Shown: one piece after another, positions 1 to 64,000 of the stretch
Position numbering within the stretch: position 1 is the first letter of the stretch
How the letters are laid out: the number at the start of each line of letters is the position of its first letter
Source of the DNA: Thermoplasmata archaeon
GTDB lineage: Archaea > Thermoplasmatota > Thermoplasmata > Lutacidiplasmatales > UBA184
NCBI GenBank assembly: GCA_021819135.1
Contig: JAKASE010000003.1
Location: forward strand, 62,001 to 126,000
Reading direction: 5' to 3'
Length of the DNA stretch: 64,000 bases
Notes under the pieces: model-generated
What the model saw: the letters and a program-made list of their open reading frames with translations, nothing else
The model's database searches: none
What the model was told of the DNA's origin: nothing
Made by a program: the position numbers and the translations under genes

Positions 1-1202
1 CTCTCCGCCAGCAGGGCCATCAGGGTGTGGAAGGTCCGCTTTCCGGGACGGAGGACGTTGTGGTGGGCGGCATCGAGCGTGAAGTACGATCCGCGATTGT
101 TGAGGTTGATCCCGGTCCCGCGCACCGTCCCACCGCTTCCGAAGCCCATGAAGTTGCTCTGGATCGCGCTCACGTGGATCGCCCCGTCAGTGACCGAGAA
201 CGCGGTCGTGTCGCCCCCGCCCGGAGGAGCCGCCCCGGTGGAAGGGGCCGACGGATCGCGATCGGGGCGGGCGAGCAGCTCCGTCGGGAACCGGACGCTC
301 GCCGGGTCGCCGATGTACCTCGCCCGGTGGGCGTAGGCGACCGGCATCGTGCGGACGAGGGAGGCGACGTACTCGGCCTCGGGGACACCGGTCAGGTCCG
401 AAGGCTCGAGGAGCCGCAGCCAGAGGAGCGCGGTCGCTCCCTGGCTGTTGGGAGGGGTCGTGAGGACCTCATAGCCGCGGTACCGGATTCGATACGGCTC
501 GGTCCACTCGGCCCGGTAGCCATCGAGGTCCTCGAAGCGGAGGAGCCCGCCCTTATCCCGCATGTCCCGGTCGATCGCCCGGGCGAGCGCTCCGTGATAG
601 AATCCGTCGCCGCCGTCGTTCCCGATCGTCTCGAGGGTCCGGGCGAGCTCTGGCTGGCGGAGGACCGTCCCCGGTCGGACCGTCGCGTAGATCCGCTTCC
701 AGTCGTCGTCGGCCCGGGACACGGTACCGGTCGCGACCCGGATGAGGCCGGAACTCGCGGGAAATCCCTCCCGCGCATAGCGGACCGCCGGTGCGAGCAG
801 ATCGCGTAGGGGCATCGTCGTCCGGTCGGCGAGGAGCTGCCAGGAGGCGACGAGGCCGGGTACCATGAACGAGGAGAGCGGTCCGAACATCGGGATCGCG
901 CCTAGATGTCTTCGCCGGAAGAGATCGGGGTCAGCCGCGGCGGCCGCCCATCCGCTCCCGTTGACCGACCGCCGGCCGCCGTCCCGTACGACGGCGAAGA
1001 AGTCCGAGCCGAGCCCGTTCGCGTGAGGCTGCACCACGGTGAGCGCAGCACTGACGGCGATCGCGGCATCGTAGGCGTTCCCGCCCCGGTCGAGAACCGC
1101 GCGACCGACCCGCGAGCTCAGCGGGTGACCGGACGCGACCGCGCCCCGTTCTCCGGCGCGCCCCGTCGTTCCGTTCGATTTCGTGGGAGCAGAGCGGTCC
1201 AT
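1..1202 (-). CDS. gamma-glutamyltranspeptidase family protein, C-terminus beyond window
   Basis: Minus-strand reading gives MDRSAPTKSNGTTGRAGERGAVASGHPLSSRVGRAVLDRGGNAYDAAIAVSAALTVVQPHANGLGSDFF and TTAFSVTDGAIHVSAIQSNFMGFGSGGTVRGTGINLNNRGSYF, typical of GGT. Open to the window edge, so not in the ORF track. Confidence 0.88.
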   Translation of the reverse strand, partial: MDRSAPTKSNGTTGRAGERGAVASGHPLSSRVGRAVLDRGGNAYDAAIAVSAALTVVQPHANGLGSDFFAVVRDGGRRSVNGSGWAAAAADPDLFRRRHLGAIPMFGPLSSFMVPGLVASWQLLADRTTMPLRDLLAPAVRYAREGFPASSGLIRVATGTVSRADDDWKRIYATVRPGTVLRQPELARTLETIGNDGGDGFYHGALARAIDRDMRDKGGLLRFEDLDGYRAEWTEPYRIRYRGYEVLTTPPNSQGATALLWLRLLEPSDLTGVPEAEYVASLVRTMPVAYAHRARYIGDPASVRFPTELLARPDRDPSAPSTGAAPPGGGDTTAFSVTDGAIHVSAIQSNFMGFGSGGTVRGTGINLNNRGSYFTLDAAHHNVLRPGKRTFHTLMALLAE

Positions 1203-1223
1203 CGATCGCGGATCGGAGAGGAG

Positions 1224-1297
1224 TGCGGGCACCGGGATTTGAACCCGGGTTATAGGCTTGGCAAGCCTATGTGATAACCAGACTACACTATGCCCGC
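1224..1297 (-). tRNA. tRNA-Gly (anticodon GCC)
   Basis: Reverse complement GCGGGCATAGTGTAGTCTGGTTATCACATAGGCTTGCCAAGCCTATAACCCGGGTTCAAATCCCGGTGCCCGC forms a cloverleaf; anticodon loop TTGCCAA; T-loop GGTTCAAATCC. Confidence 0.95.
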
Positions 1298-1324
1298 AGC
1301 GACGGGGGCCATCCGCCGGTCTAT

Positions 1325-1471
1325 CTAAAGCCGCTGGCGGGAACTCATCGTGCGAGGTGTCGTGGACCCGGGGCACGTCGAACAGCAGTCCGCTCCCACC
1401 GAGCAGCAGGCGCAGCACTTGCAACACGACGTACACTGGCAGCAGGCACAGGCCGGGCCGACCGCGACCAT
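1325..1471 (-). CDS. 48-aa cysteine-rich microprotein (13 Cys), unknown function
   Basis: Codon-by-codon read: MVAVGPACACCQCTSCCKCCACCSVGADCCSTCPGSTTPRTMSSRQRL*. TATA-like CTTTACGTAG (1494-1503) about 27 bp upstream of ATG. Too short for the supplied ORF track. Confidence 0.55.
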   Translation of the reverse strand: MVAVGPACACCQCTSCCKCCACCSVGADCCSTCPGSTTPRTMSSRQRL

Positions 1472-1576
1472 GAGGGGCGGAAGGGCGGACCGCTACGTAA
1501 AGCTCGCTCCGCCGGTCGCCTCGGTTCCCATTATTACCGCCGAAGGGTCGTAGTCGGCTTCGGCCGAGGGGGCCCG

Positions 1577-2347
1577 TTGGACGAAGTCTGGAAGGCCGGC
1601 GACACCGGCGTGCTGAAACGCGCCGGGCACCCCGCGCGTCTCGTCCGTCTGGCGGAGGGACCACAGCCGGTCGGCGAGGAGGGGGTCATCGATCTCACCG
1701 CGCAGATCGGGCGGACGCCGGGCGAGAGCGTCGTCTGGTCGGGGACCCCGTTCGCGCTCCTGCGGCCGTCGCTCTCCGACCTTCTGGCCGGGGTGCGACG
1801 GGGCGCGCAGATCATCACCCCGAAGGACGCGGTGCGCCTCCTCTATCTCGCCGGGGTTGGACCCGGAGGTCACGTCGCGGAGGCCGGCAGTGGGAGCGGC
1901 GCCCTGACGATCGCCCTCGCGTACGCGGTCGGACCGAGCGGTCATGTGACCTCGTTCGATCGCCGACGGGAGTTCCTTGCCGCCGCCCGGTCGAACGTCG
2001 CCCGCTCCGGTCTGGGGGACCGTGTGACGTTCCGGGAGCGGGACGTTGCCACCGAGGGGATCGACGTCTCGGGTCTCACGAGCATCGTGCTCGATCTTCC
2101 CGAGCCGTGGGCGGTCCTCGCCGCGGTCCGGGTCGCCCTCGCCCGGGGGGGTTTCGTGGCGACGTACACGCCGACGTACAACCAGCTCGAGCGGACGATC
2201 CGGGCGCTCCGCGAGCTCGCCTTCGACGAGGTCCAGGCGCTCGAGGTGCTCGAGCGGGGGCTCCACGTCGGCGAGGGGGGGACCCGTCCGGAGTTCGAGA
2301 TGCTGGGCCACACGGGCTTCCTCGCCAGCGGCCGCAAGGTTGACTGA
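1577..2347 (+). CDS. trmI: tRNA (adenine-N1)-methyltransferase, TrmI family
   Basis: Frame of ORF 1271-2347; VVWSGTPFALLRPSLSDLL...AEAGSGSGALTIALAYAVGPSGHVTSFD. TTG start inferred. Confidence 0.82.
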   Translation: MDEVWKAGDTGVLKRAGHPARLVRLAEGPQPVGEEGVIDLTAQIGRTPGESVVWSGTPFALLRPSLSDLLAGVRRGAQIITPKDAVRLLYLAGVGPGGHVAEAGSGSGALTIALAYAVGPSGHVTSFDRRREFLAAARSNVARSGLGDRVTFRERDVATEGIDVSGLTSIVLDLPEPWAVLAAVRVALARGGFVATYTPTYNQLERTIRALRELAFDEVQALEVLERGLHVGEGGTRPEFEMLGHTGFLASGRKVD

Positions 2348-2349
2348 CC

Positions 2350-3141
2350 ATGCCGGTCGCCTCCCTTCCGCTGTCGCTCGGGGCGCTCGTCGGGGTCGGG
2401 CTCTCGGGGGGATTCGTTTGGTGGGAGGTGGGGCGGTTCGCGGTCCCGCAGGTCCCCGTCAGCCTGTTCGACGAACGCCGCGAACTGTTCGCGTACACCG
2501 CCGGGCTGTTCGTCGGGGTCCCGCTCGCCGTCGCCTTCATCCTGTTCGAGCTCTCGATGGGGACCGGGACCCTCGAGAGCGCGCTCCTGTTCCTCGCCGC
2601 CATCGTCGCGGGCGGGGAGATCGCCCAGTGGGCGCTCCTGCGGAGCCGCTACTGGGGGCGGAGCGAGAGCGGCCCGTTCTACGCGCTCGGGTTCCGGTCC
2701 GCGATCGGGGGGATCATCGCGCTCGCCCTCGTCACCCAGTACTTCGGGACCTCAAGTCCGACCCCGGACGGCATCGCGCTCGCGCTGGTCGAGTCGGTCG
2801 CGGTGGTCGGGCTCGAGGTCGCCGGGGCGCTCCTCTCGGGCCGGGCCCGCCCCGGGAGCGGGCGCGTGGGGGGCGGGCCGGTCTCGGGCGGGATCTTCGG
2901 GGCGGTCGGGTTCTTCCTCATCGGGCTCGGATCGATCGCCGGCGAAACGTTCGCGTTCGGCGGCGCGATCGTCGCGCTGCTCGGCGCGGGGTTGGTCTAC
3001 CGGCGGCTTCGACCGACGCTCGCCGAGATCCCTCCCCCCGGGGCGAGCGCGCCCCCTCCCCCGCCGAAGAGCCCTCCCTCGTACGGCCGCACCGACCGCG
3101 GGCGCTCCGAGGAGAGGACCGAACGGCGCCACCGGGCCTAG
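2350..3141 (+). CDS. multi-pass membrane protein, unknown function
   Basis: 263 aa with several hydrophobic segments, directly downstream of trmI. Confidence 0.65.
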   Translation: MPVASLPLSLGALVGVGLSGGFVWWEVGRFAVPQVPVSLFDERRELFAYTAGLFVGVPLAVAFILFELSMGTGTLESALLFLAAIVAGGEIAQWALLRSRYWGRSESGPFYALGFRSAIGGIIALALVTQYFGTSSPTPDGIALALVESVAVVGLEVAGALLSGRARPGSGRVGGGPVSGGIFGAVGFFLIGLGSIAGETFAFGGAIVALLGAGLVYRRLRPTLAEIPPPGASAPPPPPKSPPSYGRTDRGRSEERTERRHRA

Positions 3142-3214
3142 CGACGCGGGTCCGTGCCGGGGAGCGGGCCTTCCACCGGTAAGGGTTTAAGGAGGGCCGT
3201 TTCAGAGCGACCGC

Positions 3215-3640
3215 ATGCCCTCCGAGCGCGAGCCCGTGCCGTTCATGCGTCGTCTTCGGCACGGGATGCGGGTGTTCCGGGCCGAGATCTCGATCTTCGT
3301 TCTCGCGGTCGGGGTCCTGCTCACCGTCCTCGCCGCGGGGTACTTCACCCCGCTCTCGAGCTCCGGCGTGTTCTCCACGATCAACAGCGAGACCGCGCAG
3401 CCGAACGCCAACTACAACCTCGTGTTCGTCATCGTCGGACCGATCGTCGCCATCGTCGGGGCGTACCTGGTGGGGGCGTACTACAACGCCCGCCACAAGT
3501 TCGAACGGCTCATGCTCACGAAGAGCAAGGCCGAGTTCCTCCGGAACATCCCCGACCTCGAGCAGCTCCTCTGGGACCTCACCCCGCGCGACGAGGTCCG
3601 CTACGCGGAGAAGTGCACGGAGCTTCGGGTCCGCCGGTAG
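3215..3640 (+). CDS. membrane protein, unknown function
   Basis: 141 aa, two hydrophobic segments; charged C-terminus. Confidence 0.65.
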   Translation: MPSEREPVPFMRRLRHGMRVFRAEISIFVLAVGVLLTVLAAGYFTPLSSSGVFSTINSETAQPNANYNLVFVIVGPIVAIVGAYLVGAYYNARHKFERLMLTKSKAEFLRNIPDLEQLLWDLTPRDEVRYAEKCTELRVRR

Positions 3641-3696
3641 TCCCGGCCCGCTCGGTCGTGTTAAGTACGCCTCCCCGGTGAACGCGCCGGGGGACC

Positions 3697-4593
3697 ATGG
3701 CCGCGGGGAGGGGGACGGAGACGTTCCGCTTCCGTCGGCTGGAGAAGCCCGAGGAGTTCCGCCAGGTCTCCGAGCTCGAGGAGGCGGTCTGGGGGCCGGA
3801 GGGGACCGTCGGTGCACCGCCCCCGCTCCTTCGCATCTTCCAGGACAACGGGGGGCTCGTCCTGGGCGCCTTCGTCGACATCTATCTCGCCGGGGTCACC
3901 ACCTCGCTGATCGGCTGGGACGGCCAGTCGCTCTACCACGTGGCGCATCTCACGGCGGTCCGACCAGAATACCAGAACCATCACCTCGGCTTCCGGTTGA
4001 AGGCGTACCAGCGGGAGGAGGTCCTCAAGCTCGGGCTCTCAGAGATCCGGGGGACGTTCGACCCGCTCCAGAGCCGCAACGCCTGGCTGTTCGTCCGGCG
4101 CCTCGGGGCCGTGCCCGACCGGTACTTCCCGCACTACTTCGGTCAGCTCCACGACACCCTGAGCCGGGGGACGGAGACCGACCGGCTGCGGTACTCCTGG
4201 ACCCTCGCCACCCCGGAGGTGGAGCGGCGGCTCGCCGGGACCGTCCCGTCCGCCGAGGACGACCGCCAACGATGGGAGCGTTCGGCCCCGATCGTCGAGA
4301 CGGAGACCGGGGAGACCGGCCTCCGGGTCCCGAGCGCGGTCGCGGAACCGAGCGGTCCGAGCGCCCACCTCGAGATCCCGTTCGATCTCGAGGCCCTCCT
4401 CGAGCACGACCCGGCCGGGGCGCGGCGGTGGCGTCACGCGGTGCGGGATGCCTTCCGCTTCGCCTTCGACCTCGGGTACGTCGTGGACGATTACACTGTC
4501 CTGAGCGCCGAGCACGAGCGTCGGGGCTTCTACCTCCTATCGAAGCGGTCGGGCCCGACCGAACCGAAGCGGTCCGCGACCCCGAGCTTATAA
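3697..4593 (+). CDS. predicted GNAT-superfamily acetyltransferase (COG3375-like)
   Basis: VSELEEAVWGPEG...AHLTAVRPEYQNHHLGFRLKAYQREEVLKLGLSEIRGTFDPLQSRNAWLFVRRLGAVPDRYFPHYFG. Confidence 0.75.
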   Translation: MAAGRGTETFRFRRLEKPEEFRQVSELEEAVWGPEGTVGAPPPLLRIFQDNGGLVLGAFVDIYLAGVTTSLIGWDGQSLYHVAHLTAVRPEYQNHHLGFRLKAYQREEVLKLGLSEIRGTFDPLQSRNAWLFVRRLGAVPDRYFPHYFGQLHDTLSRGTETDRLRYSWTLATPEVERRLAGTVPSAEDDRQRWERSAPIVETETGETGLRVPSAVAEPSGPSAHLEIPFDLEALLEHDPAGARRWRHAVRDAFRFAFDLGYVVDDYTVLSAEHERRGFYLLSKRSGPTEPKRSATPSL

Positions 4594-4632
4594 GCGCGGA
4601 GAGGGGCTCACGAACGGCGGAGGTCCCGCACG

Positions 4633-5550
4633 ATGCCGCCTCCTCCACCTCGGAGTCTCCAACCCTCCGCCCCGCTCCTCGTCGTGCTGCTGGTCGCCCT
4701 CGCGGTCGGGGCGGCCGCGAGCCTGCTCATCGGCGCGGCGATCGGGCCGTCCGGTCCGCCTCCCCCGGGAGCCGAGCTCGTCCTTCCGGGATCGTACTTC
4801 ATCCTCGGGCTCTGGGTGTTCCTGGGCGCCCTCGTCGCCTCCGTCCTCTACCAGCGTCTCTCGAGCCGGTCCTCGGCCTCCTCGAACCGTCTCCTCGTCA
4901 CGACGCTCGTGACGGTCCTGGTCGCGGTCGCCTTCCTCGCGGCGATGCGGGCCTGGGGCGGGGCCGGTCCCTCCTCCGCCGGCGAGGTCTCTCCCGGGCA
5001 GAACTCGACCGGCACGATCCCTCCCGGCGGGAACCTCACGAACGCTTCGGGCACGGGGAACATGACCGCGTTCTACTTCCCCGGCCTCCCTTCCTGGCTT
5101 CCGTTCGTGCTCCTGGTGGCCGCGATCCTGGTCGTGGCCTTCATCGCCGTGCCCGCGATCGGGAGATTCCTCGTCGACCGCCGGGTCGGTCGCCCGCCGA
5201 CCGATCGCGACGCGGCCGAGGCGCAAGGGGTGGAGGAGACCCTCCGCGGGGCGTCCCGGGCCCTCGAGCAGGGCGGGGACCCGAGGGCGGTCATCGTGGG
5301 GCTGTACTCCGATCTGCTCCTCCGTCTGGGGCCGATCATCGGTAGCGTGGAGCCCGAGACCCCGGAGGAGATCCGGAGGGGCTACCTGCTCCGTCTCGGG
5401 ATACGCCCCGGAGCGGCGACCGAGCTCACCCGGCTCTTCGAGGAGGCCCGGTACTCCTCCCATCCGCTCGGCCCCGGGGAGGCCGAACGGGCCCGCCATG
5501 CGCTCGACGCCGCCGTGGAGGACCTCTCACACCGCTCCGAGGAGGAGTGA
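4633..5550 (+). CDS. DUF4129-like membrane protein
   Basis: N-terminal TM segments, C-terminal soluble VEETLRGASRALEQGGDPRAVIVGLYSDLL...TELTRLFEEARYSSHPLG; adjacent to DUF58 and MoxR genes. Confidence 0.7.
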   Translation: MPPPPPRSLQPSAPLLVVLLVALAVGAAASLLIGAAIGPSGPPPPGAELVLPGSYFILGLWVFLGALVASVLYQRLSSRSSASSNRLLVTTLVTVLVAVAFLAAMRAWGGAGPSSAGEVSPGQNSTGTIPPGGNLTNASGTGNMTAFYFPGLPSWLPFVLLVAAILVVAFIAVPAIGRFLVDRRVGRPPTDRDAAEAQGVEETLRGASRALEQGGDPRAVIVGLYSDLLLRLGPIIGSVEPETPEEIRRGYLLRLGIRPGAATELTRLFEEARYSSHPLGPGEAERARHALDAAVEDLSHRSEEE

Positions 5551-5556
5551 GAGGGG

Positions 5557-5967
5557 ATGACCCGCTGGGCGATCGGGATCACGCTCCCGGCGATCGCGGC
5601 CTGCGCGGTCGCGATCGCGGTCTGGGCGGGCTCGAACCTCGCGATCGCGCTCCCGGCCAGCGTCGCCGCGGTGGCGGCCGCCTCGCTCCTCTTCGCGGAG
5701 GCGTTCGTCCGAAGGCCGACGGTCGACGGCGGCGCGCTCCCTCCCCCCGAAGGAGGCCCGGCGGCCCGGCTCCGAGACTCGCTCCGCTCTGGCACGCTCG
5801 GCCACGAGTCGATCGTCGACCAGGTCGACCGCCTCGAGCGCTCCGCCGGGAACCCCGGGCTCCCGGTCCGGCTCCGGGAGGAGCTCGAACAGCTCGCTCG
5901 TCTCCCTCCGGGGGAGTTCCTGCGCTACCTCGACGAACGCCTCGATCGGATCGAGGAAGGGTCGTGA
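5557..5967 (+). CDS. small membrane protein, unknown function
   Basis: 136 aa with two N-terminal hydrophobic helices, overlapping the next gene by 4 nt. Confidence 0.65.
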   Translation: MTRWAIGITLPAIAACAVAIAVWAGSNLAIALPASVAAVAAASLLFAEAFVRRPTVDGGALPPPEGGPAARLRDSLRSGTLGHESIVDQVDRLERSAGNPGLPVRLREELEQLARLPPGEFLRYLDERLDRIEEGS

Positions 5968-7259
5968 GCCGGCCCGCGAACGCCGACCGCGGGCTCCGGT
6001 GGAGTCCTCTCGCTCTCGCCCTGTTCGCCACCGGGGCCGCGCTGCTCGTCGGCGGCGTGGGCCTCCGCTCGCCGGTGCCGCTGTTCCTGGCCCTCCCGCT
6101 CCTCCTCGCCGCTCCGGCGGCCGCGTTGTCGGGCCCCCGCGGCCCCCCTCGCCTCACGCTCGAACGGGAGGCCCTCGGCAGCGGGACGGACGTGACCGTC
6201 CGGCACCGGCTCGGTTCGCTCGACGGCACCGACCTCCGCGCGGTCGAGGTCGCGGCCGAGCCCCCGGCCGGAATGACCGAGTTCGCCCCTCCGAGCGAGT
6301 CGCGGAACCGGGAGGCGCTCGAGATCGACCGGCATTGGCGGACCCAGGAGCCGTCGATCTCGGTGGTCCCCGTCCCCCGCGTCGTCTGGAGGGATCCGCT
6401 CGGCCTCGTCGAGCGGCCGGCGCATATCGAGATCGAGCCGCTGGTGGTCGAGCGGTACCCTCCCGAGCTGCTCCGGGTCGGGACGTTCCGCCTGCGTCAC
6501 ACCATCGCGCTGCCCGGGGAGATCCGGTCGCGGCGGATCGGCAGTGTCGGGGACTTCTACGGCCTTCGCGAGGCCCGACCGAGCGATCCGTTCCGGCGGA
6601 TCAACTGGCGGGCGAGCGCCCGCGCCGGTCGGCTGCTGGCCAACGAGTACGAGCTCGATCGGACGGGGGACGTCCTCATCCTGCTCGATGCGCGGGCCAC
6701 CTCGCTCGGCCGCCGGATCGACGAGCGGATCCTGTCGATCTCCCGTGGGGCGGCGGCCGGCCTCGCGGCAGCGTTCCTCCGCACGAAGAACCGGGTCGGC
6801 CTCGGGGTGTTCTCCGAGTTCCTCGACGCCGTCCCGCTCTCCATGGGCCGCGCGCAGGGGATCCGGATCCGCTCCCGTCTCCTCGCCGCGCGTCGCGGGC
6901 CGGAGGGCGTGCCGCCCGAGCGCGCGGCCGTGTCGCTCGGACGGTACTTCCCGCCCGGTACGACCACGATCCTGCTCTCCTCGCTCGCCGAGGACGTGAC
7001 CGAGGACCTCACGGTCTACCTGCGTCGTCGGGGCTACCCGGTCGTGGTCCTGAGCGCCTCGCCGCTCCCGCTCTTCCCGGAGGAGCGGATGCTCTCGGAA
7101 GCGGAGGAGGCGATCGTCACCCGGATCGTCCGGCTCGCCCGTCGGGTACGCATCGCCCGCTCCTGGGCGGACGCCCCGACCGTCGACTGGTCGGACTACT
7201 GGTCGCTCGGGGAGTTCGTCGACTTCCTGCACCGACCGGAGTACCGGAGGGTCCGATGA
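5964..7259 (+). CDS. DUF58 domain-containing protein
   Basis: GTG start overlapping the previous stop; VGDFYGLREARPSDPFRRINWRASARAGRLLANEYELDRTGDVLILLDAR is the DUF58 signature. Confidence 0.85.
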   Translation: MSRPANADRGLRWSPLALALFATGAALLVGGVGLRSPVPLFLALPLLLAAPAAALSGPRGPPRLTLEREALGSGTDVTVRHRLGSLDGTDLRAVEVAAEPPAGMTEFAPPSESRNREALEIDRHWRTQEPSISVVPVPRVVWRDPLGLVERPAHIEIEPLVVERYPPELLRVGTFRLRHTIALPGEIRSRRIGSVGDFYGLREARPSDPFRRINWRASARAGRLLANEYELDRTGDVLILLDARATSLGRRIDERILSISRGAAAGLAAAFLRTKNRVGLGVFSEFLDAVPLSMGRAQGIRIRSRLLAARRGPEGVPPERAAVSLGRYFPPGTTTILLSSLAEDVTEDLTVYLRRRGYPVVVLSASPLPLFPEERMLSEAEEAIVTRIVRLARRVRIARSWADAPTVDWSDYWSLGEFVDFLHRPEYRRVR

Positions 7260-7783
7260 GCGAACGTCTTCCCCTCGGGGCCCGGCGGCTTGCCTCCCTC
7301 CTCTCGGCCGTGCCGCTCTTTGCCGCCGGGGGGCTCCTCGGACTCCTGGCCGACGTCCCTCGGCCCTGGGGAGTGGGGGTCTCGGTCGCCCTCATCGCGG
7401 TCGGGGTAGGGCTCCGGTGGGGGAGATCGGCGCTCGTGCGCGCCACCGCGCCCGGCCCGGTCCTGCTCGCGCTCGCCTTCGGGGCGCTCTCGAGTCCGCT
7501 CAGTCTTCTCGCGGAGCTCGCGGCCGGCCTCGCGGGCCTCGCGTTCCTGCTCTGGCTCGCGGACGATCCCGCCCGGCCCCGGGGGACCGTCGGGCTCGCG
7601 GCGACCTCGTTCCTGGTCCCCTCGCTCGCCCTGGGGATCGCCTGGGGGAGCGCGCTCCTCCTCCCCTCGGAGGCCGCTCCCGTGGGCGTCGCCGCCGGGC
7701 TGCTCGTCTTCGCGATCGGCGCGCTGGCCTTCCTGGCCGTCCGTCCGTCCCTGCTCGACGCCGAGGCGCCGGTAACCTCATAG
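7256..7783 (+). CDS. multi-pass membrane protein
   Basis: MSERLPLGARRLASLLSAVPLFAAGG..., ATG overlaps the DUF58 stop. Confidence 0.65.
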   Translation: MSERLPLGARRLASLLSAVPLFAAGGLLGLLADVPRPWGVGVSVALIAVGVGLRWGRSALVRATAPGPVLLALAFGALSSPLSLLAELAAGLAGLAFLLWLADDPARPRGTVGLAATSFLVPSLALGIAWGSALLLPSEAAPVGVAAGLLVFAIGALAFLAVRPSLLDAEAPVTS

Positions 7784-8092
7784 CGGGCTCCGGGATGCCG
7801 AAAGCGGCGGGGCCACGTGTCCCGCCCGGGTACCGACGAAGGGTCCCTCTTGACTCAACGCGGACGGGTCGTCCGTCGAGGATGACGTGAGGACAACCCC
7901 GGTGTCCGACACCCCCCGCCGGGGTCAGACCGCTGAGAGGGCGAGCGCCTCCTGTGACGCGGATCGTTACGGCGGGGGAACATCGGCCGCCGTCCCGTCG
8001 TCGCCCTCCCCGAGCGTGCCGGCCGTCCACCCGACCCGCGCGGAGGCGGACCGTGACCGGCCCATGGCGGTCAATCGACCGCGGTCGACAGT

Positions 8093-8389
8093 TCAGGGAG
8101 TGGGCGGGAGGGCTCCTCCGGCCCTCGTAGACATCGCACCGTGCCGCGCCTGCCACCCCAGCGCGAAGAAGACGAACGAGACGGTCACGAGCACCCCCCC
8201 GCTGATCATCAGGGCCACCATGGATCCCAGGGCCCCGGAGGGGCACCCGATGGTGTTGGACGACCCGCAGAGGCTGTACCACTCAGAAAATCCCTCGGCG
8301 ATCAGCGGCACTCCGGCGGCGAGCAGCACCGCCCCTCCCAGCAAGTACGCCGCGAACCGAGCGGCCCGGTCGAGCGACAGATCATGCAT
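8093..8389 (-). CDS. small membrane protein, unknown function
   Basis: 98 aa with two hydrophobic segments. Confidence 0.55.
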   Translation of the reverse strand: MHDLSLDRAARFAAYLLGGAVLLAAGVPLIAEGFSEWYSLCGSSNTIGCPSGALGSMVALMISGGVLVTVSFVFFALGWQARHGAMSTRAGGALPPTP

Positions 8390-8614
8390 GCCGACCGGAG
8401 GGAGTCTGCCTATCTATATCCGGGGTTGTCGGAGCGTTCCGCCCCCGGGCGAACCTTCCATCCCCGTCAGGAGCGCGCTCCGCATCGCTCCGGAGACCGG
8501 CCGCGCCGGACGCGCGCGCGGACCGGGCATACGTCCGACCGCGAGCCCTCTCATCCGGGCGCCGGGGGCGAGGGCATTAATGCCCGGTCCGTTCCCCGCG
8601 GAGGAGCACCCTCC

Positions 8615-9565
8615 ATGAACGGAAAGGAGGCGCAGGCACTCGCCCAGAAGATCCGGGCGGCGGTGGGGACCGCGGTGGTCGGCCGGAACGAGGCCGTCGA
8701 CCTCGTCCTGTACGGTCTCATCGCGGACGGTCATCTCCTGATCGAGGACCTGCCCGGGCTCGGAAAGACGCTGATGGCGAAGTCGTTCGCCAGCGCCCTC
8801 GGGCTCGGATTCCAGCGGATCCAGTTCACGGCGGACCTGCTCCCCCACGACATCACGGGGGCCGAGTTCCTGGACCCGACGAGCTCCTCGTTCGTCTTCC
8901 GTCCCGGGCCGCTCTTCACCAACCTCCTCCTCGCCGACGAGATCAACCGCGCCCCCCCGAAGGTCCAGTCGGCCCTGCTCGAGGCGATGCAGGAGTACCA
9001 GGTGACGAGCGAGCGGTCGACCTACCCGCTCCCGCGTCCGTTCCTCGTCCTCGCGACCGAGAACCCCCTCGAGCTCGAGGGGACCTATCCGCTCCCCGAG
9101 GCCCAGGTCGACCGGTTCCTCGCCCGCCTCCAGGTCGGCTATCCGACGCCGGAGGAAGAGCGGACGATCCTCGAGCGGCGCCGGGCCCGCAAGACCGAGG
9201 CCATCGCGGTCTCGCCGGTCACCGACGCGACGACGTTCGCCGCGCTCCAGCGGGCGGTCGAGGAGGTCGAGCTCGACCCGTCGCTCGCCGGCTACATCGT
9301 CGACCTCGTGCGCGCCACCCGGGAGGACTCCCGGTGCGAGGTCGGATCGTCCCCCCGAGGCTCTCTCGCCCTCCAGAAGATCGCCCGGGCCCGAGCCCTC
9401 GTCGAGGGACGGGACTTCGTCCTGCCGGACGATGTGAAGCTGCTCGCCGTCCCGGCCCTCGCCCACCGGGTGATCGTGAAGCCGGAACCGTGGATCCGGG
9501 GCGTCCGGGGGGACGCGGTCGTCCGGTCGGCGCTCGAGCGGACCCCGGTACCGAAGCTCCGCTAG
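8615..9565 (+). CDS. MoxR-family AAA ATPase
   Basis: DLPGLGKT Walker A, RIQFTADLLPHDITGAEFLDP, LLADEINRAPPKVQSALLEAMQEYQVT. Confidence 0.93.
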   Translation: MNGKEAQALAQKIRAAVGTAVVGRNEAVDLVLYGLIADGHLLIEDLPGLGKTLMAKSFASALGLGFQRIQFTADLLPHDITGAEFLDPTSSSFVFRPGPLFTNLLLADEINRAPPKVQSALLEAMQEYQVTSERSTYPLPRPFLVLATENPLELEGTYPLPEAQVDRFLARLQVGYPTPEEERTILERRRARKTEAIAVSPVTDATTFAALQRAVEEVELDPSLAGYIVDLVRATREDSRCEVGSSPRGSLALQKIARARALVEGRDFVLPDDVKLLAVPALAHRVIVKPEPWIRGVRGDAVVRSALERTPVPKLR

Positions 9566-9616
9566 TCCGCCTCCCGGCGGCAAAGGGTTTTCCGCGCGCC
9601 GCGGGTCCGCGCGGCC

Positions 9617-10567
9617 ATGCCCGATCCTCCCCTCGTCGTCGTCGCCGACCCGATCGATGCCTCCGCGGTCGCGCGGCTCAGGGCCGGACCGTGCCGGGTC
9701 GTCGACGCGAGCGGCGATCCCGCGATGCTCGCCGAGCCGCTCGCCTCCGCCTGGGGGCTCATCGTCCGGAGCCGCACGAAGGTCAACGCCGCCCTGCTCG
9801 CGAAGGCGCCGAAGCTCGCGCTGATCGCACGGGCCGGGGTCGGCGTCGACAACATCGACATGGCCGCTGCGTCGGCCCGGGGGATCCGGGTCGTCAACGC
9901 GCCGGCGGCGGCCACCCAGAGCGTGGCGGAGCTCGCGGTCCTCTTCAGCCTCCTCCTCGTCCGGGGGGCCTATCCGCGGATGGTCTCCACGAAGGCCGGG
10001 CACTGGGAACGGGGGACGCACGGAGGCGAGCTCGCGGGCCGGACGGTCGGCTTCGTCGGCTACGGTCGCACCGCACGCGGGACGGCGCGTCGATTCGAGC
10101 CGTTCGGCGTGACGCTCCTCGCCTACGACCCGTTCGTCCCTCGCGCGGTCGACCGGACCGAGATCGTGCCCCTCGAGGCGCTCCTGGCCCGCTCCGACAT
10201 CGTCAGCCTCCACGCGGCGCTGACGGACGGGAACCGTCACCTCATGGATGCGGCGGCGTTCGGCCGGATGAAGGCCGGATCGTTCCTGATCAATGTCGCG
10301 CGCGGCGCCCTCGTCGACGAGGTGGCGCTGCTCTCCGCCCTGAACTCCGGTCACCTCGCCGGGGCCGCGCTCGACGTCTTCGAGGAGGAACCACCCATGC
10401 ACCGTGAACTGGTCGAGCACCCGCACGTGATCGCGACCCCCCACATCGGCGCGTCGACCCCCGAGGCCCAGCGTCGGGCCGGCGACCAGACGGTCGACGA
10501 GGTCCTGCGGGCGCTGCGCGGCGAGACGCTCACCGCCCTTGTCCCCTCCCCGGGAGGTGCGCGATGA
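9617..10567 (+). CDS. serA: D-3-phosphoglycerate dehydrogenase
   Basis: ARAGVGVDNIDMAAASARGIRVVNAPAAATQSVAELAV...GRTVGFVGYGRTARGTARR...INVARGALVDE. Confidence 0.88.
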   Translation: MPDPPLVVVADPIDASAVARLRAGPCRVVDASGDPAMLAEPLASAWGLIVRSRTKVNAALLAKAPKLALIARAGVGVDNIDMAAASARGIRVVNAPAAATQSVAELAVLFSLLLVRGAYPRMVSTKAGHWERGTHGGELAGRTVGFVGYGRTARGTARRFEPFGVTLLAYDPFVPRAVDRTEIVPLEALLARSDIVSLHAALTDGNRHLMDAAAFGRMKAGSFLINVARGALVDEVALLSALNSGHLAGAALDVFEEEPPMHRELVEHPHVIATPHIGASTPEAQRRAGDQTVDEVLRALRGETLTALVPSPGGAR

Positions 10568-11700
10568 CGTTCGACCCCGAGACGACGACGCTGCTCATCG
10601 CCGGACCGGTGCGGATCCATCCGCGCGTGCTGCGCGCGATGTCGATGTCGTCCCTCAACCACCGGGGCGACTACTTCCACGGGGTCGTGCAGGAGATTCG
10701 CGAGCTCCTCCCCGTCCTGTTCGGCGCCAAGGGCCACCAGGTCATCCTGACGGGAAGCGGCACCTCCGGCCTCGAGGCGATGTACTCCGCGCTCGTGCCG
10801 ACGAGCGGCCGGACCCTCGTCATCGCGAACGGCAACTTCGGCGACCGGACGAACGAGATCGTCCGCCGATGCTCCACCCAGGTGACGACGGTCTCGGCGC
10901 CGTGGGGCCAGCCCCTGCCGCTCGACGCGGCGAAGGCCGAGCTCGCGAAAGGCGACGTGAAGGCCGTCTGTGTCGTCCACAACGAGACGAGCGTGGGACT
11001 CGCGAACGACCTCGCCGCGCTCGCCCCGGCGATCCGGGACTCGGGCGCCCTCTTCCTTGTCGACGGCATCAGCGCCGTCGCCGGCATCCCGGTCCCGATC
11101 GAGGCCTGGGGGATCGATGCGGTCGTGGCCGGCAGCCAGAAGGGCCTTGCGGCGCCCGCCGGGCTCGCGCTCGTCCACCTGTCGGACCGCGCCCGGGCCG
11201 CCCTCCACGGGGGGACCTACTATCTCGATCTGGCGAAGCATCTGAAGTCGCTCGAGAAGAACGACACGCCGTGGACCCCCGCGGTCCCGCTCTTCCTCGC
11301 CCTGCGCGAGGCGCTGCTCCTCCTGAAGGAGGAAGGGCTCGCGCACCGGCTCGACCGGACCCACCGTCTCGCCGAGGCGACCCGTCATGCGGTCGACGCG
11401 CTCGGTCTCGAGCTCTACCCGGACCGGCGGTACGCCTCCGACACCGTGACGGCGGTGAAGAACCCGGCCGGCATGGGGGACCCCGAGCTCCGAAAGGTCC
11501 TCGAGCGGGAGTACAACGTCCTCGTCCAGGGCGGCCAGGGGTCGCTTACCGGGAAGATCTTCCGCATCGGGCACATGGGGATCGCCGACTGGCCGGACCT
11601 CCTCGTCACGTTCGCTGCCCTCGAGCGGACCCTCGCCCGGGCCGGTCGCGCACCCCCCGCCGGCGCGGCGGTGAAGGCGATCGTCGAGCGGATGCCGTAG
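10564..11700 (+). CDS. class V aminotransferase (alanine-glyoxylate / serine-pyruvate type)
   Basis: LLIAGPVRIHPRVLRAMSMSSLNHRGDYFHGVVQEIRELL...VAGSQKGLAAPAGLALVHLS. Confidence 0.88.
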   Translation: MTFDPETTTLLIAGPVRIHPRVLRAMSMSSLNHRGDYFHGVVQEIRELLPVLFGAKGHQVILTGSGTSGLEAMYSALVPTSGRTLVIANGNFGDRTNEIVRRCSTQVTTVSAPWGQPLPLDAAKAELAKGDVKAVCVVHNETSVGLANDLAALAPAIRDSGALFLVDGISAVAGIPVPIEAWGIDAVVAGSQKGLAAPAGLALVHLSDRARAALHGGTYYLDLAKHLKSLEKNDTPWTPAVPLFLALREALLLLKEEGLAHRLDRTHRLAEATRHAVDALGLELYPDRRYASDTVTAVKNPAGMGDPELRKVLEREYNVLVQGGQGSLTGKIFRIGHMGIADWPDLLVTFAALERTLARAGRAPPAGAAVKAIVERMP

Positions 11701-11754
11701 GCGAATCCTCCACCGGGGCTCGGGACGGCGTCCCGGGGGGTCGCCTCCCGGCCC

Positions 11755-12234
11755 CTAGATATCGACGATGACCCGGGCCCGGTGACGCGTCGGGTCGAAG
11801 ACGAGCTCGTGGAGGGTGATCGCCTTCACGTCGGCCCGGGCGGCATGCCGGGCCGGGTCGAACGGCTCGCCGGCCACGCTCGCGACGAGCGCGGTCGGCG
11901 GGTCCCCGATCGGCCGCACGCGGATCTCCCGACCGATGAACCCGTCGGTCTCCTTGAGCAGCAGGAGCTCGGTGAGATAGGCGACGACGAGCGACACCGC
12001 GTCCTCCCCCGAGGCGCTCACCGCCCGCTCCTCCCGGGGGCGGACCGACCGCAGGTCGGTCATCAGGGCGTAGAGCCCCAGGCCGAGCGCCTCGAGGAGC
12101 TCCGCCGCGGTCTCCCCCCGGGCCCAGATCCCGACGTCCGCGGTGGTGGGGAAGCTGCCCCAGCGCCGGGACGGGCGATGGGCGGCCGGGGGGGCGTTCG
12201 GTGCGGCGGGCGTGGTGCGGAGCAGGTCAGCCAT
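11755..12234 (-). CDS. archease
   Basis: TTADVGIWARGETAAELLEALGLGLYALMTDLRSV...SLVVAYLTELLLLKETDGFIGREIRV. Confidence 0.85.
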   Translation of the reverse strand: MADLLRTTPAAPNAPPAAHRPSRRWGSFPTTADVGIWARGETAAELLEALGLGLYALMTDLRSVRPREERAVSASGEDAVSLVVAYLTELLLLKETDGFIGREIRVRPIGDPPTALVASVAGEPFDPARHAARADVKAITLHELVFDPTRHRARVIVDI

Positions 12235-12270
12235 CGTTTAAGTCCGCGGGGCATCCTTGACGCTACCGCG

Positions 12271-13062
12271 ATGCGCGCCACGCTCGTCATTCCCACCCTG
12301 AACGAAGCGGCGTCGATCGGCCACGTGCTTCGGCTCTTCCGCACCGCCGCCACCGAGGCGAACGCCTCGATCTTCCGCGACGCCCCGGTCGACTGGGAGG
12401 TCCTCGTGGTCGACGGGGCCTCCGAGGACGGCACGGCGGCGATCGCGGAGCGGGAGGGGGCCCGCGTGATCATCGAGCGCCGGCCGGGGTACGGCCGGGC
12501 CTACAAGACCGGGTTCGCCGCCGCGCGCGGGGACGTGGTCGCGACGGCGGATGGGGACGCGACGTACCCGGTCGAGACGATCCCCGGGCTCGTCAAGAAG
12601 CTCCTCGACGAGGGGATCGATTTCCTCACCGGCAACCGGATGGCGTACCTCGACCGCCGCGCGATGACGACCGAGCACCGGATCGGGAACCGTCTCCTGA
12701 ACTCGTTCGTCGCGGTCGCCTACCACCGGTACCTCCGCGAGATCCCCCGGCGCACGTTCGAGGACAGCCAGAGCGGGTTCTGGGTCTTCCGGCGGGAGGT
12801 CCTGAGCCGTGTCCATCTGACGCAGGACGGGATGGCGTTCAGCGAGGAGCTGAAGATCGAGGCGCTCCTGCGGAACCTCAAGTTCGTCGAGGTCCCGATC
12901 CGCTACGGGGAACGCTGGGGCCCCCCGAAGCTCTCGAGCTGGCGCGACGGGATCGGCAACCTGGTCTTCCTCGCCCGCAAGCGGCTCGATGTCGCGCGCG
13001 AGGCCCGCGTCGGTGTGCCGGTCGCCTTTGCGAAGCAGACCGACGCCGGCCTGTCCCGGTGA
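12271..13062 (+). CDS. family 2 glycosyltransferase (dolichyl-phosphate glycosyltransferase-like)
   Basis: MRATLVIPTLNEAASIGHVLRL...VDGASEDGTAAIAEREGARVIIERRPGYGRAYKTGFAAARGDVVATADGDATYP. Confidence 0.88.
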   Translation: MRATLVIPTLNEAASIGHVLRLFRTAATEANASIFRDAPVDWEVLVVDGASEDGTAAIAEREGARVIIERRPGYGRAYKTGFAAARGDVVATADGDATYPVETIPGLVKKLLDEGIDFLTGNRMAYLDRRAMTTEHRIGNRLLNSFVAVAYHRYLREIPRRTFEDSQSGFWVFRREVLSRVHLTQDGMAFSEELKIEALLRNLKFVEVPIRYGERWGPPKLSSWRDGIGNLVFLARKRLDVAREARVGVPVAFAKQTDAGLSR

Positions 13063-13073
13063 CGACCGGGCCC

Positions 13074-13226
13074 CTACTGGGTCTTCCCCGAGCGCTCGCG
13101 CGACTTCACGCGGAGGCCTTTGTAGCCGCAGCGGCGGCACTGGACCGCCTTGGGCGGGTTCCGGGCCGAGCAGTTCATGCAGACCTTCTTGTTGAGCAGA
13201 CGCTCGACCGCTTCCGGGAACGGCAT
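13074..13226 (-). CDS. rpl40e: large ribosomal subunit protein eL40
   Basis: Manual translation [50 protein letters not shown]; four-Cys zinc site. Not in the ORF track (50 aa). Confidence 0.93.
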
Positions 13227-13313
13227 GGGGACGGCGGGACCCGTCCTGACCTATAAAAGGCCATCCGGCGCCCCCGGCGAAGGCGCTTTGCGCGACCGAC
13301 GCCCTGACGGACC

Positions 13314-13970
13314 GTGCTGACCGATTCGGAGCGCGCGCGTGCCCTCGCGATCCCGCGTCGTGCGATCGCGCAGGCGCTCGGCCCGTCGCCGCACGCGGAC
13401 CCGGCGGCGCCGTTCCGGGCCGAGGAGCTCCCGCCGGTGTTCGACGAGCGACGCGGGGTCTTCGTCACGTTGAAGCGCTATCCGTCGCGGTCGCTGCGGG
13501 GCTGCATCGGATACCCCCTCCCCGTGCTCCCGCTGCGGGCCGCCCTCCCCCGGGCCGGCGTCGCCGCGGCGGTCGAGGACCCCCGGTTCTCTCCCGTCCG
13601 CGCGGAGGAGCTCCCCCGGCTCGCGATCGAGGTCTCGGTCCTCACGGTGCCGGTGGCGATCCGGGCCGCGGACCCGACCGAGCTCGTGAACGCGGTCCGG
13701 GTCGGGCGGGACGGTCTGATCGTGGACGGGTTCGGCGCGACCGGGCTACTGCTCCCGCAGGTCGCGCCCGAGGCCGGATGGGACGCCGAGGAGTTCCTCG
13801 AGGGGACGTGCGAGAAGGCCGGGCTATCCTCCCGGGCGTGGCGGGACCCGCGCGTCACCGTCCGCCGGTTCGAGGCCGAGGTGTTCCACGAGGACCGCCC
13901 CGGGGGCGAGGTCGCGGACGATGCGCCCGCCGTCAGCGCGTCGGGCGGACGACCTTCGCGGAGAAGCTGA
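13314..13970 (+). CDS. AMMECR1 domain protein
   Basis: GVFVTLKRYPSRSLRGCIGYPLPVLPLRAALPRAGVAAAVEDPRFSPVRAEELPRLAIEVSVLTVP...GLLLPQVAPEAGWDAEEFLEGTCEKAGL. Confidence 0.9.
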   Translation: MLTDSERARALAIPRRAIAQALGPSPHADPAAPFRAEELPPVFDERRGVFVTLKRYPSRSLRGCIGYPLPVLPLRAALPRAGVAAAVEDPRFSPVRAEELPRLAIEVSVLTVPVAIRAADPTELVNAVRVGRDGLIVDGFGATGLLLPQVAPEAGWDAEEFLEGTCEKAGLSSRAWRDPRVTVRRFEAEVFHEDRPGGEVADDAPAVSASGGRPSRRS

Positions 13971-16896
13971 CGCCGTCCAGGTCCCAGGTGCGGACGTCCG
14001 GACCTTCCGGTAGGGGGCCTTCGACGATCTCGAACGGGGCCGCGAGCAGGTCGTGCGCGAGCGCGTCGCGTCGGGCCTCGAGGCTCGCGCGGAGCGGGCC
14101 GGAGGCGGCGACCGTGATCGCCACCGTCTCGGTGTAGCGCAGGCCGAGCTCCTTGCGGGTCTGCTGGAGGCGCCGGGAGACCTCCCGGGCGAGACCCTCC
14201 GCGAGCAGTGCCTCCGTGGGCCGCCGGGAAAGGGCCGCCACCGGGACCCCGTCCTCCTCCCGGAGGACCCATTCCGACTCCGGATACCGTCCCCGGTCCG
14301 CAGGGTCCTCCCGCCGCACCTCCTTCACGTTGAGTTCATCGGCGAGGAGCGCGGTCCCTTCCGACCCGAGGGCCGACTCCGCCGTGGAGGGGGCCCGGAG
14401 GATCACGAACGTCGCGAGGGGGATGCGGGACTTCACCTCAGCGCGGTGGCGGAGCTCCCGCCCGACCTCCACCCAATGGCGGAGCCCTTCCATCCCCTGC
14501 TCCAGGGCCACGTCGCGCGCCGCGAGCACGGACGGCCAGGGCTCCTGGTGCACCGAGCCTGCCTCCTCCCGGAACCCGCGCTCTCCCACCTCCTGGTGGA
14601 CCCACTCGGCGGTGAAGGGAAGGATCGGCGCGATGGCCCGCGCGAGACCGAGGAGGCTGTAGGAGAGCGTCGCGTGCGCCGCGCGGCGGTCCGCGGAGCG
14701 GCCCTCCGACCAGAACCTCGGACGGGAGCGCCGGAGGTACCAGGTCGAGAGGTCGTCGACGAACGCGCCGATCGCGTCGGCCGCAGCGCGCATCTCGAGG
14801 CCGGAAAGCGCGGCATCGACGGCCCCGCGGGTCCCCTCGAGACGGGAGAGGAGCCAGCGGTCGAGGACCCCTTCGGGCGCGGGACGGTCCGTCACCGGGG
14901 CGAGTCCGTCGGCCCGGGCATTGTCGACGTGGAACGCCACGACGTTCGCGAGCGCCCCGAGGGTGCGGGCCGCGTTCTTCCGCACGGTCGTCTCCCCGAA
15001 GCGCATCGGCTCGGTGAAGTCGATCGAAAGGAACGCCCAGCGGACCGGGTCGGCCCCGAACTTCTCGAGGAGCGCGAGCGGGTCCAGCGCGTTCCCCTTC
15101 GACTTCGACATCTTGCGCGCCGACTCGTCGAGGACCATGCCGTTCACGGCGCAGGCCCGGTAGGCCGGCCGGTCGAAGAGGAGGGTCGCGATCACGAGCA
15201 GGGAGTAGAACCAACCCCGGGTCTGGTCTAGGCCCTCGGCGATGAAGTCGAGCGGCGCGGCCGGCTCGAACGGTCCCGGCTCGAACGGGTAGTGGAACTG
15301 CGCGAACGGGGCGGAGCCGCTGTCATACCATCCGTCGATCGTGTACGGCTCGCGTCGGGCGTCCTTCCCGCATGTCGCGCAGCGGAGGACGATCCGGTCG
15401 ACGGTGACCCGGTGCGGGTCGAACGGGGTGGGGAGCGGCGTGCCCTGGCGCTCGGCGAGCTCGGCGAAGCTCCCGACGCAGGTCGCGTGCCCGTCGGCGC
15501 AGAGCCAGACGGGGAGCGGGGTCCCCCAGTACCGGTTCCGCGAGAGCGCCCAGTCCTTCGCCTCGGTGAGGAAGTTGCCGAACCGCCCCTCGCGCAGGTG
15601 CTCCGGCACCCAGTGGACGGTCGCGTTGTGCCGGACGAGCCGGTCGGTCGCCCGCGAGGTCCGGACGAACCAGGAGTCGATCGCCCGGTAGATGAGCGGG
15701 GTGTCGCACCGCCAGCAGAACGGGTAGGTGTGGCGGACGGTCTCCCGACGGAAGAGCCGGCCGCGCTCGGCGAGGTCGACGAGGAGGATCGGATCGGCCG
15801 CCTTGAACGACCTTCCCCGCACGAGCGGGACCTGCTCGGTGAAGACGCCGCGGCTGTCGAGCGGGTCGAAGACCCCGACCTTCTCGCGCGTCCCGATCCT
15901 GAGGTCGTCCGGCCCGTAGCTCGGCGCGATGTGGACGAGGCCGGTCCCGTCGCCGGTCGTGACCGAATCGTCGAGGACGACGCGGTGGCGGCCCGCCCCG
16001 GGGCCGGGGGTGTCGAACGGAGGCACGTAGGACCGTCCGAGGAGCGCCCGTCCGGGGAACCGCTCGACGACCGGCGGCGCGCCCTGGGGGAAGTAGCGCG
16101 GCAGCGCGACCGTCGCGAGGACGAGCTCGCGTCCGTCCGGCTCGCGGACGACCGAGTACTCGACCTCCTCCCGCGCGGCGACCAGGAGGTTCGCGGGCAG
16201 CGTCCAGGGCGTGGTCGTCCAGACGAGAAGGTCGCGCGCGGGGCTCTCCGTGAGCGGGAACCGGAGGGTCACCGAAGGGTCGGTCGCCTCCCGGTACCCC
16301 TGGGCGACCTCGTGCGAGGAGAGCGGGGTCTCGCACCGGGGACAGTACGGCAGCGAGTAGTGGCCCTTCTCGAGGAGCCCGCGGTCGAACAGGGTCTTGA
16401 GCGACCACCAGACGCTCTCGATGAACGGGGCGTCCATCGTCTTGTACGGGTGGTCGTAGTCGAGCCAGTAGCCGAGGCGCCGGCTCATCTCCCGCCAGGC
16501 GGCGGCCACCTCCAGGACGGAGTCCCGGCACTCGTCGCAGAACCGCTCGACGCCGTACGCTTCGATCTCCTTCTTGGATCGGAAGCCGTGCCGCTTCTCG
16601 ATCTCGATCTCGACCGGAAGACCGTGGCAGTCCCATCCGGCCATCGAGCTCACGATCCGCTCGCCGCGCATCCGGTGGTAGCGGAGCTCGACGTCCTTCA
16701 GGATCCGCGCGATCAGGTGGCCGATATGGGGCGCCCCGTTCGCGGTCGGGGGGCCCTCGGTGAACCGGAACGTCGGCCCGCGCGCCGGCCGGGCGATGAC
16801 CGAGCCCGGCACCCCCGCGCGGTCCCAGAACTCGAGGACCCGCTGGTGGATCCGGTCGGAGGCCGGCGCCCCCGTCCCCTCCTCGCCGGCTGCCAT
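13933..16896 (-). CDS. ileS: isoleucyl-tRNA synthetase
   Basis: 987 aa; PTANGAPHIGHLIARILKD, WDCHGLPVEIEIEKRHGF, KMSKSKGNALDP. Confidence 0.97.
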   Translation of the reverse strand: MAAGEEGTGAPASDRIHQRVLEFWDRAGVPGSVIARPARGPTFRFTEGPPTANGAPHIGHLIARILKDVELRYHRMRGERIVSSMAGWDCHGLPVEIEIEKRHGFRSKKEIEAYGVERFCDECRDSVLEVAAAWREMSRRLGYWLDYDHPYKTMDAPFIESVWWSLKTLFDRGLLEKGHYSLPYCPRCETPLSSHEVAQGYREATDPSVTLRFPLTESPARDLLVWTTTPWTLPANLLVAAREEVEYSVVREPDGRELVLATVALPRYFPQGAPPVVERFPGRALLGRSYVPPFDTPGPGAGRHRVVLDDSVTTGDGTGLVHIAPSYGPDDLRIGTREKVGVFDPLDSRGVFTEQVPLVRGRSFKAADPILLVDLAERGRLFRRETVRHTYPFCWRCDTPLIYRAIDSWFVRTSRATDRLVRHNATVHWVPEHLREGRFGNFLTEAKDWALSRNRYWGTPLPVWLCADGHATCVGSFAELAERQGTPLPTPFDPHRVTVDRIVLRCATCGKDARREPYTIDGWYDSGSAPFAQFHYPFEPGPFEPAAPLDFIAEGLDQTRGWFYSLLVIATLLFDRPAYRACAVNGMVLDESARKMSKSKGNALDPLALLEKFGADPVRWAFLSIDFTEPMRFGETTVRKNAARTLGALANVVAFHVDNARADGLAPVTDRPAPEGVLDRWLLSRLEGTRGAVDAALSGLEMRAAADAIGAFVDDLSTWYLRRSRPRFWSEGRSADRRAAHATLSYSLLGLARAIAPILPFTAEWVHQEVGERGFREEAGSVHQEPWPSVLAARDVALEQGMEGLRHWVEVGRELRHRAEVKSRIPLATFVILRAPSTAESALGSEGTALLADELNVKEVRREDPADRGRYPESEWVLREEDGVPVAALSRRPTEALLAEGLAREVSRRLQQTRKELGLRYTETVAITVAASGPLRASLEARRDALAHDLLAAPFEIVEGPLPEGPDVRTWDLDGVSFSAKVVRPTR

Positions 16897-16953
16897 CGGG
16901 GCGCGCGACGTGCGTCGGGCAGATAAAAGCGCCCCGACCGCCGGGCCCGCTGC

Positions 16954-17742
16954 CTACCGCCGGAGCCCGTACGGGAGATGGCTCTTCGACTCGGGGCCGA
17001 CGGAGCTCGAGGGGTGCCTCTCGACGATCGTACCCTCGACCTCGGTGACATGGCAGTCGCGGCCGAGACGGATCTCGGGGCCCCGGACGAACCGCACGTC
17101 GATCGCCTCGAGCTCGACCCGTTCCCCCTCGACACGGAGGACGGAGCTGCGCACCTCCCGGTAGAACGCCTTGTCGACCAGGTTCGGCACGCGCCCCTTC
17201 AGACGCACCTTGCGGGCGCGCACGGTCCCGAGCTTCGACGGCCGGGTGAGATCGGCGACGACCTCGAGCGCCTCGAGGTCTCCGGGGACCTCGGCCGAGC
17301 CGCTCAGATGGGCGACGCCGGCGCGGATCGAGGGAGCCTCGAGGGCCCCGCGCGCCGTCAGCGTCCGGTCCACCGTGAGGGGGGCGCGGAACCGACCGCT
17401 CCCCTCGAGCGAGAGGTCCCCCGCCCGGACCGCGTTCTCGAAGTGGCCGTTCCCCCGGAGGGTGAACGCCCCGCGGACCTCGACCGGCCCATCGATCTCG
17501 AGCAGCCCCCGGGCCTCCAGCACCCCGAAGGTCGCGTTCCCCCCGATCGATACCGCTCCCTGCGTGCGCGCCGTACCGGCATCGACCGCCCGCGTGACCT
17601 TGACCGTCCCGTCACACTCCCAGCGCTCCGCCCGCACGGCGTCGTGCCGGGCCGTTCCCCGGTCCTCGACGTGCGGGACCCGGGGGATCTCGGGGGCCGC
17701 GACGGAACCCGGCCCCTTTCCCGAGGATGGAGGGCTTGACAC
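16954..17742 (-). CDS. polymer-forming (bactofilin-like) protein
   Basis: Repeating short beta-type units: GALLEIDGPVEVRGAFTLRGNGHFENAVRAGDLSLEGSGRFRAPLTVDRTLTARGALEAPSIRAGVAHLSGSAEVPGDLEA. Confidence 0.65.
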   Translation of the reverse strand: MSSPPSSGKGPGSVAAPEIPRVPHVEDRGTARHDAVRAERWECDGTVKVTRAVDAGTARTQGAVSIGGNATFGVLEARGLLEIDGPVEVRGAFTLRGNGHFENAVRAGDLSLEGSGRFRAPLTVDRTLTARGALEAPSIRAGVAHLSGSAEVPGDLEALEVVADLTRPSKLGTVRARKVRLKGRVPNLVDKAFYREVRSSVLRVEGERVELEAIDVRFVRGPEIRLGRDCHVTEVEGTIVERHPSSSVGPESKSHLPYGLRR

Positions 17743-17757
17743 GGCGACCGACCCCGT

Positions 17758-18192
17758 TCAGTGGCCGGTCCGGACCGGCGGTATCGCGAGTCGCCGGTGC
17801 TGGACCATGATGCACAGGTTCTCGATCACGGTCATGCCATGCGCCCGCGCCTTCGTGGCGGCCGGAGCGTTCTCCACTCCGAGCTGCATCCAGGCGACCG
17901 GGACCCCCCGGGCGATCGCCTCGTCGATCACGGGCGGGACCTGATCGCTCCGGCGGAAGAGGTCGACGATGTCCACCGCGATCTCTTTCGGGATCGCGGC
18001 GATCGATGGGTACGCGGTCTCCCCGAGCACGTTCGAGAGCATCGGGTTCACCGGTACGATCCGGTACCCCTGCCCCTGAAGGTACCGCGCGACCTCGTTC
18101 GAGTCCCGCTCGGGCTTGTCGGAGAGCCCGACGACCGCGATCGTCCGAGCGGCCCCGAGGATGCGGCGGAGCTCCGCGTCGTCTACGGACAT
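17758..18192 (-). CDS. CoA-binding domain protein
   Basis: AARTIAVVGLSDKPERDSNEVARYLQGQGYRIVPVNPMLSNVLGETAYPSIAAIP...VWMQ-type motif VAWMQLGVENAPAATKARAHGMTVIENLCIM. Confidence 0.85.
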   Translation of the reverse strand: MSVDDAELRRILGAARTIAVVGLSDKPERDSNEVARYLQGQGYRIVPVNPMLSNVLGETAYPSIAAIPKEIAVDIVDLFRRSDQVPPVIDEAIARGVPVAWMQLGVENAPAATKARAHGMTVIENLCIMVQHRRLAIPPVRTGH

Positions 18193-18289
18193 GGACGCGA
18201 GACCACACGGGGTCGGTACTTGATGCTGACGGAACCGGGGCGTCATACGACGGTCCCGAGCCCATATCCGACCGGGGACTCCGCCCGCC

Positions 18290-18676
18290 ATGTTCCTGGA
18301 CTACGTCGGGATACGCGTCACGAACCTCGCGAGGGCCGTCCGATTCGTCCGTGAGGGGCTCGGACTCGCCGAGGTGCGGAGGGGGCGGATGGGGCACGGG
18401 GGGGTCTGGGTGCTCCTCGAGGACCGGACCTCCCACCAGCAGCTCGAGCTCAACTGGTACCCGAAACGGTCCCGCTTCGCGACCCCCTTCGTGGCGGGAG
18501 AGGGGCTCGACCACCTCGGGGTCCGGGTCCAGGACCTCGGAGCGGCCGCGAAGCAGCTCGTCGCCGCCGGGGCCCGCAAGGTGGAGGAGATCCGGTATCG
18601 CGGCCGAGTCGCCCTCGCCTACTACGAGGGCCCCGACGGGCTCTGGATCGAGCTGATCCCCTCTCCCGGCGCCTGA
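18290..18676 (+). CDS. VOC/glyoxalase-family protein
   Basis: VGIRVTNLARAVRFVREGLGLAEVRR...GLDHLGVRVQDLGAAAKQLVAAGARKV...YYEGPDGLWIELI. Confidence 0.85.
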   Translation: MFLDYVGIRVTNLARAVRFVREGLGLAEVRRGRMGHGGVWVLLEDRTSHQQLELNWYPKRSRFATPFVAGEGLDHLGVRVQDLGAAAKQLVAAGARKVEEIRYRGRVALAYYEGPDGLWIELIPSPGA

Positions 18677-18713
18677 GCGGTCCCGCGGGGCGAGCGGGCC
18701 CGACCCGTCCGCC

Positions 18714-19550
18714 CTAGATCGGGGCGAGCGCGCGCCGTGGCGTCGAGACGTAGAGCGCGAGGGCCACCAGCCCGCCGACGAGGATGAGTCCGTAGCTGAG
18801 CAGGGTGCCGACGACGAGGAACGACGCGGAGACGACCGTGAGGAACGCGAACGCGTCGTGCGCGCCGTGGAGGAGCGCGACGACCACGAGGTTGCCGCCG
18901 GAGTAGCGGTACGTCGCCGCGAAGGCGAGGCCGAGGAAGAACAAGGACGGGAAGATCAGGGGCGCCGCCGCCCCGTAGGTCGTCGCGTAGTACATGTGGA
19001 CGAACGCGAAGAGCACGCTGGACCCGATCGCCGGCGCGATCCAGGTCCCGGGACGGTCCCGCCAGTAGCCGAAGATCCAGCCCCGGAAGATCGTCTCCTC
19101 GAACGCGCCGACGACGAACGAGAACCCGACGAAGAACCAGGGGTCGCCGCGGGCCTGCTCGAGCGCCGGGTTCGGTCGGTTGAGCAGCCCCACGGCCGAC
19201 GGGTCGACCGCCTCGTAGACGAGGAGGAGCACAAGGACGACGAGCAGGGCGAGCAGCGAGAGAAGGCCGTACCACCGGAGGCCCTCGTGGGTCGCGAGCC
19301 CCATCCGTCGGGCCCAGTCCCGGAGCGGCGCTCCGCCGACGAGCAGCGCGAAGGCGATCACCGGGATCCCGTAGACGACGAAGACGTCCCCCGGGAGGTT
19401 GCCGTAGAGGACGAGGGCGCCCGGGACCGTCTGGGGCACGAAGTACTGGCTCAGGATCGCGAAGACGGTGATCGCGACGGCCAGGCCGTACCGCCCGAGC
19501 GGAGCCGGTCGGACGGGGGTCTCGACCGGCCGGGGGCCGACGGCGCGCAT
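18714..19550 (-). CDS. CPBP-family intramembrane metalloprotease
   Basis: FEETIFRGWIFGYW motif and later conserved His segments in a multi-TM protein. Confidence 0.8.
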   Translation of the reverse strand: MRAVGPRPVETPVRPAPLGRYGLAVAITVFAILSQYFVPQTVPGALVLYGNLPGDVFVVYGIPVIAFALLVGGAPLRDWARRMGLATHEGLRWYGLLSLLALLVVLVLLLVYEAVDPSAVGLLNRPNPALEQARGDPWFFVGFSFVVGAFEETIFRGWIFGYWRDRPGTWIAPAIGSSVLFAFVHMYYATTYGAAAPLIFPSLFFLGLAFAATYRYSGGNLVVVALLHGAHDAFAFLTVVSASFLVVGTLLSYGLILVGGLVALALYVSTPRRALAPI

Positions 19551-19611
19551 GGGGCGGCGAGGGGGGCACGGTACTTATCCCCCCGCGCCGGTCGACCGCG
19601 CCAGGGGGCCC

Positions 19612-21420
19612 GTGGAGTTCGCGGTGCTCGTGAAGGCCGTGCCCCGCTCGGAGGCGGTACGGTACGACGCCGCGACCCGTCGCATGGACCGCGACGGGGT
19701 CGAGCTCGTGCTCAATCCGTTCGACGCCCGGGCCGTGCGCGTGGCCCTCGACCTCCGACGCCCCGGCGAGAGGGTCTCGGTCGTCTCGATGGGACCGCCG
19801 GGGTCCGAGCCGCCGCTAAGGCGGCTCCGGGGGTTCGGGGTCGACCGCGTGCTGCTCCTCTCGGACCCGGCGCTCGCCGGTTCGGACACGCTCGTGACCG
19901 CGCGGGTCCTCGTCGCCGGCCTCGAACGTACCGGACACGATGTCGTGCTCGCGGGGGCGCGGACCACCGACAGCGACACCGGGCAGGTCGGCGCCGAGGT
20001 CGCGGCGCTCCTCGGCGTGCCGCTGGTCAGCGAGGCCCGATCGATCCGACGGGACACGGACGGTCCCGGCTTCGAGGTCGAGGTCGACACCGCGACCGGG
20101 TGGGCCCGCGCCCGGCTTTCGGCCCCGTTCGTCGTCTCGGTCGACGAGAAGATCGCGAAGCCCGTTCCGACGGACCCCGGGGCGGCCGCCCCAGGGCCGG
20201 AGGGCCCGGTCGAGCGATTCCCGCTCCCGGCGCTCGGCCTCGACGCGGACCGGGTGGGGGCGCCGGGTTCCCCCACGATCGTCGGACCGATCCGGGAGGC
20301 GGTCTTCCCACGCACCCCCCGGATCTACGCGGGGGGCCCCCTCGAGGACCGCGTCCGGTCCGCCATCGGGGCGCTCTCCGGTCTCCTCGCCCGGCCGCCA
20401 CCCCGCGAAATGGAGCTTCCCCCCGCCCCGGCTCCGCTCGACGACGGGAAGGAGGTGCTGGTCCTCGTGACCGGCGGGTCCGGAGAGCTCGAACCGTTCT
20501 CCCTCGGGCTCGTCTCCGAGGTACGTCGCGCGTTGCCGGGCCACGGGCCCGCGGCCGTGTGGGTCGGGCGGCCCCCGAGCGAGGCGGCGACGTTCCGCCT
20601 CGAGCGGGCCGGCACGCTCGCGGGGTACCTCGTACCGGCGACCGATCCCGATCCCCGCACGGCCGCGCTCGCGTTCGACCGGGTCCTCGCGCTCCGTCCC
20701 CGCGCCGCGGGGGCGTTGTTCCTCTCCGATCCGTTCGGACGGGAGGTGGCCGGTCGACTGGCCGCCGGCCGGGCGCTCGGCCTGATCGGCGACGCGGTCT
20801 CCCTCACGGTCGACCCGGTGGCCGGGATCGTCGGATCGAAGCCATCGTTCGGGGGCCGCACGGTCGCGGAGATCCGCTCCCGGACCCGGCCGGTACTCCT
20901 CACCGTTCGGCCCGGCACGTTCCCCCCCGCATCGGGATCGGCCCCGGAAGGGGGGTTCGGCTGGCGGACCCTGCCGGCGGTGCATCTTCCCCCGGCGGTC
21001 GACTGGACCGCCTCCGGCCGGGAGCTCGAGGGGTTCCTCGGCCCCGAGTCCCGGGACGTACTGGTCGCGGTCGGGCTCGGGATCGGGGGGCCCGAGGGGG
21101 TCGCGCGGGTCCGCGCGCAGGTCGGTCCCTGGGAAGCCGGGATCGTCGCGACCCGAAAGGTCGTCGACCGCGGCTGGGTGCCCCGTCAGCTCCAGGTCGG
21201 CCTCACCGGCCGGGCGCTCGCGCCGCGTCTCGCGGTCCTCCTCGGGATCTCGGGCTCGCCGAACCACATGACCGGCTGGTCCCGCGCCCCGGCCCTCCTC
21301 GCGGTGAACCGGGACCCCAACGCCCCGGTTTTCCGGGACGTCGACGTCGGGATCGTCGGGTCGATCGACGAGGTCCTGCCGGCGCTGGTGGAACCGGTCG
21401 CCCGTCTCCTTCGCCGCTAG
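19612..21420 (+). CDS. fused electron transfer flavoprotein beta-alpha (EtfBA)
   Basis: N-terminal EtfB (FAVLVKAVPRSEAVRYD...VLAGARTTDSDTGQVGAEVAALLGVPLVSEA) and C-terminal EtfA FAD domain (RKVVDRGWVPRQLQVGLTGRALAPRLAVLLGISGSPNHMTGWSRAPALLAVNRDPNAPVFRDVDVGIVGSIDEVLPALV) in one frame; GTG start. Confidence 0.88.
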   Translation: MEFAVLVKAVPRSEAVRYDAATRRMDRDGVELVLNPFDARAVRVALDLRRPGERVSVVSMGPPGSEPPLRRLRGFGVDRVLLLSDPALAGSDTLVTARVLVAGLERTGHDVVLAGARTTDSDTGQVGAEVAALLGVPLVSEARSIRRDTDGPGFEVEVDTATGWARARLSAPFVVSVDEKIAKPVPTDPGAAAPGPEGPVERFPLPALGLDADRVGAPGSPTIVGPIREAVFPRTPRIYAGGPLEDRVRSAIGALSGLLARPPPREMELPPAPAPLDDGKEVLVLVTGGSGELEPFSLGLVSEVRRALPGHGPAAVWVGRPPSEAATFRLERAGTLAGYLVPATDPDPRTAALAFDRVLALRPRAAGALFLSDPFGREVAGRLAAGRALGLIGDAVSLTVDPVAGIVGSKPSFGGRTVAEIRSRTRPVLLTVRPGTFPPASGSAPEGGFGWRTLPAVHLPPAVDWTASGRELEGFLGPESRDVLVAVGLGIGGPEGVARVRAQVGPWEAGIVATRKVVDRGWVPRQLQVGLTGRALAPRLAVLLGISGSPNHMTGWSRAPALLAVNRDPNAPVFRDVDVGIVGSIDEVLPALVEPVARLLRR

Positions 21421-21421
21421 C

Positions 21422-21646
21422 CTAGGGGCGCGCGAGGCCGAGCGCCTTCTCCGCCGCGCCGAGGCAGGCGAGGAGGTCCTCGATCGTCTCGCGCAGGCTC
21501 GACGGGGAATCGGCCGAGGCCGCGACCACGAGGTCCGATCCTTCGACCGTCACGGAGACGAAGTCGGGGTTGTCGGCGAGGACCGCCCGCCTCAGCGCGT
21601 CGGCCGACGCGGGGTCGGCGCACCGCCGGCGCAGGTGGGCGCTCAC
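21422..21646 (-). CDS. KEOPS complex subunit Pcc1 family
   Basis: VSAHLRRRCADPASADALRRAVLADNPDFVSVTVEGSDLVVAASADSPSSLRETIEDLLACLGAAEKAL; GTG start overlaps the upstream TGA. Confidence 0.75.
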   Translation of the reverse strand: MSAHLRRRCADPASADALRRAVLADNPDFVSVTVEGSDLVVAASADSPSSLRETIEDLLACLGAAEKALGLARP

Positions 21647-22644
21647 TTCGACCGGGTGCGCTTCTTCTCGGGAGGCGTCGATGGTCCCCCTCCGGTCGGG
21701 GCGGCGCCGGGTCCGCGATCGAGGGCATGCGGCACGATCGGCGCGGTGCGGGTGCGGCGGGCGACCTCCGCGCTGGCGCGCTCCTTCAGGTACGCCACGA
21801 TCGAGGGCCACACCGTGCCGTCGTCCCGCTGCTTGTTCTCGAAGTTGTGCTCGCCGACGAACCGGGCGAAGGCGGCCTGGCTCGCCGCGTCCCAGCGGCC
21901 CGTGAACCGTCCGGAGTAGTATCCGAGCACGCCGAGGTCGTGCTGGAGCGCGAGCGCGACCTCGCCTGCGATCGGGAGGACGGTCGACGGGTCCTCGCGG
22001 CTCAGCATCGTCATGTCGTAGAGCCGGAAGACGCGCTTCAGCTCCTCGATCGGGGACGGGTGGTCGTCGACGCGGACATCGACCCACCGGTCGTTCCCCC
22101 CGTACCCGGCCCCGGCGCGCACGGCGAAGAGCGCGGCCGACTGCATGCCGCGTCGGTCCCCTCCTTCTCTCTGGCCGGCGGCGAGCGCCGCGAGGAGCCG
22201 GTCGAGGATGTCGCCCCCGGTCGACTCGTAGGCCCGCGCCATCCCGCGGACGACCGCCGCCCCGAAGAGGATGTTCCCCTGGCAGCAGAAACCGTCCCCG
22301 ACCTCGTGACCGGCCCAGTCCATGCACTTCGCGCCGGTGAACGCGGCGGCGCCTCCCTCCCGGTCGACCACGCCGAGCTGTCGCTCGTCCCGGCCCGGGT
22401 CGGCCTCCGTCAGGCGGCGCACGACGTCTTGGGCGCGGGCCCCGCCGCGCAAGAGCGCGAGCCCCTCGGGCCCGTAATGCGTGTTCGCGAGCGCCTGGGT
22501 CGCGACCGCTCCCGCGCCGGCCTCCGCCCACGGGACGACCGAACCGACCGAGAGGAACTTCGACTGAACCGCCACGCCCCAGGTCGCGGTCTCCCGCTCG
22601 TACGCGACGATCGAGAACGTGCCGAACCGCGGGATCGCTGCCAT
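21643..22644 (-). CDS. DUF1028 family protein
   Basis: FGTFSIVAYERETATWGVAVQSKFLSVGSVVPWAEAGAGAVATQALANTHYGPEGL...QGNILFGAAVVRGMARAYE. Confidence 0.85.
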   Translation of the reverse strand: MAAIPRFGTFSIVAYERETATWGVAVQSKFLSVGSVVPWAEAGAGAVATQALANTHYGPEGLALLRGGARAQDVVRRLTEADPGRDERQLGVVDREGGAAAFTGAKCMDWAGHEVGDGFCCQGNILFGAAVVRGMARAYESTGGDILDRLLAALAAGQREGGDRRGMQSAALFAVRAGAGYGGNDRWVDVRVDDHPSPIEELKRVFRLYDMTMLSREDPSTVLPIAGEVALALQHDLGVLGYYSGRFTGRWDAASQAAFARFVGEHNFENKQRDDGTVWPSIVAYLKERASAEVARRTRTAPIVPHALDRGPGAAPTGGGPSTPPEKKRTRSK

Positions 22645-22670
22645 CGGCCGGTCGGAGGTTCTCCCTCCCT

Positions 22671-23012
22671 TTACGTTGTGGGTCGGGACCCAGGGGCCGG
22701 GCGGCGGTCGAGCGTCGCGAGCAGCCCCTCGACAAGCTCGGTGGCCCGATCCCGATCGCCGGCCGCGAAGGCCCGCTCGGCGGCGGCGAGCTCCGCGAGC
22801 TCCCGGTCGACGTTCGCGCCGCCCGCCCGCAGTAGACCGACGAGCCGGGCCGCGAGCAGGATCCGGTTCCGTGTCCGGTCCTCCTCGGCGGAGGGATCCT
22901 CGTCTTCCGCTCCCGTGGGGACGTATTCTACCAGGCCGCGGGGCCACTCCGTGACCTCCCCTTCCCCGCGACGGACGCGGGCGCGACGCCGGGCCGCGGG
23001 GCCGGCGGGCAC
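22671..23012 (-). CDS. hypothetical helical protein
   Basis: 113 aa; AERAFAAGDRDRATELVEGLLATLD; adjacent to a protein with a similar motif. Confidence 0.5.
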   Translation of the reverse strand: MPAGPAARRRARVRRGEGEVTEWPRGLVEYVPTGAEDEDPSAEEDRTRNRILLAARLVGLLRAGGANVDRELAELAAAERAFAAGDRDRATELVEGLLATLDRRPAPGSRPTT

Positions 23013-23016
23013 GGTC

Positions 23017-23652
23017 TCAGGCGTCCTCGGGACCCGGCGCAGGCGCGGACGGCGGCGCCCGGTCCGCGGTCGCCCGCGGCCGGGGGGCCCGCTCGCGGAC
23101 CGAGCTCCAGATCCGGTCGATCGGCCCGTAGAACTCCCTCGTCACGCCGTGTGCCGCGAGGGTCTCCCGGGCCTCCACGAGCGCTGCGGCGAGGTCCTCC
23201 GACCCGACGCCATGGGCGGCGAGCCAGGCGATCGAGCCCTCGGCGAGGGCCAGCTGGTCCTCCGCGACCCGGCGCCCCCGGCGGAGCTCCCGCTCGGGAG
23301 GCGCGAGGGCGTGATCCGGGTCCCAGTGCGGGGGGACCGGCGCCGGGATCGGGACGCGGAGGCGCTTGAACGGATCGGGAAGCGAGGGCCACCGCGGCTC
23401 CGCGAACCGGATCGACAGCGCGTCGAGCGCGCTCAGCGCGCCGTCAAAGTCCCCGGCCGCGTAGGCGGTCTCCGCCTTGTCGAACGGGTGGGTGAGCTCC
23501 GGGCTCGGCGCCCCCTTGAAGATGTCGAGGAGCAGGGCGATCCGGGCCGGTCCCAGGCGGCGGAGCGCCCGCTCCGCCGCCGACTCAGGGACGGGGGGCG
23601 TGGCCGGTGGGGGAGGGGTCGGTTCCGGGGGACGATTCGGACCGCCGGGCAT
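23017..23652 (-). CDS. hypothetical protein, Pro-rich ends, helical core
   Basis: 211 aa; AETAYAAGDFDGALSALDALSIRF. Confidence 0.5.
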   Translation of the reverse strand: MPGGPNRPPEPTPPPPATPPVPESAAERALRRLGPARIALLLDIFKGAPSPELTHPFDKAETAYAAGDFDGALSALDALSIRFAEPRWPSLPDPFKRLRVPIPAPVPPHWDPDHALAPPERELRRGRRVAEDQLALAEGSIAWLAAHGVGSEDLAAALVEARETLAAHGVTREFYGPIDRIWSSVRERAPRPRATADRAPPSAPAPGPEDA

Positions 23653-23667
23653 CGCACGGGAGGACGT

Positions 23668-24855
23668 TCAGAGGAACGCCTCGAACTCCTTCGTCACTTC
23701 GGGGTACTTGTCACGAACGGCCTTCAGGATGTTGTGGACGCTCAGCTTCTCGAGCGTCACCCCGCTGAGCACGTCGACGACCTTGTCGAACGTCTCGTCG
23801 CTCAGCGTCACGAGCTTCTCCTTCGCGAGCCAGTTGCGGTAGAGCTTCTCCTCGAGGCGGGCCCGCCATCCCTTCTCGTACTTCTGGAGGAACGCGCTCG
23901 ACGGGTCGCCGGCGTGGGCCGCCTCGGCGGCGACCGTCCCGGCGATCTTGCCGGCGATGCAGCCGTTCGCGATCCCTCCACCCGTGAGCGGGTCGATCAT
24001 CCGCGCGGCATCGCCGACCAAAAGGATCCCGTCCGCGACCGTCTGTTTGAGGGGGGCGGAGATCGAGACCCCGCCGCCGACCATGTCGATCTTCTTGCCC
24101 TTCGCGTAGCCGGGGTGGTGGTCGATCCAGCGATCGAGGTAGGTACGGGCGTCCGCGGGCGACTTCACCTGGCTCACCTGGACGCCGATCCCGACGTTCG
24201 CGAGGCCGTCCCCCTTCGGGAAGACCCAGACGTAGCCGCCCGGGGCGACCTTCCCGAGGTAGAAGTCGCAGTAGCGCACATCGGAGTCGACGTTCGTCAT
24301 GCGGTACTGGAGGCAGGTATCCATGTCCCGCATCGCGATGTTCGTCGGGATGCCGGCCCACCGGCCGACCTGGCTCTCGAACCCGTCCGCGCCGATCGTG
24401 ATCGGCGCGCGGATCTCGTAGGTCTGCCCGAACTCCTTGACCTTCGCCCCGACCACGCGGCCGTTCTCCTTGAGGATCCCGACCGCCGCGGTCTTGAGCT
24501 TGACCTCGACCCCGGCGTTCGCCGCGTCGATCGCGAGCTGCTTGTCGAACTCGTCGCGCTCGACGACGTAGCCGACCTCGTTGCCCGCGTGCTTCTCGTT
24601 GATCTCGAAGACCTTCTCGCTCGGCGAGTAGATCCGGGCCCCCTCGACCTCGAGGTTGATCCAGCGGCCCGGGGTGATCCCGACGTCCTTCAGCCAGTCC
24701 TTGCTCATCCCCTCGCCGCAGCGCACCGGGCTCCCGATCTCCTGGCGCTTCTCGAGCATCAGGACGCGAGCCCCGTGCTTCGCGGCCCACTTCGCCGACA
24801 TGCTGCCGGCGGGGCCGGCGCCGATCACGAGGACATCCGTCTTCAGGTCCGGCAT
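23668..24855 (-). CDS. geranylgeranyl reductase family flavoprotein (archaeal lipid saturation)
   Basis: DVLVIGAGPAGSMSAKWAAKHGARVLMLEKRQEIGSPVRCGEGM...DGILLVGDAARMIDPLTGGGIANGCIAGKIAG. Confidence 0.92.
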   Translation of the reverse strand: MPDLKTDVLVIGAGPAGSMSAKWAAKHGARVLMLEKRQEIGSPVRCGEGMSKDWLKDVGITPGRWINLEVEGARIYSPSEKVFEINEKHAGNEVGYVVERDEFDKQLAIDAANAGVEVKLKTAAVGILKENGRVVGAKVKEFGQTYEIRAPITIGADGFESQVGRWAGIPTNIAMRDMDTCLQYRMTNVDSDVRYCDFYLGKVAPGGYVWVFPKGDGLANVGIGVQVSQVKSPADARTYLDRWIDHHPGYAKGKKIDMVGGGVSISAPLKQTVADGILLVGDAARMIDPLTGGGIANGCIAGKIAGTVAAEAAHAGDPSSAFLQKYEKGWRARLEEKLYRNWLAKEKLVTLSDETFDKVVDVLSGVTLEKLSVHNILKAVRDKYPEVTKEFEAFL

Positions 24856-24881
24856 GGTTTCCTCCTTCGCCCGATCTCCGC

Positions 24882-25073
24882 TCACCCGATCTCGATGGCG
24901 CCCACGGGGCAGGCCTTGACGCAGACGTCGCAGCGCGTGCAGACCTTCTCGTCGAACGTGATGCGGGTCTCGTCGAGGTAGATGCAGTTCAGCGGGCAGA
25001 TGCCGACGCACGCCCCGCAGTAGATGCACAGCTGGCCGGACGACTCGATGTGAAGGCTCCGCTTGCTCGCCAC
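24882..25073 (-). CDS. 2x[4Fe-4S] ferredoxin
   Basis: CIYCGACVGICPLNC...CTRCDVCVKACPVGA. GTG start chosen because TATA (TTTTATA, about 25106-25112) would place ATG 25091 upstream of the TSS. Confidence 0.9.
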   Translation of the reverse strand: MASKRSLHIESSGQLCIYCGACVGICPLNCIYLDETRITFDEKVCTRCDVCVKACPVGAIEIG

Positions 25074-25139
25074 GGGGTCGCCGGCGAGCACCGGGGCCGG
25101 TCGCTATAAAACCCTATCCCGGAGTCGTGCGGCGGGTCC

Positions 25140-26105
25140 TCACGTCGCGCGCGCGACGACAGAACGGGCGGGCGGGTGCTCGGCGAGCCACCGCTCGGCG
25201 TCGATCGCCGCCGCGCACCCGGTCCCGGCCGCGGTCACGGCCTGACGGTACCGGTGGTCCTGGACATCGCCCGCGGCGAAGACCCCCTCGACGCTCGTCC
25301 GGGTGTGGTCGTGGACGCGGAGGTAGCCCGCGCTCTCGAGCTCGAGCGCGCCACGGAAGACCTCCGTCGCCGGGACGTGCCCGATCGCGACGAACAGGCC
25401 CCCGACCGCGAGGTCGCTCACGGCCCCGGTCCGGTGGTTCCGGACCCGGACCCCCTCGACCGTTTCCCGGCCGAGCACCTCCACGACCTCCGAGTCGAGG
25501 AGGAAGGAGATCTTAGGATTCTCGCGCGCCCGTTGCTGCATGATCGGGCTCGCCCGCAGGGCATTGCGGCGATGGACGATCGTGACATGGGTCGCGAAGT
25601 TCGTGAGGAAGAGCGCCTCCTCCATCGCGGTGTCGCCGCCGCCGACCACGGCGAGCGCCTTTCCCTTGAAGAAGAACCCGTCGCACGTCGCGCAGGCCGA
25701 CACCCCATGGCCCTGGAGGCGCTTTTCCGACGGCAGATCGAGCCAGCGCGCGTTCGCGCCGGTGGCGATGATGACCGCGTCCGCCTCGAAGACCCCCTGG
25801 CTGCCGGTCTCGACCCGGAACGGCCGACCGGAAAAGTCGACCCGCGTCACGTTGTCGTCCACGAACTCGGCGCCGAATCGCGCCGCCTGCCGACGCATGC
25901 GGTCGATCAGTTCCGGTCCCTGGATCCCCTCCGGGAACCCCGGGAAGTTCTCGACCTCGGTCGTGATGATCAGCTGGCCGCCCGCCGGGACCCCCGAGAT
26001 CACGACCGGGGCGAGCTCGGCCCGGCCGGCGTACAGGGCAGCGGTGAGGCCGGCCGCCCCGCTGCCGATGATAACGACCCGGGCCGAACGGACCGACTCC
26101 GACAT
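25140..26105 (-). CDS. trxB: thioredoxin reductase
   Basis: [22 protein letters not shown]...CATCDG redox motif...[31 protein letters not shown]. Confidence 0.93.
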
Positions 26106-26169
26106 GACCGTATCGACCCGCCGGGGGTTTAAAAGGGGAGTGTGCGCCCGGGCTACCGTTCGACCGCCG

Positions 26170-26709
26170 TCACGGCCGCTTCGGGAGACGGACGGTGTCG
26201 TTCCCGACCGCTTCGCTGTAGCCGGAGCGATGGAAGAGGAGGGGCTCGACCTCCCGGCCGCTCTCGAGGTGGACGACCTCCCCGAGGATCAAGAGATGGT
26301 CGTACGCCGGTGTCTTCGAGACGACCCGGCATTCGGCCCCCCCGAGCGCGCCGTCGAGGAGGACGAGCCCGTTCGGGCCCCGGTGGAACGGCAGGTCCCG
26401 GAACTTCTCACCGGAGGAGATCGTCCGGGCGAACCGTTCGCTCACGGGGCGCTGGTCGAAGGCGAGGAAGCTCACCGCGAACCTTCCGCTCCGCTCGATG
26501 ATCGGGGTCGTGTCGGCGTCCCGGGAGAGACTGACGAGGAGCGACGGGGGCGCGAGGGAGACCGAGAGGAGCGCGTTCACGGTCAGGCCGGCGTCGGTCT
26601 CGAACTCGCGGGCGGTCACGACCGAGACCCCCGTCGCCCAATGGGCCATCCATCGTCGGAACGTGAGACCATCGAGCGGTCCGGGATCCGGCGTCACGAG
26701 CTCCCTCAC
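26170..26709 (-). CDS. flavin reductase domain protein
   Basis: [51 protein letters not shown]...[12 protein letters not shown]. Confidence 0.85.
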
Positions 26710-27830
26710 TCATCCCGCCACTTGAACAGGCGGACCGCGAGGAGGAAGAGGACGACCGCGATCGCGAGGACGATCACGAGATCGGTCAGCGCCCGGCCGT
26801 TGTTCGAGAACAGCATCACCTGGTTCATCCCGTCGATGACGTAGTAGAGCGGGAGGATGTGGGCGAACTCCTGGAGACCCGGCGGGAAGCTCGAGACCTG
26901 GAAGAACGTGCCGGAGAGGAACATCATCGGGAAGGTGATGATGTTCCCGATGAGCGCCGCGCTCTCGGGGGTCTTGGCGACCGAGCCGGCCAGCATCCCG
27001 AGGGAGACGAACAGGAACGGCCCCACCATGAGGAACGGCAGGAGCCCGAGCGTGATCCCGACGTGGGCCCGGAAGAGGTAGACACCGGCCCCGATCATGA
27101 TGCCGGCGGAGACGAACGTCAGGAGGACGTACCACAGGATGCGGCTCGTGAGCCACTCCGCCCGGCTGAGCGGCGTCAGGGAGAGCTCCCGGAATATCCC
27201 CTCCTTCCGGTAGCTCGACGTGATGTCGACCATCGAGAACATCGGGCTCGTGAGGATCGAGAAGCCGATCAGCCCCGGGATGAGGAAGTCGATGTACGTC
27301 AGGATCTGGCTGCCGACGTTCCGGGTCGGCCCGAGCAGGATGATCGGGGTCCCGTTCGCGGCCCGGAGGTTGAAGCCGTTCGCGACCCCGTTGACCGCGC
27401 CGACGGCGGCCCCCGACGAGGCGGCGTCCGACGGGTTCGTGAACAGCGTCAGGTTCACCGGGACGTGGTGGAGGTAGTTCTCCTGGAACCCGGCCGGGAC
27501 CACGAGACCGACCGGGTCATCGTTCTGTCCGAGCCAGGTATCGAAGTTCGAGGGCGTGACCGACCGGTCCGTGACCAGGGTGACGTGCACGATCGTCGTG
27601 TTGTTGAGCGCGCTCAGGAATTGCTGGCTCACGGGCGAGTAGCCGGTCGCGTTGTGGTCCTCGTTGAGCACGTAGAGGGTCGTGGCGGTCGACCCCACCG
27701 AGGAGAAGATCAGCCCAAAGAGCCCGATCAGGATGATCGGGAAGACCAGCGAGAAGAACAGCGCGACCGGATTGCGGAGGTAGCTTCGGGCGGTGACCTT
27801 GAAGTCCGCCCCGATGTGGGAGAACCTCAT
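26706..27830 (-). CDS. ABC-2 type transporter permease
   Basis: N-terminal TM then extracytoplasmic domain and about five C-terminal TM helices; PESAALIGNIITFPMMFLSGTFFQVSSFPPGLQEFAHILPLYYVIDGMN. Confidence 0.9.
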   Translation of the reverse strand: MRFSHIGADFKVTARSYLRNPVALFFSLVFPIILIGLFGLIFSSVGSTATTLYVLNEDHNATGYSPVSQQFLSALNNTTIVHVTLVTDRSVTPSNFDTWLGQNDDPVGLVVPAGFQENYLHHVPVNLTLFTNPSDAASSGAAVGAVNGVANGFNLRAANGTPIILLGPTRNVGSQILTYIDFLIPGLIGFSILTSPMFSMVDITSSYRKEGIFRELSLTPLSRAEWLTSRILWYVLLTFVSAGIMIGAGVYLFRAHVGITLGLLPFLMVGPFLFVSLGMLAGSVAKTPESAALIGNIITFPMMFLSGTFFQVSSFPPGLQEFAHILPLYYVIDGMNQVMLFSNNGRALTDLVIVLAIAVVLFLLAVRLFKWRDE

Positions 27831-28756
27831 GGGGGCGTCTCCGACTTCAGGGCGCCCTCATCCATCCGACCGACCAGGCGCACGAAGACGTCCTCGAGCG
27901 TGTCCTGGTGGGTCTGGAACCGCTGCCAGGGGAGTCCGCTCTCCTCCACCGCGTTCAGCACCCGCAGCACGTCCCTCTTGTCGGTGAGCGCGACTTCGAC
28001 CCGTCCCTCCGCGTAGAGCGCAGAAAGCCCGAGGCGGTCGTGCAGGACCGTGGCGAGGGCGCCCGGTCCCTCGATGCTGATTCGCTCTTCCTGCCCGTGG
28101 GCCTGAATGATCTCGCTCGGGGTCCCCGAGGCGATGATCTTCCCGTGGTGGATGATCGCGACCCGGTCGGCGAGCAGCTCCGCCTCCTCGAGGTAGTGCG
28201 TCGTGAGGAAGACGGTCTTCCCGTCCCGCTGCAGCCCGCGGATGACCGCCCAGATCGCCCGGCGCGCGTGGGGATCGAGACCGGTGGTCGGCTCGTCGAG
28301 GAAGCAGATCTCCGGGTCGTTCGTCAGGGCGAGGGCGAGCCCGAGCTTCTGCTTCTGGCCGCCGGAGAGGGTGTCGTAGCGCGCGTGGATCTTGTCGAGC
28401 AGCTCGACCTTCGCGAGGAGCTCCCCCGGATCGACCTCCGTGTGGAAGAGCGTCCGGTAGTACTCGATCGCCTCTTTCGCCGTGATCTTCTCGAAGAACC
28501 GGAAGTCCTGGGGGATCACACCGATACGACGGTGGAGGGCGTTCCCCTCCGTCCAGGGGTCGAGGCCGAGGACGCGGACGGTCCCGGCGCTCCGCCGCCG
28601 GAGCCCCTCGAGGATCTCGGTGGTCGTGGTCTTGCCGGCGCCGTTCGGCCCGAGGAACGCGAAGATGGACCCGGACGGCACGGCGAACTCGATCCCGTCG
28701 ACCGCGGCCAGCGGGCCGTATCGCTTGACGAGCCCCTCGACCTCGATCGCGGCCAT
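27827..28756 (-). CDS. ABC transporter ATP-binding protein
   Basis: LGPNGAGKTTTTEIL, LSGGQKQKLGLALALTNDPEICFLDEPTTGLDP. Confidence 0.95.
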   Translation of the reverse strand: MAAIEVEGLVKRYGPLAAVDGIEFAVPSGSIFAFLGPNGAGKTTTTEILEGLRRRSAGTVRVLGLDPWTEGNALHRRIGVIPQDFRFFEKITAKEAIEYYRTLFHTEVDPGELLAKVELLDKIHARYDTLSGGQKQKLGLALALTNDPEICFLDEPTTGLDPHARRAIWAVIRGLQRDGKTVFLTTHYLEEAELLADRVAIIHHGKIIASGTPSEIIQAHGQEERISIEGPGALATVLHDRLGLSALYAEGRVEVALTDKRDVLRVLNAVEESGLPWQRFQTHQDTLEDVFVRLVGRMDEGALKSETPP

Positions 28757-28858
28757 CGACCCACGTGGCCCCGGGAGGTTAAGAAACCCACGAAGGGCCA
28801 GAGTCGCCCGGTCCGGCCCTGGGCCGAGCGCGGGGGCCGGCCGGAGCGGGTTGCGTTC

Positions 28859-28868
28859 CTTGCAAGGG
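28859..28868. repeat. 10-bp perfect palindrome CCTTGCAAGG upstream of MTHFR-like gene
   Basis: CCTTGCAAGG, flanked by two GTTGCG direct repeats (GTTGCGTTCCTTGCAAGGGAGTTGCG). Confidence 0.4.
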
Positions 28869-28929
28869 AGTTGCGATGGCGAAACGACTTATCCCACCCG
28901 AGATGCCCCTCCCTTCCGAATCCCCGCCG

Positions 28930-29925
28930 ATGACCCCAGCGCGCTCGTTCTCGGAGGCCCTCGTCTCGACCCCCCTGTTCTTCGAGCCGGTCCCCCCGAT
29001 GGGAAGGAGCCCGGCGGCGCGCGTCACCGAGCGGGTGGAGGCGATCGCTTGCCTCGTCCGGGAGGTCCCCCGTCTCGATGCCCTCGACGTCCCCGAGCTG
29101 GTGGACGAGAACCACGAGGGCCGCCCCCGATACCGCTCGGGCGACATCCGTCCGTTCGCGGTCCGGCTGCAGGAGGCGACGGAACGTCCCGCCGTGATCA
29201 ACCGGATCGTGGCCCACGTCGCCTCCGCCCCCGAGCTCGAGCGGTGGGCCACCGAGACGACCGCCCTCGGGCTGCGGCACGTGGTGCTCGTCGGCGGGGC
29301 GAGCCGCTTCATCCCGTACCCCGGCCCCTCGGTCGCGGACGCGAACCGGCTCTGCCGTCCGATCTTCCGGGACGCCGGTGGCTCGATCGGCAACATCGCG
29401 ATCCCGCAGCGGGTCGGCGAACCGCACCGGATGCTGTCGAAGACCCGCGTCGGCGCCTCGTTCTTCACCACCCAGATCCTCTTTGACGGCGACCGGGCCG
29501 TCGACCTGGTGCGGCAGTACGCCTATCTCTGTCGCCAGGCCTCGATCCCTCCGGCGACCGTCCTGCTGGGCTTCGCCCCGGTCGCGGACGACCAAGACGT
29601 CGAGTTCGTCCGATGGCTCGGCGCCGAGATCCCGGAGACGATCGAACAGATGCTCCTCGAGGAGGACGAGGCGGAGGTCCTTCGGCGAAGCGAGGCCCGG
29701 GCGATCGCGCTCTGGGAGACCGTTCGCGCCACCGTGGCCCGAGAGGAGCTCGAGGTCCCCCTCGGCGTGAACGTGGAGCAGGTCTCCTCCCGTCACCTCG
29801 ACGCCGCGGCCCACCTGCTCCGCGAGTTCGCCCGGCGCATCGACTCGGTCCCGTCCGCCGGACCGGGCACGGAGGCGCCGGACCCGAGCCCGGGGCGGTC
29901 CGCCCCCTCCGGCTCTACCGTCTAG
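28930..29925 (+). CDS. methylenetetrahydrofolate reductase-like protein
   Basis: LFFEPVPPMGRS...VTERVEAIACLVREVPRLDALDVPEL...GLRHVVLVGGASRFIPYPGPSVADANRL...GASFFTTQILFDGD. The 28876 ATG overlaps a TATA-like ACTTATCCC, so ATG 28930 preferred. Confidence 0.7.
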   Translation: MTPARSFSEALVSTPLFFEPVPPMGRSPAARVTERVEAIACLVREVPRLDALDVPELVDENHEGRPRYRSGDIRPFAVRLQEATERPAVINRIVAHVASAPELERWATETTALGLRHVVLVGGASRFIPYPGPSVADANRLCRPIFRDAGGSIGNIAIPQRVGEPHRMLSKTRVGASFFTTQILFDGDRAVDLVRQYAYLCRQASIPPATVLLGFAPVADDQDVEFVRWLGAEIPETIEQMLLEEDEAEVLRRSEARAIALWETVRATVAREELEVPLGVNVEQVSSRHLDAAAHLLREFARRIDSVPSAGPGTEAPDPSPGRSAPSGSTV

Positions 29926-31057
29926 GCGGGCGTCGGCGGACGGTCCGATCGACCGGCCGTCCGTCGATCCACCACGGCGTCCCGTCCACGTCGACATCGG
30001 CCCCGGCGAGCGTCGTCCGAAAGATGGACGGGGCCTCTCGGACCCCTGCGGCCCGGGGTCCCCGGGCGATCACGAGCCCGATCACGCCCGTTCCGAGGTC
30101 CCCGATCTCCGGGGCCCGACCGGCCGACGGATTGAGCCCGAACGTCACGGCCCGAACGATCGTGGGCCGGGGTCTCCGGGGACCGAACGTCGCCGCGAAC
30201 GCCCGCCCGCCCCGGCTGAACGCGAACTCGGCGAGCCGCCCCTCGTGGAACCGGAACCGGGCCCCGTAGGAGACCGGAGGGTCGGTGGACCGGTCGTACG
30301 TCGGGCGGTTCGACTCCCACGTCCCCTCCGGGGATCGGGCGACGATACCCGCCGAGACCCGTCCGGTCGGAAGGGTGGTCCACTCCCTCCGGGACCGCCG
30401 GTTGGGACCGTGAGGTCGTCCGTCCTCGACCGCCCGGCTCCCCGGGGCGAGCCGGAGCTCGAGGTCGGTCCCGTTCGGATGCCGCACGCTCAGGCGACGG
30501 GCCCGGGCGAGCCGACGGAGCACCGCGGCCCCCCGGCGCGCGAGCCGCTCCGGCGGCACCAGGGTCGCCGACAGCATCTCCTCTTGCCACGCGGTGAGGT
30601 CGGCCCGGTAGCGCGCGGCCGCCTCCGGGGTGACCGTGGCGATCGCGAGGCGTACGGCCCGCAGGCGCGCGCGCCGGGCTTCGCGCCACCATCGCTCGCC
30701 GTGGCGGTCGAGAAGCGCCGTGCGGTCGGCCGGCGTGAGGCCGAGCAGCCGGTGATATCCCTCGGGTCCGGGAAGATAGACATACGCGTCGCTCGCCCGG
30801 GCCCATGCGGGGGAGGCGCCGGGGTACGGGGGGGTCCCCGGCAGGGTCACCGAGCGGAAGAACGCCTCCTCGTCCTCGACGACGAGCGCGGCCTCGGCGC
30901 CCATCCGCCGGGCCTCCACGACGATCCCCCGGGCCCAGCCGAGGGCGTGGCTCCAGGACTCGACCGTCACCCGTTCCCCGGGGCGTACCGAGAGGTACCG
31001 CCGGAGGACGTGCGCGCCGAGGGCCTCGTCCGGTCGACTCGGCACGCCGCTCCTCAC
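29915..31057 (-). CDS. M29-like aminopeptidase
   Basis: VLRRYLSVRPGERVTVESWSHALGWARGIVVEARRMGAEAALVVEDEEAFFRSV...TVEDG-like middle; TTLAGADVDVDGTPWWIDGRPV C-term. Start uncertain. Confidence 0.6.
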   Translation of the reverse strand: MRSGVPSRPDEALGAHVLRRYLSVRPGERVTVESWSHALGWARGIVVEARRMGAEAALVVEDEEAFFRSVTLPGTPPYPGASPAWARASDAYVYLPGPEGYHRLLGLTPADRTALLDRHGERWWREARRARLRAVRLAIATVTPEAAARYRADLTAWQEEMLSATLVPPERLARRGAAVLRRLARARRLSVRHPNGTDLELRLAPGSRAVEDGRPHGPNRRSRREWTTLPTGRVSAGIVARSPEGTWESNRPTYDRSTDPPVSYGARFRFHEGRLAEFAFSRGGRAFAATFGPRRPRPTIVRAVTFGLNPSAGRAPEIGDLGTGVIGLVIARGPRAAGVREAPSIFRTTLAGADVDVDGTPWWIDGRPVDRTVRRRPPRR

Positions 31058-31530
31058 CGGGCCGGCGTGGCCCGCCCGTCCTCCCTGTGGGGGTGATGGT
31101 GCCCGGTCCGTCCCCCGGCGACGGCCGGGGTGGCCGCGAGCCACCCTCCGTCCAGGATCCCCTTCACCCCGCGCAGGTCCTCGGCGGCCGACTCGATCTC
31201 CCGTCGCCGTCCCAGGAGCACGACCACCTCCGCGCAGGCGTCCCCTTCGAGGTGCACGTGGGTCGTCGAGCGGATGTGTTCTCCCCACCGGTGCTCCGCG
31301 GCGGTCAGCCGCCGGAGGACGTTGGGGGCGGAATGCCGGTAGAGGAGGGCCACGACGCCGAGCGCATCCGCCTCCGGGTCCGTGAGCGTCCGCTCCGAGA
31401 GCTCCTTGCGGATGAGGGCGCGAACGGCATCCGAACGGCTCGGGCTGTTGCGCTCCCCGACCCACCGGTCGAGGAGCGCGAGCAGATCGGGCTCGATCGA
31501 CACTCCCACGCGGACGACGCGTCGGCTCAC
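31054..31530 (-). CDS. nikR: NikR-family nickel-responsive transcriptional regulator
   Basis: Ribbon-helix-helix N-term (RVGVSIEPDLLALLDRWVGERNSPSRSDAVRALIRKEL) and C-term with H-x10-H-x-H-x5-C spacing (EHRWGEHIRSTTHVHLEGDAC) matching NikR ligands H76/H87/H89/C95. Confidence 0.85.
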   Translation of the reverse strand: MSRRVVRVGVSIEPDLLALLDRWVGERNSPSRSDAVRALIRKELSERTLTDPEADALGVVALLYRHSAPNVLRRLTAAEHRWGEHIRSTTHVHLEGDACAEVVVLLGRRREIESAAEDLRGVKGILDGGWLAATPAVAGGRTGHHHPHREDGRATPAR

Positions 31531-32642
31531 GGATTCGGTGCCGGGGGCGTCGCCTCGGTCTCGGAGGGCGTCGCGGGCGCTCCGGATCCGGGGAACCCCC
31601 TCTGTTCGTATCCCTTGATCCGGTAGATGAGCATGGCGATGAGCCAGCTTGCGACGAAGATAGCGACCACGACGTAGCCGATGCTCTCGAGGTTGAGCCC
31701 GGCGAGGGCGGTCCAGAACGGCCCGCTGAGGCCGATCTCCGATCCCACCACGCCGAGGAGCTCCATGCCCCCGATGGCGAAGGCCACGAGCACGGAGATC
31801 ACCGTCAGGGTCAGGTTGTAGAACACCTTTCGGATCGGATTGTTGAACGCCCACCCGTAGGCATAGCGCATCGCGAACCCGTCCGAGGTATCGGAGAGGA
31901 CCATCCCGCAGGTGAAGAGCAGCGGGAGGACGAGGATCGTCCACAGCGGGACGGTGCCCGACACCCCGATGCCGACGCTCAGCACGATGAGCGCGATCTC
32001 GGTCGCCGTGTCGAACCCCAGGCCGAACAGCACGCCGACCGGGTAGATCTGCCACGGTTCCTCGACCGTGCGGAAGAGCCGGTAGAAGTACCGGTAGAGG
32101 AACCCGCGCTGGTTGAGCTGGGCCTCGTACTCGGCCTCGTCGAGGCGTCCGGTCCGGGCCGCCCGGAACATGCGGTAGACCTCGAAGACGATCAGGAGGT
32201 TGATGAACCCGATCAGGAAGAGGAAGAAGCCGGAGATGGCGGTCCCGAGGACCGCCCCGATCGACTGGATCGCCCCGAGGTGGCTCTTGATGTAGTTGGT
32301 GAGGAAGATCAACGCGACGATGAGCCCGGCCACGATCGTGGAGTGGCCGAGGGAGAACCAGGTACCGACCGTGAGCGGCCGCTTCCCGTCGTGGAGCAGC
32401 TTGCGCGTCGTGTTATCGATCGCCGCGATGTGGTCGGCATCGAACCCGTGACGGAGACCCAGGATGTAGGCGATGAGGCCGATCCCGGCGAGTACCGGCC
32501 AGCGGAGCCCGAGGAGGTAGGAGGCGTAGAATCCGCCGATCGTGGCCCCGACGATCACCGTGTAGAGGAGGGCCATCCGGGTCCGTTCCCCCGCGGTGAG
32601 GCGCAGGTCGGCCCCACCGGCCCGGAGGGAGGAGGATGCCAT
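31527..32642 (-). CDS. NiCoT-family nickel/cobalt transporter
   Basis: ILGLRHGFDADHIAAIDNTTRKLLHDGKRPLTVGTWFSLGHSTIV; ATG 32642 placed downstream of TATA-like GGTTAAACC. Confidence 0.93.
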   Translation of the reverse strand: MASSSLRAGGADLRLTAGERTRMALLYTVIVGATIGGFYASYLLGLRWPVLAGIGLIAYILGLRHGFDADHIAAIDNTTRKLLHDGKRPLTVGTWFSLGHSTIVAGLIVALIFLTNYIKSHLGAIQSIGAVLGTAISGFFLFLIGFINLLIVFEVYRMFRAARTGRLDEAEYEAQLNQRGFLYRYFYRLFRTVEEPWQIYPVGVLFGLGFDTATEIALIVLSVGIGVSGTVPLWTILVLPLLFTCGMVLSDTSDGFAMRYAYGWAFNNPIRKVFYNLTLTVISVLVAFAIGGMELLGVVGSEIGLSGPFWTALAGLNLESIGYVVVAIFVASWLIAMLIYRIKGYEQRGFPGSGAPATPSETEATPPAPNP

Positions 32643-32713
32643 CGTCCCGCCCACACGGCCGGTGGGTTTAACCGTTATGTCGTCTTCAAAAATCGTCACA
32701 CCGGCGGGGACCG

Positions 32714-33355
32714 TCAGTGGAGGGCGGCCGTGAGCGCCGCCGTCGCGGGCGCAAGGTCCTCGTCCCCGAGCAGGAAGATCGTGTCGGTGTAGCAGGAGAG
32801 CGCCTCGACGATGTTGATCCCGCGGGTCGAGAGCACACCCGTCAGGTGACGGAGGAGGCCCGGGGTCTCCTCGATGCTCTCGGGGCTCGTCACCGCGACC
32901 TCGATCAGGTTCTTGCGGACGGAGATCACCTGGCTCTCCCGCAGGGCATGGGTCACCCGGGTCACCGAATCCTCGTCCACGAGGACGACCGTGCCCCGGG
33001 AGACCTGGATGAGGCGGCAGAGCGAGTTCTCGTCGAGAAGCTCTTCGACGACGTCCCCCAGGCGCTGAAGGACCTCCACCCCTTCGGCGACCGTCACGGC
33101 GGCGACCCGGGTCCGCGTCTCGATGCGGCTCTTGCGCAGGACCCGACGGACCCCGGCCTCCCGGAACGCTTCCCCGCCCCGGGGGTACCGGCGGCAGGCC
33201 GCGAGGATGGCATCCGTTCCCTTGAGGCCGAGCTCCTCCCGGATCCGTCGGGCGATCGCGGAATAGTTCCCGATCCGCAGCCGGATCGCGTCGGCGATGA
33301 CGGGGTGGGCGTCGAGGTACTCGCGGACCTGCACGGCGACGGAACGATCGGGCAT
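32714..33355 (-). CDS. ACT-domain-containing putative transcriptional regulator
   Basis: N-terminal helix-turn-helix-like LRIGNYSAIARRIREELGLKGTDAILAACRRY, two ACT-like segments (VTSPESIEETPGLLRHLTGVLSTRGINIVEALSCYTDTIFLLGDEDL). Confidence 0.65.
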   Translation of the reverse strand: MPDRSVAVQVREYLDAHPVIADAIRLRIGNYSAIARRIREELGLKGTDAILAACRRYPRGGEAFREAGVRRVLRKSRIETRTRVAAVTVAEGVEVLQRLGDVVEELLDENSLCRLIQVSRGTVVLVDEDSVTRVTHALRESQVISVRKNLIEVAVTSPESIEETPGLLRHLTGVLSTRGINIVEALSCYTDTIFLLGDEDLAPATAALTAALH

Positions 33356-33357
33356 AA

Positions 33358-33393
33358 TTGTCTCATTTAGGACAAAACTGCCTAATTGTGTCC
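33358..33393. promoter_or_regulatory. overlapping inverted repeats in divergent ACT regulator / argG promoter
   Basis: TTGTC-tcatttag-GACAA (33358-33375) and GGACA-aaactgcctaattg-TGTCC (33370-33393); argG-side TATA tataaa at 33410-33415. Confidence 0.5.
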
Positions 33394-33452
33394 AGCGACG
33401 GTCACATCCTATAAATCCCTCTCCCCCGCTCGCATGCGCACCCACACCGACC

Positions 33453-34694
33453 GTGCCGAAACCAAAGATCGTCCTGGCGTATTCCGGGGGGCTCGACACC
33501 TCCGTCGCGATCCCCTGGCTCCGAGAGAACAAGTCCGCGGACGTCGTCGCGGTGACCGTCGATGTCGGCCAGCCGGTCGACCTCGAGCGGGTCCGCCGCA
33601 AGGCCGAGGCCTCGGGGGCGACCCGGGCCTACGTGGCCGATGCGCGGAGGGAGTTCGCCGAGGAGTTCATCGCTCCGGCGCTGCGGGCGAACGCGCTCTA
33701 CGAGGGGGTCTACCCGCTGAGCACCGCCCTCGCGCGGCCGCTCATCGCCCGGCACCTCGTCCGGGTCGCCCGGAAGGAGGGCGCCCAGTACGTCGCCCAC
33801 GGCTGCACGGGCAAGGGCAACGACCAGGTCCGGTTCGACCTGTCCACGACCGGCCTCGCCCCCGAGCTCGAGGTGATCGCCCCGGCCCGGGAGTGGTCGA
33901 TGACGCGCGAGGACGAGATCGGGTTCGCCCAGGCGCACGGTGTGCCGGTCGACGCGACGAAGGCCTCGCCGTACAGCACCGACGAGAACCTGTGGGGCCG
34001 CTCGGTCGAGTGCGGCATCCTCGAGGACCCGAGCGTCGAGCCCCCCGAGGAGGCGTTCGGCTGGACGCGGGCTCCGTCGGAAGGACCGGACGAGCCCGAG
34101 TACGTCACGATCTCCTTCGAGCGGGGCACGCCCACCGGTCTCAACGGCCGTTCGGCGCCCCTCCACGAACTGATCGCGGAGCTCAACCGGACGGCCGGAA
34201 CGCACGGGGTGGGTCGGATCGACCACCTCGAGTCCCGGGTCGTCGGGATCAAGTCCCGCGAGGTCTACGAGTGCCCGGCGGCGGTCGTCCTGATCGCGGC
34301 CCATCAGGCGCTCGAGGCGCTCGTGCTCCCCCGGGACGTGCTCGACTACAAGCGCTCGGTCGAGCAGCGGTACTCCCAGCTCATCTACGACGGTCTCTGG
34401 TTCACCCCGCTCAAGAGCGCGCTCGACGCGTTCGTCACCGCGACCCAGGAGCGGGTGTCGGGCGAGGTGGCGGTCAAGCTCTACAAGGGGTCGGCGCGGG
34501 TCACGGGACGGCGCTCGGAGAACGCGCTGTACCAGACGGCGCTCGCCACGTACTCCTCCGGCGACCAGTACCGCCGTCAGATGGCGGAGGGGTTCATCTA
34601 CGTCTGGGGGCTGCCCGCGCGCACGTGGGCCGCCGTGGGGGCGCGATCCGCCCCGGCCGTGGTATCGCCGACCCGGACGCGCGCTCGTCGTTGA
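33453..34694 (+). CDS. argG: argininosuccinate synthase
   Basis: MPKPKIVLAYSGGLDTSVAIPWL...AHGCTGKGNDQVRFD...SPYSTDENLWGRSVECGILED. Confidence 0.96.
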   Translation: MPKPKIVLAYSGGLDTSVAIPWLRENKSADVVAVTVDVGQPVDLERVRRKAEASGATRAYVADARREFAEEFIAPALRANALYEGVYPLSTALARPLIARHLVRVARKEGAQYVAHGCTGKGNDQVRFDLSTTGLAPELEVIAPAREWSMTREDEIGFAQAHGVPVDATKASPYSTDENLWGRSVECGILEDPSVEPPEEAFGWTRAPSEGPDEPEYVTISFERGTPTGLNGRSAPLHELIAELNRTAGTHGVGRIDHLESRVVGIKSREVYECPAAVVLIAAHQALEALVLPRDVLDYKRSVEQRYSQLIYDGLWFTPLKSALDAFVTATQERVSGEVAVKLYKGSARVTGRRSENALYQTALATYSSGDQYRRQMAEGFIYVWGLPARTWAAVGARSAPAVVSPTRTRARR

Positions 34695-34711
34695 GCCCCG
34701 TTGAGCCGCTC

Positions 34712-36127
34712 ATGACCGGATCCACTGCCCCACCGTCGTACGTGCGTTCTCCCGGCGCGGCGTTCCTCGCCTCGCTCCCGGTCGACCGGGCCCTGGCCCG
34801 GTTCGATCTCGCGGGAAGCATCGCGCATGTGGAGATGCTGGTCGCCTCGCGCCTCCTCCCCGCCGACGAGGGGGATCGACTCGTGGGGGGGCTTCGCGCG
34901 ATCGCGCTCGAGATCGCGGCCGGGACGTTCCCCTGGCGGACCGACCTCGAGGACGTCCACACGAACGTGGAGCTTCGGCTGACCGAGCTCGTCGGACCGG
35001 TGGGGGGGAAGCTTCACACCGCGCGCAGCCGCAACGACCAGGTCGCGCTCGACGAGCGGCTCTATCTCCGGGCGACCGTCCGCGGGATCGTGGGGTCCCT
35101 CCTCGACCTCGGCTCCGTCCTCCTCGAACGGGCCCGCGCGGAGGCCTCCACCCCGATGCCCGGCTACACGCATCTCCAGCGGGCCCAGCCGGTGACGGTC
35201 GGTCACTGGCTGCTCGCGCACTTCTGGCGGATCGACCGGGACGTCGATCGGCTGCTCGCGACGGCCGCTCGAGCGAACGTCTCCCCGCTCGGCGCGGGAG
35301 CGCTCGCGGGCTCGACCCTCCCGATCGACCCGAAGTTCGTGGCCGACCGCCTCGGGTTCGACCGCGCGTTCGAGAACTCGATCGATGCCGTGAGCGACCG
35401 CGACTACTTCGCGGAGCTGCTCTTCGATCTCGGGCTCCTCGCGGTGCACGCGAGCGCGCTCGCCGAGGAGATCGTCCTCTTCGCGTCGAAGGAGTTCGGG
35501 TACCTCGAGCGGACCCCCTCGCTCGGCTCGGGGAGCTCGCTCATGCCGCAGAAGCGGAACCCCGACGTCGCCGAGCTCGTGCGCGGGAAGGCGGGGCGGG
35601 TGATCGGTGACCTGGTCGCCCTCCTCACCACCCTGAAGGGGCTCCCGCTCGCCTACGACCGGGACCTCCAGGAGGACAAGGCCCCGGTCCTGGACGCGGT
35701 GGGGACCCTCCACGACGTGGTGACCGCCCTCGCGAGCGCTCTGCCGACCCTGACCCTCGACCGGGGGCGGCTCGCGAGCGCATCGGCCGACCCTGAGCTC
35801 TACGCCACCGACCTCGCGGAACGCGCGGTCGAACGGGGGGTACCTTTCCGGGTCGCGCACGAATCGGTCGGTACGCTCTACGCCGGACCGGGGGGACCGG
35901 ACGTCGTCGCGGTCTCCGCCGGTCTCGGTATCCCGTCGGGGAGCGCGGAAGGCGGGATCGACCCGCTCGCCGCGCTGCGGCGGCGCCGCTCTCCCGGGGC
36001 TCCCGGGGCGATCTCCTCCCAGCTGGAGCTTGCCGGCGCGCGCCTAGAGGACCGCCGGAACTCACTCTCCTCGCTCGACCGGAAGGTCGCGCAGATCGAG
36101 GAGCTTTTGACCGAGGTGGCAAAGTGA
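34712..36127 (+). CDS. argH: argininosuccinate lyase
   Basis: DVHTNVELRLTELVGPVGGKLHTARSRNDQVALDERLYLR...GSSLMPQKRNPDVAELVRGKAG. Confidence 0.96.
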   Translation: MTGSTAPPSYVRSPGAAFLASLPVDRALARFDLAGSIAHVEMLVASRLLPADEGDRLVGGLRAIALEIAAGTFPWRTDLEDVHTNVELRLTELVGPVGGKLHTARSRNDQVALDERLYLRATVRGIVGSLLDLGSVLLERARAEASTPMPGYTHLQRAQPVTVGHWLLAHFWRIDRDVDRLLATAARANVSPLGAGALAGSTLPIDPKFVADRLGFDRAFENSIDAVSDRDYFAELLFDLGLLAVHASALAEEIVLFASKEFGYLERTPSLGSGSSLMPQKRNPDVAELVRGKAGRVIGDLVALLTTLKGLPLAYDRDLQEDKAPVLDAVGTLHDVVTALASALPTLTLDRGRLASASADPELYATDLAERAVERGVPFRVAHESVGTLYAGPGGPDVVAVSAGLGIPSGSAEGGIDPLAALRRRRSPGAPGAISSQLELAGARLEDRRNSLSSLDRKVAQIEELLTEVAK

Positions 36128-36285
36128 CGCAGTGCCCTGAGTGCGACGCGGCCGTGGCGAACAGCGCGATGGTGACCGGGGAGATCTTCCCCTGCCCCGA
36201 TTGCGGGACCGAGCTCGAGGTCACCGGCAAGGAGCCCTTCACCGTCGAACCTGCCCCGAAGGAAGCCGAGGACTGGGGTGAGTGA
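36124..36285 (+). CDS. lysW: amino-group carrier protein LysW
   Basis: Manual translation VTQCPECDAAVANSAMVTGEIFPCPDCGTELEVTGKEPFTVEPAPKEAEDWGE*; CPxC/CPDCG zinc site and C-terminal EDWGE. Absent from ORF track. Confidence 0.95.
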   Translation: MTQCPECDAAVANSAMVTGEIFPCPDCGTELEVTGKEPFTVEPAPKEAEDWGE

Positions 36286-37129
36286 CGGGTTCCGGCTCGG
36301 GCTCTTCTCGACGATCATCCGCCCGGAGGAGAAGTGGCTCCTCGCGGCGGCGGAGGCCCGGGGCATCGCGGTCGACCGGATCGATGACGGGGAGGTGACG
36401 TTCGGCCTCGAACGCCCGGCGCACCTCCCCGATGTGGTGCTGAACCGATCGGTCAGTCACACCCGCTCGGTCTACGCGGCCCGGTGCTTCGCCCACTACG
36501 GCGTACCGACCGTCAATGAGCCGGACGTGATCGACCTCGCGGGCGACAAGATCCGGACCTCGCTCCGGCTCTTCGAGCGCGGGGTGCCCACGCCCCGGGT
36601 CGTCGTCGCCCTCTCGCCCGAGGCGGCCCTGAAGGCCGTGGAGTCGGTGGGATACCCGGCGGTGCTGAAGCCGGCGGTCGGCTCCTGGGGCCGCCTGATG
36701 GCCAAGGTCTCGTCCGCCGACGAGGCGCTCCAGGTCATCGAGCACAAGAGCGCCCTGGCCTCGCCGATCCACTCGATCTACTACGTCCAGGAGTACGTGC
36801 CGAAGCCCGACCGGGACCTGCGCGCGTTCGTGGTCGGCTCGGAGGTCGTCGCGGCGATGTTCCGGCGATCGTCGGAGTGGCGGACGAATGCCGCCCGTGG
36901 GGGCCAGGTCGAGCCGGCGCCCCTCACCCCGGAGCTCGTGGACCTGTCCCTGCGGGCGGCGGCGGCGGTCGGCGGGGGGGTCCTCGCGGTGGACCTCATG
37001 GAGTCCCCGAAGGGCCTCGTCGTCCACGAGGTGAACCCCACCCCCGAGTTCAAGGCCCTGAGCGGAACGACCGGCGTCGACATCGCCGGCAAGATCGTCG
37101 ATCACGCGGTCGGGATCGGCCGGCGATGA
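36278..37129 (+). CDS. lysX: LysW ligase (LysX/ArgX family, ATP-grasp)
   Basis: VLNRSVSHTRSVYAARCFAHYGVPTVNEPDVIDLAGDKIRTSLRLFERGVPTPR...LKPAVGSWGRLMAKV...VHEVNPTPEFKALSGTTGVDIAGKIVD. Confidence 0.92.
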   Translation: MSDGFRLGLFSTIIRPEEKWLLAAAEARGIAVDRIDDGEVTFGLERPAHLPDVVLNRSVSHTRSVYAARCFAHYGVPTVNEPDVIDLAGDKIRTSLRLFERGVPTPRVVVALSPEAALKAVESVGYPAVLKPAVGSWGRLMAKVSSADEALQVIEHKSALASPIHSIYYVQEYVPKPDRDLRAFVVGSEVVAAMFRRSSEWRTNAARGGQVEPAPLTPELVDLSLRAAAAVGGGVLAVDLMESPKGLVVHEVNPTPEFKALSGTTGVDIAGKIVDHAVGIGRR

Positions 37130-38151
37130 AGGTCTCCGTGGTCGGGGGCTCCGGCTACGTCGGCGGCGAGCTCCTCCGTCTCCTCGCCCGGCATCCGGCG
37201 GCCGAGCTCTCACAGGTGACGTCGGACTCGATGGCCGGTCGCCCGCTCTCCCGTGCCCACCCGACGCTGCGCAAGGTCTCCTCGCTCACGTTCGTGCCCC
37301 ACGCGGCGCTCGGCCCGGCGGACGTGACGTTCGTCGCCACCCCCCACGGGGAGGCGATGGCCCGGATGCCCGAGCTCTTGGCGAGCGGAGGGACCGTGAT
37401 CGATCTCTCGGCCGACCATCGGCTCCGGGACCCCGCGCAGTATCCGCGCTACTACCATGCCGACCACCCGCATCCCGAACTGCTCTCGCGGGCCGTCCCG
37501 GGGATCCCGGAGTTCTACCGGGACGCCCTGCGCGGCGCTTCGCTCATCGCGGTGCCGGGATGCATCGCCACGGCGGCGATCCTGGCGCTGAAGCCGCTTG
37601 CGGCGCAGGGGTGGATCGGCCCCTCGCCGATCGTCGTCGACGCGAAGAGCGGCTCCTCCGCGAGCGGACGGGACGCGGGCCCCGCCGGTCTGCACGCCGA
37701 ACGGTCCGGCGTCATGCGGGCCTACGCTCCGACCGGGCACCGCCACACCGCGGAGATCGAGCAGGAGGTGGGGAGCCCCGTCGCGCTCTCGTGCCACGGG
37801 GTCGAGGCGGTCCGCGGGGTGCTCGCGACCGCCCACGTGTTCCTCCGGCAGCCGGTCACGGAGAAGGACCTCTGGCGGACCTACCGGGCCGCGTTCGGGT
37901 CGGAACCGTTCGTCCGCATCGTCCACGAGTCGGACGGCCTCTACCGGGAACCCGAACCGAAGATCCTCGCGGGGACGAACTTCTGCGACATCGGGTTCGC
38001 CGTCGACGCGTCAAGGGGCCGGGTGGTCACCCTCTCCGCGCTCGACAATCTCATGAAGGGGGCCGCGGGCGCCGCGGTCCAGTGCTTCAACCTGAAGGCC
38101 GGGGTTCCCGAGACGACCGGGCTCGACTTCCTCGGGCTGCACCCGATCTAG
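37126..38151 (+). CDS. lysY: LysW-L-2-aminoadipate/glutamate 6-phosphate reductase
   Basis: MKVSVVGGSGYVGGELLRLLARHP...GGTVIDLSADHRLRDPAQYPRYY...AVPGCIATAAILALKPL. Confidence 0.92.
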   Translation: MKVSVVGGSGYVGGELLRLLARHPAAELSQVTSDSMAGRPLSRAHPTLRKVSSLTFVPHAALGPADVTFVATPHGEAMARMPELLASGGTVIDLSADHRLRDPAQYPRYYHADHPHPELLSRAVPGIPEFYRDALRGASLIAVPGCIATAAILALKPLAAQGWIGPSPIVVDAKSGSSASGRDAGPAGLHAERSGVMRAYAPTGHRHTAEIEQEVGSPVALSCHGVEAVRGVLATAHVFLRQPVTEKDLWRTYRAAFGSEPFVRIVHESDGLYREPEPKILAGTNFCDIGFAVDASRGRVVTLSALDNLMKGAAGAAVQCFNLKAGVPETTGLDFLGLHPI

Positions 38152-38158
38152 GGGCGAC

Positions 38159-38953
38159 ATGACGATCGTCGTCAAGGTCGGCGGGGCGCTTGGGAACGCG
38201 ATCGACCCGGTCCTCGCGGACCTCGCGGGCCGGCGGAACGTGGTCCTCGTCCACGGGGGGTCGGCGGAGATCGATCGGCTGGGAACCGCCCTCGGCCGCC
38301 CGTCGGAGTACTACACGTCCCCGAGCGGGGTCGTGTCGCGGAAGAGCGATCCCGCCCATCTCGAGGTCGTGGTCCTCGCCCTCGCCGGCAAGGTGCAGAC
38401 CGAGCTCGTCGCGGGTCTCGGCCGGTTCGGCGCCCCGGCCGTGGGGCTCTCGGGGGTGGACGGGCGCCTCCTGCTCGCCCGGCGGAAGGCCGGGGCCCGC
38501 GCCGTCGTCGACGGGCGCGTCGTCCGCGTGACCGACGACCGTTCCGGATCGATCGAGCACGTCGACGCCGCGCTCCTCCGCCTGCTGCTCGGGGCCGGCG
38601 TCATGCCCGTCGTCGGGCCGCCCGCGGTCACGGCCGAGGGAGAGATCGTGAACGTCGACGCGGACCGGGCGGCGGGGGCGATCGCGGCCGCCCTTCGGGC
38701 CGAGGCGCTGGTCCTTCTGACGAACGTTCCGGGCCTCCTGCGCGACCGGAACGACCCCGAAAGCCGGGTCCCTCATGTCGCACGCGCGGAGTTCGACGCC
38801 GCTCTCTCGCTCGCCGAGGGACGGATGCGGAAGAAGCTCCTCGCCGGCCAGGAGGCGCTGGAGGGGGGCACCTCGCGGGTCATCCTCGCCCCGTCCACCC
38901 GACCGGATCCGGTCGCGGCGGCGCTCCGGGGCGAGGGGACGGTCCTCGAATGA
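38159..38953 (+). CDS. lysZ: LysW-aminoadipate/glutamate kinase
   Basis: IVVKVGGALGN...VLVHGGSAEIDRLGTALGRPSEYYTSPSGVVSRKSDPAHLEVV...VNVDADRAAGAIAAALRAEALVLLTNVPGLL. Confidence 0.93.
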   Translation: MTIVVKVGGALGNAIDPVLADLAGRRNVVLVHGGSAEIDRLGTALGRPSEYYTSPSGVVSRKSDPAHLEVVVLALAGKVQTELVAGLGRFGAPAVGLSGVDGRLLLARRKAGARAVVDGRVVRVTDDRSGSIEHVDAALLRLLLGAGVMPVVGPPAVTAEGEIVNVDADRAAGAIAAALRAEALVLLTNVPGLLRDRNDPESRVPHVARAEFDAALSLAEGRMRKKLLAGQEALEGGTSRVILAPSTRPDPVAAALRGEGTVLE

Positions 38954-40110
38954 CGGCGGCACCGGCCCACGGCCCGAGAGAGTTCGGGGCCCCTTCCCAT
39001 CCGCGTCCGCGGATCGTGCGCGGCGCGGGCGCCTCGCTCTGGGACGACGCCGGGCGGCGGTACGTCGACCTCGGAGCCTCGCACGGGGTCGGCAACCTGG
39101 GCGCCTCGCCCCCCGAGGTCGTCCGGGCGATCGGGGCCCAGGCCCGGGAGCTCCTCTACCTCGGGACCGGCTACGAGAGCCCGGTCCGGGAGGCGTTCCT
39201 CGACCGGCTCCTTTCGCTCCTTCCCGACCGGTTCGGTCGGGTCTTCCTGTCGAACTCCGGGACCGAGGCGGTCGAGGCGGCGATCAAGATCGCCCGGTCG
39301 GCGACCGGACGGACGAAGGTCGTGGCCGCGATGCGCGGCTTCCACGGTCGGACGATGGGCGCGCTCAGCGCGACCTGGCGGCGCGAGCTCCGAGAGCCGT
39401 TCGAGCCTCTCGTCCCGGGGTTCGTCCACGTCCCGTTCAACGACCCAGCGGCGCTCGAAGCCGCGGTCGACGAGTCGACCGCTCTCGTCCTGCTCGAACC
39501 GGTCCAGGGGGAAGGCGGGGTGCACGTCGCCCGGCCGGAGTATCTCCGTGCGGCCCGGACCGCGACGGAACGGTCCGGGGCGCTCCTCGCGCTGGACGAG
39601 GTCCAGACCGGCATCGGACGGACCGGGCGCCTCTTCGCCTTCGAGCGCTGGGGGATCGTCCCCGATCTCCTCACGCTCGCGAAGTCGCTCGCCGGGGGGT
39701 TCCCGATCGGGGCGACGGTCACGACCGAGGCGATCGCCGCCCGGTTCCGGGGGACCCACCACTCCACCTTCGGGGGGAACCCGCTCGCCTGCGCCGCCGG
39801 CCTCGCCTCGCTCGAGTACGCCGTGCGGGAGCACCTCGCGGAGCGGGCGGAGCGTCTCGGCGCCCGCGGGATGGCGCGGCTCGCCGGACTTCCGACCCGG
39901 AACGTCCGAGAGGTCCGCGGCCTCGGCCTGCTCCTCGGCGTCGAGATGAAGGAGAAGGTCGCCCCGTACCTCGCCGAGCTCGAACGCCGCGGGTTCCTCG
40001 CCATCCCTGCGGGGGCCACGGTGTTGCGTCTCCTCCCTCCGCTCGTCATTCCCGAGGAGGATTGGGAGGCCGGGCTCGACGCGATCGTCGAGGTCGTGGG
40101 CCATGGATGA
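38950..40110 (+). CDS. lysJ: LysW-lysine/ornithine aminotransferase
   Basis: VFLSNSGTEAVEAAIKIARSATGRTKVVAAMRGFHGRTMGALSATW...LLALDEVQTGIGRTGRLFAFE. Confidence 0.93.
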   Translation: MTAAPAHGPREFGAPSHPRPRIVRGAGASLWDDAGRRYVDLGASHGVGNLGASPPEVVRAIGAQARELLYLGTGYESPVREAFLDRLLSLLPDRFGRVFLSNSGTEAVEAAIKIARSATGRTKVVAAMRGFHGRTMGALSATWRRELREPFEPLVPGFVHVPFNDPAALEAAVDESTALVLLEPVQGEGGVHVARPEYLRAARTATERSGALLALDEVQTGIGRTGRLFAFERWGIVPDLLTLAKSLAGGFPIGATVTTEAIAARFRGTHHSTFGGNPLACAAGLASLEYAVREHLAERAERLGARGMARLAGLPTRNVREVRGLGLLLGVEMKEKVAPYLAELERRGFLAIPAGATVLRLLPPLVIPEEDWEAGLDAIVEVVGHG

Positions 40111-41164
40111 GCTGGAGGCCCTCGCGCACCTCGTCCGGGCGTACAGTCCGTCCGGCCGGGAGCGTCCCGGGGTCCTCGCCTTCGTGCGCCTGGCCCGCCG
40201 GCTCGGCTACGACACCCGGATCGACCCGGTGGGCAACGGGCATGCCATCCTAGGGCGTGACCGGCCCGAGGTCGTCTTTCTCGGTCACATCGACACCGTG
40301 GAAGGTCGCCTTCCCGTCCGCCGGCAGGGGAGCCGGCTCACCGGTCGGGGGACGGTCGACGCGAAGGGACCGCTCGCCGCGGCGCTGCTCGCCGGACGCG
40401 CCTCTTCGGGTCCGGGACGGATCCGGGTCATCGCCGCGGTCGGGGAGGAGACCGACAGCCGGGGGGCCCGCCATCTGCTCGGTCGGTTGCGGCCCGGGTC
40501 GGTCATCGTGGGGGAGCCGAGCGGTTGGGACGGCATCACCGTCGGCTACAAGGGAGAGCTCCGGCTCACCGCCACGTTCCGGGGCGCGCGGACGCACTAT
40601 TCCTCTCCCCACCCGACGGCGATGGATCGGGCCATCGACTGGACCGCTGACGTGCGGAGCTACGCGGCCGCCCACCGCGGGGGGTCGCCGTTCGCCTCGC
40701 TCACCGCGAAGGTGGTGGCCCTCGAGGGACGGTCCCGGGGGGATGAGGAGACCGCGCGGGTCACGGTCGACCTTCGGTTGCCGCCGTCCCTCTCGCCCTC
40801 CGACACGCTCCGGGGCCTGCCCCGAACGGGTCGGCCCGGCCGGTTCACGGTGACGATCCGGGTCGATCCGTTCGAGGTCGACCGGACGAACCCGGTCGTG
40901 GCCGCGCTCCTCGCCGGGGTCCGTGCGGCCGGGGGCCGGCCGACCCTGTGGCGGAAGGGCGGGACCTCGGACCTCAACCTCGTGGTACCGGCGTGGAAGG
41001 TCCCCGGGGCCGCCTACGGGCCCGGGGACGCCCACCTCGACCACACCCGAAAGGAGTCGGTGAGCCGGGCCGACCTCGGCCGGTCGGTGACCGTCCTGAC
41101 GGTCGCCTTCGACCGGCTGCGGTCGCTCCCGCTCACTCCTCGACGATCGGACGACGGTGCTTGA
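40103..41164 (+). CDS. lysK: LysW-lysine/ornithine hydrolase (M20 family)
   Basis: LVRAYSPSGRERPGVLAF...VVFLGHIDTVEGRLPVRRQGSRLTGRGTVDAKGPLAAAL...VGEETDSRGARHLL. Confidence 0.9.
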   Translation: MDELEALAHLVRAYSPSGRERPGVLAFVRLARRLGYDTRIDPVGNGHAILGRDRPEVVFLGHIDTVEGRLPVRRQGSRLTGRGTVDAKGPLAAALLAGRASSGPGRIRVIAAVGEETDSRGARHLLGRLRPGSVIVGEPSGWDGITVGYKGELRLTATFRGARTHYSSPHPTAMDRAIDWTADVRSYAAAHRGGSPFASLTAKVVALEGRSRGDEETARVTVDLRLPPSLSPSDTLRGLPRTGRPGRFTVTIRVDPFEVDRTNPVVAALLAGVRAAGGRPTLWRKGGTSDLNLVVPAWKVPGAAYGPGDAHLDHTRKESVSRADLGRSVTVLTVAFDRLRSLPLTPRRSDDGA

Positions 41165-42008
41165 TGAAATCCCCGCGGTCGAGCTCCCGCATCGCCTCGA
41201 CGAGCTCGTCGCGCCGGTTCATCACGATCGGACCGTACCAGGCGACCGGCTCGTGGAGCGGGCGACCGGTGACGAGCAGGAAGCGCATCCCGCGGTCCGA
41301 GGCCCGGGCCCGGACCGGGCCGCCCGGGCCGAACAGCACGGTCTCTCCCCCCGGGACGGGGGCGGTGTCGTCCCCCGCGAAGGATCCCACCCCGTCGATC
41401 GCGTGGGCGAACGCGGTGTACCCCGGGGGCGTCGCGTACTCGAACGTGCCCTCCGGCGGGACGCGCACATCGAGGTACGTGGGGTCCACGGGGATCCCGC
41501 GGACGGGCCCCTCGACCGTACCGAACGTGCCGGCCACGACCTTGACGCGGTCCCCGGCGTCCGTAGTGACCTCCGGGATATCGGACGCCGAAAGGCCCCG
41601 GTAGGCCGGGACGCTCATCTTCTCCCGCGCGGGAAGGTTGACCCACAGCTGGAAACCGGACATCGTCCCTTCGGTGCGCTGGGGCATCTCCTGGTGGATG
41701 ATCCCGGAGCCGGAGTTCATCCACTGGACGTCCCCGGTCCCGATCACACCGGAATTGCCGAGGGTGTCCCCGTGCTCGACCTTGCCGTCGAGCACGTACG
41801 TGACGGTCTCGATCCCCCGGTGGGGATGCCAGGGGAACCCGGCGAGGTAGTCGGCCGGGTTCGACGAGCCGAACCGGTCGAGGAGGAGGAACGGGTCGAA
41901 GAGGGGGACCTCCGGGTTCGAGAACGACCGGCGCAGGCGAACGCCGGCCCCCTCGATGGTCGGGACCCCGGGAAAGCGTCGTACGATCGAACGGAGCGGA
42001 TCGGGCAT
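41133..42008 (-). CDS. pirin family protein
   Basis: PEVPLFDPFLLLDRFGSSNPADYLAGFPWHPHRGIETVTYVLDGKVEHGDTLGNSGVIGTGDVQWMNSGSGIIHQEMP. Confidence 0.95.
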   Translation of the reverse strand: MPDPLRSIVRRFPGVPTIEGAGVRLRRSFSNPEVPLFDPFLLLDRFGSSNPADYLAGFPWHPHRGIETVTYVLDGKVEHGDTLGNSGVIGTGDVQWMNSGSGIIHQEMPQRTEGTMSGFQLWVNLPAREKMSVPAYRGLSASDIPEVTTDAGDRVKVVAGTFGTVEGPVRGIPVDPTYLDVRVPPEGTFEYATPPGYTAFAHAIDGVGSFAGDDTAPVPGGETVLFGPGGPVRARASDRGMRFLLVTGRPLHEPVAWYGPIVMNRRDELVEAMRELDRGDFIKHRRPIVEE

Positions 42009-42012
42009 GGGC

Positions 42013-42045
42013 GTAACCTCACGTTACTGGATTACTCAAGGTAAT
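42013..42045. promoter_or_regulatory. two adjacent 15-bp palindromes in the pirin promoter
   Basis: GTAAC-CTCAC-GTTAC (42013-42027) and ATTAC-TCAAG-GTAAT (42031-42045), 5-37 bp upstream of the pirin ATG; second overlaps TATA-like CTTTAATTACC. Confidence 0.65.
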
Positions 42046-42167
42046 TAAAGAGGAGGGAACCCGGACGCCACCACGCCCCCGCCGAGGCGGAGGGCCGGCT
42101 CCTTTCGGAAGCAGGATCCCCCTCTCCCCGGCGCGGGTCTAATAGGGGGCGGGTCCTCGGCCCGGCG

Positions 42168-43034
42168 ATGTCCGCGCGGTCCTGCCCGCACTGCGGGGCA
42201 CCCGTGCCCGCCGGCGCCTCGTTCTGCGCCCGGTGCGGCGCGGCGCTCCCGACCCCTGCTGCGCCCGCCCCTCCGTCCGGGACGACCGCGGGAGTCCCCG
42301 CCCCCTTGCCTCCCCCGCCCGGATACGCTCCCTATGCGCCGGGGCAGGTCCCCTCCCCGTCGACCGGGGCCACGGCGGCGACCGATGTGGCCGCCCTGTC
42401 GAACGTGTTCTGGGCCGCGCTCCTGATGCTGCTGGGCGGGGTCGTCGACATCGTGCTGCTCGCGGTCGGCAATCTCTCGCGGCTCGTCACCGCGACCTCG
42501 ACCGCCGGCCAGGTGACCCTCTCCCTGCCCAACCCGTGGCTCTGGGTCGGGATCCTCTCGCTCGCGGCGGTGTTCTCGCTCCTCTCGCTCTTCCTGCTCC
42601 GCGGGGCGTTCCACGGGCTCTCGGGCATCGACCCGAACTTCCGGACCCCGGCGCTCCTGTCGCTCCTCGCGCTGGTCGGGGTCGCCCTCCTCCTCGTGGG
42701 GGCCGCGCTGGTCCTGCACGGACTGTATGTCGCGGTGTCGTGCGTGGGAGCCGGAAATCCCATCACCCGAGCCTGCCTCCTGACGAGTTCGTTCTGGGCG
42801 GGGGTCGCTCTCGCCGGCATCGGGGGAGTGCTCGCGCTCGTGGGACTGATCGGCGTGCTCCTCGGGTTGTGGCGGGTGGGGACACGGTACAACGACACGC
42901 TGATCCACGTCGCGACGATCCTGCTGATCTTCCCGTACGTCAACGTGGTCGCGTCCGCGCTGCTGCTGGCCAGCATGCAGTCCCAGCGGCGCCGGATCGG
43001 GTCGATGGCGGGGGTCCCCCCGACGGCGGTATAG
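42168..43034 (+). CDS. zinc-ribbon membrane protein
   Basis: MSARSCPHCGAPVPAGASFCARCGAALP followed by several TM segments. Confidence 0.75.
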   Translation: MSARSCPHCGAPVPAGASFCARCGAALPTPAAPAPPSGTTAGVPAPLPPPPGYAPYAPGQVPSPSTGATAATDVAALSNVFWAALLMLLGGVVDIVLLAVGNLSRLVTATSTAGQVTLSLPNPWLWVGILSLAAVFSLLSLFLLRGAFHGLSGIDPNFRTPALLSLLALVGVALLLVGAALVLHGLYVAVSCVGAGNPITRACLLTSSFWAGVALAGIGGVLALVGLIGVLLGLWRVGTRYNDTLIHVATILLIFPYVNVVASALLLASMQSQRRRIGSMAGVPPTAV

Positions 43035-43098
43035 GGGACCGGTCCCGCCCTCGGCGCCGTCCCGTCCGCGGTCCCGTGGGCCGTACGGGCGATGGGGG

Positions 43099-44073
43099 TC
43101 ACGTCGCGTGAACGGAGCGGAGCACCCACGTCAGGACGAACCCGAGCGCGATCCCGGAGGCCGGCCCGGCCGCCCATCCCGCTAGGATCGCGCGGACCGG
43201 TTTCCAGAGGACCGTCGGCTCCCGTCGTGCCATCCCTGTCCCGATCATCGCGCCGACCAGCGCCTGGTTCATCGACGTGAAGTAGCCGAACGCGACGTAC
43301 GCGAGGATCACCAGCACCTGTCCGAGCTGCGCTGCCACGGCGGTGCGAGGGGTCAGGCGAACGATCTCGAACGCGACACGTTCGAGGAGCGGTCGGCCCC
43401 AGGTGAGGATCCCGAGCGCGAGCCCGATCCCTCCGACGAGCCCAGCCATGGCGAGTCCGAAGAGGCCCGTCATCAAGAACGCCCCGGAGGCGTTCGCGAC
43501 ATCGTTCCCTCCCATCGCGAACGACGCCGCCGAACCGACCACCACGAGTCCCACGACGGCGACGGTCGCGGGGCTCCTTTTCTTCGGTCCCGTCGCCGGT
43601 TCGGGTGCAAGGGTGCGATCGGCAAGCCGGACGAGGACGAAGGCGATGGCGAACGCCGCGAACGGAGCGATCGCCCACAGGACGACGAAACGGCCGATCG
43701 TCCCCCACTCCACCGGGATCCCGTCCCCGAGTCCACCCCCGACCGCCGAGAAGACGAGGATCTGGATCGTCGAGGTGGGGATCCGCAGGACGTTGTAGAG
43801 GCTGGTCAGCGAGAAGGCCGCCACGACGATCCCGAGGGCTACGCCGAGGGAGAGAGCGGGGGTCGCGAGGATCGCGTGCCCGACGGTCGTCTCGACGCCG
43901 CCGCTCGCGAACGTCGCCCCGAGGAGCGCGAGCGGGGCCATGAGGAGAAGCGCCGACCCGGACCGTATCGCGCCGGCGGCATACGGCATGCCCATGCACG
44001 CTCCCGTGTAGTGCGCGCCGATGCTGACGGCGAACGCGAGCGCCGCCGCGATGAGGAGGCCCTCGACGATCAC
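43099..44073 (-). CDS. inorganic phosphate transporter (PiT family)
   Basis: GAHYTGACMGMPYAAGAIR and MGGNDVANASGAFLMTGLFGLAMA. Confidence 0.85.
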   Translation of the reverse strand: MIVEGLLIAAALAFAVSIGAHYTGACMGMPYAAGAIRSGSALLLMAPLALLGATFASGGVETTVGHAILATPALSLGVALGIVVAAFSLTSLYNVLRIPTSTIQILVFSAVGGGLGDGIPVEWGTIGRFVVLWAIAPFAAFAIAFVLVRLADRTLAPEPATGPKKRSPATVAVVGLVVVGSAASFAMGGNDVANASGAFLMTGLFGLAMAGLVGGIGLALGILTWGRPLLERVAFEIVRLTPRTAVAAQLGQVLVILAYVAFGYFTSMNQALVGAMIGTGMARREPTVLWKPVRAILAGWAAGPASGIALGFVLTWVLRSVHAT

Positions 44074-44508
44074 CCGCCTACCCCCCCTCGCGGCCGGGAA
44101 TGGAACCGGCTCGGCGGGTACCCGATTCCCGGCACGCGCGACACCAACCGCTCCCGAGGGGATTCGGTCCCCTCCTTAAGGAGCCGACCCGCACGGAAAG
44201 CGCGGCCACCCCGAAGGGGGCCGGTAGCGGCCGAACGTCCCGATCCGGCTCGGTGACGGACGCATCCCCGAATCTCCCACAGTGCCCCGCGGGTCTGACT
44301 GCGCGGAAGGATCGACGATGCCCCGCGGCCCCGGCAATGAGGTCTGCCTGGGATCGTCGGTCCCCCGAATGTCGAAAGACCGTGCGAGGGCGGAGGCCGC
44401 GAAGCCCCGGGAGTCAGAGCGCCACGGATACCGTCCCGGCTGCCGGTCCCCCTGGACCGACTGGCGGGCCGCTTCCCCCGAACCCCGAACGGATTCGCTC
44501 CGGTCCGC

Positions 44509-45378
44509 TCACCACGGAGGGCGGGCCGCCGCCGCGTCGACCGCCATCAGCAGGAAGAGCACCGCAAGGTAGGGCGAGGTGAGCTTGAACAGACGCCAGG
44601 CGTTGATTAGCGTCGGTCGGTGGATGAGGAGCGCGCTGGCGGCGATCAGGACCGCGCCGAGCCCCGCCGCCCCGATCCCCGTGGCGTAGCCGAACGGAGA
44701 TCCCGGAACGAACGGCAGGGCGAGGGTGAAGATCGCGAGCAGCGCCGAGGTGGCCGCGATGCATCGGATGCCGCTTCTGACCCCGAGCACCACGGGCAGC
44801 ATGGGGACCTGGGCCCGGGCGTAGTCCTCACGGGACCGGATCGCCAGGCTCCAGATGTGGATCGGCGTCCAGAGGACCACGAGCGACGCGAGCAGGATCC
44901 CGGTGAGGTCGATGCGACCGGCCACGGCCACGTACCCGACGAGCACCGGGATCCCCCCGCTCGGCGCTCCGAGAATGATGTTCCAGTACGTCCGTCGCTT
45001 CGTCAGCACGTTGTAGACGATCACGTTGTCCGCGAGGCCGATCGCGACCAGACCGACCGGGACGAGCCCGAGCGGCAGCGTCGCGACGAGCCCGAGGGCG
45101 GCGAGCGCGATCCCATACGCGAGCGCGCGGGGGGGCGGGATCGCGCCGGACGGGAGCGGACGGTCGCGCGTGCGTTCCATCCGCGCGTCCATGTCCCGAT
45201 CGACGTAGTTGGTGAGGGCTCGGGCCCCCATGCTGGAGAGCGTGATCGCGACCGCGATCCCGAGGAGCTGGAGCGGGTCCCTCGCCCCCCCGGCGATGAT
45301 CCCGCCCGCCACCGCCGTGAACACGAGCAGCCCCACGATCGGGGGGTTCGTGAGCCGCAGGTAGTCGCGGATCGCCAT
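44509..45378 (-). CDS. protoheme IX farnesyltransferase / heme O synthase
   Basis: MAIRDYLRLTNPPIVGLLVFTAVAGG...ALTNYVDRDMDARMERTRDRPLPSGAIPPPRAL...VYNVLTKRRTYWNIILGAPSGGIPVLVGYVAV. Confidence 0.92.
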   Translation of the reverse strand: MAIRDYLRLTNPPIVGLLVFTAVAGGIIAGGARDPLQLLGIAVAITLSSMGARALTNYVDRDMDARMERTRDRPLPSGAIPPPRALAYGIALAALGLVATLPLGLVPVGLVAIGLADNVIVYNVLTKRRTYWNIILGAPSGGIPVLVGYVAVAGRIDLTGILLASLVVLWTPIHIWSLAIRSREDYARAQVPMLPVVLGVRSGIRCIAATSALLAIFTLALPFVPGSPFGYATGIGAAGLGAVLIAASALLIHRPTLINAWRLFKLTSPYLAVLFLLMAVDAAAARPPW

Positions 45379-45631
45379 CGTACCTCCCCACCCGCGGGTC
45401 CCCGCCCGGCGGTCGGGTACTTCCGGTCCGGCCGTCTATAAGATGCCGAAGTCGGGAGGAGTTCACGGTCGGACCGGGTTCCTCCGCAGACCGGCGGCCT
45501 TCGCACCGGGCCGAACAGGTTCGGAACCTACCAAAGGCACCTTATTGAGTCGGGAGCCGTCTCGAGACCCTCGAGGGTCGAATGGCTCGTCAGGGCGTTC
45601 CACGACGTCCTACCCCTTCAAGAGGCGGGGA

Positions 45632-45925
45632 ATGATGGGAGACACCATGTCCCCGGCCCTCCAGGTGCACCTGGACAGCTGGCTTCGGGAGTTCGGGCCC
45701 CGGGGAACGGAACAGGCGGAGGCGGGCTCGGTCTCGCAGCTCCTGGACGTCCTCGAGTCGCGGTACCCCCGGCTGCGGTTCAAGCTGCGGGACGAGACCG
45801 GGCAGCTGCGTCGCTACGTCCGGGTCTTCGTGGACGGCGAGGACGTGAGCGGGTCCACCGGGGTCTCCACTCCCCTGACCGGGGCCCGGACCATCGATAT
45901 CCTGCATTCGATCGCGGGAGGATGA
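45632..45925 (+). CDS. MoaD/ThiS-family small protein
   Basis: SQLLDVLESRYPRLRFKLRDETGQLRRYVRVFVDGEDVSGSTGVSTPLTGARTIDILHSIAGG; GG C-terminus. Confidence 0.85.
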   Translation: MMGDTMSPALQVHLDSWLREFGPRGTEQAEAGSVSQLLDVLESRYPRLRFKLRDETGQLRRYVRVFVDGEDVSGSTGVSTPLTGARTIDILHSIAGG

Positions 45926-45938
45926 GGAGGGAGCCACG

Positions 45939-47075
45939 ATGGCGAAGAACGGCAAGGTACGGGTTCTGGTCGGAACGCGCAAGGGCACCTATGTGGTGGA
46001 GGCGGACACGCGACGTCGCAAGTGGACGGTCGGACCGGCGGCGCACCCGGGCAACGAGATCTACCATGTCGTCGCGGACCCTCGCCATCCGGGAGACCTC
46101 TATGCGGCCGTGAACAACGGCTTCTGGGGTCCGATGGTGCAGAAGTCCCGGAACTGGGGGAAGACCTGGAAGGAGATGCCGACCCCGCTGACCCCGATCA
46201 AGAAGGAGCGGACCCCGCTGTTCAACGACGCGGACCCGACGACGCCCCCGCCCCGCCCGCTCAACAACCTCTGGCACTTCGAGCCGGGACACCCGAGCGA
46301 GCCGGAGACGATCTATCTCGGGGCCGACCCGCACCTCCTGTTCCGGTCTCCCGACCTCGGGAAGACGTGGGAGCCGATCGAGAGCATCAACGACCATCCG
46401 AACAAGAAGAACTGGGCCCCCGGAGCGGGCGGGGCGTGTCTCCACACGATCATCGTCGACCCGCGGGACCCCCAGCGCCTGTACATCGGGATGAGCGCCG
46501 TCGGCACGTTCCGGTCGGAGAACGGCGGACGGAGCTGGACGCCGGTCAACAAAGGGGTGATGGCCCCGTTCTTACCCGACAAGTACCCCGAGACCGGCCA
46601 GTGCGTCCACCACGTAGCGGCGGACGCTGCCGACCCCGACACGTTCTACCGCCAGGATCACGGCGGGATGTACGTCTCGCACGACCGCATGGACAAGTGG
46701 ACACGGATCGGACGTCCGCTCGGTGACGACTTCGGGTTCTGCGTCGCGTCGCCGGCCGCGGACCCCGGGAAGGCGTACTTCGTTCGCCTCGACGGCATGG
46801 CCCGCGTGACCGGGGAGGGCCATTTCCAGGTCCACGAGTGGAACGATCGCAAGCGGACCTGGCGGAAGCTCCTCTCGCCGAAGGCGTTCCCCGGTCATTT
46901 CGGCGTCCAGCGGGAGGGGATCGCCACCGATGCGCTCGATCCCGCCGGGGTCTACGTGGGGACCACGACCGGCCAGCTGTTCACGAGCCCCGATGCGGGG
47001 CGGTCGTGGGCCTGCGTGCCGTTCCAGTTCCCGGGGATCCACTCGGTGAGCATCGCGAACCCGAACGGCGGTTAG
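45939..47075 (+). CDS. BNR/sialidase-like beta-propeller protein
   Basis: Repeats SRNWGKTWKEM, SPDLGKTWEPIES, ENGGRSWTPVN, SPDAGRSWACVPF (Asp-box S-x-D-x-G-x-x-W). Confidence 0.85.
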   Translation: MAKNGKVRVLVGTRKGTYVVEADTRRRKWTVGPAAHPGNEIYHVVADPRHPGDLYAAVNNGFWGPMVQKSRNWGKTWKEMPTPLTPIKKERTPLFNDADPTTPPPRPLNNLWHFEPGHPSEPETIYLGADPHLLFRSPDLGKTWEPIESINDHPNKKNWAPGAGGACLHTIIVDPRDPQRLYIGMSAVGTFRSENGGRSWTPVNKGVMAPFLPDKYPETGQCVHHVAADAADPDTFYRQDHGGMYVSHDRMDKWTRIGRPLGDDFGFCVASPAADPGKAYFVRLDGMARVTGEGHFQVHEWNDRKRTWRKLLSPKAFPGHFGVQREGIATDALDPAGVYVGTTTGQLFTSPDAGRSWACVPFQFPGIHSVSIANPNGG

Positions 47076-47198
47076 CGGTCCCGGGTCCCCCGGGGCGCGG
47101 CCCGCCGGCCCGGCATCGGGGTGCCGGTCCCTCACCGGGACGGTCCCGGCAAGGCCTCTTATCGGGCGCATCGCTCGGTCCCGACCCTTCGAGGGACG

Positions 47199-47975
47199 AT
47201 GGAGTGGGACTCGAAGCAGTACCTCCTCTTCGAACGGGAGCGCACCCGGCCGTGCCTCGACCTGGTCCATCGGCTCGACCTGTCCTCCCCGGGACGCATC
47301 GTCGACCTCGGGTGCGGGACCGGCACCAGCACCGCGGCCCTCCGCCAACGGTGGCCGGACGCCGCGATCACCGGCGTCGACCGCTCGGCCTCGATGCTCC
47401 GGGTCGCCCGGAGGTCCGACCGTTCGGTCGAGTGGACGAGGGCCGACATCGCCCGGTGGGAACCGCGCGAGCCGTTCGACCTCGTCTTCTCGAACGCGGC
47501 CCTCCAGTGGCTCCCGGACCACCCGAAGCTCCTCCCGCGGCTCTGGCGTGCGGTCGGCCCCTCCGGGGCCCTCGCGTTCCAGGTCCCGGCCCCCGGTCCC
47601 GCTCGGGAACGATGGCACCGCGCGGTCGAGGAGGTGCGGCGCGGGGAGCGGGGCGACCGGCCCGTGCGTGCCGAGGAGATCTCCGAGAACGTCCTGTCGT
47701 CGGCCGAGTACTACCGGCTGCTCGGGCCGCGCGCCCGCGCGGTCGATCTGTGGGATACGGAATATCATCACGTGCTGCCGAACGCGCAGGCGGTCGTCGA
47801 GTGGACCCGGGCGACCGGCCTCCGCCCGGTGCTCGCGGCGCTGCGCACGGCGAAGGAACGCGAACGCTTCCTCGCCGCCTACTCGGCGCGGGTCTCCCGG
47901 GCGTACCGGCCTCAACCGGACGGCCGGGTCCTCTTCCCGTTCCGGCGGAGGTTCGTCATCGCCTACCGGGAATGA
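47199..47975 (+). CDS. class I SAM-dependent methyltransferase, trans-aconitate methyltransferase-like
   Basis: RIVDLGCGTGTSTAALRQRWPDAAITGVDRSASML...DLVFSNAALQWLPDHPKLLPRLWRAVGPSGALAFQVP. Confidence 0.82.
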   Translation: MEWDSKQYLLFERERTRPCLDLVHRLDLSSPGRIVDLGCGTGTSTAALRQRWPDAAITGVDRSASMLRVARRSDRSVEWTRADIARWEPREPFDLVFSNAALQWLPDHPKLLPRLWRAVGPSGALAFQVPAPGPARERWHRAVEEVRRGERGDRPVRAEEISENVLSSAEYYRLLGPRARAVDLWDTEYHHVLPNAQAVVEWTRATGLRPVLAALRTAKERERFLAAYSARVSRAYRPQPDGRVLFPFRRRFVIAYRE

Positions 47976-48084
47976 CCGCGTGCGCCCCCGGCTCTCGCGG
48001 AACGAGGACCCGTTCCCCCTCTCTTCGGTTCCGCCCGAAGGGGTTCGGTTCCCGCGTAAAGGGGGCTCATAACCTCGGGGCCCC

Positions 48085-48717
48085 GTGACCCCGTCGGTCA
48101 TGGCCACCGGCACGAGCCCGCCCGCATTCCGTGTCGAGACGTCCGACGACGATCGACGGACGGTCGGCAAGGTCGTCTATCAGGCGACGGTCTCGCTCGA
48201 TGGTCTCCTGGCGGGATCCGGTGACCCGCGGGAATGGGCCATGCGGTACTCCGAACGGAACCCGACGCTCGAGGCGGCGATCCGGACCACGGGGGCGGTA
48301 CTGGTCGGGCGGAACACCTTCGACGCCGTCCGACGTCAGGCACGGGCGACCACCGGGGCGTTCCCCGGCGCGGATTGGACGGGACCGAGGTTCGTTCTGA
48401 CCCATCGGCCGCTGGAGGGGGTCCCCGACGACAGCACCCGGCCCTTCTCCGGGGACCTGAGAGAGGCCGTGCGTCTCGCGCAGGCCGCGGCCGGTGAGAA
48501 GAACGTCACGGTGCTCGGGGCAAGCGTGGGAGCGCAGGGACTCCGTCTCGGGGTGGTGGACGAGATCCTCGTCCATCTCGTGCCGGTGCTGCTCGGGTCC
48601 GGGGTCCGATTCTTCACGAACGACGAGCTCCCGGAGCTCGACCTGGAACGGCTGAGCCTGTCGGTCGCCGGACCGGTGACCAACCTGAGGTTCCGGGTGC
48701 GACGACGCTCGTCCTAG
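48085..48717 (+). CDS. dihydrofolate reductase/RibD C-terminal family protein
   Basis: GKVVYQATVSLDGLLAGSGDPREWAMRY...TTGAVLVGRNTFDAVRRQ...NVTVLGASVGAQGLRLGVVDEILVHLVPVLLGSGVRFF. Confidence 0.85.
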   Translation: MTPSVMATGTSPPAFRVETSDDDRRTVGKVVYQATVSLDGLLAGSGDPREWAMRYSERNPTLEAAIRTTGAVLVGRNTFDAVRRQARATTGAFPGADWTGPRFVLTHRPLEGVPDDSTRPFSGDLREAVRLAQAAAGEKNVTVLGASVGAQGLRLGVVDEILVHLVPVLLGSGVRFFTNDELPELDLERLSLSVAGPVTNLRFRVRRRSS

Positions 48718-48840
48718 CGAGCTGGGCTCCGGCCGCCCTGCGATCCACCGCTCTCCGGCGAGACAGTTCGCGGGCACGGAGCGGCGGTCGGGAGGCCCGC
48801 ACCGCTGTCGGTTTAACCCGGGGTGAGTGACCGGCGCACC

Positions 48841-49251
48841 ATGTCGGAGCTCGGGGAGCCCCTGGACGCCAAGGATCGCGCGCTCATTCGGGAGGCCCAG
48901 GCCGCCCTTCGCGCCGGATTCCTCCGGCACCGCCACACGGTCGCAGCCGCCGTCCGGACCCGCCGCGGGGCCATCTACCGCGGCCTGAACGTCGACGGGA
49001 TCCACGGCCCGTGCGCCGAGCCGGTCGCCCTGGGAGCCGCGTTCACCGCCGGTGATCGGTCGATCGAGTCGATGGTATCGGTGTGCCGACGCGGCCGAGC
49101 GTTACCGGTGCTCTCGCCCTGTGGGAACTGTCGGCAGCTCTTGCTCGACTACGCCCCCCGTGCGACGGTGATCGTGCGGTTCGGGGATGGCCGCGTGGCC
49201 CGGATGGGGGTCGCCGAGAGCCTCCCCGGAGCGTTCCAGACCTTCGGGTGA
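48841..49251 (+). CDS. cytidine deaminase-like protein
   Basis: GIHGPCAEPVALGAAFTAGDRSIESMVSVCRRGRALPVLSPCGNCRQLLLDYAP; HGPCAEP and PCGNC zinc motifs. Confidence 0.88.
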   Translation: MSELGEPLDAKDRALIREAQAALRAGFLRHRHTVAAAVRTRRGAIYRGLNVDGIHGPCAEPVALGAAFTAGDRSIESMVSVCRRGRALPVLSPCGNCRQLLLDYAPRATVIVRFGDGRVARMGVAESLPGAFQTFG

Positions 49252-49315
49252 GTGACCCGCCCTAGAGCCGGCGCGTACAACACGCTTAGGGCGGTGCGAC
49301 GCTGGACCTTCCTCG

Positions 49316-50116
49316 GTGTCCGGACCCCCTTCCCCCGCGCGAGACGAGATCCCCTCCCTCCGATCCTTGCTCCGGGTCGCCACGTCGGCGGGCCGGGCGG
49401 CCGGCCGGCTCACGCTCGAATCGTTCGGCGGCCGCATCGTGCCGGAGGTCAAGCCGGACGGCTCGCCGGTCACCCCTGTCGACCGGGCGGCGGAGGCGGA
49501 GCTGCGTCGGTCGATCGAGGAGGCGTTCCCGGATCACACGATCGTGGGCGAGGAGGGAGGGATATCGGGAACGGATCCCCGCGTGCGGTGGATCCTCGAT
49601 CCGATCGACGGGACGAAGTCGTTCATCCACGGGGTCCCGCTGTACTCCGTTCTGGTCGCGGTAGAGGTCGACGGGGCGTTCTCGGTGGGGGTGATCCATC
49701 TCCCGGCGCTCGGCGAGACGGTCGCCGCGGCGACAGGGCTCGGCTGCCGCTGGAACGGGAAAAGGGCCCATGTCTCGGTGGTCGAGCGGCTGTCCGAGGC
49801 GACCGTCGTCACCAGCTCGGTCCGGGCCCTCGAGTCCACGGGGCTTCCGTTCTCCCGGTTGGCCAACGCCACCCGGACCCAGCGGGGTTGGGGAGACGGG
49901 TACGGGTTCGCCCTGGTCGCGACCGGTCGGGCTGACGCCATGGTGGACTCCGGTCTCCACCTGTGGGACATCGCCCCGATGTTCCCGATCCTCTCCGAAG
50001 CCGGAGGTTCGGTCACCGACTGGAACGGCACCCGGACCGCGGACGCCACGAACTTCGTCGCATCGAACGGTCGGGTCCACGAGCCGCTAGTTCGGCTCCT
50101 CGCGTCCAGGACCTGA
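49316..50116 (+). CDS. inositol monophosphatase family protein
   Basis: VGEEGGISGTDPRVRWILDPIDGTKSFIHGVPLYSV...VDSGLHLWDIAPMFPILSEAGGSVTDWNG. Confidence 0.92.
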   Translation: MSGPPSPARDEIPSLRSLLRVATSAGRAAGRLTLESFGGRIVPEVKPDGSPVTPVDRAAEAELRRSIEEAFPDHTIVGEEGGISGTDPRVRWILDPIDGTKSFIHGVPLYSVLVAVEVDGAFSVGVIHLPALGETVAAATGLGCRWNGKRAHVSVVERLSEATVVTSSVRALESTGLPFSRLANATRTQRGWGDGYGFALVATGRADAMVDSGLHLWDIAPMFPILSEAGGSVTDWNGTRTADATNFVASNGRVHEPLVRLLASRT

Positions 50117-50158
50117 GCCGCCCCGTTGCCGGCCCGGGGTCGGACCGTCGGGCCGGAT

Positions 50159-51322
50159 CTATCCGGTGGCCGGCAGGGCCGGTCCAGAGCGCGCCGGAGG
50201 GGACGCCGGTGGGCTCTCTCCGGCCAGCGTGAAGCCGGCCGCCAGGGCCTCCCGCCGGATCGCGTCCACGTTGTCGATCGTTCGGTGCGGATAGACGAGG
50301 AGGGCGGCGAAGGTGTTGCCGGCACCGGCGGCGAGCTGCGCGGCGAGCCGGGCTGCGCTTCCCGGGTCCTCGACCTCGACCTCGGCGAGGCCGAGGTGGA
50401 CGGCGGGAAGGACCAGGCGCGCGATCGCGAGCGCCCGGAGCGAAAGTCGCAACGACCCCGGGCGCCGTTGGGCCCAGGGGGTACCCCGTACCGGGTGGAA
50501 CGTGGAGAAGTAGAGGTACGTCAGGCTCGGATACCGCTTCAGGAAGAGGATCGACCGGAGGAGGTCGACGGAAGTGCCCAGCCCGGTCATCAGGACGTTC
50601 CCGAGGGCCATCCCAAGGCGGTCGACGTGCGCATCGAGGGCGATCCGCGCATCGAGGTCGTCTCCCGGCTTCGCGCGGCGGAACTCGCGCGCATTGGTGG
50701 TCTCGAGCGCGCTGTAGATCGTCCGGACACCCTGGTCCTTGAGCCAGCCGAGCGTCTCCGGGGCGAGGGACGGCCCCACGTCCAGCGCAAGGTCGATCGC
50801 GCTCACCCGGCGAACGGACCGGACGATGCCCCGGATCTCCTCGTCCGACCCCCGGAGGTTCGTCCCCCCGATCAGCACGATCGCGCGAACGCCCCGACCG
50901 ACCGCGAAGCGAACGGCCCGCAGGAGCGTTCCCGGGGGCAGGAGCGAGCGCTCGGACCTCACTGACGGGATCGAGCTCGAGAGCGAGCAGTACCGGCAGG
51001 AGGGCTCCACCTCGCAGGGAGTGACCATGTGAAGGTGGGCGACGAGCGTGATCTCCCGACCGAGCGCCCGGTCCCGACGTCGGGAGGCGGCCGCGAAGAG
51101 CTGGTCGGCCTGCGCGCGCCGAGCGGCCCCTTGGAGGAGCTGCCGCGCGAGCGATAGGTCGATCCGATCCCGTTCCGCCCGGTGCAGCAGCTCGGAGTAC
51201 GCCTCCGCGCTCATCGGTCCGACCCGAACCGGGACGAGGTCGGCGGGTTCGATCGACATCCGCGCACGCGCATCGCGCGAGGCTACATCCCCATTGCCGC
51301 CGAGATGCCGGTTTCGGGCCAC
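50159..51322 (-). CDS. radical SAM protein, biotin synthase/HcgA(HmdB)-like with CX5CX2C motif
   Basis: ITLVAHLHMVTPCEVEPSCRYCSLSSS and TIYSALETTNAREFRRAKPGDDLDARIALDAHVDRLGMALGNVLMTGLGTSVDLLRSILFLKRY; start uncertain (MSIEPADL near 51259 possible). Confidence 0.8.
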   Translation of the reverse strand: MARNRHLGGNGDVASRDARARMSIEPADLVPVRVGPMSAEAYSELLHRAERDRIDLSLARQLLQGAARRAQADQLFAAASRRRDRALGREITLVAHLHMVTPCEVEPSCRYCSLSSSIPSVRSERSLLPPGTLLRAVRFAVGRGVRAIVLIGGTNLRGSDEEIRGIVRSVRRVSAIDLALDVGPSLAPETLGWLKDQGVRTIYSALETTNAREFRRAKPGDDLDARIALDAHVDRLGMALGNVLMTGLGTSVDLLRSILFLKRYPSLTYLYFSTFHPVRGTPWAQRRPGSLRLSLRALAIARLVLPAVHLGLAEVEVEDPGSAARLAAQLAAGAGNTFAALLVYPHRTIDNVDAIRREALAAGFTLAGESPPASPPARSGPALPATG

Positions 51323-51372
51323 GACGCGGGAGGACCCGGAGCCCCGATGTGGCTCCGGAGCACGCCCTCGGC

Positions 51373-54300
51373 CTAGGGCGCGTCCTTCGGCGGAGGGGAG
51401 GAGGACGGGGGATCCGTCGGGTCATGATCCCGGGGTCCGGGTCCCCACCAGATCCGGTTCTTCCCGAGCGACAGGATGGCCGGCGTGAGGTACGTCTGTG
51501 CGACGAAGGCCTGCAGGAGCGTCGCCATGCCGATCCCGAGGCCGATCGCGGCCACGATGCCGAGGGAGCTCGTGAGACCCAGGATGAGGAACGGACCGCC
51601 CAGGATGACGGCCGCCGCGGTGATCACGCCGCCGGCGTGCGTGACCGCGCGCCGGATCGCCATGTCCGAGGTCTCCCCCTTGAGGCGCTCCTCCTTGACC
51701 CGTGTCAGGAACAGCGCGTTGTAGTCCATCCCGAGGCCGAGGACGAGGATGATCAAGATGAGGGGCATGAGGAACGTGAGCGTGATCCCCTCGAGCAGGT
51801 CGACGACCGCGTAGATCGTGGCCCAGGACCACAGGATGGAGAGTCCGATCGCCGATAGCGCGAGCGCCGGTACGAAGGCGGCGCCGAGCAGCACCAGGAG
51901 GATCACGAAGATCGCGATCGAGACGCCGATCAGCATCCCCTCGAGCGCGTTGTTCGTGAGCGTCTGGTAGTCCCGGGTCGTCGGGGCGGCGCCGCCGAAA
52001 TAGACCGCGGCGACCTCGGGGTGGGAGGCCTGGAACGCGCGGACCGTCCCCTCGAGCGTGTCGAACGCCGAGCTCCCGGATTCGGAGTATCCGCTCGCGC
52101 GGGTCACGACCTGGAACTGCACCGTCCGCGCGTCCGACCCCAGGTACGAGGACGCCTGGGCGAGGAGGAGCGTCCGGGGGCCGACCGGCAGTAGGCTGAG
52201 GTTCAACCAGGAGGAGAGGCCGCTCCCGTCCGGCCCGGCGAGGGAGCTGACCTCGGCGACACCCGGGGTCGCGTTCATCGCCGCGGTCAGGGACGCCACG
52301 TCCGTCATCTCGACCGGATCCACCGATCCGTTCGTGAGCACGGGATTCGTGAACGTCACGAGCACGAAGCTCGAGGAGATCGCCGCCTGACCGAACTGGT
52401 CCTGGAGCTGGGTGAATCCCTGCTGCGCCGGGTTGCTGCTCGGGAGACCGATGTTCGTCAGATCGTAGGAGACCGGGACGTTCAGCGCGACGTAGATGAT
52501 CGGGACGGAGATCATCAGGATGACCACGATCATGACGACGGGCCGCCGGGTCGCCGCGGCCCCGGCCCGCGAGAAATAGGTACGGCCGGTCCGGATGCGC
52601 TCCCGTCGACGCAGGGCGTCGCGGACGAACCGTTCCTTCGTGTACGGCCAGAAGACCCGGGGACCGACGAGGCGGAGCACGGCCGGGATGATCGTGATCG
52701 CCATCAGGATCGCGACGATGACCGCGATCGCGAGGGCGATCCCGAGCTGGTAGAGGAAGCCGATGCCCGAGAACGTCATGGCGATGGCGACGGCGAACAC
52801 GGTGAGACCGCTCGTCGTGATGCTCTGGCCCGCCCACCGGACGGAGGATACGACCGCCTCCTGGGACGGTCTTCCCTCGACCAGCTCCTCGCGGTACCGG
52901 GCCATCATGAAGATCGAGTAATCGGTCACGATCGCCATCAGGAAGACGAGCAGCACCGACTCCAGGAAGGACGAGATCGTCGTGACATACTTCCCGACCA
53001 GGAACAGTCCCGCGAGCGTCACGAACACCGAGACCCCGATCCCGGTGAACGTCACGAGCGGGGCGGCCGGCGCCCGGAAGTAGCCGATCATGATCACGAT
53101 CAAGAGGACGATCGTGAGGACGAGGAGCAGGCCGAGCGTGTTGGTGGCGAGGTAGCTCGTCGCGGCATCGATCGGAGCGGTACCGGTCTGGTAGTACGCG
53201 TAGCCGGCCCACGCGGGGGACGACGCGAGGACCGTCGAAACGTCCGTGTTGATCCGGTTGACGTCCTGGAAGACCGGGGTCTGACCGCCTTCCGTGTAGT
53301 TGTCCGGCTTCGTGAACGTCACGATCAGGAGCGTCGTTCGGTTGTCGGCGCTCACGAAGGAGGACCGGAGCGACGACGAGATCGGGAGCGGGAACTGGGC
53401 CACGGGGAGCCCCTGGGTGAGCCCGAGGCTCCACCCGAAGATCGCGGCGGTCGAGGCGGTGGCGTTCGGGAACGCGTTCCAGAGCCGCACCATCCAGCTC
53501 GGCGGCAGACCGGACTGCACGGCGAGGTAGGTCGCTCCCACCGACTGGATGCCGCTCCACTGGCTCCGGGTCTCCAGCGTGAGGTTCGCAAGCACGAGGA
53601 GCGACAGCCCCCGGCTGCTCGAGTTCGTGAGGAGCCCGACCGCCGCCCCCGGGAGCGTAGCGCGGGCGGCGGAGTCCGCGCAGGGAGTTACGTTCAGGGC
53701 CGTCAGACAGGAGGCGGTGACGGTCGCGTTGAACCCGGGGGTCGAGGCGTTGGTGCCGTTGTAGAACGTCCACAGCAGCTGCTGTTCCGTGGGACTCGAG
53801 TTGTAGAAGTCCCGGGCGTTCACGTAGGCCGGCCAGTTCGCCGCGGAGGCGCTGGTCCCGCTCGGAAGCGACCGGGCGATCGTGGTCCAGTTCTGGACGT
53901 ACGTCGCCGGCGGCCCCCACAGCGCCTGGACGGTCCCGTTCAGGGTCGTCGGCAAGGACGGGGTCGAGGCAAGGGCGGAATGAAGCACCCCGAGACCGAC
54001 CTGGGCCTCCAAGGAGAGGTAGCCGGCGTACGCCGTGTACAGCGATTCGACCCCTCCGAGATAGGTGACCTGGGGATCGGACTCAATGGCCCGGGTCACG
54101 GCCCACGTGGCGTTCTGACCGGTCGGACCGGTGATGTCGTTTCCTTCGAGGAGGACGATCGACGAGGAGGGAGGCCCCGAAGTGTTCGGGAACTCGGCCG
54201 CGAGCTGGTGCTGGGCCACGACGCTCTGGTCCGTGCTCGGGAGGCCGCTCCCCATCGAGTTCGAGAAGACCGAGTTCAGACCCGTGACGGCCGGGACCGA

Positions 54301-54432
54301 GATGGCGAGGATGACCAACCAGAAGGCGATGTACCACCACGGGTGATGGACCACGCTTCGACCCAATCGCTCGAAGACCGAGACGCGACGGGCCCGGTGG
54401 ACGCGTGCCCCCGCTCCGACGCCCGGATCCAT
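51373..54432 (-). CDS. MMPL/RND-superfamily transporter
   Basis: 1019 aa; TDYSIFMMARYREELVEG and LGLGMDYNALFLTRVKEERLKG; two TM bundles with large Thr/Ser/Asn-rich extracytoplasmic domains. TATA TTATTTTAT near 54518-54526. Confidence 0.93.
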   Translation of the reverse strand: MDPGVGAGARVHRARRVSVFERLGRSVVHHPWWYIAFWLVILAISVPAVTGLNSVFSNSMGSGLPSTDQSVVAQHQLAAEFPNTSGPPSSSIVLLEGNDITGPTGQNATWAVTRAIESDPQVTYLGGVESLYTAYAGYLSLEAQVGLGVLHSALASTPSLPTTLNGTVQALWGPPATYVQNWTTIARSLPSGTSASAANWPAYVNARDFYNSSPTEQQLLWTFYNGTNASTPGFNATVTASCLTALNVTPCADSAARATLPGAAVGLLTNSSSRGLSLLVLANLTLETRSQWSGIQSVGATYLAVQSGLPPSWMVRLWNAFPNATASTAAIFGWSLGLTQGLPVAQFPLPISSSLRSSFVSADNRTTLLIVTFTKPDNYTEGGQTPVFQDVNRINTDVSTVLASSPAWAGYAYYQTGTAPIDAATSYLATNTLGLLLVLTIVLLIVIMIGYFRAPAAPLVTFTGIGVSVFVTLAGLFLVGKYVTTISSFLESVLLVFLMAIVTDYSIFMMARYREELVEGRPSQEAVVSSVRWAGQSITTSGLTVFAVAIAMTFSGIGFLYQLGIALAIAVIVAILMAITIIPAVLRLVGPRVFWPYTKERFVRDALRRRERIRTGRTYFSRAGAAATRRPVVMIVVILMISVPIIYVALNVPVSYDLTNIGLPSSNPAQQGFTQLQDQFGQAAISSSFVLVTFTNPVLTNGSVDPVEMTDVASLTAAMNATPGVAEVSSLAGPDGSGLSSWLNLSLLPVGPRTLLLAQASSYLGSDARTVQFQVVTRASGYSESGSSAFDTLEGTVRAFQASHPEVAAVYFGGAAPTTRDYQTLTNNALEGMLIGVSIAIFVILLVLLGAAFVPALALSAIGLSILWSWATIYAVVDLLEGITLTFLMPLILIILVLGLGMDYNALFLTRVKEERLKGETSDMAIRRAVTHAGGVITAAAVILGGPFLILGLTSSLGIVAAIGLGIGMATLLQAFVAQTYLTPAILSLGKNRIWWGPGPRDHDPTDPPSSSPPPKDAP

Positions 54433-54655
54433 TTCCTTCCTCCTGCGCTGCTACGGTCTCAGGACCCTCATCCGGACGACATCGGACCGTCGGTGCCCCC
54501 GGCCCCGCGTCCTCATAAAATAATCCCTGTGACCCCCCCGCTACGGACCGGTACGGCGCGCGTGGCCCGGTCCCCGGGGGCGCCAGCTCGGCCGTCGACC
54601 GTGGAGCTGCCCAGGCACCGGTGGCCCACCGCTCTCTTCCGCGACCCGATGAGGC

Positions 54656-55549
54656 CTAGTTCCGTAGGACGCCGCCTTCACCGGACTCCCGCGCGGGAAG
54701 GAAACCGAGGGCGGCCCAGTCGAGGTGCTCGCCCCCTTGCGCCAGCAGGGTCTCGAGCCGATCCCTGAGGAGACCGGCGAGCGGCGTCGGGACCCGGAGG
54801 GACTCGGCGGCCGCGAGGAAGAGCCGTAGGTCCTTGGCGCCGAGCGGCACGGCGAATCCCGCGGGCTCGAAGCGCCGGTCGGCGATCATGCCCCCATAGT
54901 TCTCGTAGAGGGGGACCGGGAAGAGCGTGGAGGTCAGGATCTTCAGGTACGCCCGGCGGTCGATGCCCGCCCGGTCCGCGAGCGCGATCGCCTCGCCAAG
55001 CCCCTCGATCATCGAGGCGATCAGGAAGTTGCCGCTGAGCTTGACGGCCGCCGCGGTCTCCGGTCGCTCCGAGACGACGAACGTCCTTCGCCCGATCACC
55101 TCGAAGAGGGGCCGTGCCCGATTGATCGCCTCGCTCGCCCCCGCCGCGATGACCGCTAGCTCTCCGGACTCGGCGACCGAAGGACGCCCGAAGACCGGCG
55201 CCGCCACGAATCCTTGCCCGGCGCGCCGGTGGGCCGAGGCGAGCCGCGCGGTCAATCCCATGCTGATCGTGCTCGAGGAGATGTGCAGGGCCCCGGCGGG
55301 CAGATGGCGGAGCACCCCTTCGTCGCCGAACACCATCCCCTCGACCGCCGCATCGTCCGCGAGCATCGTGAACACGGCGTCGGCGGCGCAGGCCTCTGAG
55401 ACCTGATGGGCGACCACCGCCCCCCTCTCGCCGAGTGGGCGTGCCCTATCGACCGTTCGATTGAACACGGTCACCGAGTGGCCGGCCTTGAGCAGGTTCG
55501 CGGCCATGCCGAAACCCATCTTTCCGAGTCCGATGAACCCGACCTTCAT
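54656..55549 (-). CDS. NAD(P)-dependent beta-hydroxyacid dehydrogenase family protein
   Basis: MKVGFIGLGKMGFGMAANLLKAGHSVTVFNRT...FVAAPVFGRPSVAESGELAVIAAG...KLSGNFLIASMIEGLGEAIALADRAGID. Confidence 0.93.
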   Translation of the reverse strand: MKVGFIGLGKMGFGMAANLLKAGHSVTVFNRTVDRARPLGERGAVVAHQVSEACAADAVFTMLADDAAVEGMVFGDEGVLRHLPAGALHISSSTISMGLTARLASAHRRAGQGFVAAPVFGRPSVAESGELAVIAAGASEAINRARPLFEVIGRRTFVVSERPETAAAVKLSGNFLIASMIEGLGEAIALADRAGIDRRAYLKILTSTLFPVPLYENYGGMIADRRFEPAGFAVPLGAKDLRLFLAAAESLRVPTPLAGLLRDRLETLLAQGGEHLDWAALGFLPARESGEGGVLRN

Positions 55550-55659
55550 CGCGAGACCCTCACCGGTCCGTGAGGTGAGGTCCCGTAAGAGCTTCGCCCG
55601 GTCCTCCGTGACCGCCTCCGGCGCGGACGGATCGGGGATGAACGTCCCGGGTCGTCCGG

Positions 55660-55971
55660 CTACGGCGTGGCGGAGGGTGGCGGGGAAGCTCCCACGCGGA
55701 CCCCTTTCGGGACGTAGTCAAAGAACCGCTCGACCGTGGTACCGTGCGACCACTCGGCACGAAGTCGCGTCTTCCGAACGGTCCGACGCAGTTCGTTCAG
55801 GAGCTCACGGTTCGCGTCGCGCGCGCTCGGCGCTTCCCAGGTCAGCCGCACCTCGAACCCTTCCGGTCCGGTCTCGCAGGAACCGGGGTGGCGTCGAAGA
55901 ATATCGCTCAGCGTGCTTCGGAGCCTCTGGGGGTCGTCGGTGCTGATCCGGGCGACCAGCGATAGCTCCAC
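55660..55971 (-). CDS. hypothetical protein
   Basis: GTG start VELSLVARISTDDPQRLRSTLSDILRRHPGSCETGPEGFEVRLTWEAPSARDANRELLNELRRTVRK...; no family recognised. Confidence 0.5.
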   Translation of the reverse strand: MELSLVARISTDDPQRLRSTLSDILRRHPGSCETGPEGFEVRLTWEAPSARDANRELLNELRRTVRKTRLRAEWSHGTTVERFFDYVPKGVRVGASPPPSATP

Positions 55972-56233
55972 GGAACGGGGCCCCTGCCTCGGATGTCCCA
56001 CTCCGATGCCCCCCGAATGAAAGCGTACGCCTCGGACGCGGCGAATTCGGGCATGCGCCCGACCCGCTCCGTTCGGGCGCATCGACCTTCAGACGGCTAC
56101 CCTCGTTTCGGATCCCGGCGTGGGCGCCATTCGCTCCGACAGCGGGACCAAGAGAGACCCACTTCGGTCGCTGCGGCTGGCCGTTCCCGCGGGGCGGTCG
56201 GGGTAGATATGCGAAGAGATACTTCCGACCCCC

Positions 56234-56788
56234 ATGACGACCGACCGTCGCTTCTGCCGCTTCACGCGGACCGAGGAAGGACACCCGATGGGCTTGCGTT
56301 GGGATCAGGCCGGGGGCTTCTGCCTCTCGACGTTCTTGGTCCTGAGCGAAGAGGGTCGCCCCTCCTCGGTCCTGGTCGGTCGGCTGAATCCGGGCGCCCC
56401 GTGGGATCATCTCGAGGGCCTTGATGCCGAGCGGACCGCGGCCCACCAAGGGGGTTGGCTCCTCCCCGCCTCTCACCTGTTGCTCCGGGAGACACCGGAA
56501 CAGTCGGCCCGGCGGATCCTGGACGAGATGCTCGGAGGAGCGCGCCCTTCCCTAGAGCCTCCGCGTGTCGTATCCGAGGTGTACACGCCCCGAAGATATC
56601 CCGAGAACCACCAGCACTGGGACCTCAGCTTTCTCTACCGGGGAACTTGGCGAGGGCCCCCGCCCTCGGTCCCGTCGGTGTGGAACGAGCTCGCGTTCGT
56701 GGACGTTCGCACGGTGCGTCGCTCCGAGTTCGCGCGCTCTCACGAGGAAGTCCTCCCGAACGTCGGGCTCTCCGTCGAACACTCCTGA
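56234..56788 (+). CDS. NUDIX-like protein
   Basis: WLLPASHLLLRETPEQSARRILDEMLGG resembles a degenerate Nudix helix region; start uncertain. Confidence 0.55.
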   Translation: MTTDRRFCRFTRTEEGHPMGLRWDQAGGFCLSTFLVLSEEGRPSSVLVGRLNPGAPWDHLEGLDAERTAAHQGGWLLPASHLLLRETPEQSARRILDEMLGGARPSLEPPRVVSEVYTPRRYPENHQHWDLSFLYRGTWRGPPPSVPSVWNELAFVDVRTVRRSEFARSHEEVLPNVGLSVEHS

Positions 56789-56972
56789 GCTCCCGCCGGC
56801 GCGTCGCCGTGTCTCACGGGGGGCCCTGGCCGGGGTCTCTAGGCGTGCCATCGGGGCCGCGAGTGCGAGACCCCGGAGGGTCGGGAACCCCCGGGCCCGC
56901 GTCGGTGACGCTCCGGTCCTGGTGACCGCCCCCACACGGAGGTTTAACTGGGGGCGGAGTCGTGGCCCGGAC

Positions 56973-58961
56973 GTGACCGAGGAGCACCGTCGACTGGCCG
57001 CCATCATGTTCACCGACATGGTCGGCTACAGCGCCCGGGCCCAGGCGGACGAGGCGGCCGCCCTCGCGCTGGTGGACCGGCACAACCGGCTCCTCCGCCC
57101 GATCTTCGTGAAGTTCCACGGGCGCGAGGTAAAGACGATCGGGGACGCCTTCGTGGTCGCGTTCGAGAGCGCCCTCGAAGCGACCCGATGCGCCCTCGAC
57201 GTGCAGCGCATGCTCCACTACTACAACCTTCGAACCCCGGACCCCTGGAAGATCCGGATACGGATCGGGATCCACGTCGGGGACGTCGTAGAGACCGGTG
57301 GCGATGTGATGGGCGACTCGGTGAACATCGCGGCGCGCATCGTGACCCTGGCCCGGCCAGAGGGGATCTGCGTGACCCAGCAGGTCTACGACCAGGTCGC
57401 GAACAAGGCCGAAACGACGTTCGCGAAGCTCCTTCCGGTCCCCCTCAAGAACCTGCGCGCGTCGGGGAGCATCTACCGGGTGGTCCCGGTCTGGGAGGGG
57501 TCTTCGGATCACCGGGCGAAGGGGGCGCCCTCCCCGGACCGTCTCATTGCCGTCCTTCCCCTCGCCAGCATCAGCCCCGACCCTCAGGACGGATACTTTG
57601 CGGACGGCCTCACCGATGAGCTGATCTCCGAGCTTTCCCAGGTCCGGGGACTGAGCGTCATCGCGCGCACCTCCGTGGCCCCGTACAAGACGGCCCCCAA
57701 GTCGATCGCCGAGGTGGCTCGAGAGCTCGGGGTCGACACGGTCGTGGAGGGGAGCGTGCGGAAGTCGGGCAGCCAGGTCCGGATCTCGCTCACGCTGGTC
57801 GACGCCGAGACCCAGCGGCACCTGTGGACCCATCAGTACGACCGAGAGGTCAGCGACGTGTTCGCGGTCCAGGAGGACATCGCGAAACGCACCTCGAAGG
57901 CGCTTCGCCTCGAGTTCGACCGGAGCGCCCGCGCCGAGGAACGGACCCCGCCCGTCCCGGATCCCCGCTTCGGGACCGTGACCGCGGGTGAGGCATACGA
58001 TCACTATCTCCGCGGACTGGTCGCGGCGAGCGATCTTCACGAGCGGGGCCACGAGGAGGCGATACGCCACTTCGAGCTCGCGATGCGGCTGGACCCGAAC
58101 CTCGCCGAGGCGTATGCGGCCCTCGCGAACTTCTACGTCACCATCGCGGGGGACTATGTTTCGATGCGGGAGGTGATCCCCCGCGCGCGCGCGCTCGCGA
58201 AGCAGGCGCTCGAGATCTCGCCGGAGCTCTCGGAGGCCCACTCCGCGCTCGCGAACATCGCCCTCCAGTTCGATCACGACTGGGAGCTCGCGGAGACCGA
58301 GTTCGCGAACGCCATCGCCCTGAACTCGAACAACGTCGTCGCTTTCCGCTTCTACGGGACCCTCCTGAGGACGCTGCACCGGTACGACGAGGCGAGGCAG
58401 GCGATCCGCCGCGCGATCCGTCTCGACCCGGGGGGATTTGACCAGATGTCCCTCGCTCTGATCGAAATGCTCGATGGCCACTTCGACCTCGGGATCCGGT
58501 TGGCCGAGGAGGCCCACAGCCACCACCACGGGAGCTCGGCGGGGCACCGATCGTTCCTGGGGCTGCTCTACTTCCAGGCCGGCCGCCAAGCCGACGCGCT
58601 CCGCATGGCCGAGATTCCCTCCGAGGGATTGGACGAGGAGGAACGGTTCGACAACGCCCTCCTGAACGCGCTCGTGGGCCGGCCCGATCCCGCCCGTCGT
58701 TTGGCCGAAGAGGCGGAGCGTGGGGAGGCGAAGTCGTACACGTCCTCCGCCCACCTCGCCATGCTCTACTCCGTGCTCGGCAATCGGAAGCGGGCGCTCG
58801 ACCTCCTCGAGGAGGATTTCCGGGAGGGCGACGCGGTCCTGTGGCTCTTCTATCGGGGGGTGTACTTCGATCCGATCCGGGACGACCCGAGGTTCGAGGC
58901 CCTCCTTCAGAAGTACCGTCTACCGGTAGCCTCGGTGGCGACGGACGCACCAGGCTCGTGA
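56973..58961 (+). CDS. class III adenylate/guanylate cyclase with TolB/FlgO-like domain and TPR repeats
   Basis: LAAIMFTDMVGYSARAQ...REVKTIGDAFVVAFES...GIHVGDVVETGGDVMGDSVNIAAR...AVLPLASISPDPQDGYFADGLTDELISELSQVRGLSVIARTSV...TPR-like repeats; TATA-like GGTTTAACT about 27 bp upstream of GTG. Confidence 0.9.
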   Translation: MTEEHRRLAAIMFTDMVGYSARAQADEAAALALVDRHNRLLRPIFVKFHGREVKTIGDAFVVAFESALEATRCALDVQRMLHYYNLRTPDPWKIRIRIGIHVGDVVETGGDVMGDSVNIAARIVTLARPEGICVTQQVYDQVANKAETTFAKLLPVPLKNLRASGSIYRVVPVWEGSSDHRAKGAPSPDRLIAVLPLASISPDPQDGYFADGLTDELISELSQVRGLSVIARTSVAPYKTAPKSIAEVARELGVDTVVEGSVRKSGSQVRISLTLVDAETQRHLWTHQYDREVSDVFAVQEDIAKRTSKALRLEFDRSARAEERTPPVPDPRFGTVTAGEAYDHYLRGLVAASDLHERGHEEAIRHFELAMRLDPNLAEAYAALANFYVTIAGDYVSMREVIPRARALAKQALEISPELSEAHSALANIALQFDHDWELAETEFANAIALNSNNVVAFRFYGTLLRTLHRYDEARQAIRRAIRLDPGGFDQMSLALIEMLDGHFDLGIRLAEEAHSHHHGSSAGHRSFLGLLYFQAGRQADALRMAEIPSEGLDEEERFDNALLNALVGRPDPARRLAEEAERGEAKSYTSSAHLAMLYSVLGNRKRALDLLEEDFREGDAVLWLFYRGVYFDPIRDDPRFEALLQKYRLPVASVATDAPGS

Positions 58962-59794
58962 AGGCACCCCCCGGGAGAGGCCGAACGCCGCCGGGGGGCC
59001 CGCCGTCTCGAAAGCCGCATGAGCCCCGACGGTTCCCCGCGGGGGCGGCGATTGACCGAGAGGTTCGCCGTCACGATCCGAAGCACCGGTCTCCTCGGTG
59101 CCGCGCTCGCCTTGCCTCTCGCCCGGGAGAGCTCGCGCCGAGTCCCCGCGCGTGACCCCGAGTGCGGCTCCCGCCTACCGGGCGCCACAACGACCGGTGC
59201 GGGGACCTTCTCGGTGCAATGCCGGGACCCGGTCGACGCTCGGGGGAGCACCCACGAACTCGCTCCCTTCGCCGAGGAGGGGGGCGTGGAGCCCCTCCGC
59301 TCCCACGGGATCCCGAATCGCGCGGACAGAGGAGCGCGCCCGCGGGCCACCCCGGATCCACCGTGGAGCCGATCCTCGTCACCGATAGGAAGAACGGGGT
59401 CCCGTCCCGGGAGCGGCCGGCTCCGGGGGATGGCCTCTCGATCGTCGTCCTCCATGAACGACCGCACCGTCAGGGGCGGGAGGTCGACCAGCCCCGTCAG
59501 CGCCGGCGGCAGGACGGACCGACCGAGGGAGGAAGGATCGAGGGGGGCGGACCGCCGGTTCGGGGTCGTTCGGCCAGATGCTCGGCGAGCCGGAGGGGCA
59601 TTCTTGCGAGCCGCGTCGACGGGGCCGGCCTCCCGACGAAGCGAGTCGGCATCAAGCCACGGGGCGGACGACCTGTCACGGGCCCGAGGGGACTCGCGGG
59701 ATGAATCCGGCCTTAGGATGCTTCGTACTTCCCTGGGTCGAGCCCTAGGAAATCGCCACCGCTCACAGGGCGTTGCGGGCGGATCCGGGTCACC

Positions 59795-60166
59795 CTACTT
59801 CTTCGGTGAGTCCAGATCGAGCTCACGAGGGCTCGAGGCCACCCGCACGCGTCGCAACTGTCGCTCAATCTTGGGAAGTCGATCCCGGACGAAGGCCCAA
59901 ACGGCCGCCGGGTCGGGCCGCATGTACTGATGAATCAGTCGGGTCCGCAGCTCGCGGAGGTCTTGCCAAGGGACGAGAGGGTTCGCTCTCTTGATTCGTT
60001 GGGATGCCTGGTCCGCCGACTCGGACAGGTGCTCCAGGTGATGAATCACGAGTTCCCGGGTGTCGTAATCGGAGAAGAACACCGCGCGCCCCCGGGAAAC
60101 GTACCCCTTGGTTCTCTCAATAGCCTCGAGCATCTCGTCCAACCGGACCTCGTCGTGCGAGGTCAC
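59795..60166 (-). CDS. HepT-like HEPN toxin
   Basis: LDEMLEAIERTKGYV...DYDTRELVIHHLEHLSESADQASQRIKRANPLVPWQDLRELRTRLIHQYMRPDPAAVWAFVRDRLP; R-x4-H-x-Y motif (RTRLIHQY). Confidence 0.88.
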   Translation of the reverse strand: MTSHDEVRLDEMLEAIERTKGYVSRGRAVFFSDYDTRELVIHHLEHLSESADQASQRIKRANPLVPWQDLRELRTRLIHQYMRPDPAAVWAFVRDRLPKIERQLRRVRVASSPRELDLDSPKK

Positions 60167-60603
60167 AGCGGAATCGCCTCGAAGAGGACCTGGGGCCGCA
60201 CGAGGGGGTGCAGGCCACCTTCCGTGACCACGTCGACCTTCCTCCCGAGAAGAGCGCTCAACTCTCGCTCAGCGTGGAGCTGATCAAATAGGTCGGCCCC
60301 CTTCCGGAAGGTGACGAGGAGGTCCAAATCGCTCCGCGAGCTCGCCTGGCCGCGGCGGACCGAGCCAAAGACACGCACCGAGCGCGCACCGTGGCGCCGG
60401 GCGATGCGCAGAAGCTCGTTCCGGTGGCGACCCACGACCTGCTCGACCCCCAGGCCGGTCCGTGGGCCTAATTCCGTACGGATCTTGGGCCGATCCCATA
60501 GGGTAGACTTACAGCGGGGACACATACGGACCACGGGTTGCGAGGGGCGCCAGGCATAGGCGCACCGGTGGCATCGAAGGACCGGAATCTCCACGACCTG
60601 CAT
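60163..60603 (-). CDS. MNT-type nucleotidyltransferase (MntA-like antitoxin) with N-terminal zinc ribbon
   Basis: MQVVEIPVLRCHRCAYAWRPSQPVVRMCPRCKSTLWDRPKI (two CxxC) then RIARRHGARSVRVFGSVRRGQASSRSDLDLLVTF (GS-x10-D-x-D). Overlaps HepT start. Confidence 0.85.
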   Translation of the reverse strand: MQVVEIPVLRCHRCAYAWRPSQPVVRMCPRCKSTLWDRPKIRTELGPRTGLGVEQVVGRHRNELLRIARRHGARSVRVFGSVRRGQASSRSDLDLLVTFRKGADLFDQLHAERELSALLGRKVDVVTEGGLHPLVRPQVLFEAIPL

Positions 60604-60644
60604 TGGCCCGTCGAGTTCTCGGCAGCGGTCAGTTCCGCATAAGC

Positions 60645-60658
60645 TTACCTCAAGGTAA
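60645..60658. promoter_or_regulatory. 14-bp palindrome upstream of MNT/HEPN pair
   Basis: TTACCT-CA-AGGTAA with perfect 6-nt arms, about 42 bp upstream of the MNT ATG. Confidence 0.55.
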
Positions 60659-60932
60659 AATGTTCGACTCGCGGCAACGAGGAGTCGCGACGCCCGACCG
60701 TCAACTCCCGGAGCGCGCCGAACCGGGCCGGAGGGGACTCCTCGGATGCTTTTGGCGGGGGGATGCGTCCGGTCGCCGTGTAAGGCCCGCAGAGAAACGA
60801 CGCAAGAACCCGGTCGTACGCTCGAGCTATCGATCCAAGGAAGTCCGCGACATCCACGCGGCCCACGCGACATGCCGCATCGCGGGGATTCACAATAGAC
60901 CGGACCTCGACCCATAGGAATCGTCATCGTTT

Positions 60933-60947
60933 GTAACATTGGTTTAC
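60933..60947. promoter_or_regulatory. imperfect palindrome GTAACATTGGTTTAC in AT-rich promoter of the terminal operon
   Basis: GTAA/TTAC arms, followed by AT-rich TTTACGATTTTCTTATCAA before the GTG at 60999. Confidence 0.35.
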
Positions 60948-60998
60948 GATTTTCTTATCAACGGCGGCCACGTTCTACTCTCCTGAGGACGAACAGCC

Positions 60999-61256
60999 GT
61001 GGTTGGGGTCGGGAACTCCGAGATCGTTCGAGCAGACCACGAGTCGGTAGACTTGTATCAGGTGAATCTTCCGCTTCACCAGCCCGCCATCGCCCGGAAG
61101 AACGTAGGCGAGTATCTTGACCGACTGATTCGTCTGCTGCCTCCCGGGGCCGCACTAGAGTTCGTGCGCGAGCTCCCACGCCGGGTCGATCGGGAACAGC
61201 TGTTCGCCGACATGGAAGCCCTGGTACGCCTCCTCAGACTGACCGAGCATCGGTGA
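60999..61256 (+). CDS. small protein of unknown function, first gene of terminal operon
   Basis: 85 aa, GTG start; ARKNVGEYLDRLIRLLPPGAALEFVRELPRRVDREQLFADMEALVRLLRLTEHR; downstream of an AT-rich promoter-like region. Confidence 0.5.
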   Translation: MVGVGNSEIVRADHESVDLYQVNLPLHQPAIARKNVGEYLDRLIRLLPPGAALEFVRELPRRVDREQLFADMEALVRLLRLTEHR

Positions 61257-61339
61257 GGAATGTCGGTTCCCGAACGATGGGTGGAAAGGACGGGGGCAGC
61301 CACTGACCTCGGCCACATCGCTGGTTCACTGTCCGCAAC

Positions 61340-61633
61340 ATGACGGACGAAGGCGCTGAAGGCGCCGCGACGGAGACCCCGTCGCAGGGAACCCTTTCGA
61401 GAGAGACAGCGGCGAACACGGCGAAGTGGCCCACCGGGCCGCTCGATGAGGAGGAACTGCGCCAGCTCGTCCGGGCCTGCGCGAAGGCGTACACCCGACT
61501 GGTCGAGCCGCTGATCTACGCGCTCCACTACACGGATCGTCTGGAAGGCCGAGAGCACCTCTCCAATTCGGTACTGCGCACTCTCCGCGGGATGTTCGAG
61601 CAGCTCCGGACAGCGGCCGGCCCCGCACGCTGA
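61340..61633 (+). CDS. small helical protein of unknown function
   Basis: 97 aa; LDEEELRQLVRACAKAYTRLVEPLIYALHYTDRLEGREHLSNSVLRTLRGMFEQLRTAAG. Confidence 0.6.
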   Translation: MTDEGAEGAATETPSQGTLSRETAANTAKWPTGPLDEEELRQLVRACAKAYTRLVEPLIYALHYTDRLEGREHLSNSVLRTLRGMFEQLRTAAGPAR

Positions 61634-61643
61634 GGCAAGGTCG

Positions 61644-62093
61644 ATGAGCGACGAGGAGGAGCCGACCGATCCCTCGGCCTTCTCCCACCTCCCCTCCGGC
61701 CAGAGGCTCTACCACCTGGTTCTCGCGATGTCGGAGGAGCAGATCCTCCAGTCTCATGAGCGGGAAGGCTTCTGGCCGGATCCGCACCCGGAGAGGGCTC
61801 ACTACCCCATCATGGCCGAGCTCTGGTCCGACGTGGATGAGATCGCCGACGCGCTGCTCGAAGAGGACCCGACAGACGCGGTTGCACTCGACTACCGCAA
61901 GCGGTGGTCCGCCTACGACGCGGCGTACCGCGATCCAAGGGACCGGACCTGGTGGATGCTTCCCACGGAGGCCAGGGAACGGGCGAGGATCATCAAGCGC
62001 TTCCTCCTCCGGGCGGGACCGCTCTCCCTTCGTCGGCGCGAAGGCGACTCCTCCCGGGACTACTGGACGAAGGAAGCGCTGGAGTACGAATGA
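61644..62093 (+). CDS. unknown protein, paralog A of duplicated family
   Basis: 149 aa; shares HLPSGQRLYHLVLAMS-EQI and IKRFLLRAGPLSLRRR-GDSSRDYWT-EALE with 62542-62967. Confidence 0.8.
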   Translation: MSDEEEPTDPSAFSHLPSGQRLYHLVLAMSEEQILQSHEREGFWPDPHPERAHYPIMAELWSDVDEIADALLEEDPTDAVALDYRKRWSAYDAAYRDPRDRTWWMLPTEARERARIIKRFLLRAGPLSLRRREGDSSRDYWTKEALEYE

Positions 62094-62545
62094 GCAACGG
62101 TCAGTTTACGCCAGAAGAGGAAGTGGAATGGTGGACGGGGTACGCCCTCGAGGGCCTGGAACGGCGGCCACGGCGCGTGGCCCCTTTGCCGCCTCAGGGG
62201 CCCGGCGATGGCTCCCAGATGGATCTCGACAGAATGGAGCTGACCGACGGCCTGAGACTTGGCGTGGAGGAAGGTCTCAAGCGGGGCTACCTCAGGGGGG
62301 TCGGTTGGACGGGCGCCGCCATGCCGGTGGTCGAGATCACCGAGCTGGGCCGGCACGCTCCCCCGTTGAAGCCCGGGACCATCGCGCCCCCAGGTCAACG
62401 GAAGATGCTCCGCCGCCTCGAGTTCGGCCTCGCCGCCCGTGCGCGACGCTCAACGCAGACCGGGGAAAGGCTCACAAGAGGGCACCTCGCCGACCTCATT
62501 GCAGCCGCCGAGGAGGAAGTCGGACGCGGGGGAGATCCGACATGA
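62090..62545 (+). CDS. unknown protein between the two paralogs
   Basis: MSNGQFTPEEEVEWWTGYALEGLERRPRRVAPLPPQ...; 4-nt ATGA overlaps at both ends. Confidence 0.7.
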   Translation: MSNGQFTPEEEVEWWTGYALEGLERRPRRVAPLPPQGPGDGSQMDLDRMELTDGLRLGVEEGLKRGYLRGVGWTGAAMPVVEITELGRHAPPLKPGTIAPPGQRKMLRRLEFGLAARARRSTQTGERLTRGHLADLIAAAEEEVGRGGDPT

Positions 62546-62967
62546 TCGAAGACGAGGAAGTGGGCGATGCCTCTCAGTTTGCCCACCTGCCTTCCGGGCA
62601 GCGGCTCTACCACTTGGTTCTCGCGATGTCGGACGAGCAGATCAGGAACGGCCAGGTCCCCACGCTCGACATGCCCTGCCCGGCGCTCGCCGAGGTCTGG
62701 TCCGACGTGGACGAGCTCTCTCTCCTGATGCTGGAAGAGGACCCCGAGGACTCCGCGGCAACCGACTACCGACAGAAGTGGAACGAGCTGAACGTCGCCT
62801 GGAGGGACCCGGGACGGAGGAACTGGAAGATGACCGCGGCCGAGGGCCGCGCCCGGTCCCGCGTGATCAAGCGGTTCCTGCTCCGAGCCGGGCCGCTCTC
62901 GCTCCGCCGGCGCAAGGGCGACTCCTCCAGGGACTACTGGACGCAGGAGGCGCTCGAGTTTCAATGA
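62542..62967 (+). CDS. unknown protein, paralog B of duplicated family
   Basis: MIEDEEVGDASQFAHLPSGQRLYHLVLAMSDEQIRNGQ...IKRFLLRAGPLSLRRRKGDSSRDYWTQEALEFQ. Confidence 0.8.
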   Translation: MIEDEEVGDASQFAHLPSGQRLYHLVLAMSDEQIRNGQVPTLDMPCPALAEVWSDVDELSLLMLEEDPEDSAATDYRQKWNELNVAWRDPGRRNWKMTAAEGRARSRVIKRFLLRAGPLSLRRRKGDSSRDYWTQEALEFQ

Positions 62968-63224
62968 CGGACGACGAGACGGGCGACGTATCCCAGCATG
63001 TGCAGATGGCCCGAATCCTCAAACGGATCCCGGCGAACCCAGATGACCGATCGGCTTGTTGCGGGGTGTGCGGTCGGCGTCCTCCCGCGGTGAAGCTTCG
63101 GCTCGCGATCATCCCCGAGGCCGCACCTCCAGGGGAGGAGATGGTCTCAGTGTGGATTCTCTGCGAGGGCTGCGGGGTGCTGAAGGGCGCGATTTGGCCC
63201 GCGCGTGGAGCCCCAGGAGAATGA
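62964..63224 (+). CDS. small four-Cys zinc-finger-like protein
   Basis: MTDDETGDVSQHVQMARILKRIPANPDDRSACCGVCGRRPPAVKLRLAIIPEAAPPGEEMVSVWILCEGCGVLKGAIWPARGAPGE; CxxC...CxxC. Confidence 0.7.
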   Translation: MTDDETGDVSQHVQMARILKRIPANPDDRSACCGVCGRRPPAVKLRLAIIPEAAPPGEEMVSVWILCEGCGVLKGAIWPARGAPGE

Positions 63225-64000
63225 ACGAGAAGGAGATCCGCAGCCCGCTTGCGAAGGCCGTCGCCTCGGACCGCGACGTGAGCGAGCCGGTGGCGACGGA
63301 GCTGGTCGACCGCTACCTCGACTGGCGGGCTAAGCTCGAGGGCCGACCGGTAGTGCCCTGGGAGGAGCGGAAAGCGAAGCGATACATTGACCGGACCTGG
63401 CTCTTCGAGGGTCGGCCATCGGTGGTCTTCGCCGGCCAAGGGAAGGGGAAGTCGAACTTCGCGGCATGGACCATCGAGAAGACTCTCGAAACGCGGCCCG
63501 ATCATGACATCTACACGAACGTCACGTTCCCCTGGGACGAGGACGGCGGAGGACCGCCCGAGGCCAAGCCCTGCGAGCGGCTCCACCCGATCTCGTCGCT
63601 GAGCGAAGTCCTCCGCGGCGCGGCCACGTCGGTCAAGGCCGGCCGCAAGCCCGCGGTCCTCATCGACGAGATGGACCAGGCGGTCACGTCGTACAACTGG
63701 GCGAGCGAGGACGCCCAGAGCTGGCAACGGCTCATCAACATCGAGCGGCACCTACGGATCCGCGGGCCGCTCCTCGTCTACCACGCCTACCGGCACATCC
63801 CCATCGTGCTGCGCGAGGGGACGATGCTCAAGGCGCTCCTCCAAGTGATCGTCAAGGAGCACGACCACTGGGTCATCTGCCGCGAAGAGGACGGGTTTCT
63901 CCGCGTCCCGCCGACGATCCTCCCCTACCTCGTGTACGGACTTCGTGGGTTCGACATCGACGTGGACGTGCAGGACATGGAGCGGCACCTGAGCGGGAGC
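63221..64000 (+). CDS. P-loop ATPase (Zot/FtsK-HerA-like), truncated by window end
   Basis: Manual translation: ...RPSVVFAGQGKGKSNFAAWTIEKTLETRPDHDIYTNVTFPW...GRKPAVLIDEMDQAVTSYNW...IERHLRIRGPLLVYHAYRHIPIVLREGTM; Walker A AGQGKGKS, Walker B VLIDEMD. Open at the window edge, so absent from the ORF track. Confidence 0.8.
   Translation, partial: MNEKEIRSPLAKAVASDRDVSEPVATELVDRYLDWRAKLEGRPVVPWEERKAKRYIDRTWLFEGRPSVVFAGQGKGKSNFAAWTIEKTLETRPDHDIYTNVTFPWDEDGGGPPEAKPCERLHPISSLSEVLRGAATSVKAGRKPAVLIDEMDQAVTSYNWASEDAQSWQRLINIERHLRIRGPLLVYHAYRHIPIVLREGTMLKALLQVIVKEHDHWVICREEDGFLRVPPTILPYLVYGLRGFDIDVDVQDMERHLSGS

Follow-up and report, generated by a model that had tools for sequence, protein, structure and literature searches.

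Metallothioneins, known from vertebrates, protists, fungi and bacteria, are small cytosolic proteins with CxC, CC and CxxC motifs, nearly devoid of aromatic residues and histidine in their core and weakly constrained between the cysteines, a set of traits shared by the microprotein described here, whose cytosolic location is predicted. Short, leaderless and cysteine-rich open reading frames are also found in mycobacteria, where polycysteine ORFs have been reported as cysteine-responsive attenuating leaders. Among the bacterial metallothioneins of the SmtA/BmtA type, for which soft-metal buffering is proposed as it is below, the Pseudomonas member forms Zn3Cys9His and Cd4Cys9His clusters (PMC7387436); the literature searched yielded no account of archaeal proteins of metallothionein type. 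A further point of comparison is given by the mer systems, in which MerB has the signature residues Cys96, Asp99, Cys117 and Cys159, and a 2021 survey noted that merA is missing from about half of the genomes that carry merB, raised the question of how their cells withstand the Hg(II) set free, and urged work on thiols in these taxa (PMC8261052).

The locus under study lies in a stretch of 64,000 nucleotides, here called the window, from a Thermoplasmata archaeon of the Lutacidiplasmatales, which are soil Thermoplasmatota with about 69% GC and genomes of about 2.1 Mb (PMC9287336); the window has a GC content of 71% and the genome a size of 2.2 Mb. The features that concern us are the following:

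1223..1297, minus strand: tRNA-Gly(GCC), lying downstream on the same strand; outside the conserved context of the family except in the relative G007
1325..1471, minus strand: gene of the 48-aa cysteine-rich microprotein, ATG at 1471-1469 and stop TAA at 1327-1325; member of a conserved family
1373..1450, minus strand: conserved core CxCCxCxxCCxCCxCCx5CCxxC with 13 invariant Cys (C8-C33), from alignment A1 and the codon test on 54 sequences
1494..1502, minus strand: TATA-like promoter element CTTTACGTA, from its position, which coincides with the AT-rich peak of the orthologues
1574..2347, plus strand: TrmI/GCD14-type tRNA methyltransferase, divergent upstream neighbour (Pfam GCD14, E 4.4e-27)

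Translation of the minus strand from 1471 to 1325 yields MVAVGPACACCQCTSCCKCCACCSVGADCCSTCPGSTTPRTMSSRQRL*, exactly the 48-residue peptide that a first-pass annotation, made from the letters of the window, had read there. The count of 13 cysteines given with it also stands, but not the span of 34 residues, since the cysteines fit in 26 residues (C8-C33) and are therefore denser than stated; they make up 27% of the protein (13/48 aa). The ATG at 1471 is the sole in-frame ATG, GTG or TTG between the upstream stop codon and the first cysteine. The tRNA-Gly(GCC) and TrmI/GCD14-type genes named as neighbours were both found, and the TATA-like box with leaderless geometry that had been proposed is likewise borne out: the near end of the element lies 23 nt and its far end 31 nt 5' of the A of the ATG, and over 54 orthologues the upstream AT content peaks at -31 to -24 (permutation p = 0.0005), in a profile aligned on inferred starts of which some are uncertain. 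As this peak sits where the TATA box of an archaeal leaderless transcript is expected, at about -31 to -24, leaderless expression is probable.

The 48-aa ORF is a genuine gene under protein-level selection. Elsewhere in the window the highest density is 7 Cys per stop-free stretch of 34 residues, none of 40 windows of 64 kb simulated with a first-order Markov model reached a value of 7 or more, and a search of 672 kb of related DNA for stretches with 10 or more Cys in 34 residues turned up only members of the microprotein family or degenerate copies. The coding frame has an overall pS of 0.73 against a pN of 0.20, and over the same 54 sequences the sense +1, sense +2 and two antisense frames have no synonymous excess; the antisense frame anti1 does have one (pS 0.55, pN 0.24), which is attributed to shared third positions. 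All 13 Cys positions are invariant in the 54 full-length sequences from five genera, which were gathered with a motif requiring Cys and thus favouring invariance, although the profile search that supplied them had no such requirement and only 2 of its 56 matches failed. The first-pass annotation had named loss of the cysteine spacing or of the frame in relatives as the observation that would speak against the gene; both are kept throughout these sequences. The remaining sites are weakly constrained, except for Ala14, nearly fixed (52/54), and position 17, which is mostly Ser. Indeed, invariant cysteines among nearly free intervening sites are the pattern to be expected if the thiols are the working parts. 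The core consists of Cys to 50%, with 0 Trp, 0 Tyr, 0.1% Phe and 0.5% His, and the stretch before the first Cys (5-23 residues) is the least conserved part of the protein.

A protein search of the genus retrieved many homologues at other loci, and a profile built from 29 sequences (alignment A1) has matches in 54 of the 103 genomes of the archaeal family, in five of its seven genera and almost always with one copy per genome. All Cys are present in 54 of the 56 fetched loci; in the other two the gene is degenerate (L147, genome G082, at about 8652) or lacks several Cys (L155, a second copy in G467, at about 8359), which suggests decay or a diverged paralogue. Beyond the family no convincing match turned up when 399 genomes sampled from the class and 392 from the phylum were searched; of two weak matches in the phylum, the one at 18.7 bits gave no CC-rich frame and the one at 16.3 bits is a brief run of CC that seems fortuitous. 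An origin in viruses or plasmids was also considered and discarded, as phages and plasmids have no match and the pattern matches in IMG/VR turned out to be triplet repeats or Cys-rich frames unrelated to the family. Among near-complete genomes, 18 of 36 have the gene, which is thus accessory.

The orthologues sit at differing loci with neighbours that vary from species to species, and local synteny is common only within clades. A conserved position between tRNA-Gly and trmI was rejected: in 18 relatives this gap (56-763 bp) is without the gene, and in G007 alone does the gene stand beside the same tRNA, on its other side. The search at this locus that the first-pass annotation had recommended would therefore have missed the family and led to a wrong refutation. 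The varied neighbours and the empty gaps indicate that the gene mostly stands on its own and shifts its position in the course of evolution.

As regards its relationships, no relative of the microprotein was found in Pfam, NCBIfam, PHROG or PADLOC and no convincing one in the PDB, where no metallothionein chain was matched at E <= 10; the first-pass annotation, too, had recognised no family. The sole PDB profile match is the Cys-rich region of HIV-1 Tat (E 0.004), a zinc-binding stretch whose likeness is compositional only and for which no homology is claimed. The protein family is so far undescribed, and annotation pipelines may well overlook such genes, which have fewer than 60 codons and no model. 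The metallothionein-like composition noted at first reading agrees with the compositional part of the operational definition of that class: low mass with a Cys content within 15-35%, conserved CxC, CC and CxxC motifs, and rare aromatics and His in the core; the metal-thiolate cluster that also belongs to the definition is predicted. Since the composition fits while no known metallothionein family matches in Pfam or NCBIfam (a comparison in which the HMMER bias filter may penalise Cys-rich queries), we regard the protein as one that probably works like a metallothionein but stands outside the existing families. It differs from described metallothioneins in having no detectable sequence relationship to them, in the order of its motifs (CxCCxC-xx-CCxCCxCC-x5-CCxxC), in its half-cysteine core and in its occurrence, which is archaeal and, within the scope of our searches, limited to one family; in contrast with SmtA/BmtA it has 13 Cys, no conserved His and no Pfam match.

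A Pfam scan of the neighbouring genes showed MerB twice, and a family-wide search was thus carried out, which gave 22 MerB-like matches in 18 of the 103 genomes. Five of these 22 genes adjoin the microprotein gene on the same strand (five of about 55 loci of the latter). A short MerB-like gene lies directly downstream in four genomes, starting 3 nt past the stop codon in G460, overlapping it as GTGA in G008, and following at +19 nt in G032 and at about 90 nt in G015, and the four contexts have no other neighbour in common; in G069 the MerB gene is upstream. Assuming about 1500 genes per genome, chance would give at least five co-directional adjacencies in 22 with a probability of about 3e-12 and at least two with about 1e-4, the latter being the fairer figure if some pairs were inherited together. 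Among rare genes, MerB alone is met repeatedly beside the microprotein gene in unrelated contexts. The microprotein gene is present in 15 of the 18 genomes with MerB and in 39 of the 85 others (Fisher p = 0.004; p = 0.056 within genus g1), a test confounded by phylogeny, as six out of six g166 genomes carry both genes. Conversely, MerB was undetected in 39 of the 54 gene-bearing genomes, that of the window included, the metagenome-assembled genomes being incomplete. With the same incompleteness, no MerA scores above the TIGR02053 cut-off in any of the 18 MerB genomes; bona fide MerA is found in 13 other genomes, so that the two co-occur in 0 of 103, which is not significant (p = 0.12). The genome of the window has neither a detected MerB nor a MerA above the cut-off.

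The short MerB-like proteins form a subfamily of about 120-150 aa, encoded directly downstream of the microprotein gene at L133, L126, L127 and L115, with a further member at L277; the others are 40-48% identical to the L133 protein, and the signature of the subfamily is CxxD...CPxCG...C. They are without the N-terminal domain of classical MerB and pass the Pfam cut-off (38 bits against 27), and in alignments with the solved MerB, at weak sequence E-values, all four signature residues are kept. The subfamily may represent a minimal form of alkylmercury lyase or a different metal enzyme, and proteins with the MerB fold can serve other functions as well. The mer systems share with these loci MerB as a recurrent, operon-like partner; the microprotein, in contrast, is none of the known Mer components (MerP, MerT, MerA, MerR) and comes without an accompanying MerA.

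Considering these data together, the explanation that we regard as likely is a probably leaderless gene, monocistronic in this proposal, for a cytosolic metallothionein-like sink of soft metals, which would take up Hg(II) where it is linked to MerB. The 13 reduced Cys (CxCCxCxx(x)CCxCCxCC-x5-CCxxC) would bind soft, thiophilic metals in a multinuclear cluster of metal thiolates, the small Ala and Ser between them being kept so that the chain can fold tightly, and the protein would serve the cell as an auxiliary sink for soft metals that are toxic or in excess. That it is a metal-thiolate protein is very probable, because it is short, without an apparent signal, has 13 invariant Cys, an odd number, and almost no aromatics; an odd number of Cys in a reducing cytosol suits metal thiolates. 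Expression of the gene, metal binding, the identity of the metal and the role in mercury handling are points that we infer. Where the gene is co-transcribed with the short MerB-like lyase, in species without mercuric reductase, the protein would most plausibly take up the Hg(II) arising from carbon-mercury cleavage. Mercury is not the general explanation, since 39 of the 54 gene-bearing genomes have no detected MerB, and general soft-metal buffering is the safer claim because the genome of the window is one of them: the general role is probably broader, namely soft-metal or thiol-stress protection, and the MerB operons point to mercury in some species. Mercury as a main physiological ligand is doubtful, and a putative, genetically encoded archaeal mercury sponge, to which MerB would hand its Hg(II) directly in organisms that have no MerA, is somewhat more doubtful still. 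If true, microprotein and minimal MerB would constitute a MerA-independent module of organomercury detoxification, a peptide rich in thiols and produced together with MerB would explain how merA-less cells cope with Hg(II), and the family would be the first of metallothionein type described in archaea, as far as our literature search shows.

Other readings of the gene have been weighed against this one. There is practically no chance that the ORF is a non-coding artefact, either a TGC-phase triplet repeat, which the first-pass annotation had allowed for, or an antisense shadow of a plus-strand ORF: triplet repeats do give CC-rich frames elsewhere, and account for most viral-contig matches of the same pattern, but here the 702 Cys codons of the 54 sequences alternate between TGC (546) and TGT (156), never changing at positions 1 and 2, and the intervening residues vary, which rules out a repeat. 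Purifying selection acts in the coding frame, the gene is found at many loci with one copy per genome, and stop codons interrupt the antisense frames of the core in 2-8 of the 54 orthologues, with anti1 alone in synonymous excess. A cysteine-responsive leader peptide, on which the ribosome would stall when Cys-tRNA is scarce and so attenuate the downstream gene, would agree with an ORF that is short, Cys-rich and probably leaderless like its mycobacterial counterparts; it is nevertheless very improbable and was rejected on orientation and neighbour statistics, since of 44 downstream genes no more than 24 share the direction of the ORF (of the upstream genes, 24 of 43) and the downstream genes belong to unrelated families, none being fixed as in an attenuator, and the next downstream feature in the window is a tRNA gene. 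In addition, the conservation over five genera of all the Cys and their spacing, and of several other residues, is needless for attenuation. Slightly less remote, yet improbable, is an exported disulfide-rich peptide or RiPP precursor, to which the small size, Cys density and variable N-terminus would be suited: a signal peptide is not apparent by eye, the least conserved N-terminus holds no conserved leader, maturases or transporters do not recur (a radical-SAM-like gene is found in one locus only), and the number of Cys is odd.

Quite possible, on the other hand, is a general thiol-redox or Zn/Cu buffer, serving storage or donation of essential metals with no part for mercury, in which case the adjacency to MerB would be incidental or reflect co-regulation under thiol stress. 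Most carriers are indeed without MerB, and some neighbours would fit such a function: a P-type ATPase that has a YHS domain and a CPC motif, at a distance of up to 1.2-1.3 kb in L120 and L150, an HMA P-type ATPase akin to it some 3 kb off in L135, MsrB in four g28 loci, an IscA-like protein in two, and DtxR with a NicO-like transporter in one, several of them recognised by eye. However, no essential-metal gene recurs adjacent to the microprotein gene beyond closely related genomes, in neighbour counts taken without a background, and recurrence in unrelated contexts is, for a rare gene, seen with MerB only. HMA domains are found in only 3 of the 103 genomes and have no general link to the microprotein gene, and most loci are without a metal-related neighbour.

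Some recurrent arrangements were also observed within clades. In genera g28 and g166, nine loci (L131, L136, L142, L144, L145, L146, L149, L153 and L154) have ribA (GTP cyclohydrolase II; Pfam GTP_cyclohydro2) directly upstream of the microprotein gene, and in g28 the latter is followed by msrB. An OB-fold (Ssb/RPA-like) gene precedes directly on the same strand in five g1 loci (L101, L102, L103, L117 and L135), and in two loci related to each other, L114 and L123, an IscA/HesB-like protein, identified by eye and carrying a GGGGCCGGGG stretch, is encoded convergently to the microprotein gene. In the window itself, the next Cys-densest stretch is found at 25031 on the minus strand, LCIYCGACVGICPLNCIYL, and resembles an ordinary ferredoxin-type 4Fe-4S motif.
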